Shown one piece after another: positions 1 to 39,115 of a stretch of DNA of 39,115 bases. A program made the position numbers and the translations under genes. The DNA comes from an uncultured Anaerolineae bacterium (GTDB taxonomy: Bacteria; Chloroflexota; Anaerolineae; Promineifilales; Promineifilaceae): NCBI GenBank assembly GCA_937949915.1, contig CALECP010000036.1, positions 1 through 39,115 on the forward strand, given 5' to 3'. Position 1 is the first letter of the stretch. The number at the start of each line of letters is the position of its first letter. The notes below the pieces were generated by a model. It saw only the letters and a program-made list of their open reading frames with translations, was not told the origin of the DNA and did not search any database.

Positions 1-985
1 GCCCCGTATCACCTGCACTCATGACAAGATACGCTATCCCATTTGCGGCCGTGACGAACGTTACGCCATTGCCTCCCAGCACATTTTTTCGAAATGAGTC
101 CAGCTTTGTCGGGTTGGCGGGATCACTGACATCGATCATCAGCATATCTGCCCCGCCTGAAATGTACGCAACCCCATCGATCACCTTAACGGTTGAGACA
201 CCTTCCATCAGATCAAATCGACTAAGAACAATGGGCATTTCAGGATTATTCACATCGACTGTCACCAGTTCATTTTCCTCGTTTGTGAAATAAACGATGG
301 TATCAGCGATGTGTATGTAACTCGGAGATTCATTTTTAAGAACCGCCCCTTTCCACTCAAGGTTGGCGGGGTCACTGACATCGATCATCAGCAATTCACG
401 AAGCCCAACTTGCCCAGGCACAGATCGCTCAATATAGGCTGCATCGCCAACCACTTGCACATCACCCGCATACTCAAAATCAATCGTGTCCAGCACCACC
501 AGATCGTTCGAATCGCTGACATCAACGCTCATCAAACCATAGCCCCATGCTGTCAAATAAGCCGTTGATCCGCTGATTGCGATGTCGTTTGTGGTGTATC
601 GTCCAGCCTGCACCGAGTCAAGCACTCTCGGATTAGTCGGGTCACTAACATCAATCGTCACCAAACCATTTTTCCAATTGGCAACATACGCGATTGAATC
701 GACCACTGCAATTTCCATCAAAGCCCCCGGTATCGGTTCGCTTTTTCCGATAATGATGGGGTTTTCAGGTGATGATATGTCGAGAACAGCGAGCGTTCCC
801 CCCGCACCAGCATAGGCGATGTTGCCTTCTATAAAGAGGGTGTTGATACGCCCCTCGAAATGCCGGATCAGGCTGAGTGCGCCTGCTGTTTGGGCGTGAG
901 AGGGTGGCGTAGCGTACGAAAATAATGTCAATGCACTGAGGCAAAGCACAGCAAAGAGGACTGTAATCCATAATGATTGTTTCAT
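1..985 (-). CDS. Secreted LVIVD-repeat beta-propeller-like protein (partial, runs off window start)
   Basis: Reverse-strand frame open from ATG at 985 to position 1: MKQSLWITVLFAVLCLSALTLFSYATPPSHAQTAG... signal peptide, then repeated 'xxIDVSDPxNPxxLDS...AYLxx' units (IDVSDPTNPRVLDSVQ, VDVSDSNDLVVLDTI, IDVSDPANLEW, IDVSDPANPTKLDSF). Not in the ORF track, probably because it has no stop in the window. Confidence 0.85.
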   Translation of the reverse strand, partial: MKQSLWITVLFAVLCLSALTLFSYATPPSHAQTAGALSLIRHFEGRINTLFIEGNIAYAGAGGTLAVLDISSPENPIIIGKSEPIPGALMEIAVVDSIAYVANWKNGLVTIDVSDPTNPRVLDSVQAGRYTTNDIAISGSTAYLTAWGYGLMSVDVSDSNDLVVLDTIDFEYAGDVQVVGDAAYIERSVPGQVGLRELLMIDVSDPANLEWKGAVLKNESPSYIHIADTIVYFTNEENELVTVDVNNPEMPIVLSRFDLMEGVSTVKVIDGVAYISGGADMLMIDVSDPANPTKLDSFRKNVLGGNGVTFVTAANGIAYLVMSAGDTG

Positions 986-1120
986 GATTCTCTTCTTATT
1001 TTGTTTACGGATGATTACAAATAAGCAGGCATTATAGGTAAGAGTTATGCAGTAAACAAAAACGGTCGGCAATGTTCCAGCGGCCGTTTGGTGGCCTTAT
1101 AGGTAAGTGCAACATTTGAC

Positions 1121-1138
1121 GCTATACTCTCGTATAGC
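1121..1138. promoter_or_regulatory. Perfect inverted repeat GCTATAC-TCTC-GTATAGC just upstream of dnaG
   Basis: 7-bp perfect arms, 4-nt loop, 15 bp upstream of the dnaG ATG; TTGACG overlaps its left edge at 1116-1121. Confidence 0.5.
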
Positions 1139-1153
1139 TTTGTAGTAACAATT

Positions 1154-3064
1154 ATGTCAATCGCACAGGAAATCAAGAGTAGGTTGGACATCGTGGATGT
1201 CATTTCTGAGTATGTGGACTTGAAAAAGTCTGGACGTAATTACGCTGGGTTTTGCCCATTCCATGCCAATTCGCGCACGCCTGCCTTTTATGTGTCGCCA
1301 GAGCGACAATCGTGGCACTGTTTTGGGGCATGTGCAGAGGGCGGCGATGTCTTTTCTTTTTTGATGAAGAAGGAGGGCTGGGATTTTCGGGAGGCGCTGG
1401 AGGAGATGGCGCAGCGCACGGGTGTTGAGATTCCGGCATACAAGCCAAAGTCGGCCGCCCAGCAATCGGCCGAAAATAAACTGACGGTGCTGATGACGGC
1501 CGCGGCCGATTATTATCACAAGCTGTTTTTGACCGCGCCGCAAGCCAGTTACGCCCGTGATTATCTGGAACGGCGTGAAGTGACGGCCGAGACGATCACC
1601 GCTTTTCAATTGGGATACGCGCTCAATAGTTGGGATGCTTGCCGCAACTATTTTGAAGAGCAGGGATACACCCGTGACGATTTGCTGGCAGTGGGGTTAC
1701 TTACTTTTAATGAAGAAAAAGACAGCACCTATGATCGTTTCCGCAACCGGCTGATGTTTCCCATTCGCAATATCGACCGCCAAATCGTTGGGTTTGGTGC
1801 GCGTACTTTAGAGCCGGATGGCGTACCCAAATATCTCAATTCGCCCCAGACCGCTCTGTTCGACAAAAGCAACATTTTGTATGGACTAGATGCGGCGAAA
1901 CGCAACATTCGTGACGCAGGGCAAGCGATCATTGTCGAAGGGTACATGGATGTGATTCGCGCACACCAGGCTGGCTACCAAAATGTGATCGCCCAGATGG
2001 GGACGGCACTGACGGAAACGCAGCTCAACTTGCTCAAACGGTACACGAAACGGTTCGTGATTGCGCTGGATGCAGACGCGGCCGGAGTGAATGCGACGAT
2101 GCGTTCGCTTGAGGTGGCGCGGGAAACGCTTGACCGTGATTTTGAGGTGCGCTTTGATGCGCGTGGGCTGGTGCGAAATGAAGGGCGACTGAAAGCGGAC
2201 ATTCGCATCGCCACCATGCCGGAAGGCAAAGACCCGGACGACATCATTCGACACGATGCGACACAATGGCCTGTGCTGATAGGCAAGGCAAAACCGGTGG
2301 TCGAATATGTGATCGATGTGGTGACGGCCGATGTAGACCGCAATGATGCAAAAGCGAAATCAGACGCGGCAAAACGGGTGATTCCGTTGATCAAAGATAT
2401 TGCGGATGCAGTTGAGCGCGACCATTGGTTGCAACGGCTGGCAGAAGCGTTACAGGTAGATGTGCAGGCGTTACGCACTTATGCGGCACGGGGAATCGGC
2501 AAACGGCCGCCTGCGCCGAAACGCAACCGCGAACGGCCGTCATCTACTCTGAGCCGAAACGTGAAAGCGCCGTTAGCGGTTGACAAATTAGAAGCGCATT
2601 TTTTGCGAGAAGTTATCGCGTGGCCAAACATGCTGGCACAGGTCGATTCGCACCTACGCCACACGCGCCAACCGGCCGTCGGCCGTGATGATTTCACCGC
2701 AACGGAAGATCAGACGCTGTTCCGCTATTTGGCGCACTATGCAAACACGGTGGGCGATTCGGCCGCAATGCTCACCACGCTCTACGCCGAAATGGATGAC
2801 TATTTGGTCGGCCGTGTCCAGGGGCTATTGGCACTACCCCATACAGACGACGCTCAATTGGAGCAACTGCCACAACGCTTAACAACATCCGTTCTCAGTT
2901 GGCGACTGGACAAAATAAAACGCCAATTGGACGAAGTAAAACAGATGATGGGTGCGGATCATGATCCGGCGCATCTGGAAACATGTCAAATGCTGTCGAT
3001 GATGGTACAAAGCATCCATCAAGCAAAGCATAAACTTTCAGTTCAGGGGCAGCGCACCACGTAG
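1154..3064 (+). CDS. dnaG: DNA primase
   Basis: CHC2 zinc finger (FCPFHANSRTPAFYVSPERQSWHCFGAC), TOPRIM (IIVEGYMDVIRAHQAG..ALDADAAG), followed by the major sigma factor. Confidence 0.97.
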   Translation: MSIAQEIKSRLDIVDVISEYVDLKKSGRNYAGFCPFHANSRTPAFYVSPERQSWHCFGACAEGGDVFSFLMKKEGWDFREALEEMAQRTGVEIPAYKPKSAAQQSAENKLTVLMTAAADYYHKLFLTAPQASYARDYLERREVTAETITAFQLGYALNSWDACRNYFEEQGYTRDDLLAVGLLTFNEEKDSTYDRFRNRLMFPIRNIDRQIVGFGARTLEPDGVPKYLNSPQTALFDKSNILYGLDAAKRNIRDAGQAIIVEGYMDVIRAHQAGYQNVIAQMGTALTETQLNLLKRYTKRFVIALDADAAGVNATMRSLEVARETLDRDFEVRFDARGLVRNEGRLKADIRIATMPEGKDPDDIIRHDATQWPVLIGKAKPVVEYVIDVVTADVDRNDAKAKSDAAKRVIPLIKDIADAVERDHWLQRLAEALQVDVQALRTYAARGIGKRPPAPKRNRERPSSTLSRNVKAPLAVDKLEAHFLREVIAWPNMLAQVDSHLRHTRQPAVGRDDFTATEDQTLFRYLAHYANTVGDSAAMLTTLYAEMDDYLVGRVQGLLALPHTDDAQLEQLPQRLTTSVLSWRLDKIKRQLDEVKQMMGADHDPAHLETCQMLSMMVQSIHQAKHKLSVQGQRTT

Positions 3065-3085
3065 ATATGGCGCAAGGAATTATTT

Positions 3086-5173
3086 ATGAGCAAACGACGG
3101 ACAACGACGCTTAAAAAGTTGGTTGAAGAAGAAAAGATAAAAACAGAAGAAGTCGATTTGATCGATGACGATATGGATAGCCAAGCTGTGATTGAAGCAC
3201 TGGTCAAAAAGGCACGTCGGGATCGCAGGATCAATGAGACAGAGATCATCACTGTTTCGGCCGATCTCGATGAAGCGCAAGCAGAAGCCCTGTATGCGCG
3301 GATTCAAAAGTTGGGTATTCGCATTGAGGAAGCCCCAGATGAAGACGAAGACCCGGACGCAAAAGCGAAAATGCCGGTTGTGCCGATGGGCGATGGCAGC
3401 AATGATGATCCGGTACAGACATATTTGCGCGAGATCGGCCGGGTGCCACTGCTCAAGGCGGCCGAAGAGGTTTGGCTATCGCTGCAATTGATGGCGCAAA
3501 CACGCTTGATCACGCTCTCCTACGATTGGGTAATCGATTCGATTACGGCCGCCACAGACAAAACGGCGATGACCAATCAACACGCTATCAAATTTGATCA
3601 GCGTTTTATGAGCTACCTAGAGAAGCGCATCAGCACCACAGAAGACACCGAAAATCAGCCTTTGATCGCGGTACAAGACGAGATCAGGCAATGGTATTGG
3701 TCTGTGATCGATGCGATTATTCTGAGCGAGAATCGGGACGACATCGTTGCCAAGCATAGTTCTGCACTGGGAACGAGTTTCATGAAATTCCTAGATGTGC
3801 AGGCCGAAAAGGCGCGCAAAGAGAGCGAAGACAAAGAGCGACGCGAGCGTGACCGTGAAGAAGCAGGTGCGCTGTATAGAAACCTCCTTGAAGTCAAATT
3901 GGTTGCCCTCAACAACACGCAACAGCTACTGCCGATCTCTCAATTGAACGACAGTGACGACAATCGCGCTATCGCCCTCGCCAACTATCGCAAGCTGCTG
4001 ACGACATGGGAAGCCGTGATCGCGGCCACGCACGATCTCAACATCGACTCGCCCGATTTGGAGTCGATTGTGGGCGAAGTGACCCGCTTGCGCCAAAGCT
4101 GGCAAAGCGAAAGCAGCTCTTATTTGCGCCACTATCTCAACAAAGGGTACTGGGGACAAGAAGAGACGTGGAAAGAGATCGCCCGTCACATGTTTGATCT
4201 GTTCGCAGCCCTTTATTTGCTCCCGAACCGCTTGACACGCCGCTTGTGCGATGCGTTTGAGGAAACGGGCGTGATGCCATCCCACGATACATTTGTCGGA
4301 TGGATAAACGACATCGATCCCGACCTCGAATACAACAGCTTTATGATCGAAAATTTGGCAGAGGAGGCGAAAAGTTCGCTCACACGTGCCAACTTACGCT
4401 TGGTGGTCAGCGTTGCCAAACGGTACATGAATCGCGGCATCCATTTGCTTGATCTGATTCAAGAGGGCAACGTCGGGTTGCTCCGCGCCGTCGAGAAGTT
4501 TGACGCGACGAAAGGGTATAAGTTCAGCACGTATGCGACGTGGTGGATTCGTCAGGCGGTCAGTCGAGCAATCGCAGATCAGGCGCGTACCATTCGCATA
4601 CCGGTACACATGGTAGAGACGATCAACAAGATCATGCGGAAGCAGCGCGACATGGTGCAGGGTCTCGGCCGTGAGCCAAAAACGGAAGAACTCGCGCTTG
4701 AACTCAACTTTATGGAAGAGAAAGATGTGGAGATGATCCGGCAGGCGCTCGCGCATGATCTCCCCATCGACCCAGCGCTAAACCGCAGATGGAAACAAGC
4801 GGCGAATAAAATCCGCAACATCCTAAAAATCTCGCAAGACCCGATGTCATTGTCAACCCCGATTGGGGGCGATGATGACAGCACCACGTATGGCGATTTT
4901 ATCCCGGACGAGAGTGCGCCCGAACCGACAGACGCAGCCAGCAAAGAGCTATTGCGCGACCAGATCAAGGATGCGCTTGACTTCCTGACAGATCGGGAGC
5001 GGTCTGTGCTGGAGATGCGCTTTGGGCTGAAGGATGGCAAAGACCATACGCTGGAAGAGGTCGGCCGTCAGTTTGGTGTCACTCGTGAGCGCATTCGCCA
5101 GATCGAAGCGAAAGCGTTGCGGAAATTGCGCCATCCGAGTCGCAGTCGTGCGTTGCGCGATTATTTGAGCTAA
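3086..5173 (+). CDS. rpoD: Primary RNA polymerase sigma-70 factor
   Basis: Region 1.2 [16 protein letters not shown]; region 2 [59 protein letters not shown]; region 4.2 [40 protein letters not shown]. Confidence 0.97.
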
Positions 5174-5182
5174 CACATACAT

Positions 5183-5212
5183 CGTAGGGACACGGCGCAC
5201 CGTGTCCCTACG
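5183..5212. repeat. Dispersed palindrome, family A copy 1 (CGTAGGGACACGG-CGCA-CCGTGTCCCTACG)
   Basis: 13-bp perfect arms; related copies at 15999-16019 and 16224-16245. Confidence 0.85.
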
Positions 5213-5243
5213 GATAATTATTACAACATTTTTTTGGACAATT

Positions 5244-6905
5244 ATGCAAGTCATCGAAGATTTGAAACAAGCCGTTCATGCGGCGATAGAAAAGGCACAA
5301 GAGGCGGGTGATTTCGGAGCGTTTGCTATTCCTGAGATCGCTGTAGAACGGCCGAAAGATACAACACACGGCGATTATGCGTCACCGACGGCGTTGCGTT
5401 TGGCGAAGCTGGCACGGATGAAGCCGCGTGACATTGCGGAAACGATCATCAAGCATTTGGCAGCCCCGGCCGCGATCAGCGAGGTGACGCTGGCAGGGCC
5501 GGGCTTTATCAACTTTCGGTTGTCCAACCAGTATTTGCATGGGCTGATCGAGCAGATGATCGGGGATGAAACGTTCGGCCGGACGACACAAGGCGCGGGC
5601 AAACGGGCGCAAATCGAGTTTGTCAGTGCCAACCCGACGGGGCCGATTACGATTGGACGGACGCGGGGCGGCGTGATCGGCGACACGCTGGCGCGACTAA
5701 TGGAAGCGGCCGGGTACGATGTCACCCGCGAGTATTATTACAATGATGCGGGTCGCCAAATTCAGATGTTGGGCGAATCTGTGCAAATTCGCTATCTACA
5801 GGAGTTGGGGCAAGAAAAAGAGTTGACAGACGACCATTATCAAGGTGCGTATATCCGCGATTTGGCGCGTGAACTAAAGGCGGAACACGGCGAGACGTTG
5901 AGCGATAGTCCGGCCGATTATTTCGGTGACTATGCTAAAAGTGCCATCAGCAGCCAACAAAAAGCGAGCCTGCAACGGGTGGGCATTACGCATGACGTTT
6001 ACTTTAACGAAAACGATCTATACAGTGACGGCAGCCTGACCGATACGCTCGAAACATTGGCGCAGAACGGCTATTTGTACGAAAAAGATGGCGCGAAATG
6101 GCTGAAAACGACGGCATTTGGCGATGATAAAGATCGGGTGGCAGTGCGTTCGAGTGATGGACGGCCGACGTACCGTGTTCCCGACATTGCGTACCATAAA
6201 AACAAAGCAGAACGCAACTTCGATGTGGTGGTCGATATTTTCGGGCCGGATCATCATGCGGTTGCGCCCCAAGTGCTGATGGGTGTGCAGATGCTGGGAT
6301 ATGACACCGCGTTTGTGCATACGTTGCTCCATCAAATCGTCAACTTGATTCGGGATGGCGTAACGGTGAAGATGAGTACGCGCCGGGGCAACTATGTGAC
6401 GCTCGATGAGTTGGTCGATGAAGTGGGGCCAGATGCAGTGCGCTACTTTATGATTGCGCGTTCGGCGACCAGCCATGTCAACTTTGACCTTGATCTTGCG
6501 CTGGCACAGTCAGACGAGAACCCTGTTTTCTACATCCAAAACGCGCATGTGCGTTGCTGTGGTATTTTCCGCAAATGGGTAGAGGCGGGGCTGGCGGCCG
6601 ATGCGGACACGAACGCTGATCTCAGCTTGCTGACGCATGAGAAAGAGATCGAATTTTTACGCAAGGCGCATGAGTTGAGCGAAGTGATCGATAATGCGGT
6701 GACGCAATACGAGCCACACCATATCGCCTTTTATGCGTATGATCTGGCGGCCGATTTCCATCCACTTTATGATGCGTGTCGCGTTTTGAATGATAGTGTG
6801 CCGGAAGATTTGCGTTTGGCGCGGCTGCGGCTGTACCGGGCGGCACAACATCTGTTCGGCCGGGTGTTGGACCTGATGGGTATGACGGCACCGGAGCGCA
6901 TGTAG
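5244..6905 (+). CDS. argS: Arginyl-tRNA synthetase
   Basis: IEFVSANPTGPITIGRTRGGVIGD, REYYYNDAGRQI, VKMSTRRGNYVTLDELVDEVGPDAVRYF. ATG at 5244 (MQVIEDLKQ) preferred over the ORF-track start 5202, which lies inside the palindrome. Confidence 0.95.
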   Translation: MQVIEDLKQAVHAAIEKAQEAGDFGAFAIPEIAVERPKDTTHGDYASPTALRLAKLARMKPRDIAETIIKHLAAPAAISEVTLAGPGFINFRLSNQYLHGLIEQMIGDETFGRTTQGAGKRAQIEFVSANPTGPITIGRTRGGVIGDTLARLMEAAGYDVTREYYYNDAGRQIQMLGESVQIRYLQELGQEKELTDDHYQGAYIRDLARELKAEHGETLSDSPADYFGDYAKSAISSQQKASLQRVGITHDVYFNENDLYSDGSLTDTLETLAQNGYLYEKDGAKWLKTTAFGDDKDRVAVRSSDGRPTYRVPDIAYHKNKAERNFDVVVDIFGPDHHAVAPQVLMGVQMLGYDTAFVHTLLHQIVNLIRDGVTVKMSTRRGNYVTLDELVDEVGPDAVRYFMIARSATSHVNFDLDLALAQSDENPVFYIQNAHVRCCGIFRKWVEAGLAADADTNADLSLLTHEKEIEFLRKAHELSEVIDNAVTQYEPHHIAFYAYDLAADFHPLYDACRVLNDSVPEDLRLARLRLYRAAQHLFGRVLDLMGMTAPERM

Positions 6906-6971
6906 GCGATTGCCTCGATTATCCTGACCAATAGTGACGAGTCCGTTTGAAATGTGATCGACAAAGATATT

Positions 6972-7847
6972 ATGCAAGAGCAAACAGAAATAGGCGCACA
7001 CATCCCGATCCGCACACAGCAGGTGGTCAATACCGCCTCTGTGTCGCACCGTAGCCCGTTTCGCTACCCGGGCGGCAAAACATGGCTTGTCCCCACCATT
7101 CGGGCGTGGCTGGATGGGCTTGATTATCGGCCGAGCCATCTTATCGACCCGTTCACCGGGGGGGGCATTGTGCCGTTGTCTGCGTTGTTCGATGATCGTG
7201 TTGACGAGATTGTGTTGGTAGAGCTTGATCAAGAAGTGGCGGCCGTGTGGCAAACGATCATCGACGATCCAACATGGCTTGTCGCGCAAATCGAAGCGTT
7301 TGAGATCAACCTAGACACGGTTCGCGCTGTTCTCGCCTCTGAACCCACGACAACAGAAGAACGCGCCTTCCGCACCATCATCAAAAACCGCACACAGCGC
7401 GGTGGCATTTTGGCAAAAGGGGCTTCATTGATGAAAACAGGCGAGAAAGGCAAAGGGGTTGCCTCCCGTTGGTATCCACAAACATTGGCAAAACGCATTC
7501 GTGCCATTCACACCTACAAAGATCGCATCACCGTATATGCAGAGGATGGCTTACCTATTATCGCTAAATATATCAGTTTGCCAACGGCCGCCTTTTTCGT
7601 CGATCCGCCGTACACGGCCGGGGGCAAACGGGCTGGTAGTCGCCTCTACAACCACAACGAACTCGATCACGAAGCACTGTTTGATCTGATGGCGGCCGTG
7701 CAGGGGCAATTTATGATGACGTATGACAACGCCCAAACGGTGATCGACTTATCGGAAGAACGCAACTTCACCCTCGAAAAAATCCCCATGAAAAACGCAC
7801 ACCATCGCCAAATGTACGAGCTATTAATTACCAATCAAGCTATATAA
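6972..7847 (+). CDS. D12-class (Dam/DpnIIA-like) N6-adenine DNA methyltransferase
   Basis: FRYPGGKTWLVP..., LIDPFTGGGIVPLSALF, FFVDPPYTAGGK; possible upstream start at 6954. Confidence 0.88.
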   Translation: MQEQTEIGAHIPIRTQQVVNTASVSHRSPFRYPGGKTWLVPTIRAWLDGLDYRPSHLIDPFTGGGIVPLSALFDDRVDEIVLVELDQEVAAVWQTIIDDPTWLVAQIEAFEINLDTVRAVLASEPTTTEERAFRTIIKNRTQRGGILAKGASLMKTGEKGKGVASRWYPQTLAKRIRAIHTYKDRITVYAEDGLPIIAKYISLPTAAFFVDPPYTAGGKRAGSRLYNHNELDHEALFDLMAAVQGQFMMTYDNAQTVIDLSEERNFTLEKIPMKNAHHRQMYELLITNQAI

Positions 7848-8810
7848 TCAGTTTGATACAAAAAGGTGTGTTGCAAAAAGCGTATACGGTGTACTCAACA
7901 AATTAATATCAAACTTTAGCGATGGCTCAACTGTCGATTTAGCACTATGCAATCGAAACGCTATCTGCCACCCCTCATCTAACGAAACGATCAGCGTTGT
8001 GTGCGAATTATCTTTATAGACCGCCTCGATCAGCCGATTAGGCAACTTTAGAATAGGTATTTTTGCCTTTGGTTTCACGCGCTTAAATCCTTGGTTCAAG
8101 CTACCATGCAGATTATACGCTTGAATTTCAACCTTCCCTCTCTGCCGAATCACTTTGTAAAAATCATATTCACCGATCAAATAAGCCAGCAATCGGCGCG
8201 ATAACTCTAGGGGGTGCGCCTCATTCAAGCGCATCAACTCAGCTCGGAAAGCATCTAAAACAGGCTTGTAAACATCTAACCCGACATCGCCAACCGCATC
8301 CCATTTCGCAGTCTTATCATTGTTCCGAACATCAGCCAACATATTAAATGTGGGGGCGATCTCGTCAAAATATCTCTCTGAGCAAGGCAAGCCAAGCCAT
8401 TTCTGTCCAAAATCAATTTTTGGCGACAAACGTGGATGTTTTACAGCACGGTGGTTGTTCTTGGCTGAGATACCGATCTCCCATGACTGTTGTGACCGCA
8501 CGGTCAAAATATCTCGAACGTCCCCCACCTGTCCACGTGCATCAGCCACTATTTCAAGCTCCAAAATATCATCAAGTCCAGCCGCATGAGACAGGCGGGG
8601 TTCAACATCAATCAAAAAATTAATGGCGGCACTTGAGGTGATGCGGTAGGCATCTTGTGCATCTGCATCAAAGTTATCAAAGTATTGTTTGGCTGTTTTA
8701 TAGGGCGTATTTTCGATGATTCGCGTCGTTGTCAAAGTATGCAATCGTTCATATAGTTCCTGAAGGAGTGCATACTCGAACGCTTTGCCAGTACGGGTTT
8801 GTGATGCCAT
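7848..8810 (-). CDS. HaeIII-like type II restriction endonuclease
   Basis: 320 aa: GKAFEYALLQEL..., DARGQVGDVRDILTVRSQQSWEIGISAKNNHRAVKHPRLSPKIDFGQKWLGLPCSERYFDEIAP resembles R.HaeIII as recalled; directly downstream of an M.HaeIII-like gene. Confidence 0.85.
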   Translation of the reverse strand: MASQTRTGKAFEYALLQELYERLHTLTTTRIIENTPYKTAKQYFDNFDADAQDAYRITSSAAINFLIDVEPRLSHAAGLDDILELEIVADARGQVGDVRDILTVRSQQSWEIGISAKNNHRAVKHPRLSPKIDFGQKWLGLPCSERYFDEIAPTFNMLADVRNNDKTAKWDAVGDVGLDVYKPVLDAFRAELMRLNEAHPLELSRRLLAYLIGEYDFYKVIRQRGKVEIQAYNLHGSLNQGFKRVKPKAKIPILKLPNRLIEAVYKDNSHTTLIVSLDEGWQIAFRLHSAKSTVEPSLKFDINLLSTPYTLFATHLFVSN

Positions 8811-8820
8811 ATTAATCTAC

Positions 8821-9873
8821 CTACAAAGTAATTTTTGATCTCTCTAATTGCTGCACAGCCGTTGGAAAGCAAGGTGCGTTCGCATTTAAATCTTGACCGA
8901 TGACACGTGCTAACTGCTCCGCGAGCAGCACCGGAACCGCATTCCCCACCATCTTGTATCCGGCCGCTACATGCTCATAACAAAACAGAAAATCATCAGG
9001 AAACGTCTGTATCCGCGCACACTCCCGCACCGTCAGTCGCCGATACAAATGACGGGCTTCCTCCACAAACATGCGCTTATCTTTTTCTACAAACAGCATT
9101 TTGGGAGCTTGCGGGTGCATGGGGGCGTGTCTCGCCCCTGCTTGAATTGTAAAAGAAGGTTCGTGCCAATGACGCACCCGATTGCGCGACATATAGATCG
9201 ACGAAAAACCGCCAATCATGTACTCATGATTGGGAACAATACAGTGCGCTTTATTTGTATAATTTTTTTCTTTGGCTGGCACGGCATTATATTGCAAATC
9301 GCTGATCGCATCTGCAAGCGTTATCTTTTGTAGGGTCTCTTTTGTATGCGGCTCAGGAAATTGGAATGCACGGCCGAGATCATCACGATACCCAACGAAA
9401 AAGAGGCGTTTTCTGTCTTGCGGTATCCCAAAATCAGAGGCGTTCAGAAGCTGCAATGATAATGTATAACCACATTCTTCGAACATCGAGATGATATTTT
9501 CCAGCGCAGTCTTGTGCTTTGCTTGCAACATGCCAGCCACGTTTTCGGCAAGGAAAAATTTCGGCCGTTTTGCTTTCAAGATACGAATAAAATCAAAAAA
9601 TAACTGTCCCCGTTTGTCTGTGATCCCGCGCAACGCCCCGGCCGCGCTCCAGCTTTGGCACGGCGGCCCTCCGATAATGCCGTCGCAATCTGGCACGTCG
9701 GCCGCGTCGATCTCAACAATACTTCTTTTATCTAATCGGGTATGCGGATGGTTTTTTTCGTAGGTTTGCCAAATATCTTTATCATATTCGTTTGCCCAAA
9801 CAACGTTAAAACCCGCACGAGAGAACCCCAAATCTAAACCGCCTGCCCCCGCAAAAAACGAAACAATATCCAT
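8821..9873 (-). CDS. HaeIII-like C5-cytosine DNA methyltransferase (predicted GGCC)
   Basis: MDIVSFFAGAGGLDLGFSRAGFNVVWANEYDKDIWQTYEKNH, CDGIIGGPPCQSWSAAGALRGITDKRGQLFFDFIRILK, FFLAENVAGM, SRNRVRHWHEPSFTIQAGAR, HLYRRLTVRECARIQTFPDDF, GNAVPV; close to M.HaeIII as recalled. Start set at ATG 9873. Confidence 0.93.
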   Translation of the reverse strand: MDIVSFFAGAGGLDLGFSRAGFNVVWANEYDKDIWQTYEKNHPHTRLDKRSIVEIDAADVPDCDGIIGGPPCQSWSAAGALRGITDKRGQLFFDFIRILKAKRPKFFLAENVAGMLQAKHKTALENIISMFEECGYTLSLQLLNASDFGIPQDRKRLFFVGYRDDLGRAFQFPEPHTKETLQKITLADAISDLQYNAVPAKEKNYTNKAHCIVPNHEYMIGGFSSIYMSRNRVRHWHEPSFTIQAGARHAPMHPQAPKMLFVEKDKRMFVEEARHLYRRLTVRECARIQTFPDDFLFCYEHVAAGYKMVGNAVPVLLAEQLARVIGQDLNANAPCFPTAVQQLERSKITL

Positions 9874-9908
9874 ACGGCTATTTATAGCACAAATTTGCCA
9901 ATTTGTGT

Positions 9909-10592
9909 CTAATGGTTGCTCATAAACGCTTTGACCAACGCATCTTTGATGGCCGCCTCTACGTTGACCCGGCCGGTTTCGATATTGAGTCGCATACTCT
10001 CCCGTGCGGCCGCTGTATTTTTGTCCCGAATATGCTCCAGCACAGGTAAATGTTGTTGGCACGTCGCCTTCAGTCGCGCCAATGTCGTGATGTCGATGCG
10101 ACGCACAAAACTAAGCCGCTCATTCAATTCATCGTAATAAGCCAACAGTGTCTTATTCCCCGTCGCCATCACCAGCGTCTTGTGAAACTGCTCATCATAA
10201 TCGGCGAGGCTGAACGATTCGGCCGTGTCCAGTTCGCGCATATCATACAAGCGCGTCCATGTATCATATAGCTCCTTCCATTGCGCTTGCTCCATCCCCT
10301 TTTCCGCCAATTGCTCGACCACATGCAACTCCAGCGCAATCCGCAGATCATACAGTTCATTGACCTCGGTCAAATCGGGCTGGCGCACCCGGCACCCCTG
10401 GTACGGCACACGATCAACCAAGTTATGTTCTTCTAGCATGTGCAGGGCTTCGCGCACCGGTACGCGGCTGACCCCGAACTCTTTCTGCAATGCGGCTTCG
10501 GTCAAATGGTGATTGGGGGGATATGTCCAGTTAAGTATCCGTTCCCGAATCGCATGATAGATTTCAACACTTAATGGTTCTCGTTTTGTCAT
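9909..10592 (-). CDS. GntR/FadR-family transcriptional regulator (FCD domain)
   Basis: LSVEIYHAIRERILNWTYPPNHHLTEAALQKEFGVSRVPVREALHMLEEHNLVDRVPYQGCRVRQP wHTH, then an all-helical FCD-like domain. Confidence 0.92.
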   Translation of the reverse strand: MTKREPLSVEIYHAIRERILNWTYPPNHHLTEAALQKEFGVSRVPVREALHMLEEHNLVDRVPYQGCRVRQPDLTEVNELYDLRIALELHVVEQLAEKGMEQAQWKELYDTWTRLYDMRELDTAESFSLADYDEQFHKTLVMATGNKTLLAYYDELNERLSFVRRIDITTLARLKATCQQHLPVLEHIRDKNTAAARESMRLNIETGRVNVEAAIKDALVKAFMSNH

Positions 10593-10690
10593 AGTGATGT
10601 TTTGTTGCTAGTTGTCAGTCGTTCGTCGTTGAATTAAACCACAAACGGCCGTCCAACTAAAACAATGATCAATTGAAACCGTTTTTTGAC

Positions 10691-11458
10691 TCACTCACGC
10701 GGCGGCTGTGTCAGTAAATGATAGGCACGACTGATCCCTCGATCTGATTCGCGGTCTTGTTGAATCCGCTGCCACGCATCTTGCAAATAGCTGTCATCGA
10801 CCCAACCATCGTTCATAATGTCGTAGATTTTCATGCGATAGCGTTCTACCGTCTCTGGCTGCACGTGCATTTCGGCCGCCGCGTCGCGCACATTCATGCC
10901 ATAGACGATGCACAGCCAAAAAACTTGCTTCAAACGGGGTGACAAATCGGGATGCGGCTCCCAGGGTTCCATTTTGCCTCCTTGCGTCAGCCATTCATCA
11001 AAATCTGCGCCCAAAATCTGTGCCACGCTGGGCGACCATGCGCTACGACGATGCCAAGCGCGGACAAGATCAGTTGCTATCGCCAGCCGCACCTCTTTCT
11101 TGATGAGGATGCCATCCGCCCCGGCCGCCACGACCGAGCGCATCGCGTCTGGCTCGCCATATTGCGACCAACAGATCAGCACCGCATCGCCGCACAGCTT
11201 CCGGGTACGTGCCATCAAATCGGGCAGCGTGATCGCATCTTGCCTATATTCCGCATCGATCAAAACGATGTCGGGCGGTTGTTTCAATTGCGTGAGCGTT
11301 TGGATCAGTGCTTCGGCCGAATCACATTCGCCACACACCATCGTCCGCAAATCGCGTGACAGCAAGCCAGCCACCCCCTTTAGCGCAAAATAATCATCAT
11401 CCATCACCACCACACGCAGGGGAAAGCGAAACTCAACAAGATCAACTTCTCTCTTCAT
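10691..11458 (-). CDS. Orphan NarL/LuxR-like response regulator
   Basis: Receiver-like VVVMDDDYFALKGVAGLL...IVLIDAEY...AAGADGILIKK; C-terminal HTH-like LSPRLKQVFWLCIVYGMNVRDAAAEMHVQPETVERYRMKIYDIM. Confidence 0.75.
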   Translation of the reverse strand: MKREVDLVEFRFPLRVVVMDDDYFALKGVAGLLSRDLRTMVCGECDSAEALIQTLTQLKQPPDIVLIDAEYRQDAITLPDLMARTRKLCGDAVLICWSQYGEPDAMRSVVAAGADGILIKKEVRLAIATDLVRAWHRRSAWSPSVAQILGADFDEWLTQGGKMEPWEPHPDLSPRLKQVFWLCIVYGMNVRDAAAEMHVQPETVERYRMKIYDIMNDGWVDDSYLQDAWQRIQQDRESDRGISRAYHLLTQPPRE

Positions 11459-11643
11459 CCTTGCATCATAATCGAACTATATGCCTGTTGTCTACCCTGC
11501 TGACCCCACGCCAATCAATTGCGTCACCCCCCGCTTGTGATAAAATGAACAATCAGATTTAAGAAGGCATGTTACCCTGCCTGTCCACCACTTAATGGCG
11601 GCAAAAACAGGACAAAACAGGGAGCATTTTCAGGATAAGTTGT

Positions 11644-12759
11644 ATGAAAAATGGTCTTGCTCGTCATCTGACAATTGCAACCGTTCTCACCGTGTTGTCA
11701 ACCTTCGGTATGTATTTCGTGCTGAAGTCGCTCTTTGCGCTCCCCGTGCAAGCCACCGTCGAAGGCGCGAAAATCGACAGAATGTTTGATGGTCACTGGT
11801 GGGTCATCTCCGCACTCTTCTCGCTCATCATTGTGTTTATGCTGTATGCGATTTTCGCATTTAGCCGCAAAGAAGGGGAAGAAGGGGAAGGCATGTATAT
11901 GCACGGCAACATGGCACTCGAAGTGACATGGACGGTTGCCCCCCTCATTCTGGTGTTGGCTTTTGGCTGGTGGGGGTCTGCTTTGCTCAGTGAATTGCTC
12001 GACGATTCAAGAGATAGCGAAGCGATCACGATTCAGGTCGATGCCTATAAATGGGCGTGGCGCTTTAAGTATCCCCAAGAAATGGGTGGCGTTGAAACAA
12101 GCACACTCTATTTGCCCAAAGATCGCTTGATCGTGCTAGAAATGGAGTCGCAGGACGTGATTCATTCGTTCTGGATTCCAGAGTTCCGGGTCAAGCAAGA
12201 TATATTGCCGGGTCGCAAAACTTATTTACGGTTTACGCCCAGCATGACAACGCAGGAAATCGCAGACGCACACGGTGACAGCAGCTATCAGCCGCAGGTA
12301 CGCTGTGCTGAAATTTGCGGTACAAGCCATGCGTACATGCTTGCCCCCGTCGAAGTGCTGACCGATCAAGCTGCCTTTGATGAGGCGTTGTTCAATGCAG
12401 GGCAATTATCGGCCGACCCTGTCGAACGGGGCGAAAAATGGTATGTCGATTACGGTTGTAATTCATGCCATAGCATGGATGGCTCGTTGGACGGCAAAGC
12501 AGGCCCGACGTGGCTGGGCATTTACGGCCGTGAAGAAGAGTTGGTTGATGGCTCGGTTGTGATCGCCGATGACGACTACATTCGCAGCTCCATCTACTAT
12601 CCAAACGAGCAAATCGTAGCCGGGTATGCGCCCAACATCATGCCTAACAATTTCGAAGCACAATTTTTAGAACAGCAACAAAAAATCAAAAATGAGATCA
12701 ATCAAGACATCGACATCGTTTCTGATTTGATCGAATTTATGAAGACGCTGGAAGAGTAG
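11644..12759 (+). CDS. ctaC: Cytochrome c oxidase subunit II with fused cytochrome c (caa3 type)
   Basis: CuA site CAEICGTSHAYM; heme c motif CNSCH near the C-terminus; two N-terminal TM helices. Confidence 0.95.
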   Translation: MKNGLARHLTIATVLTVLSTFGMYFVLKSLFALPVQATVEGAKIDRMFDGHWWVISALFSLIIVFMLYAIFAFSRKEGEEGEGMYMHGNMALEVTWTVAPLILVLAFGWWGSALLSELLDDSRDSEAITIQVDAYKWAWRFKYPQEMGGVETSTLYLPKDRLIVLEMESQDVIHSFWIPEFRVKQDILPGRKTYLRFTPSMTTQEIADAHGDSSYQPQVRCAEICGTSHAYMLAPVEVLTDQAAFDEALFNAGQLSADPVERGEKWYVDYGCNSCHSMDGSLDGKAGPTWLGIYGREEELVDGSVVIADDDYIRSSIYYPNEQIVAGYAPNIMPNNFEAQFLEQQQKIKNEINQDIDIVSDLIEFMKTLEE

Positions 12760-12785
12760 CCTTCTCTTTTCAAGAGGTAGAAAAA

Positions 12786-14918
12786 ATGGTTAAAGCAATT
12801 GTTAACTTCTCACACTCAAAATTTGCGCGTAGTTTTTATGCCGCATTTGCGGGTGCTGCACTTACCTGGCTGCTTCTCAGCGTTGCCTTTCTTGCCCTCA
12901 ACTGGATTGTTGATCTGGCTGACATCGCAGCCCCAGAAAATGCCGTCGCCCTACAAGGCACGGTGCGCCTCATTCTGGCCGTCTTGATGGGCATTCTCGG
13001 CTTCATCGCCGGGTCGGGTGTGCTCAATGGATTATGGATCGGCCGCTTCCTCTACTATGCCGGACGCACCGCGCTTGTACGTGGGCTGTTTGGGCAGGGG
13101 CTGGTGTTTGCCATCGTCTACTTCCTCATGCGAGACGTGCGGACGATTCCTGAAATCGAAAGCGGTGTTACTCAAGCCAGTGGTGAGGCAGCTATCGTTT
13201 TGGGCGCGTTGCTCAGTACGTTCGGCTTCCTCTGGTTTAGTGGCGTGATGACTGACTGGACGCTGCAAATGTTTGGGCATCACACCGAATTGAAACATGG
13301 TGGCCCTCCCGGTGAGCCAGAGTGGTTACGCTACTTCAATATCGACGTAAACCACAAAGTAATCGGCATTCAGTACGGTGTAACCGGTATCTTGGTGCTA
13401 TTGCTCGGTGGTGCGCTGGCGATTTTGTTCCGGCTCGAATTGGCGTTTCCCGGAATGCAGTTGTTCTCAACAGACGATTACAACACGCTGTTTAGCGCAC
13501 ATGGCATGATCATGATCGCGGCCGTATTCCTCGGAGTGGGCGCATTGATCAACTATCTCGCCCCCGTCATGATCGGCGCGGCCGACATGGCTTTCCCCCG
13601 CCTCAATGCGTTCAGTTACTGGATTGGTGTTCCGGCGGCCGTCATGCTCGTCGGTGGCATGATCTTGGGCTGGGACACAGGCTGGGTCGGCTATCCGCCC
13701 CATAGCTCCTCTACCCAAATGCTCGGTGTCGTCCTCTTCTTGATGGGCTTCTACATGAACGGTTTCGCCTCGATTGCGAGTGCGATCAATCTCCTTGTCA
13801 CCGTCGTGACGATGCGAGCGAAAGGGATGAATTATTGGCGGATGCCGATTTTTGTCTGGACGGCAATCGCCACCTCCATCATGCAGTTCTCAGCAACACA
13901 AACTGTTGGTGTCGCACTGAGCATGGTACTCCTCCAGCGCACGATGGGCATGAACTTCTTTGACCCCAGCACCGTGCCACCGGGCGACCCGGTGCTATAC
14001 CAGCATCTGTTCTGGTTCTACTCACATCCGGCCGTGTATGTGTGGGTTGTTCCCGGCTTCGGGCTAATCAGCGAATTGCTGCCCGTTTTCGCCCGGAAGC
14101 CGCTCTATGGCTACAAATGGGTAGCGATGTCTAGTATCGGCATTGCGCTCGTCGGCTTTATCGTGTGGGCGCATCACATGTTTACGGCCGGAATGCCCGA
14201 CACACTGCGTTACATTTTCATGGTGTCCACCATGTTCGTCGGCATTCCCACCGGGGTCAAATTCTTTAGTTGGCTAGGCACGATATGGGGCGGCAAAATG
14301 ATCTACCCTACGCCGATGCTGTTTATCCTCGGCTCGATTTCTGTCTTCTTGCTCGGCGGTTTGTCTGGCCCGATTTTGGCAACCATTCCAACTGACTTGC
14401 ATCTACATGATTCCTACTGGGTCGTCGGTCACTTCCACGCCACCATTTTCGGCGGCTTTGTCTTCCCGTTCTTCGGTGCGCTCTACTATTGGTATCCGAA
14501 GATAACCGGCCGCATGTACAACGAATGGCTGGGCAAACTACACTTTTGGCTGATGTTACCCGCGTTTTGGGTGATGAGTATTGGCCAGATGGTGGTCGGC
14601 TTGCGCGGTATGCGTCGTCGTATCGCGGACTATGACCCCGCGCTCAATCTTGACTTTACACACTCGTTGATCACGATTGCGACGCTGGTAATCGGCTGGT
14701 CTGTCCTCATCATGATCTATAACCTGTGGACGAGCGCACGGTCGAAAGAACTGGCACCGGAGAACCCCTGGGGATCGCGGTCGCCTGAATGGCTTGCGCC
14801 TAGCCCATTGCCTGAATTTAACTATTTGTCGCCCATCGAAATCATCGGTGAGCCTTATGAATACGGAAAGGATGAGGAAGAGATTTACGCTCGGCCGATT
14901 CCCGCTATTGGTGACTAA
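12786..14918 (+). CDS. ctaD: Cytochrome c oxidase subunit I with long N-terminal TM extension
   Basis: HLFWFYSHPAVYVWVVPGFGLISELLPVFARKPLYGYK, WAHHMFTAGMPDTLRYIFM, HDSYWVVGHFHATIFGG. Confidence 0.96.
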   Translation: MVKAIVNFSHSKFARSFYAAFAGAALTWLLLSVAFLALNWIVDLADIAAPENAVALQGTVRLILAVLMGILGFIAGSGVLNGLWIGRFLYYAGRTALVRGLFGQGLVFAIVYFLMRDVRTIPEIESGVTQASGEAAIVLGALLSTFGFLWFSGVMTDWTLQMFGHHTELKHGGPPGEPEWLRYFNIDVNHKVIGIQYGVTGILVLLLGGALAILFRLELAFPGMQLFSTDDYNTLFSAHGMIMIAAVFLGVGALINYLAPVMIGAADMAFPRLNAFSYWIGVPAAVMLVGGMILGWDTGWVGYPPHSSSTQMLGVVLFLMGFYMNGFASIASAINLLVTVVTMRAKGMNYWRMPIFVWTAIATSIMQFSATQTVGVALSMVLLQRTMGMNFFDPSTVPPGDPVLYQHLFWFYSHPAVYVWVVPGFGLISELLPVFARKPLYGYKWVAMSSIGIALVGFIVWAHHMFTAGMPDTLRYIFMVSTMFVGIPTGVKFFSWLGTIWGGKMIYPTPMLFILGSISVFLLGGLSGPILATIPTDLHLHDSYWVVGHFHATIFGGFVFPFFGALYYWYPKITGRMYNEWLGKLHFWLMLPAFWVMSIGQMVVGLRGMRRRIADYDPALNLDFTHSLITIATLVIGWSVLIMIYNLWTSARSKELAPENPWGSRSPEWLAPSPLPEFNYLSPIEIIGEPYEYGKDEEEIYARPIPAIGD

Positions 14919-14920
14919 TT

Positions 14921-15160
14921 ATGTCTGATCATCATCACGAAAAACCGGCCGTCCAGCTCCACGATCTCGGTGACGGCAAAGCAGCTTACCGACGCATCTT
15001 CTTAGTCTTTGTGACGTTGGCTGTGCTGACCATCATCGAATTTTTGGTCACGCCGCTCGAATCGGCCGTTCTCCTATTCATTCTCGCCTTTCTCAAGGCG
15101 GCATTGGTCGTTTACTTCTTTATGCACGTTTACCGCTTGTGGCGGGAGGATGCTCACTGA
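14921..15160 (+). CDS. ctaF: Cytochrome c oxidase subunit IV-like small membrane protein
   Basis: 79 aa, 3 TM helices, between subunits I and III; His-rich N-terminus. Confidence 0.8.
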   Translation: MSDHHHEKPAVQLHDLGDGKAAYRRIFLVFVTLAVLTIIEFLVTPLESAVLLFILAFLKAALVVYFFMHVYRLWREDAH

Positions 15161-15861
15161 TGGCTGCTGTAACAATTGGACATGACGATCACCACGATGA
15201 TCACCACGAACACGCCCCCGAAATTCCGTATCCGGTGCAATTGCGCTCCAATCGGGTTGGGCTATGGCTGTTCTGTATTTCTGAGATTTTCTTATTTGCT
15301 GGCTTGCTGGCGGCGCGTTTCTATCTATGGCGTGTGTCACCTGATATGGTGGCCTCGCACCCCGCGTATGAAGTAGAAGTAGGGGAAATTTTACGGCCGG
15401 AACTGAGCCAAACAGTCGGTTTTATCACCACCGCGATGCTATTGGTCAGTAGTTATTACATGGTACGTGCCGAAGTCGCGGCCGAACATGGGCATCGCGG
15501 CCGCATGGTTCGCAGCTTGTGGGTCACGTTTGTTCTCGGTCTGCTCTTTTTGCTCGGCGTGGTCATCATCGAGTGGGGAACAATGCCGGAGTTAGCGCAA
15601 GCGATCACGGGGCATAGCCCGATCCGGCCGACAGACGGTGTGTTTGGCGCAGTCCTGTTCGCCATGACCGGAATGCACGCTATTCATGTCACTACCGGCT
15701 TGATCTTCATCCTCATCTTGATCGGCAATTCACGAAAAGGCTGGTATCAGCCCGGCCGCACGTGGGGCGTAGAAGCGTGTGCAATCTATTGGCATTATGT
15801 CGATGTCGTATGGATTTTCTTCTATCCTGCTCTGTACCTCATCGGTACGGTATGGCATTGA
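15160..15861 (+). CDS. ctaE: Cytochrome c oxidase subunit III
   Basis: GLWLFCISEIFLFAGLLAARFYLWR, GMHAIHVTTGLIFILI, YWHYVDVVWIFFYPALYL. ATG at 15160 overlaps the ctaF stop. Confidence 0.95.
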   Translation: MAAVTIGHDDHHDDHHEHAPEIPYPVQLRSNRVGLWLFCISEIFLFAGLLAARFYLWRVSPDMVASHPAYEVEVGEILRPELSQTVGFITTAMLLVSSYYMVRAEVAAEHGHRGRMVRSLWVTFVLGLLFLLGVVIIEWGTMPELAQAITGHSPIRPTDGVFGAVLFAMTGMHAIHVTTGLIFILILIGNSRKGWYQPGRTWGVEACAIYWHYVDVVWIFFYPALYLIGTVWH

Positions 15862-15912
15862 GATAGAGATAGAGATAGAGATAGAGACGAGAGATAGAGA
15901 TAGAGATAGAGA
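15860..15912. repeat. Hexanucleotide microsatellite (GAGATA)n beginning at the ctaE stop codon
   Basis: gagatagagatagagatagagatagagacgagagatagagatagagatagaga. Confidence 0.95.
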
Positions 15913-15939
15913 ATACTCTCAAGTGATAGATGAAGATGA

Positions 15940-15965
15940 CGGAGTGCGATACGCACTCCGTTTTT
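15940..15965 (+). terminator. Intrinsic terminator of the cox operon
   Basis: CGGAGTGCG-ATA-CGCACTCCG-TTTTT. Confidence 0.9.
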
Positions 15966-15998
15966 GTTTGTTAGGACTTATGCAAAACCCGCTCCGTA

Positions 15999-16019
15999 GG
16001 GACACGGTTAACCGTGTCC
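15999..16019. repeat. Dispersed palindrome, family A copy 2 (GGACACGGTT/AACCGTGTCC)
   Basis: Perfect 20-bp palindrome at 16000-16019, preceded by CCGTAGG as in copy 1. Confidence 0.85.
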
Positions 16020-16056
16020 AATACATACCAATCCAAGCGTTTTACTCGCTACCGCT

Positions 16057-16165
16057 CCGGTTGAAACCGGCTGCTACGCCGACTGAAACCCGTTTGAAAC
16101 GGGTTTTTCGCAGTGCCGTCAGCGCACTGACAGACCGCGTGTTTCAACACCGGGCGAAACCGGTG
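16057..16165. repeat. Cluster of four short hairpins in non-coding DNA
   Basis: CCGGTT-GA-AACCGG (16057-16070); AAACCCGTTT-G-AAACGGGTTT (16086-16106); CAGTGC...GCACTG (16111-16129); CACCGG-GCGAAA-CCGGTG (16148-16165). Confidence 0.7.
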
Positions 16166-16223
16166 CAACAAATCGCCGATGATGTGCAGATTTGACCGAT
16201 TTTCGCCTTAGCTTGATACCAAT

Positions 16224-16245
16224 GGGACACGATATATCGTGTCCC
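16224..16245. repeat. Dispersed palindrome, family A copy 3 (GGGACACGATATATCGTGTCCC)
   Basis: Perfect 22-bp palindrome followed by TACGG as in copy 1. Confidence 0.85.
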
Positions 16246-16301
16246 TACGGGCGAGACCCCATCAATTCCTGTTGAACCAAATGATTTAACGTAACGCTTG
16301 G

Positions 16302-16330
16302 TTGCGGTCGGGTTGGGCAGTGTCTATAAT
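16302..16330 (+). promoter_or_regulatory. Sigma-70-type promoter upstream of tatA
   Basis: TTGCGG - 17 nt - TATAAT, about 37 bp upstream of the ATG. Confidence 0.6.
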
Positions 16331-16366
16331 GCGGATAGATAAACATTTTAGATATGGAGTAACATT

Positions 16367-16540
16367 ATGCCTGTAGGCGCACCAGAACTATTGATTGTAT
16401 TAGCGATTGTCATTCTTATTTTCGGAGTCGGCCGTATCAGCAAAATCGGCCGTGAGCTTGGCGAAGGCGTGAAAGGCTTCCGTCAGGGCGTAAAAGACGC
16501 AACCAGCGATGTTGAGGATGACATCAAAGAAAAAGCCTAA
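16367..16540 (+). CDS. tatA: Sec-independent translocase TatA/TatE
   Basis: 57 aa not in the ORF track: MPVGAPELLIVLAIVILIFGVGRISKIGRELGEGVKGFRQGVKDATSDVEDDIKEKA. Confidence 0.95.
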   Translation: MPVGAPELLIVLAIVILIFGVGRISKIGRELGEGVKGFRQGVKDATSDVEDDIKEKA

Positions 16541-16848
16541 TTTCGCTTCATCAACCCTTCCACTTTTTCCTCCGCCTCTGCAAAGTTAACGCTATACGCC
16601 TGCTTGTATAGCTCAAACGCCGCGAACTTATCGCCCTTGCGATACAGTTTGCTAATTTGGCGTTCGAGCGTGGCGACCTGCGCGGCCGAACTGCTATTGT
16701 CTATCTGAATGTTGATCGGTTGCGCTGCTTTGCGCTCTTTGCGACGGAATGGATCGACTGAACGGGCAAAAAAATAGTAGCCCACGATGAAGAGCGTGGT
16801 GGGGATAAATAAGGCGAGGATAAGCGCAATCGCTTCGGCTAAACCCAT
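16537..16848 (-). CDS. Small membrane-anchored protein with L7/L12-CTD-like tail
   Basis: N-terminal TM helix; C-terminal KFAAFELYKQAYSVNFAEAEEKVEGLMK. Confidence 0.6.
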   Translation of the reverse strand: MGLAEAIALILALFIPTTLFIVGYYFFARSVDPFRRKERKAAQPINIQIDNSSSAAQVATLERQISKLYRKGDKFAAFELYKQAYSVNFAEAEEKVEGLMKRN

Positions 16849-16849
16849 A

Positions 16850-17164
16850 CTATGCGGCCGTTTCGGCTTCTTCCAATTTGTACAACTTTACCCGCGCCTC
16901 CTGAAAATCAAGCCCCGTATTGTTTTGCACCAATTCAATTGCACTCAGCTCCCGTTCTGCATGGAGCAGGTTGATAGCGAGTGTTTCCCATTTGTCTGTT
17001 TCGTCTAGGGTCAATGAGATATTGGGCATCGATTCGGCCGTCAAAAAGCGGCTTTCGTCATACTGCTGGGTGCGTTGCCGTGCCGCTAAACTACTGCGGA
17101 TCAAATAAGCAGATAAGATGAGCGTCGCAAAAACGAATAATGAAAACAGGAACGGTTGAGACAT
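16850..17164 (-). CDS. Small membrane-anchored protein, apparent paralogue of its neighbour
   Basis: N-terminal TM helix; C-terminal ELSAIELVQNNTGLDFQEARVKLYKLEE; same size and orientation as 16537-16848. Confidence 0.6.
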   Translation of the reverse strand: MSQPFLFSLFVFATLILSAYLIRSSLAARQRTQQYDESRFLTAESMPNISLTLDETDKWETLAINLLHAERELSAIELVQNNTGLDFQEARVKLYKLEEAETAA

Positions 17165-17251
17165 AGCTACATGGTATCAGGTGTTACGTTTCCTTGAAAG
17201 TGATCAACTGCAAAATACACGATCTTTCAATAATTTGAGTTATTCAGTTAC

Positions 17252-17364
17252 TCAGTTTGTCAGCAAATCAGTCGGCCGCACACAGCTTATCTTGCCGGTT
17301 TGGCTATATTGCTGCCACAAATGTACTAGACGCGAAAAGCCAAACTGACATACTGACAAACTGA
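17252..17364. repeat. 112-bp intergenic element bounded by 12-bp perfect inverted repeats
   Basis: TCAGTTTGTCAG at 17252-17263 and CTGACAAACTGA at 17353-17364. Confidence 0.6.
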
Positions 17365-17468
17365 TTTACTAAAACACTGATACACCGTGCCGTTGCGTCA
17401 TTTAGCACCATACAAACTTGTGTATAATGATGTCATAAGCACAGCGACAGTTACATTGTGAGACAGTA

Positions 17469-18365
17469 ATGATCAACAACCAATACGAATACAAAAGCGC
17501 ACAGATCGATTTGGCGCAGACACAAATAGACAGCACGCTCAATCGCTACGCGGCCGCACAGTGGGAGCCGATCAGCTTTGTGCCAAATGGGGCGCACTTG
17601 CTCGTTGTTTTCCGGCGTAGAAAAACGGCCGCCAAGCCAAACAATCGCTGGTTTGATGCGGCCGAAACACGCATCATCGGGCATCGGGGGGCAAGTGCGG
17701 CCGCGCCCGAAAACACACTGAAAGCGTTTAAGCTGGCAAAAGAGCAAGGGGCAGACGGCATCGAATTTGACGTGCAGCTTTCGGCCGACCAGCACCCCGT
17801 TGTCATCCATGACGCAACGCTAGAGCGCACCACCAACGGCACCGGCAACGTGCGCGACTATGCGGCCGCTACCCTCGCCACGCTCGATGCAGGGGAGGGC
17901 GAACCTATTCCCCTGCTGTCCCAACTGGTCGAAACGTGCGGAATCGACTTTCTATACAACATCGAAATCAAAGAGCATGGAGAGCGCGGCCGTCAATTAG
18001 TCGCCGTCATCGCCGACATGATCGCCACGCTGCCTGCTATCGCCTCCCGCATCGTTGTCTCCTCCTTCGATCACGACATCCTCCCGGCCGTGCGTGAGCT
18101 ATGCCCTGCCACTGTTGCCATCGCCGCCCTGCGAATGAAGCCAGATCGGCCGTTTCCCACCTGGCTATACGGGCAAGTTGACCATCCCCACTATACGCTG
18201 GTCGATGAAGCATATATGGCATGGGCGCGTGAGCATAACCTGACAGTCAACGTGTGGACGGTCGATGATCCGGCCGAAGCGCAACGTCTTGTTGCTTTGG
18301 GGGTTAATGGTATTGTGACAAACAAACCTGCCTACATCCGAGCCTCTCTTGACGATAGCCGTTGA
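17469..18365 (+). CDS. Glycerophosphodiester phosphodiesterase with N-terminal DUF4177-like module
   Basis: [59 protein letters not shown]-terminus [10 protein letters not shown]...[15 protein letters not shown]...HLLVVFRRR. Confidence 0.9.
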
Positions 18366-18370
18366 TTTTT

Positions 18371-19300
18371 ATGAAAGCCCAAATCATCCTCAACCCCTTT
18401 GCCAACAGTTGGGGCGCACAAAACCATGCCGATGCGATTCGCCGCGCCTTTGACCGCGCCAATATCGCGTATGATATGCTCGTCACGACCCGGCCGCACC
18501 AAGCCACCGAGGTCGCCCACGCTGCCTCACTCAATGGCGTTGATATGATCGTCGCGGCCGGAGGGGACGGCACAATCAACGAAGTGCTGAACGGCATGGT
18601 GCGCGACGACAATCTCCCCACCAAGCCGCTCGGTATCATCCCCATTGGCACCGGCAACGATTTTAGCGATATGCAAGGGCTGAATATCGGTATCGAAGCG
18701 ATGGTGCAGAGCTTCAAACAAGGCAATACGCGCCAAATTGATGTCGGCCGCCTCACTACATCCACTATATCGGCTGTGTCGGCTACATCAGCCACGCACC
18801 ATCATTATTTTGACAACAATTGCGCCCTTGCCATGGAGCCGATGATCGCGCTGACCAATCAACGCAACAAACGGTTCAAAGGGCGACTTGGTTACATTTA
18901 CGCTGTTCTCAAAGCATTACTCAATTTGCAGGCGTGGGAGATGGAAGTCGTGTGGGATGGCGGCCGCTACGACGGCCGTGTGTTGCTCTTTTCCGTGTGT
19001 AATGGGCCGCGCACTGGCAGCACGTTCATGATGTACCCGGCCGCCAAAGTGGACGACGGCATCCTCGATGTGGTGATGATTCCCGAAGTGCCGATGCGGA
19101 CGGTGCTAAACATTTTGCCCCGCCTGCTCAATGGAACACACCTGCGCCATCCGGCCGTGCGCTCATTTCAGGCACGAGAGATCACCATCAAGAGCAGCCC
19201 CGGCACACCGATTCACGCCGATGGCGAAATCATCGCCGAAGCGGCCGAACACATTCATTATCAATTGTTGCCCGGAAAATTAACTTTGATGACCGTTTAA
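18371..19300 (+). CDS. Diacylglycerol/lipid kinase (DagK/YegS/LCB5 family)
   Basis: MKAQIILNPFANSWGA..., VAAGGDGTINEVLNGM, LGIIPIGTGNDF, IHADGEII. Confidence 0.93.
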   Translation: MKAQIILNPFANSWGAQNHADAIRRAFDRANIAYDMLVTTRPHQATEVAHAASLNGVDMIVAAGGDGTINEVLNGMVRDDNLPTKPLGIIPIGTGNDFSDMQGLNIGIEAMVQSFKQGNTRQIDVGRLTTSTISAVSATSATHHHYFDNNCALAMEPMIALTNQRNKRFKGRLGYIYAVLKALLNLQAWEMEVVWDGGRYDGRVLLFSVCNGPRTGSTFMMYPAAKVDDGILDVVMIPEVPMRTVLNILPRLLNGTHLRHPAVRSFQAREITIKSSPGTPIHADGEIIAEAAEHIHYQLLPGKLTLMTV

Positions 19301-20146
19301 GCCCGGCCGGGCTGCTTCTGCATCCACCAACTGATCGTACAGACAATACAGATTCGCCACATGCAAATCGACCACAAACCCATTCAGTGGAATGCGTGAC
19401 TTGCCACAGCTTTCAATCGAAATTTGATCCAAACTATCACGCGGCAACCCCTCCTCGATCAATAGCTCCACTTCATCCTTTATTTTGTTCATATAGTCGA
19501 TGTGGTTGCCTATCGCATGATTGAGTTCGCCCCGCAAAATCACCTCACCATGCCCTTGTACCACCGTGTCCGGCATCATCTCATTCACTTTTCGCAGTGA
19601 CGCTTGCAAAAGATCGAAGTCGCCATCAAAGAAAGTGGGGAGCGGCATCATCGTGTCCGATGCGAACAGCACATTGTCTTCCAGCAAATGAATGCCGATC
19701 AAATCTTCGCTGTGTCCTGGAAGATGCAGGAGACGCAACGTCTTTTTGCCTACCGTAATGTCCAGTTCTCCCTCGCGTACCACCAGCGTGGGTAGCACAA
19801 TGGAGGCGTTGGCAAATTCTTTCGACTGCTTTTTGGTCAATTTCAACCCTTTCCGGCCGACTGTATCGATCAACTCGCGGCAACGCGCATGGCTGATCAC
19901 GGTTGCGTGAGGATAAAGCCACGTTCCCGAAATATGGTCAGCATGGTAGTGCGTATTGATCACATAACGCACTTGCTGCCCCAATTTGTTTTCAATAAAG
20001 TCGCGCACATCACGCGCCTCGTCAGGGTAAAATAAGGTGTCGATGAGTACGACCCCTTCTTTGGTCAAAATAGCTCCACAGGTGACGTGGGCGTATCGGC
20101 GGCTGGTAAAGACGTAAATATCGTCTGCGATGCGTTCGCGTATCAT
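19280..20146 (-). CDS. MBL-fold metallo-hydrolase
   Basis: VINTHYHADHISG (HxHxDH), LLHLPGHSEDLIGIHL, FASDTMMP, QGHGEV. 3' end overlaps the DagK-like CDS by 21 nt. Confidence 0.92.
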   Translation of the reverse strand: MIRERIADDIYVFTSRRYAHVTCGAILTKEGVVLIDTLFYPDEARDVRDFIENKLGQQVRYVINTHYHADHISGTWLYPHATVISHARCRELIDTVGRKGLKLTKKQSKEFANASIVLPTLVVREGELDITVGKKTLRLLHLPGHSEDLIGIHLLEDNVLFASDTMMPLPTFFDGDFDLLQASLRKVNEMMPDTVVQGHGEVILRGELNHAIGNHIDYMNKIKDEVELLIEEGLPRDSLDQISIESCGKSRIPLNGFVVDLHVANLYCLYDQLVDAEAARPGLNGHQS

Positions 20147-20247
20147 AGTTTGTTTCCACGCCTATTGTATCCGGTTGGTTAGGCAGTTTTCAACTTTAGA
20201 AAATAGTGCGTGACAATTCGTGTCATACAGACTACGATATACCCCTT

Positions 20248-21591
20248 ATGAAAGGATTGATTGCGCTTGTCGGCCGACCCAATGTTGGCAAATCTACACT
20301 CTTTAATCGCATTGTCGGCCGTCGGCTTGCCGTTGTTTCCGATGTGGCAGGCACAACCCGTGACCGCCTCTATGCCAGTAGCGAATGGAACGGGGTCGCG
20401 TTCGATTTGGTCGATACAGGCGGTATCGAACTGATCGAAGGCTGGCACACCGAACCATTGTCCGAAGATTCGGAGCGATTTTTGCCGATGATTCGTCAGC
20501 AAGCCGCTATCGCTATCCAAGAAGCAGAGGCGATTGTCTTTGTGGTCGATGGGCAAACGGGAGTCACCGCGGCCGATAGCGAAGTGGCCGAGATACTACG
20601 CCAGACGAACAAACCGATCTTTATTGCTGCCAATAAATTGGAATCGACAAAAGAGCGCGACAATGCGTTCGACTTTTACGAATTTGGTGTCGGCGAAGTA
20701 TTTGCCATCTCCGCCCAGCATAGCGTGGGCGTAGCCGATTTACTCGACCAATTGATCGAAGTGCTGCCTGCCGCCGAAATCGAAGAAGAAGATGATTCAG
20801 TCAAAATCGCTTTGCTCGGGCGGCCGAACGTCGGCAAATCGACCTTGCTCAATCGCTTGATCGGGGAAGATCGCGCCATTGTCAGCCCCATCGCTGGCAC
20901 AACCCGCGACGCATTCGATACCAAATTTGAGTGGAATGACCAAGAGATCACGCTCATCGACACGGCCGGAATCCGCCGCCGCGGCCGGATCGACCAGGGT
21001 ATCGAAAAATACAGCGTTCTCCGCTCCATGAAAGCACTGCAACGCGCCGATGTCGCCCTGCTGCTGATCGATGCTGTCGAAGGGATCACCGCCCAAGACC
21101 AACACATCGCAGGCATGATCCAAGAAGCCTCCTGTGGCGTATGCGTTCTCATCAACAAATGGGATGCCATCGCCAAAGACAGCCACACCATCTACGAATA
21201 CGAAGATCATATTCGCAGCGAACTCAACTTTATGCCCTATGTGCCTTTCCTTTTTATATCGGCGCAAGAAGGACAACGTACCCATAAAGTGCTAGAACTG
21301 GCGCACCAAGTCAACGAATCGCGCTATCATCGTATCGGTACCGGCGCACTCAATCGCATTTTGCGCGACGCATTGCTCAAGCACGCCCCGCCCGGACAAA
21401 TGTCTCGTTTGCGTTTCTACTATGTCACGCAGGTCAGTGTTGCTCCGCCGGTGTTTATCTTTTTCGTCAACCGGCCGCAAATCGTCCACTTCACCTATCG
21501 CCGCTATCTCGAAAACCGCATCCGCGAAGAACACCCCTTCCCCGGCACACCGATTCGCCTCGTCTTCCGCGCCCGCGACGAAGGCGAATAA
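20248..21591 (+). CDS. der: Ribosome-associated GTPase Der (EngA)
   Basis: Two tandem G domains (GRPNVGKSTLFN and GRPNVGKSTLLN) plus KH-like C-terminus; ATG 20248 (MKGLIALVGRPN). Confidence 0.96.
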   Translation: MKGLIALVGRPNVGKSTLFNRIVGRRLAVVSDVAGTTRDRLYASSEWNGVAFDLVDTGGIELIEGWHTEPLSEDSERFLPMIRQQAAIAIQEAEAIVFVVDGQTGVTAADSEVAEILRQTNKPIFIAANKLESTKERDNAFDFYEFGVGEVFAISAQHSVGVADLLDQLIEVLPAAEIEEEDDSVKIALLGRPNVGKSTLLNRLIGEDRAIVSPIAGTTRDAFDTKFEWNDQEITLIDTAGIRRRGRIDQGIEKYSVLRSMKALQRADVALLLIDAVEGITAQDQHIAGMIQEASCGVCVLINKWDAIAKDSHTIYEYEDHIRSELNFMPYVPFLFISAQEGQRTHKVLELAHQVNESRYHRIGTGALNRILRDALLKHAPPGQMSRLRFYYVTQVSVAPPVFIFFVNRPQIVHFTYRRYLENRIREEHPFPGTPIRLVFRARDEGE

Positions 21592-21617
21592 ACCACCATT
21601 GCCTTATATATATTTGT

Positions 21618-21641
21618 AGAGACGCAAAATCTTGCGTCTCT
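21618..21641. repeat. Dispersed palindrome, family B (AGAGACGCAA-AATC-TTGCGTCTCT)
   Basis: 10-bp perfect arms, preceded by GT, between der and nuoH. Confidence 0.8.
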
Positions 21642-21719
21642 TGCTGTATGCCTCGCCTCTTTTGTTGTGTTACAATTTGTATACTTTTTCACAAAGTAAA
21701 TTTTTGAAGGTAAATAAGT

Positions 21720-22805
21720 ATGGATTGGACGTTAGGAACAATTGCATTGCGTGCGTTAGGAGTCGGCTTTTTGATGAGTTTTGTCGTCATTACCGGCTTT
21801 GCCTATACCACCTTGTTAGAGCGCAAATTATTGGCGCGTCTGCAAGGGCGGGTCGGGCCAGAGCGGGCTGGGTATATCCCGTTGCCCCGCAAGGGAAAGA
21901 AGGAGCGAAAGCTGCTAGGCGGTGTGCTGCAACCCGCGGCCGACGCGGTGAAGCTCTTCTTCAAGGAAGACCGCGCCCCCGATATGGTCGATACGGTGAT
22001 CTACAACATCGCACCGATGTTAACCGTTATTCCGGCCGTACTCATCCTCGCCGTCATCCCCTGGGCCCCCACCTTGCTCAAAAGCTCCCCATACCCATAC
22101 TTTGCTATCGCCCCCGGCTTGCAAGTGGGCGTTTTGTTTATTCTCGCCGTCGCCTCTATCGCTGTTTACGGCGTTGCGCTGGCAGGATGGGCTTCTAATA
22201 GTAAGTACGCCATTCTCGGTGGCATTCGCGCCACCGCCCAGATGATCAGCTACGAATTGGCATTGAGCCTCACCGTGCTGCCATCGGTCATGTTGGCTGG
22301 CTCAATGAACCTGAACGACATCGTGGTCGCGCAAGAAGGGCTGTGGTTCTTTCTCATCCAGCCTGTAGCGACGCTCATCTTCATCATCGGCGTATTTGCC
22401 GAGCTGCAACGTGCGCCGTTCGACTTGCTCGAAGCAGAGCAAGAGCTATCGTCTGGCTACAACGTTGAGTACGGCAGTATGCGCTTCGGTATGTTCTTCA
22501 TGGCAGAGTACATGAAGATGATTTCGTTTAGCGCGATTGCGGCCGTGCTGTTCTTCGGTGGCTATCGTGGCCCCTTCGTTGATCAAGTGCCATTGCTCGG
22601 CATCCTTTATCTTTTCGGCAAAATTTTCCTCGGACTGTGCTTGATGATCTGGGTACGCGCTTCTATGCCGCGTCTCCGTTATGACCAATTGATGAACTTT
22701 GGCTGGAAAATCCTGCTCCCGCTTGCTGTTCTCAACTTTGTGGTCACAGCAATCGGTATCGTCCTCCATAGCGAGGGTATTCTCAATCTGCCGCTTCCCG
22801 GCTAA
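21720..22805 (+). CDS. nuoH: NADH-quinone oxidoreductase subunit H
   Basis: LERKLLARLQGRVGPERAG, ELQRAPFDLLEAEQELSSGYNVEYGSMRFGMFFMAEY. Confidence 0.96.
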   Translation: MDWTLGTIALRALGVGFLMSFVVITGFAYTTLLERKLLARLQGRVGPERAGYIPLPRKGKKERKLLGGVLQPAADAVKLFFKEDRAPDMVDTVIYNIAPMLTVIPAVLILAVIPWAPTLLKSSPYPYFAIAPGLQVGVLFILAVASIAVYGVALAGWASNSKYAILGGIRATAQMISYELALSLTVLPSVMLAGSMNLNDIVVAQEGLWFFLIQPVATLIFIIGVFAELQRAPFDLLEAEQELSSGYNVEYGSMRFGMFFMAEYMKMISFSAIAAVLFFGGYRGPFVDQVPLLGILYLFGKIFLGLCLMIWVRASMPRLRYDQLMNFGWKILLPLAVLNFVVTAIGIVLHSEGILNLPLPG

Positions 22806-22821
22806 CTAAGGTGGTAAAACA

Positions 22822-23352
22822 ATGAGTTTGTTTGATGATTTGAAAAAGAGCGTTTTCTTCCAAGTTCCTGCGGGGATGGCGACGACGCTCAAGCACGTGT
22901 TCAAGCCGCCAATTACGATCCGTTACCCAGATGTAAAACGGCCGGTACGCTATCGTTACAAGGGTCGCCACCACCTGCGTCGCTACGACAATGGGCTGGA
23001 AAAGTGTATCGGATGTTCGCTATGCGCGGCCGCTTGTCCGGCCGATGCCATTTTTGTCGAAGCATCTGAGAACACCGACGAAGAACGCTATTCCCCCGGT
23101 GAACGATACGCCTCTACCTATGAAATCAACATGCTGCGCTGCATCTTCTGCGGCTATTGCGAAGACGCTTGCCCCACAGAAGCGATTCAGCTTGGGCATG
23201 ATTATGAACTGGCATATTACGACCGCGCCAGCGCGATCTACACCAAAGGGATGTTGATCGACATGCCGATCAACGGAATGCCATCCACACCACGCCAAAC
23301 AGAACCGGGCGTATTTACTCAGTCTATTCCAGACATGGAAGACCCCAAATAA
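22822..23352 (+). CDS. nuoI: NADH-quinone oxidoreductase subunit I (2x 4Fe-4S)
   Basis: CIGCSLCAAACP and CIFCGYCEDACPTEAI. Confidence 0.96.
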   Translation: MSLFDDLKKSVFFQVPAGMATTLKHVFKPPITIRYPDVKRPVRYRYKGRHHLRRYDNGLEKCIGCSLCAAACPADAIFVEASENTDEERYSPGERYASTYEINMLRCIFCGYCEDACPTEAIQLGHDYELAYYDRASAIYTKGMLIDMPINGMPSTPRQTEPGVFTQSIPDMEDPK

Positions 23353-23355
23353 GCT

Positions 23356-23868
23356 ATGGGCCATCCAATTGTTTTCCTGATACTCGCTACGGTTGCTGTT
23401 TTTGCTGCAATCGGTATGTTAACCAGCCGCAACGCCGTGCATAGCGCACTGTATCTCGTACTCAATTTTTGTACGGTGGCGGTTTTCTACCTTGTCCTGA
23501 ACGCGCCCTTTATTTCGATGGTACAAATTACCGTCTATGCAGGGGCTATCGTCGTTTTATTCCTGTTCGTCATTATGCTTTTGGGGGCAGACCAACTGCC
23601 CAAAGCTTCGAGCAATGGAGGATTGCAATACATCCTTGCCATTTTCGCAACGGCCGGACTCGCAACGGCGCTTATTTTGCAGCTATCCGGTTTTGGCGAT
23701 GGCACAGCAAAACCAGAAAGTGCGCTCGATGCCAGCCCCGAAGCGATAGGCACATTGTTGTTTCAGGATTACGTCTTTCCATTTGAAATCACATCGCTCA
23801 TCTTGCTCGTTGCAATGATGAGCTTAATCGTGTTCAAAGCGCAAAAGAGGAAGAAACAAGATGGATGA
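23356..23868 (+). CDS. nuoJ: NADH-quinone oxidoreductase subunit J
   Basis: Position in nuo operon; [23 protein letters not shown]. Confidence 0.94.
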
Positions 23869-24169
23869 AGTAACCATCGGTTGGTATATCGCGCTTGCCG
23901 CGATCTTGTTCTCAATGGGTGCGCTTGGTGTCCTTGTGCGCCGTAATGCGCTCATTATTTTTATGTCAATTGAGTTAATGCTCAATGCTGGCAATCTTCT
24001 GTTCGTTGCGTTTGCGCGGCATCTGGGCGACCTCGACGGTCAAATCTGGGTGTTCTTCACGATGACAGTCGCCGCGGCCGAAGTCGCCGTCGGTCTGGCC
24101 TTAGCGGTCTCCATTTTCCGCAATCGTGATAGCGTCAATATCGACGATATGAACATGATGAAGGGGTGA
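23861..24169 (+). CDS. nuoK: NADH-quinone oxidoreductase subunit K
   Basis: [21 protein letters not shown]...[18 protein letters not shown]; overlaps nuoJ by 8 nt. Confidence 0.95.
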
Positions 24170-24170
24170 T

Positions 24171-26735
24171 ATGATTCAAGCAATAGCACCATTCCTCCTC
24201 ATATTTCCGATTGTCGGCGCACTGATCAACGGGTTCTTCGGCCGTCGCATCCAAAACACTGGCGGCCCCAACAAAGGGGAACTCGTCTCTGGCTGGATTG
24301 GCACCCTGATGTCATTCGCCGCTTTTGGCGTTGCCATCGCCCTTTTCCTCGCCCTCCGCAACGACTACGGCCCTCACATCGTCACGCTGTTTGATTGGTT
24401 TAATGTCGGTGATTTTCACGTCCCCTGGGAAATGCAAATCGACCGCCTTAGCTCCGTCATGCTGCTCGTCGTCACCGGTGTAGGGTCACTGATTCATATC
24501 TACGCCATCGGCTACATGCACGGTGACAAAAACTTCGCTCGCTTCTTTACCTACCTCAATCTGTTCATGTTCTTCATGTTGATTTTGGTTACAGGCAGCA
24601 GCTACCTCGTTTTGTTCGTCGGTTGGGAAGGGGTCGGTTTGGCTTCTTTCTTGCTCATCGGCTTCTGGTTTGACAAAAACCGCAAAATAGACGGCGTGTA
24701 CGAAGGTGTTCTCAATAGCAACGCCTCGCGCAAAGCGTTTGTCGCCAACCGTTTTGGCGACTTGTTTATGATTTTGGCGATGTCGCTCATGTTCTGGACG
24801 TTCGGGTCAATGCAGTTTGAGGAAGTCTTTGCGGCCGCCACTCACGGATTTGAGGCTGGAGATAAATCACTTCCTCTTATCCTCACATTGATCACCTTAT
24901 TCTTGCTCTTGGGGGCAACTGGTAAATCAGCCCAAATCCCATTTTTCGTCTGGCTGCCAGACGCGATGGCGGGACCAACTCCTGTTTCCGCGCTCATGCA
25001 CGCGGCGACGATGGTGACATCTGGCATTTACTTGCTAGTACGCAGCAACGTCCTGCTCGAAATTGTGCGCGAATCTGGGTATGAACTGTTCGGCTTGGTC
25101 ACGACCCCTGAACTGGTCGCCATGACGGGCGCGATTACCGCCCTGTACGCCGGACTGATTGCGATGACGCAATTCGACATTAAAAAAGTGCTGGCATACT
25201 CCACAGTCAGTCAGCTTGGCTTTATGATCGCGGCCGTCGGTATGGGTGCGTATGTCGCTGCCATGTTCCATTTGGTGACACACGCTTTCTTCAAAGCGTT
25301 GTTGTTCATGGGCGCAGGTAGTGTTATTCACGGCATGGAGCACGGGCATCATCATCTGCACGATCATGGGCATGGTCACGACGACCACCATGATCACGGC
25401 GAAGCAGACGGCCATCATGTGGTTGCGGCCGCCGTGCATGGACACCATGACGAGAGTAGCCATGATTCGGCCGTTGTCACTCACACGGCCGCAGCGCATG
25501 ACGATCACGCCGACCATCATGTAGAAGATGATTTTGACCCGCAAGATATGCGCTACATGGGCAACATCAAAAAGTATATGCCCTGGACAACGACTGTCTA
25601 CATCATCGGCGCACTCGCTTTGTCTGGTATCGTGCCATTCGCTGGCTTCTGGTCAAAAGACGAAATTTTGGCACATGCTTCCTTTAACTTTAATGGCGGC
25701 GATGGTGGCTGGATTTTCCGCGTCGTTACATGGCTATTGACGGCCGCAGCCATCTGCACCGCCTTCTACATGGGTCGCCAACTCAAGATGGTATTCTTCG
25801 GCCACGAACGGCACGAAGCCACCTACCACGCCAGCGAAAGCAACCGCCACATGGTCGCCCCGTTGGTTGTCCTCGCTGTTCTGTCCTTGCTCGGCGGCAT
25901 CCTCAACTTCCCGTACTTCAGCGAAGCTGACGCGACTGCATCACTCGGACATTACGCCGAACCGTATGAATCATGCGGCGACGGAAAGATTCGAGAATGC
26001 TTCAGTGGCGGTCACGGCGATAGTCATGGCGACGATGCACATGGCGACGCTGACACCCATGCGGCCGATGATTCGCACAGCGACGACGCACACGCCGAAG
26101 ATGCCGCACATGGCGACGACCATAGCGAAGCACACGATTACGGTATCAACCTTGCCCTTGAGCATTGGCTTGAACCCGCTTTACAATCATTTGAACTAAC
26201 AGAAGAACACATCGTTCATCTGCCCCATACGGCTCAGTCGGTACAATGGCGCGTGGCGATTCAATCGACCATCTTGGCCGTACTAGCGTTGTGCGCGTCG
26301 TTCTTCTTCGTCTATCGTGGCTTCAACAGCGAATCACGAAAAGCAGACGACATCGACCCGCTTTTCACTGTCCCAATCCTAAGCAGCTTCCTGACAGGTA
26401 TGCAGCGTCTGCCGCTAGATACGCTCTACATGGGCGTACTACGGCCGATCTTCAACGCCTTCTCATGGTTCTGTGGCATTATCCTCGATTGGGATTTCTA
26501 CCATGACTTTGTGCATGAACAATTGATTCGCGCCCCCTACCTCTGGTTCTCTGGCTTTGTGTCAAAGACGCTGGATCGTGGGTTGCTCGACGGCGGTCTC
26601 GTCTTAGGAGTTGGCAAACTTCTGCGCGGGTTCTCCGGTATTTACAAAAATTTTCAGTCAGGCTATGTGCGTAACTATGCGTTGGGGTTGTTCCTCGGCG
26701 TAGTTGGGCTTGTCCTGTACTTTATCCTTGGATAA
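24171..26735 (+). CDS. nuoL: NADH-quinone oxidoreductase subunit L with two His/Asp-rich insertions
   Basis: LFVGWEGVGLASFLLIGFW, PFFVWLPDAMAGPTPVSALMHAATMVTSGIYLLVR, AFFKALLFMGAGSVIHGMEHG then a His-rich run before QDMRYMGNIKKYMP. Confidence 0.95.
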   Translation: MIQAIAPFLLIFPIVGALINGFFGRRIQNTGGPNKGELVSGWIGTLMSFAAFGVAIALFLALRNDYGPHIVTLFDWFNVGDFHVPWEMQIDRLSSVMLLVVTGVGSLIHIYAIGYMHGDKNFARFFTYLNLFMFFMLILVTGSSYLVLFVGWEGVGLASFLLIGFWFDKNRKIDGVYEGVLNSNASRKAFVANRFGDLFMILAMSLMFWTFGSMQFEEVFAAATHGFEAGDKSLPLILTLITLFLLLGATGKSAQIPFFVWLPDAMAGPTPVSALMHAATMVTSGIYLLVRSNVLLEIVRESGYELFGLVTTPELVAMTGAITALYAGLIAMTQFDIKKVLAYSTVSQLGFMIAAVGMGAYVAAMFHLVTHAFFKALLFMGAGSVIHGMEHGHHHLHDHGHGHDDHHDHGEADGHHVVAAAVHGHHDESSHDSAVVTHTAAAHDDHADHHVEDDFDPQDMRYMGNIKKYMPWTTTVYIIGALALSGIVPFAGFWSKDEILAHASFNFNGGDGGWIFRVVTWLLTAAAICTAFYMGRQLKMVFFGHERHEATYHASESNRHMVAPLVVLAVLSLLGGILNFPYFSEADATASLGHYAEPYESCGDGKIRECFSGGHGDSHGDDAHGDADTHAADDSHSDDAHAEDAAHGDDHSEAHDYGINLALEHWLEPALQSFELTEEHIVHLPHTAQSVQWRVAIQSTILAVLALCASFFFVYRGFNSESRKADDIDPLFTVPILSSFLTGMQRLPLDTLYMGVLRPIFNAFSWFCGIILDWDFYHDFVHEQLIRAPYLWFSGFVSKTLDRGLLDGGLVLGVGKLLRGFSGIYKNFQSGYVRNYALGLFLGVVGLVLYFILG

Positions 26736-26750
26736 TAGGAGTTAGGAAAG

Positions 26751-28421
26751 GTGGAGTTTAACGCAATTCTGACAATTTTGACCTTCTTGCCCGTTTTGGG
26801 TGCAATCGTGATCGGTGTGGTCGGCCGTGACGGTGAAAACGACGATCTAATCAAACGCATCGCCGTTCTCACAACGATCAGCACCTTTGTTGTCTCGCTC
26901 ATTGTCCTTGCTGGCTTCAGCACAGAACACCAGGGTATTCGTACCTTGCAGATGGTCGATAGATTCGAGTGGATTCCACAATGGGGCATCCAATACTTCA
27001 TGGGCATCGACGGCATCAGCATCCTCAATATCTTGCTCACAACATTCATTTCAATGTTGGCGATCAGTGGCTCATGGCCGCTCATCAGGCAAAACATCAA
27101 GCAGTATTACATCTTTATCTTACTGCTCGAAACAGGGATGCTCGGCGTTTTCCTCGCGCAAGATTTATTCTTGTTCTACGTGTTCTGGGAATTTACCCTC
27201 ATCCCGATGTACTTTCTCATCGGACTATGGGGTGGCAAACAGCGCGTTTACGCCTCGATCAAATTCTTCCTCTACACAATGGCTGGCTCGCTCCTCATGC
27301 TCGTCGCCATTTTGTACATGGGCATCCGTGCAGACACCTTTAACGTGCCAGACTTGATCGGCATACAGTGGGGTGGTGCGGAAGTGTGGTTGTTTGCTGG
27401 CTTTGCGATTGCATTTGCCGTCAAAGTGCCACTGTTCCCCTTCCATTCATGGCTACCGGACGCGCATACCCAAGCCCCCACACCTGGCTCTGTCATCTTG
27501 GCAGGTGTCTTGTTGAAAATGGGTACGTATGGCTTCATGCGCTTCAATCTGCCATTGTTCCCGAACGCCTCGGCCGAATTTGCCCCCTTCATCGCCGTGC
27601 TTGCCATTATCGGCATCATCTACGGTGCGATTGTGTCATTCGCCCAGACTGACGTGAAAAAGCTGGTTGCCTATTCGAGTGTCAGCCATCTTGGTTTCGT
27701 TATGCTCGGCATCTTCTCGCTCAATGACCAGGGGCTAGAGGGCGCGATTTTGCAAGGTGTCAATCACGGTCTCAGCTCTGGCGCACTGTTCTACATCGTC
27801 GGTATTGTGTACGAACAGCGACACACCCGCGAGATGAAAGATTTCGGTGGTCTCTGGATGGCGATGCCGATTTTCTCTGTCATTGCGCTGATTGTGACGC
27901 TCTCCAGTTTGGGCCTGCCCGGTCTCAATGGCTTCGTGGGCGAGTTCACGATTTTGCTTGGCTCGGCCGGATCAGTCCACTTGGGCGCAACGCCGTGGAT
28001 TTATACAGCGTTCGCAGCCAGTGGTGTCATCTTAGCCGCCATCTATCTGTTGTGGATGTTCCAGCGCGTTTTCCTTGGCCCGCTCGACAACCCAGAAAAT
28101 CAAAAACTCCGTGATGTCAATCGCGGCGAATTGGGCATTTTGCTGTCATTCCTCCTGTTCATCTTCTGGATCGGTATCGCACCGTCTGGCTTCTTTAATT
28201 TGACAGAAGCCTCTGTTCAGAATGTGGTCAGTATCGTTGACGAAGCGAATGGCACAACAGGCATGAGTGCCGACTTTTACAGTGCGTCCGGGCATGGTGA
28301 AGAAGCGGCACACGGCGACGACCACAGCACTGACGACGCACACAGCGCAGAGGGTGATGACGCACATGGCGCAGAAGATGATTCTCACAACGAAGGCGAA
28401 GCGGCCGGCGACGACCATTAA
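26751..28421 (+). CDS. nuoM: NADH-quinone oxidoreductase subunit M with His/Asp-rich C-terminal tail
   Basis: FYVFWEFTLIPMYFLIGLWGG, PFHSWLPDAHTQAPTPGSVILAGVLLKMGTYGFMRFNLPLFP; GTG start. Confidence 0.95.
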   Translation: MEFNAILTILTFLPVLGAIVIGVVGRDGENDDLIKRIAVLTTISTFVVSLIVLAGFSTEHQGIRTLQMVDRFEWIPQWGIQYFMGIDGISILNILLTTFISMLAISGSWPLIRQNIKQYYIFILLLETGMLGVFLAQDLFLFYVFWEFTLIPMYFLIGLWGGKQRVYASIKFFLYTMAGSLLMLVAILYMGIRADTFNVPDLIGIQWGGAEVWLFAGFAIAFAVKVPLFPFHSWLPDAHTQAPTPGSVILAGVLLKMGTYGFMRFNLPLFPNASAEFAPFIAVLAIIGIIYGAIVSFAQTDVKKLVAYSSVSHLGFVMLGIFSLNDQGLEGAILQGVNHGLSSGALFYIVGIVYEQRHTREMKDFGGLWMAMPIFSVIALIVTLSSLGLPGLNGFVGEFTILLGSAGSVHLGATPWIYTAFAASGVILAAIYLLWMFQRVFLGPLDNPENQKLRDVNRGELGILLSFLLFIFWIGIAPSGFFNLTEASVQNVVSIVDEANGTTGMSADFYSASGHGEEAAHGDDHSTDDAHSAEGDDAHGAEDDSHNEGEAAGDDH

Positions 28422-28460
28422 CCGCACTGCTATCTACGACTACTAAATCAAAACGATATA

Positions 28461-28492
28461 AAAACGCCCCAATTGCCTAATTGGGGCGTTTT
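28461..28492. terminator. Bidirectional intrinsic terminator between nuoM (+) and response regulator (-)
   Basis: AAAACGCCCCAATT-GCCT-AATTGGGGCGTTTT; T-tract on both strands. Confidence 0.92.
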
Positions 28493-28509
28493 TTGTTAGA
28501 AGCGAACAG

Positions 28510-29175
28510 CTAATCCCATTCAATTTCAGGGGGTTCATATGGCTCAATGCCATTCATTAAAGCTAATACGATTAACTGCCCTCTCTGACTCACCCCTAAC
28601 TTGCCTAAGATAGCACTCATATGAACACGTGCTGTCCCCTCGGCTATGCACAAGCTTTGAGCAATAGCTGCATTGCTATGTCCACCAGCAACACGCCGTA
28701 ACACTTCAAATTCGCGGGTGGTGAGTTGTGAAAAAGGGGTCGGCCGATTGATCCATTTGAATACGCGACGGCCGTAGTATATTTCATCGGCACGGACTGC
28801 TCGAATCGCTTCGACCATGTAATCATGACCATCTACTTTAGATAAAAAGCCCGTTGCACCTAGCTTGAGGTAGTGGTCGATAAATTCGCGTCCCCAATAA
28901 CCACTATACATGACGATTTTTGGGCGTGTATTGCTTTTCGATAGCTTTTCAACTGTTTTCGGAGCATCATACTGTTCGCCCGGCATACGAATGTCCAGAA
29001 TTATCACATCTGGTTTCAGAAGCTCAGTCATCTTTACCACATCATCATGGCGTTGTACCGCTTCTATGACATTGAGGTCAGGCTTGTCTGCTAGCCACAT
29101 TCTCATTCCGGCGAGGACGGCCGGCTCGTCGTCTGCTAATAATACTCGTGTTGGTTGTATGGTTAAATTGCTCAT
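28510..29175 (-). CDS. NarL-family response regulator
   Basis: VLLADDEPAVLAGMRMWL..DVIILDIRMPG..IVMYSGY; LuxR HTH LTTREFEVLRRVAGGHSNAAIAQSLCIAEGTARVHMSAILGKLGVSQRGQLIV. Start set at ATG 29175 (MSNLTIQ), 8 nt after the HK stop. Confidence 0.93.
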   Translation of the reverse strand: MSNLTIQPTRVLLADDEPAVLAGMRMWLADKPDLNVIEAVQRHDDVVKMTELLKPDVIILDIRMPGEQYDAPKTVEKLSKSNTRPKIVMYSGYWGREFIDHYLKLGATGFLSKVDGHDYMVEAIRAVRADEIYYGRRVFKWINRPTPFSQLTTREFEVLRRVAGGHSNAAIAQSLCIAEGTARVHMSAILGKLGVSQRGQLIVLALMNGIEPYEPPEIEWD

Positions 29176-29183
29176 TGTTACTT

Positions 29184-31577
29184 TTACACACCTTTGCCTG
29201 TTCCAAGAGGCGTTATGATGCAAATACGAGTTCCTTCGCCGATAGTCGATTGAATTGTGCAATCGCCCCCGACAAGACGCGCCATCATTCGCATAATTCT
29301 TAATCCGAAATGTTTATTTCTTTGGGCTGAATCGACATCAAATCCAATCCCATTATCCTGTATCTTCAGTACCATCTGATCGCTGGAAATGATAATGTGA
29401 ATCATCGCATTTGTCGCTTGCGAATGCTTGACAACATTGCCCAAGGCTACCTGCATAATGCGAAATAGATTGAGCGTCGTTTCTTCATCCAAATGATTGT
29501 CTGTACCATCAAAGCGCATTCGTATCCTGAGGTTGGGCGTTTGGGCCGCGTATTGACGTGCAAGCGCACTGAGCGCGATCCTGAAACCAAGCGTTAATTC
29601 TGGCGGATAATTTTTATCGATTAACTGTCGTGCAATATCATCAATCCCTTCGAGTGATTCTTTGATCTGATTGATCTCAGTTGGTAGTTGCTCTTTGCTT
29701 GCGATCTTCAATATATCAAGGTCGCTGACCAGCAGAGCAAGGCGAGATAAAACGCTATTATGTAAATCGCTGGCGATCTCGCGCCGTACATCAGCGTCTT
29801 GTTTCAGTAGTTCTTCATTCAAATACATCACTTGTTGATTTGTTTCGATAATTTGTAGGATCAGGCTAGCGAGGTGAGAAACAGTGCCAAGCGCGATCAG
29901 ATCGCGGTTGTCAAAGATACTGCCTCCCTGTTTATGGCCGAGTATGATCAGCCCCAGTATTTCCTGCTCGTGGTGTAATGGGATGAGTAGTTTGTACTGG
30001 TCGGGCGAGAGCAATTGCTTTTCTTGCTCCGACATTTTGTGCGATAACGCGGATAAAAGCGCACTGTTGTCCTTTGGCTTTACTTGTGCCATCTGTCGAA
30101 AATAGGAAACGAGTGCGCCATTGTAATCAAGGGCTATGGTATCGTCATCAAGTCCGGTGGGTTGTACATAACGTAGGTTCGATTGTGAATCGAGTAGCAG
30201 GATTGCAGTTGAGGTGGCTTGGATCACCCCTTCTACGATTTCGGTGATCATACTGGCTAGCTTTTGTGGTGTGTATTCGGCCGTATGTGCCATTGTCTCG
30301 AACACATGACGCATTACCTCTGGCGACGTGTACCCGCCGCCGTAGAAGAACCGCTCGATCCACTTTTGCAGCCACTCTCTCAATGGATAAAATAATACTA
30401 GGACCACACCAACCAACAGCAAATCGATCTCAAAACTATCTACTTCACGCAACTGCCATTTGACTGTCAAATAAAGTGCGCCCAGCACGTTGCAGAGCAA
30501 AAAGATAGTCGCATTGCGTGTGATGAAGCGTTCCCATTTGACTAGATCGTATGAATGCATAACAAAAAAGTAGGTGAGTGGAATGAGGGCAAGGAATGAA
30601 TAAGTGATATGTTTTGCTATAAGTGGCTGACCGGTGATCAACTCTGGGATAAACGAAAAACAGATTGATGGCAAAATACCTATTGCTGCGCCCAGCAAAA
30701 ATTGGGCAGTTTGCTTTTGTTGTAATAATGTGTTTTTGTTGCGATATAGATGCACCAGCAATACGATAGGCACACATAGCCAAAAGATATATTGATAAGA
30801 AATAACTTCTGAAAATAGATTGATGAGAGAAGAAAGAAGTGGGTTACTCAAATCGTTGATACTGTCTTGATAGGTGACAAATATCCCTGATAGAAAATAA
30901 AACACGGTGCCTAGTGTTGCGCTAATATAGGCACTGAGTCGCAGATATTTCCACTTTCTCCCTTGAATTTTCTGGGGAAGATAATAATGAAAATGCAAAA
31001 TAACTGGACCTATCCAGAAAATAACAAGTGAATACAAATTACTGGTGAGAACACTCCAGCGCATAATCCGTAATGATGTTCCAAAGCCAAGCAACATGAT
31101 CGCAAGCAATTGGCAAAAATAAAAAAATGTGCGAGAGGGTTGCTCGATGCCTTTGAACAGCACAAACAATCCAATACCTGATGTCATGGCGGCTGCAATG
31201 ATTGGTAGCAACGACACCAACAACCATCCCAATGTTGGTTGCTGTGGTGATACGTGTATTATGCTCGCTAAACCATTCGGATTCTGTAAACCGATGGAAA
31301 CTGTTGGTAATGGGGTGCCTTCTTTATCCAAATAGATCAAATGTGGCGTAAAACGAATTTGTTCGTAAGGTATGTCATTAATTTCTATAATTGTCTTCCC
31401 CTTGATGATACTACTCTGTTCGTGTATCGCTTGACTGACAGTATGAATCACGCCACTCCCCTGATTCCAACGCAGCCCGACATGTGCATGGTTGATAATC
31501 TCAATCACACCGATTACGCACATGGCTATCACCAACAACGCATATAGATGTAGAACCGTTGCCCGAATTAAAGACAT
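29184..31577 (-). CDS. Multi-TM sensor histidine kinase (HisKA_3/NarX-like with GAF-like region)
   Basis: Several TM helices; VRREIASDLHNSVLSRLALLVSDLD H-box; IQDNGIGFD, HFGLRIMRMMARLVGGDCTIQSTIGEGTRI. Confidence 0.93.
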   Translation of the reverse strand: MSLIRATVLHLYALLVIAMCVIGVIEIINHAHVGLRWNQGSGVIHTVSQAIHEQSSIIKGKTIIEINDIPYEQIRFTPHLIYLDKEGTPLPTVSIGLQNPNGLASIIHVSPQQPTLGWLLVSLLPIIAAAMTSGIGLFVLFKGIEQPSRTFFYFCQLLAIMLLGFGTSLRIMRWSVLTSNLYSLVIFWIGPVILHFHYYLPQKIQGRKWKYLRLSAYISATLGTVFYFLSGIFVTYQDSINDLSNPLLSSLINLFSEVISYQYIFWLCVPIVLLVHLYRNKNTLLQQKQTAQFLLGAAIGILPSICFSFIPELITGQPLIAKHITYSFLALIPLTYFFVMHSYDLVKWERFITRNATIFLLCNVLGALYLTVKWQLREVDSFEIDLLLVGVVLVLFYPLREWLQKWIERFFYGGGYTSPEVMRHVFETMAHTAEYTPQKLASMITEIVEGVIQATSTAILLLDSQSNLRYVQPTGLDDDTIALDYNGALVSYFRQMAQVKPKDNSALLSALSHKMSEQEKQLLSPDQYKLLIPLHHEQEILGLIILGHKQGGSIFDNRDLIALGTVSHLASLILQIIETNQQVMYLNEELLKQDADVRREIASDLHNSVLSRLALLVSDLDILKIASKEQLPTEINQIKESLEGIDDIARQLIDKNYPPELTLGFRIALSALARQYAAQTPNLRIRMRFDGTDNHLDEETTLNLFRIMQVALGNVVKHSQATNAMIHIIISSDQMVLKIQDNGIGFDVDSAQRNKHFGLRIMRMMARLVGGDCTIQSTIGEGTRICIITPLGTGKGV

Positions 31578-31600
31578 TTTGCTCCAGTTATATCAAACAA

Positions 31601-31630
31601 TACCCAAAGGCTGGAATCAACCTTTGGGTA
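31601..31630 (-). promoter_or_regulatory. Stem-loop between the small secreted peptide gene and the histidine kinase
   Basis: TACCCAAAGG-N10-CCTTTGGGTA, 10-bp perfect arms; followed on the minus strand by TTGTTTG. Confidence 0.6.
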
Positions 31631-31664
31631 AGTTTCAATTGTGATTTGTGCTCAAATCATTCCA

Positions 31665-31880
31665 TTATTGATTATAGACGAGTGCATCATCAAAATGACC
31701 GCATAGTGGAGGCCAGAACCAGCACCATGAGACAGGAAATGCGTGAGTTGTGTTGGTCGAGGTATCGGTTTCTGCTGCATAGAGGTTACTTGTTGGCATA
31801 AGCACCGTCAGCGTAAGTGTCAAAATCAAAACGGCGACCATAACTTTTGTTTTTAGCGGACTTAGGATATTAGTGTTCAT
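31665..31880 (-). CDS. Small secreted 2-Cys aromatic peptide (candidate signal or effector peptide)
   Basis: 71 aa: MNTNILSPLKTKVMVAVLILTLTLTVLMPTSNLYAAETDTSTNTTHAFPVSWCWFWPPLCGHFDDALVYNQ; Sec-like signal; GGAG 6 nt before ATG 31880. Confidence 0.6.
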   Translation of the reverse strand: MNTNILSPLKTKVMVAVLILTLTLTVLMPTSNLYAAETDTSTNTTHAFPVSWCWFWPPLCGHFDDALVYNQ

Positions 31881-32030
31881 AGTTGTCTCCATTCCTGTTC
31901 TTAATAGATTATATTTTTTGTGCGTATTGTGTATGTTGTTGGAAAACCCATCACAACAAACTTTATGTATATAGTGTATGGGGGCAGGCTAACTCCTACA
32001 ACACGCATCCGTTATAAGTTATCTATAACA

Positions 32031-32161
32031 TTTAGCATAGATTATCTTCTGCAACTTATGTTTTTGTCTCCAATTTACTCTTATTTATGCGCTTTAGCAT
32101 AGTTTTTGAGGTGGGGGTGCATAGATCACTTCTGGTAATTGTGATGCTTTCACCATGCTAA
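32031..32161. promoter_or_regulatory. Repeated TTTAGCATAG / TTAGCAT motifs in the divergent intergenic region
   Basis: TTTAGCATAG at 32031-32040 and 32093-32102; inverted ATGCTAA at 32155-32161. Confidence 0.45.
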
Positions 32162-32237
32162 TTTGCTGAAAACAATAAGTGATTTGGTAGATGTGATAGA
32201 GGGGTGTAACCGACATAATCTGCAGTGTGTTCGGTAA

Positions 32238-32825
32238 ATGACACAAATAAATCAAACGAGAAACCTTATGAGTGATTCATCAACCATTTTCCGCCAAGAG
32301 GCTGTTGATCGATACAATGAACGTCGAGAACAGCAGGTGCTACCAAGATATATTCGCCCAAAAATGTTTTTGTTTTTTTGGGTATTGGTTGGATTACTTG
32401 TCACAGGATTTTGTGCTGCTTGGTTTGCCCAATTACCTATTTATGTAACTGGACAGGGAATTGTGGTAGCGGCCGATGGCGAGATAGACATGCTTATCAT
32501 CACTCCCGCAAACACAGAACAGTTGACGGCCGATTATACGGTGTGGTTTACAGGCATTGACGCAGAACGACATGCCAGCGAGATACTAACAGTGGAAACG
32601 GCCGTCCAAAGCCCTTATACCATTCAATCTGCATATCCAAACTATGTTTCGATACTCTCCACAATGGTACAGCAACCTAGTCGGGTTGCCACCGCCACAT
32701 TCGATGATGCCAGCCTTGATGCCCTGTATCTCGGTAGCCAGCATCAGGTTGAGATCGAAGTTGGATCACAACGGTTGATCGCTATGGTGCCATTTATCGG
32801 CCGATTCGTTGGAGGACAATCATGA
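32238..32825 (+). CDS. Truncated HlyD-like membrane fusion protein
   Basis: IFRQEAVDRYNERREQQVLPRYIRPKMFLFFWVLVGLLVTGFCAAWFAQLPIYVTGQGIVV; ATGA overlap with the ABC gene; alternative start at 32268 (MSDSSTIFRQE). Confidence 0.8.
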   Translation: MTQINQTRNLMSDSSTIFRQEAVDRYNERREQQVLPRYIRPKMFLFFWVLVGLLVTGFCAAWFAQLPIYVTGQGIVVAADGEIDMLIITPANTEQLTADYTVWFTGIDAERHASEILTVETAVQSPYTIQSAYPNYVSILSTMVQQPSRVATATFDDASLDALYLGSQHQVEIEVGSQRLIAMVPFIGRFVGGQS

Positions 32826-35113
32826 GCGAGACACCTATCCCTACCACTACATCGACTAACAACATGATCTCACGGTTCATCGGACGGATATGGCTACTCT
32901 TGAGCGTGGTATTTAGCCGGATAAAGCAACGTTTTACCCGTCGTTCTGTTCCTGTCCTTCTTCAGTTAAATGCGGTTGAATGTGGGGCGGCTTGCTTGGC
33001 GATGATTCTCAACTACTACGGACACAAAATTTCAGTCGCTGAGTGTAATCGTATCAGCGGAGTCGGCCGTGATGGACTGACCGCCCGCACGATTGTTGAA
33101 TCGGCTCGTAACTTTGGTTTGCGGACAAAAGCGTACAAAGTGCCGAATCTTGAAGTATTTCAGCATGTCGCCTTGCCCGCCATTATCCACTGGGACTTCA
33201 ATCACTTTGTCATCGTTGAAAAGTGGTCGCCTACCAAAGTTGTTATCGTTGACCCAGCTATTGGGCGACGTATTCTTACGCAAGCCGAATTTGATGAAGG
33301 CTTTACCGGTGTAGCGATGACGTTGGAGCCGGGTGCTCATTTTGAACGTCGCAACACGGCCGAAAAACCGCTCTGGCAACTTTATCTCAAAACCATACTT
33401 GGCGCGCGTACCGTTAAAACCACACTGCTTCAAGTGATGCTCACCTCTCTGTTCCTGCAAGCTATTGGTCTCGTATTTCCGTTTGTCACACAGATATTGG
33501 TAGATCGCATTCTGCCCAACCATCTTGATAACCTAATGCTGATTTTGGGCGCAGGGTTGCTTATCTTGGTTGTCGCACAAATGCTTGTCATCTATCTGCG
33601 GTCAGTTCTGCTCATCTATCTTCGCACCCGTCTCGATGCCCAACAAATGCTCGGTTTCTTTGAGCATTTGCTCAGCCTCCCTCTTGGCTTCTTCCAAGAA
33701 CGGAGCAGTGGTGACCTGATCATGCGCCTCAATAGTAACCGCTTTATCCGAGAGACATTAACTAATCAAACACTATCGACTGTGTTGGACGGTACATTTG
33801 TCATCGGATATTTGTTTATTCTCTGGTGGCAGAGCCCCCTATACGGTGTAATTGCGCTCGCGCTTGGCACAGTACAGATCGTTATCCTGCTCGTCAGTAC
33901 AAAGATGGTGCGTGAAGTCACCCAGCGCAACCTTATCACCCAGTCAGAATCGCAATCATATCTCTATGAGGCACTCGCTGGTATTACCACCATCAAAGCG
34001 GCCGGGACAGAACCACGTGTGTTCGATTTCTGGTCAAATCTATTTTTCAAAGGGCTGAATGTTTCGGCGGAGAAAGACCACCTCAACACAATCGTCAGTA
34101 CGCTCTTATCAACGATTCGCGCCTTCTCTCCCTTCATACTGCTCTGGGTCGGTGCCATCCAAGTGCTAGATGGCACGATGACATTGGGCATGATGCTCGC
34201 CCTCAATGCCCTTGCTACCGCCTTCCTTCTTCCATTGACTTCATTGCTAAATAATGGTCAGCAACTCCAGCATCTTGGCGCAGAGCTTGACCGTCTGGGC
34301 GACATCTTAAAGGCTGCTCCTGAACAACAGATTCAAGATGTGCAGACTGCGCCACAGTTAAGCGGTGCGATAGCCTTAAACAATGTCTCGTTTGGCTACG
34401 ACGAGCATTCCAATCCAATTTTACAAGATATTTCCGTCGATATTAAAGCAGGGCAGAAAGTGGCGATTGTCGGCCGTACCGGTGCAGGCAAAACAACGCT
34501 CGGTATGCTCTTGCTCGGTATGTATCGTCCCCGTGCTGGCTCAATCGCTTTCGATGACATGCCGCTCGAAACGCTGAACTATCAATCAGTGCGCCAGCAA
34601 TTCGGGGTCGTCACACAAGATTCATTTCTATTCGACACCTCAATTTTAGAAAATATTCGCTACAACAACCCTACATTGGGCATGAAAGATACGGTGATGG
34701 CGGCCTATGCGGCCGCCATTCACAACGACATCATGCAGATGCCAATGGGGTATGAAACCCGCGTCGCCGAACGGGGCGCAGGGTTGTCAGGTGGACAACG
34801 ACAAAGGCTCTCACTCGCACGTGCATTGGCAACAAAACCAGCCATCATGCTGCTTGATGAAGCGACCAGCCACCTCGACGAATTGACCGAACAGCATGTC
34901 GAACGCAGCTTAGACCAACTGGGATGTACACGCATTGTGATCGCCCATCGCCTAAGCACCGTTCGCAACGCTGACCTGATTCTGGTGCTTGATAACGGCC
35001 GTATCGTAGAACAAGGCACACATGAAGCACTACTCAACCAACACGGGTATTACGCCTCGCTCATTCAACCGGCTGAGGCGACAACCACCGCGCACCAAGA
35101 CGTTGGCGTGTGA
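32822..35113 (+). CDS. Peptidase-containing ABC exporter (C39 + TM + NBD)
   Basis: C39: LQLNAVECGAACLAMILNYYG, HWDFNHFVIVE, VVIVDPAIGRR; Walker A GRTGAGKTT; LSGGQRQRLSLARAL; IMLLDEATSHLDE. Confidence 0.97.
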   Translation: MSETPIPTTTSTNNMISRFIGRIWLLLSVVFSRIKQRFTRRSVPVLLQLNAVECGAACLAMILNYYGHKISVAECNRISGVGRDGLTARTIVESARNFGLRTKAYKVPNLEVFQHVALPAIIHWDFNHFVIVEKWSPTKVVIVDPAIGRRILTQAEFDEGFTGVAMTLEPGAHFERRNTAEKPLWQLYLKTILGARTVKTTLLQVMLTSLFLQAIGLVFPFVTQILVDRILPNHLDNLMLILGAGLLILVVAQMLVIYLRSVLLIYLRTRLDAQQMLGFFEHLLSLPLGFFQERSSGDLIMRLNSNRFIRETLTNQTLSTVLDGTFVIGYLFILWWQSPLYGVIALALGTVQIVILLVSTKMVREVTQRNLITQSESQSYLYEALAGITTIKAAGTEPRVFDFWSNLFFKGLNVSAEKDHLNTIVSTLLSTIRAFSPFILLWVGAIQVLDGTMTLGMMLALNALATAFLLPLTSLLNNGQQLQHLGAELDRLGDILKAAPEQQIQDVQTAPQLSGAIALNNVSFGYDEHSNPILQDISVDIKAGQKVAIVGRTGAGKTTLGMLLLGMYRPRAGSIAFDDMPLETLNYQSVRQQFGVVTQDSFLFDTSILENIRYNNPTLGMKDTVMAAYAAAIHNDIMQMPMGYETRVAERGAGLSGGQRQRLSLARALATKPAIMLLDEATSHLDELTEQHVERSLDQLGCTRIVIAHRLSTVRNADLILVLDNGRIVEQGTHEALLNQHGYYASLIQPAEATTTAHQDVGV

Positions 35114-35211
35114 CGCAACAAGACAGGGAAACGGCTACTTGACTGCAGCAGATAACCGCAACCCAAACAAAACTAACATTAGTAAGCATGTCTTGCTAAG
35201 GAGAAATAGAA
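35081..35211 (+). promoter_or_regulatory. Duplicated 5' region, copy A, upstream of precursor 1
   Basis: Shares ACCAAGACGTTGG, ACAGGGA, CTGCAG, AAAACTAAC and CTAAGGAGAA in the same order with 38826-38950; overlaps the 3' end of the ABC gene. Confidence 0.75.
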
Positions 35212-35349
35212 ATGCAAACTAAACGTAAATCAATGAAGAAGTTCGCGATCCGTGAAGTAGAAACAGTAAAGACAACAGCGGCTCTGTACAGTAGAGCTTG
35301 TGGGATGCCTGATTTCCCATGGGGTCCACCTCCATTCGTCCGCTTCTAA
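35212..35349 (+). CDS. Candidate exported peptide precursor 1
   Basis: 45 aa: MQTKRKSMKKFAIREVETVKTTAALYSRACGMPDFPWGPPPFVRF; SD AAGGAG; directly downstream of the C39 exporter; near-identical to precursor 2 with only synonymous changes in the shared leader. Not in the ORF track. Confidence 0.88.
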   Translation: MQTKRKSMKKFAIREVETVKTTAALYSRACGMPDFPWGPPPFVRF

Positions 35350-35367
35350 TAGTTCGCTCAAGCTTAT

Positions 35368-35412
35368 GAAATTCAACGCAGTTTGCCATATAGCATTATG
35401 TGGATGAATTTC
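35368..35412. repeat. Inverted repeat between precursor genes (GAAATTCA...TGAATTTC)
   Basis: 8-bp perfect arms, 29-nt loop. Confidence 0.4.
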
Positions 35413-35429
35413 AACCAATGGAGACAAAA

Positions 35430-35555
35430 ATGAAAACTAAACGTAAATCAATGAAGAAATTCGCAATCCGCGAAGTAGAGACAGTAAAGACAACAGCGGC
35501 TCTGTACAGTAGAGCTTGTGGTGATTTCCCATGGGATCTAATTCGGTATTACTGA
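35430..35555 (+). CDS. Candidate exported peptide precursor 2
   Basis: 41 aa: MKTKRKSMKKFAIREVETVKTTAALYSRACGDFPWDLIRYY; SD GGAG; paralogue of precursor 1. Not in the ORF track. Confidence 0.88.
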   Translation: MKTKRKSMKKFAIREVETVKTTAALYSRACGDFPWDLIRYY

Positions 35556-35584
35556 TCCAGCATTGGAGATAAACCATTAAGACA

Positions 35585-35638
35585 CCTTTTCTGCTGGATT
35601 CTTCTACTAGATAGATGTAGAAGATTCAGCAGAGAAGG
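35585..35638 (+). terminator. Long stem-loop between precursor 2 and the M50 gene (attenuator / mRNA stabiliser candidate)
   Basis: CCTTTTCTGCTGGATTCTTCTAC-TAGATAGAT-GTAGAAGATTCAGCAGAGAAGG; long near-perfect stem, no clear T-tract. Confidence 0.65.
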
Positions 35639-35649
35639 GGGGATTTCTT

Positions 35650-36858
35650 ATGATGACTTACTCAGAAGACTCAACAGTAACGTTCCATCCATATACAAAA
35701 CAAGTGGATGAAGAAACAGTCGTTATCGGCCGACCCGAACAAGCTACATTCCTCGCTTTGCCTATTGACGCGGTTGAATTGCTTGAAAAACTGGCAGAGG
35801 GATCAACCCTCAAAGAAAGCGAAGTATGGTACGAGTCAATTTATGATGAAACCCCAGATATTGTAGATTTGTTACTTGTATTGGAAGAAAAAGGATTTAT
35901 CGTCACCTCCAACATACAGAAAGGTGATGCAGATACAACAGTAAGTCAAGTGAAGTTCCACTTCGAGAATCTACCAAAGCGGTTATTGAATGGGCTTTGG
36001 AGTAAGCAAACAATGCTACTTTATACTTGTGTAATCCTGTTAGGATGTCTTACGCTTGCTTTATCCCCATCTCTGTGGCCTTCGTATGATGTATTGATCT
36101 TCGATCACTCATTAGATGTAAACATTCTTAAATTACTCATTCTAACTTGGAGTTTAGTATTCGTTCATGAAATGGCACACCTAACGGCAGCACAGTTTAT
36201 GGGTGTCAACTCCCGACTCAGCCTTGGGAATAGAATGTGGATCATCGTCGGTGAAACAGATATGAGTGGAATCTGGACAATACCAAAGAAGAAGCGATAT
36301 CTGCCATTACTCGCTGGCATGATCTCCGATCTGGTCGGACTTTCTTCCATTTTTATCATTCTATTCATTGCTGAATCGACGACTTTCTCACTATCTAATT
36401 CTATCGAGACATGGTTGCAGATTACTATCTGGACGTACTTCTTTCAGATTTCTTGGCAATGCTATTTTTTCCTCCGGACAGATTTGTACTACATCATTGC
36501 CAACTTTTTCCAATGCAAGAATTTAATGAACGATACCCAAACATGGATGAAAAACCAATTGAAACGTTTTTTCAGAAACACAAATATCGTTGATCAAAGT
36601 GTAATTCCAAACCGCGAAATGAAGGTCATTCGTTATTACGCAGGGTTTTTGCTGCTCGGCCGTCTTGCCGCATTTAGCATCCTTTTCTTCATCATTCTGC
36701 CAATCGCTTGGACGTATTTGCAAATGATTGTTGAGATAGTGCGCGGCACAATGCCAAACACACTGGTCAGCCCCCTCATAATCGTCATCTTTTTTGTCAG
36801 CAATGGCTTAGGTTTATTACTTTGGATTAACAACTTAATAAAAACACGGAGAGCATAA
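35650..36858 (+). CDS. PqqD/RRE-like domain fused to M50-type zinc metalloprotease, multi-TM
   Basis: N-terminus FLALPIDAVELLEKLAEGSTLKE...DIVDLLLVLEEKGFIV is PqqD-like; FVHEMAHLTAAQFMG is HExxH in a TM helix; several further TM helices. Confidence 0.8.
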   Translation: MMTYSEDSTVTFHPYTKQVDEETVVIGRPEQATFLALPIDAVELLEKLAEGSTLKESEVWYESIYDETPDIVDLLLVLEEKGFIVTSNIQKGDADTTVSQVKFHFENLPKRLLNGLWSKQTMLLYTCVILLGCLTLALSPSLWPSYDVLIFDHSLDVNILKLLILTWSLVFVHEMAHLTAAQFMGVNSRLSLGNRMWIIVGETDMSGIWTIPKKKRYLPLLAGMISDLVGLSSIFIILFIAESTTFSLSNSIETWLQITIWTYFFQISWQCYFFLRTDLYYIIANFFQCKNLMNDTQTWMKNQLKRFFRNTNIVDQSVIPNREMKVIRYYAGFLLLGRLAAFSILFFIILPIAWTYLQMIVEIVRGTMPNTLVSPLIIVIFFVSNGLGLLLWINNLIKTRRA

Positions 36859-36860
36859 AC

Positions 36861-38813
36861 ATGTTATTAAACACACAAACAAACCGTATGAGCGAAGTAA
36901 TTATTTTCAAGTCATCAAGTGGCAGCGAACGTGAACAATATCTATCATCCCAACTGCTTATTACGCCCGAAAGCATTGGTATGGAAACAAGATTCGTTTC
37001 ATGTGACATGCAGGAACACGGCATCTGGTCAGGCGTAAGAGAGTTGATTCTTCCGATTGTACCTCTGATTCATGAAGAAAGACCAGAATTGTTGACGAAA
37101 CATTGCTATGAATTGACACTCGTGTGCCCCGAGTTTCGCTCCATTATCCCTAATATCAATCCGACTTTAACAGAGAGTTCATTAGGGGATGAAAAAGTCC
37201 GTTCATATCCAGCGGATCGTGCCTATCGCACCGCACATGGGATTATCGACTTATTAACAACCTGGTCTGAACATAAACAAATAGGTTCATGGCTTATTGT
37301 TTGCAACTATTTCGACCGTGCCAGCCACTTAGCACAGTATTTCTTTCAGCATCTAATGAAACGTCGTGGAGAGCAACTACACATCAAGCTGGTAGTTGTT
37401 GTCAATCCCGCTTTTGACACAACACAGTTACAGTTCTCTGAACAATGCAACCTGACAACGGTGTTTCAACAGTTTGAATATGAGAAGCCTATAGTAACGA
37501 GTTCAAAAGAAGCTCGTGAGTTGGCACAAAGCTTAGAAGAAGAAATGCATAAACATGCAGGGACATGGCTTATGTCTTTGCCCAAACTAGTTCGATACTG
37601 GGAGCAGACCGACGATTTAGAACGTGCTGTCAAATACCAGATTGCTTTATTCAACTCATTTAATCATCGTGGTTACTATCAAGATGGACTGGTTTATGGA
37701 GAGCGAGCATTTGAGAATTTGTCTGAATTAGGGCAGGAGGGTCAAGAACAGTATGTGAAAGTACTCTCTGGGCTTGTTACCAGCTATATGGCGCTGGGGA
37801 AGATGGAGAATGCCCATGCTATTTTGAGCCAAGAGTTGGCAAAAGTGGGTGATGATCCTGTTAAAGTACATCTCTTTTATTTTATGAGTATGATGTATGT
37901 GCGCTTTTTGCCATCTGATCAGCAAGATTTTGCATTAGCAGAAGCATATATTGAAAAGGCACAACACCTCCTAGCCAATATCGAAATGCCATCCGAAACA
38001 GAGCGGCATTTCACACATTCATTTCTCCTCAATGGATTGGCATTCATTCGTGTCAGACAACGCAGAGCCGCAGATGCACTTACGATCTGCGAGCATTGCA
38101 TTGATCATCTGAACAAACATTTGTCATTAGATCAGCATCGCCTCCATCGCTCTGTTTTGATTTATAACACCGCCCAAGTGTATTTTTACATTGGTGAACA
38201 TAATATAGCTCTCGACTTCTATAGTCGGGCAATGGAGATGGATCCATTCTACTCTGAATACTATAACGAAAGGGGCAATACATATTTGCGAATTGGCAAA
38301 TTGGAAGAAGCCATTGCTGATTATCTACGAGCGATTGAACTTAGCCCTCCTTATCCTGAAGTGTTCCTCAACTTGGGGCAATGTTACAAACAGTTGGGGG
38401 AGATGACTCTCGCGGCTGATGCGTACTCACGTGCATTAGACCTCGATTCGGGACTTTTATTGGCGTATGTCGGCCGAGCGCAAGCATACGATGCTCTTGA
38501 TCAACTACAAAATGTTGTTAGTGATTATTCACAAGCGATCAAACTATCACCAGATGATATTTCATTACGCTCAAATCGTGGGTCCGCTCTATACGAATTA
38601 GACTTTTTGGAGCAAGCTTTGGCAGATTTTGATTACGCGATTTCTCACGACCCAAATCAGGCCGATTTGTATTACAACCGAGCGATTGTATTACAAGAAT
38701 TAGGTAATGTTGCTGCTGCAAACGAAGATCAAGGGATTTTTGATGAGCTGATGCAACCTAACCAACAAGATACACATCTTAACCAATATGGGCAATACGC
38801 CACCCCAATTTAA
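36861..38813 (+). CDS. TPR protein with uncharacterised N-terminal domain
   Basis: C-terminal TPRs (YYNERGNTYLRIGKLEEAIADYLRAIELSPPYPEVFLNLGQCYKQLGEMTLAADAYSRALDLDS); N-terminal about 200 aa with no recognised motif. Confidence 0.85.
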   Translation: MLLNTQTNRMSEVIIFKSSSGSEREQYLSSQLLITPESIGMETRFVSCDMQEHGIWSGVRELILPIVPLIHEERPELLTKHCYELTLVCPEFRSIIPNINPTLTESSLGDEKVRSYPADRAYRTAHGIIDLLTTWSEHKQIGSWLIVCNYFDRASHLAQYFFQHLMKRRGEQLHIKLVVVVNPAFDTTQLQFSEQCNLTTVFQQFEYEKPIVTSSKEARELAQSLEEEMHKHAGTWLMSLPKLVRYWEQTDDLERAVKYQIALFNSFNHRGYYQDGLVYGERAFENLSELGQEGQEQYVKVLSGLVTSYMALGKMENAHAILSQELAKVGDDPVKVHLFYFMSMMYVRFLPSDQQDFALAEAYIEKAQHLLANIEMPSETERHFTHSFLLNGLAFIRVRQRRAADALTICEHCIDHLNKHLSLDQHRLHRSVLIYNTAQVYFYIGEHNIALDFYSRAMEMDPFYSEYYNERGNTYLRIGKLEEAIADYLRAIELSPPYPEVFLNLGQCYKQLGEMTLAADAYSRALDLDSGLLLAYVGRAQAYDALDQLQNVVSDYSQAIKLSPDDISLRSNRGSALYELDFLEQALADFDYAISHDPNQADLYYNRAIVLQELGNVAAANEDQGIFDELMQPNQQDTHLNQYGQYATPI

Positions 38814-38825
38814 TTGGGGACGGCG
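38798..38825 (+). promoter_or_regulatory. Stem-loop over the TPR stop codon (CGCC-A-CCCCAATT-T-AATTGGGG-A-C-GGCG)
   Basis: 8-bp inner and 4-bp outer stems; no T-tract. Confidence 0.55.
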
Positions 38826-38950
38826 ATAACCACAGCATACCAAGACGTTGGTATGCAACCAATCGAAACAGGGATATGACCATCTAACTGCAGTATATGA
38901 CCGTATCCTAAAGAAAACTAACCTAACTATTCTACTAAGGAGAATACAAA
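38826..38950 (+). promoter_or_regulatory. Duplicated 5' region, copy B, upstream of precursor 3
   Basis: Aligns with 35081-35211; contains a perfect hairpin GCATACCAA-GACG-TTGGTATGC at 38835-38856. Confidence 0.75.
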
Positions 38951-39112
38951 ATGTCGAAGAACAAAACAACCAAAATGGAAGTAACAAATGCACTGGTCGA
39001 ACTAGATGCTATTCAACTTGAAGCAGTTAATGGCAGCAAGGATCGATGGACAATCAAAGGCGGCTGGTCACAATCTAGCGGCTTTTCAGTAGGCGTGTCA
39101 TTTAGCTTCTAA
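38951..39112 (+). CDS. Candidate exported peptide precursor 3 with double-glycine-type leader
   Basis: 53 aa: MSKNKTTKMEVTNALVELDAIQLEAVNGS|KDRWTIKGGWSQSSGFSVGVSFSF; LDAIQLEAVNGS fits the C39 leader consensus with GS at -2/-1; SD AAGGAG. Not in the ORF track. Confidence 0.85.
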   Translation: MSKNKTTKMEVTNALVELDAIQLEAVNGSKDRWTIKGGWSQSSGFSVGVSFSF

Positions 39113-39115
39113 TCT

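Follow-up and report, generated by a model that had tools for sequence, protein, structure and literature searches.

The core of this locus is probably a stand-alone RiPP-like cassette, made up of one or more short precursors, an M50 intramembrane protease fused to a leader-recognition (RRE) domain and a TPR protein, for which a mechanism is proposed below. The window (the whole stretch of DNA analysed, 39,115 nucleotides) carries all the genes that the first-pass annotation had joined into a single peptide-export system, each of them recovered as an intact ORF (Table 1), and the C39, ABC, HATPase, RR and TPR domains were confirmed with Pfam and NCBIfam. The locus consists of two separable modules: an exporter module, formed by mini-HlyD, C39-ABC and precursor 3, which has a double-glycine-type leader, and the cassette itself, formed by precursors 1 and 2, the RRE-M50 protein and the TPR protein. 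Since the contig stops at 39115, 3 bases beyond precursor 3, nothing can be read 3' of the locus.

Table 1. Features of the locus and their positions in the window.
Feature	Position	Strand	Basis or remark
NarL-type response regulator (RR)	28510-29262	-	Pfam/NCBIfam; only a neighbour of the cassette
Sensor histidine kinase (HK), UhpB/NarX-like C-terminus, GAF	29184-31577	-	Pfam/NCBIfam; only a neighbour
Secreted two-Cys peptide, Sec-like N-terminus	31665-31892	-	ORF; directly upstream of HK-RR
Mini-HlyD, truncated membrane-fusion protein	32238-32825	+	Scores under NCBIfam cut-offs
C39 peptidase-containing ABC exporter	32822-35113	+	Pfam C39/ABC_membrane/ABC_tran
Element of about 120 nt upstream of precursor 1	35085-35211	+	Homologous to the precursor 3 upstream element
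Precursor 1, MQTKRKS-MKKFAIREVETVKTTAALYSRACG-MPDFPWGPPPFVRF	35212-35349	+	ORF with AAGGAG ribosome-binding site
Precursor 2, MKTKRKS-MKKFAIREVETVKTTAALYSRACG-DFPWDLIRYY	35430-35555	+	Paralogue of precursor 1
Stable intergenic hairpin between precursors and protease gene	35585-35638	+	About 24 bp, no T-tail
RRE (PqqD-like, residues ~10-88) fused to M50 site-2-type intramembrane metalloprotease	35650-36858	+	
Cassette TPR protein, AAA_16/STAND-like N-terminal domain (~1-205) and TPR superhelix	36861-38813	+	Pfam TPR
Element of about 120 nt upstream of precursor 3	38830-38950	+	Hairpin ACCAA-GACG-TTGGT
Precursor 3, leader ELDAIQLEAVNGS, core KDRWTIKGGWSQSSGFSVGVSFSF	38951-39112	+	Presumed C39 substrate

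The three precursors announced earlier are all present, but they are not of one kind: precursors 1 and 2 form a paralogous family, whose leader protein is given as identical and whose cores differ, while precursor 3 is unrelated and its leader sequence rules it out as a member of this family. The ORF of precursor 2 also exists, with its start at the ATG at 35430, preceded by GGAG, and not at 35400. The cassette leader (consensus MKKxxIRKxETVKTTAA, 15-19 conserved residues) is common to 121 distinct peptides from 7 phyla and is followed by short, variable cores; the information content is about 3-4 bits at most leader positions and about 1 bit in the core. Short precursors with a conserved leader and a variable core beside a processing protein, a trait of RiPP systems, are thus found here. 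Among paralogues in four loci the leader has a pN/pS of 0.12-0.30 and is under purifying selection; since, moreover, strong matches lie only at the cassette genome-wide (in the genome of origin, precursors 1 and 2 and nothing else), the precursors are not chance ORFs. NCBIfam models of known precursor families gave chance-level matches only, and a literature search found the leader strings in no paper.

Tyr and Cys are both present in 120 of the 121 cores, and 74 have Tyr-x3-Cys, often followed by a hydrophobic tail. An AIP-like thiolactone was considered and rejected, the likeness being one of motif (Tyr-x3-Cys and hydrophobic tail), with no ATP-dependent activator present. The presence of at least two Cys in 36/121 cores (for example CYCNCSC, CWICSSCW and GACCCGC) would suit thiol or metal-binding peptides in a stress or metal-buffering device; however, this explanation is very unlikely, as 85/121 cores have a single Cys, many with Pro/Gly-rich or hydrophobic tails, and no metal transporter or regulator recurs.

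The PqqD domain attributed to the protease is unseen by Pfam in the window protein, but it emerges in 17 of 45 relatives, in a profile search against the PDB (5v1u, E 0.0098) and in the predicted fold (AF2, pLDDT 89.7), whose N-terminal part matches the lasso RREs TbiB1/TfuB1 in Foldseek (TMt 0.72-0.75, prob 1.0). The leader-recognition trait of RiPP systems is therefore present in this protein. The M50 match of the window protein is below cut-off, and Pfam PF02163 is detected in 26/45 relatives; the catalytic residues H173-E174-x-x-H177 and D278 are invariant in 45/45, giving the HExxH and distal Asp in membrane helices typical of M50 proteases. The membrane part has a weak structural match to SpoIVFB (prob 0.44). 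The TPR protein (AF2, pLDDT 92.4) has an N-terminus with weak AAA_16 similarity in 23/45 relatives; the Walker A P-loop [AG]xxxxGK[ST] of STAND/AAA_16 proteins is absent from 45/45, and neither an HTH nor any other output domain was found in the TPR protein. M50 and TPR proteins co-diverge, with a distance correlation of r=0.957.

The cassette recurs in at least seven phyla without C39, HlyD or HK/RR. Seventy-five M50 relatives were found, most of them with precursors and a TPR neighbour. The TPR gene is present in 65 of the 69 M50 loci with room downstream, a fraction biased upward because many of the M50 sequences in the alignment from which the genome scan started were TPR-linked. Each of these 65 loci also has a precursor among the ORFs called in this analysis (1-12 distinct per locus), while three M50 loci with room but without a TPR gene have none, with one exception, L050 (Fisher p 8e-5). 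In this locus, from Gloeobacterales, the TPR gene is missing and the leader-like peptide lacks Tyr. An unbiased test, whose scope is one phylum, is given by the precursor profile alone: in 400 Chloroflexota genomes it matched in the 7 M50+TPR genomes only, always at the cassette, and in 6 whole genomes all strong matches were likewise at the cassette. Furthermore, gene set and order are fixed across cassettes when the sequences are compared. In the neighbourhoods of the 75 loci the only recurring genes are those for M50 (36 host labels) and TPR (35), the next being mixed ABC proteins with 8; the earlier remark that no classical tailoring enzyme is visible extends to other genomes, with none recurring within 10 kb of the 75 loci. 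A modifying enzyme may be encoded elsewhere in the host genomes. The hosts include Nostocales, Herpetosiphon, Ktedonobacter, Corallococcus and actinomycetes, and the cassette has probably been transferred between distant bacteria.

These results redraw the limits of the system first described. The HK/RR pair, the secreted peptide, mini-HlyD and C39-ABC are missing from the conserved unit, and their membership of the system is not supported; the HK does not recur beside the cassette in the neighbourhoods of M50 loci, and C39, HlyD and HK/RR were ruled out as members by the neighbourhood analysis. The secreted two-Cys peptide has 0 homologues among 59 related genomes, and a tie between it and the cassette is not supported. 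The proposed co-occurrence of C39-ABC, PqqD-M50 and TPR holds for M50 and TPR, which are strongly linked, and fails for C39. The exporter module is an ordinary one that recurs by itself in Chloroflexota: mini-HlyD homologues adjoin C39-ABC in 11/12 places examined in this phylum, and in Ktedonobacteria the pair is a separate module that is accompanied at some sites by double-glycine peptides, such GG-leader peptides adjoining sister exporter pairs. The C39-ABC protein has TIGR03796 as its top NCBIfam model and resembles the NHLP/C39 exporters of this family, as does the double-glycine leader of precursor 3, but its score of 667 bits is under the family cut-off of 853 and its HlyD adaptor is truncated. 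Taking L-12, L/M-7, V/I-4, G-2 and G/A/S-1 as the pattern of a C39-type double-glycine leader, only precursor 3 conforms (L-12, L-7, V-4, G-2, S-1), and it is most likely processed by the independent mini-HlyD/C39 exporter.

An integrated locus, in which C39-ABC and mini-HlyD would export the three precursors alike and PqqD-M50 and TPR would play an accessory part in processing, draws on the contiguity of the genes, on the position of precursors 1 and 2 between C39 and M50, and on the upstream element common to precursors 1 and 3 (72% identity; local score 62, maximum 30 in 1000 shuffles). Such an arrangement is nevertheless unlikely, given that nearly all other cassettes are without C39/HlyD, that mini-HlyD and C39 occur elsewhere without M50, and that precursors 1 and 2 have no GG/GA/GS site with the L-12/L-7/V-4 pattern; nor does precursor 3 carry the cassette leader. 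The upstream element exists in just two copies in its own genome, and through it the exporter module and the cassette may be co-regulated. As a known RNA it was rejected, with no credible Rfam match. The hairpin preceding the protease gene (fold z -5.6, 0/200 shuffles) has counterparts with z<-3 in the precursor-protease gap of about 11/24 relatives tested, and probably sets the precursor/enzyme ratio. PADLOC gave nothing except weak TPR matches, and a reading as anti-phage defence was discarded.

It is highly improbable that the cassette belongs to one of the known RiPP classes with an M50 protease (daptides, epipeptides or pearlins) and has its tailoring enzymes encoded elsewhere. The argument for such membership comes from the daptide pathway MpaA/B/C/D/M, whose protease is an RRE-site-2-protease fusion (PMC10036551; NCBIfam NF041824), a trait found here as well: the RRE is N-terminal to an intramembrane M50 domain and several short precursors with a conserved N-terminal leader adjoin it. 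NF041824 (daptide_HExxH) matches weakly in 11/45 relatives, but far below its 300-bit cut-off (13.1 bits for the window protein). In addition, the daptide leader motif is ELExMEAP as against MKKxxIRKxETVKTT, the C-terminal Thr invariant in daptides occurs in 0/121 precursors, no mpaB/C/D/M-type gene recurs within 10 kb of the 75 loci, and the TPR partner constant in the cassette sets it apart. In epipeptides (EpeX/YydF), the M50 protease EpeP/YydH (NF058609) is thought to release and export the peptide (PMC10885120), as proposed for the cassette, whose protease is however RRE-fused and which has no recurring radical SAM epimerase or EpeAB-like transporter; the epipeptide model gives sub-threshold matches in 5/45, and NCBIfam no meaningful match to a YydF-type precursor. 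Pearlins likewise combine M50 proteases (TglG, TmoG), acting near the C-terminal end, with a short peptide (PMC10885120), but there one residue is added from a tRNA, whereas the cassette C-termini are genome-encoded and variable; no PEARL-type ligase gene recurs nearby. Nor does any oxidative decarboxylase, aminotransferase, methyltransferase or radical SAM family. Thus the three classes share an M50 protease with the cassette, and daptides the RRE fusion, and the cassette lacks their defining features. A further parallel is TMcin, in which TmcP (DUF3267, S2P clan) removes the leader aided by the dedicated partner TmcE (PMC13252029), a pairing also proposed here. The cassette precursor, however, has no obvious transmembrane helix, the partner is a soluble TPR protein and neither an ABC exporter nor an oxidoreductase is a recurrent neighbour.

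The strong co-occurrence supports the earlier idea of the RRE-M50 protein as key processing factor, paired with the TPR protein. In the stand-alone cassette, the leader MKKxxIRKxETVKTT would most likely be bound by the RRE; the M50 domain, embedded in the membrane, would cut close to the TTAA/TSAA junction and release or export a peptide of roughly 8-20 residues, and the TPR protein would be the dedicated cytosolic partner of the protease, as a substrate chaperone or as a peptide receptor/immunity factor. Eep releases enterococcal pheromones, and Eep-pheromone and RRNPP signalling combine an M50 protease, a small peptide and a TPR receptor. The cassette has the same three components, with an RRE-fused protease, precursors without signal peptide and a TPR protein whose HTH is replaced by a degenerate NTPase-like domain. 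A peptide-signalling role is one functional version of the best explanation: M50 would free a short signal, for which the TPR protein would serve as cytosolic receptor, much as in RRNPP systems but with no DNA-binding domain. The very small size and wide variation of the cores behind a shared leader, the frequent Tyr-x3-Cys with hydrophobic tail, the TPR superhelix strictly paired with M50 and the many filamentous or developmental hosts speak for this role, yet it must be held as doubtful, since the TPR protein has no output domain, arrays reach 13 precursors per single TPR protein, unlike a one-signal/one-receptor pair, and no fixed regulator lies nearby.

No description of an RRE-M50/TPR cassette was found in family libraries or in the literature searched (mostly outside subscription journals), although surveys of the RRE-Finder type may have picked up these proteins and left them undescribed. 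The cassette looks like an undescribed route to small Tyr/Cys-containing peptides. More speculatively, it might represent a new, pan-phylum class of RiPP-like products for whose maturation an intramembrane protease guided by an RRE and an NTPase-like/TPR protein lacking the P-loop suffice. The short Tyr-x3-Cys peptides made in this way, perhaps Cys-cyclised, would form a library and serve as intercellular signals or weapons of multicellular bacteria. The cassette is minimal and widespread, with a recognisable leader, and genome mining based on tailoring enzymes would overlook it; its cultured hosts include Herpetosiphon aurantiacus DSM 785, where a single locus has at least 12 precursors, as well as Nostoc, Corallococcus, Ktedonobacter and many actinomycetes. 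Two questions become testable: whether an RRE can direct an intramembrane protease where no tailoring enzyme takes part, and what role a dedicated degenerate-NTPase/TPR protein has in peptide maturation.

All the open reading frames named in the first-pass annotation are present and intact, and Pfam and NCBIfam bear out the response regulator, the histidine kinase, the C39 and ABC domains and the TPR repeats, with a weak M50 match for the window protein. The contig ends at 39115, 3 bases past the stop of precursor 3. Precursors 1 and 2 (starts preceded by AAGGAG and GGAG, respectively) are paralogues that have the same leader and differ in their tails. Precursor 3 is of another kind: its leader ELDAIQLEAVNGS fits the C39 double-glycine pattern (hydrophobic residues at -12, -7 and -4, G at -2).

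Across 121 distinct peptides of the precursor 1/2 family, the leader follows the consensus MKK[IFL]x[IV]R[KE]x[EG][TS][VL][KR][LT]T[AS]A, with an invariant Thr15 and about 3-4 bits of information at most positions, dropping to about 1 bit in the tail columns. Leader-codon pN/pS among paralogues was 0.12, 0.22, 0.23 and 0.30 in four arrays. After position 15 the peptides extend for 10-29 residues, with a median of 17. Both Tyr and Cys occur in 120/121, most commonly spaced as Tyr-x3-Cys (74 of 121), and a single Cys is present in 85/121, the others having up to seven. The gap that separates precursor 2 from the protease gene holds a stable hairpin lacking a T-tail (z -5.6), and roughly half of the tested relatives have similar ones.

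The PqqD-like/RRE domain proposed at the N-terminus of the M50 protein is supported by predicted fold and by profile. In the AlphaFold model (pLDDT 89.7) this domain resembles the lasso-peptide RREs TbiB1 and TfuB1, whose reference structures were solved with their leaders (Foldseek probability 1.0, TM-score by target 0.72-0.75; E-values are not significant because the RRE covers little of the query), and TbiB1 was independently picked by a profile search of PDB sequences (E 0.0098). Further N-terminal fold matches are the RRE-bearing enzymes McbB, TigE and a sactipeptide maturase, and the membrane part matches SpoIVFB weakly (probability 0.44). H173, E174, H177 and D278 are invariant among 45 sequences. 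No curated family matched the protease at its cut-off, the nearest being the daptide protease model.

The TPR protein (AlphaFold pLDDT 92.4) has an alpha/beta core within residues 1-205, followed by a TPR superhelix. Weak AAA_16 similarity was detected in 23/45 members and a Walker A motif in none of the 45; 18/45 match TIGR04510 (putative peptide modification system cyclase) below threshold, probably because of the TPR repeats. Chaperone/escort and receptor/immunity are the candidate roles. The TPR protein diverges in step with the M50 protein (r 0.957, 0/999 permutations), a correlation to which shared descent contributes, but the cassette seems to move as one piece.

A search through 84,980 species with an M50 alignment as query yielded 75 M50 loci, the bacterial ones in Cyanobacteria, Chloroflexota, Actinomycetota, Myxococcota (Corallococcus), Pseudomonadota (Tahibacter and a Lysobacteraceae MAG), Acidobacteriota (a Blastocatellia MAG) and Bacillota (Cohnella and a MAG); two archaeal MAGs have the M50 only. 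A leader profile search found precursors in nearly all 75. When the tally is restricted to loci with at least 2.2 kb available downstream of the M50 gene, the TPR gene occurs in 65, all 65 with a precursor; TPR gene and precursor are both missing in three, and the sole exception, L050, has a leader-like peptide and no TPR gene. This Gloeobacterales MAG locus carries an RRE-M50, two C39-ABC-like genes and a peptide devoid of Tyr. In Rhizonema the TPR gene is split in two ORFs, possibly a decaying cassette. Clustering of neighbours within 10 kb on either side showed that M50 and TPR alone recur in a constant position and that exporters, kinases and tailoring enzymes do not, in line with the annotated absence of a tailoring enzyme and against the inclusion of exporter or kinase in the cassette.

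Since the M50 scan might be biased towards members linked to TPR, the precursor profile was also used alone. Among 400 Chloroflexota genomes it matched exactly seven (the window's own, four Herpetosiphon and two Ktedonobacter), in every case at the cassette and in genomes that hold M50 and TPR; no precursor was found in those with an M50 match and no TPR gene. In six whole genomes, all strong precursor matches lie at the cassette.

Homologues of mini-HlyD occur in 25/400 Chloroflexota genomes, mostly of one family, Ktedonobacter included. A C39-ABC homologue adjoins them in all but one of 12 places examined (the exception, L118, is near a contig end), and in 4 of 12 an upstream peptide has an explicit GG/GA leader. 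Because such pairs recur, some with GG/GA peptides, mini-HlyD/C39 is an independent export module, of which precursor 3 is the likely substrate. The 12 places (L117-L128, mostly from the Ktedonobacter family) include several pairs per genome, and one of the GG-leader peptides is a His-run peptide. One link between the two modules is real: the stretches of about 120 nt that precede precursors 1 and 3 are homologous (score 62 against at most 30 in 1000 shuffles), in two copies found nowhere else in the genome. The element forms a hairpin with a compensatory change, suggesting shared regulation of the modules, and Rfam gave no credible match to it. The secreted two-Cys peptide, without a homologue in 59 relatives, may belong to the HK-RR system directly downstream on the same strand, an arrangement resembling a peptide-pheromone/two-component operon; its start region and that of precursor 2 are alike.

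Coordinates of the features discussed
Feature	Position	Strand
RR	28510-29262	-
HK	29184-31577	-
Secreted two-Cys peptide	31665-31892	-
Element upstream of precursor 1	35085-35211	
Precursor 1	35212-35349	+
Precursor 2	35430-35555	+
RRE-M50 protease	35650-36858	+
TPR protein	36861-38813	+
Element upstream of precursor 3	38830-38950	
Precursor 3	38951-39112	+
ThiF/E1-like architecture, cyanobacteria	L080:6572-9264; L081:8333-11091; L100:8477-11224	
ThiF and M50 pair, Chloroflexota	L031:8811-11365	
Gloeobacterales MAG locus	L050:9786-16221	
Split TPR gene, Rhizonema	L042:11258-13283	
His-run peptide	L118:2730-2987	

The protease architecture is not new, since fusions of an RRE to a site-2 protease led to the discovery of daptides (PMC10036551). 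The cassette lacks the daptide leader motif, the C-terminal Thr and the daptide modifying enzymes. M50 proteases also act in epipeptide and pearlin systems (PMC10885120), and TMcins rely on an S2P-clan protease and an escort protein (PMC13252029), but none of the three has the cassette leader or the TPR protein. In the searched literature neither the leader strings nor the combination of leader, RRE-M50 and TPR protein was found. Given the fusion of RRE and M50, and a leader that is the sole conserved element outside the proteins, the RRE would quite likely bind the precursor leader and the M50 cleave near the TTAA junction. The system is called RiPP-like because its product may be a bare proteolytic peptide, strictly not a RiPP.

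Three cyanobacteria (L080, L081 and L100) show a sister architecture in which the RRE-M50 stands behind a ThiF/E1-like protein (ThiF E < 1e-45) and a small precursor of related leader (QIQIRKLEKLETTA followed by SRGGPR/HRSNDR; QIQIRKLERLETTKGRDGGCC in L100), with no TPR protein. A pair of ThiF and M50 is also present in one Chloroflexota genome (L031), and there PqqD matches the ThiF protein. This may be a second uncharacterised class of peptides, one that relies on an adenylating enzyme.

Besides the window's own, only one, distant, M50 was found among the 59 relatives, so the cassette was probably not vertically inherited in the family. M50 matches occur in 17/400 Chloroflexota genomes, the best being those of four Herpetosiphon and two Ktedonobacter genomes, where a TPR homologue directly follows the M50; in Herpetosiphon an array of 9-13 tiny genes matching precursors 1 and 2 lies upstream. 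The cassette was found in 2/292 cyanobacterial genomes, one being the centre of that search, and the M50 tree mixes phyla. From these low and scattered genome counts, the cassette is rare and patchy, and probably mobile.
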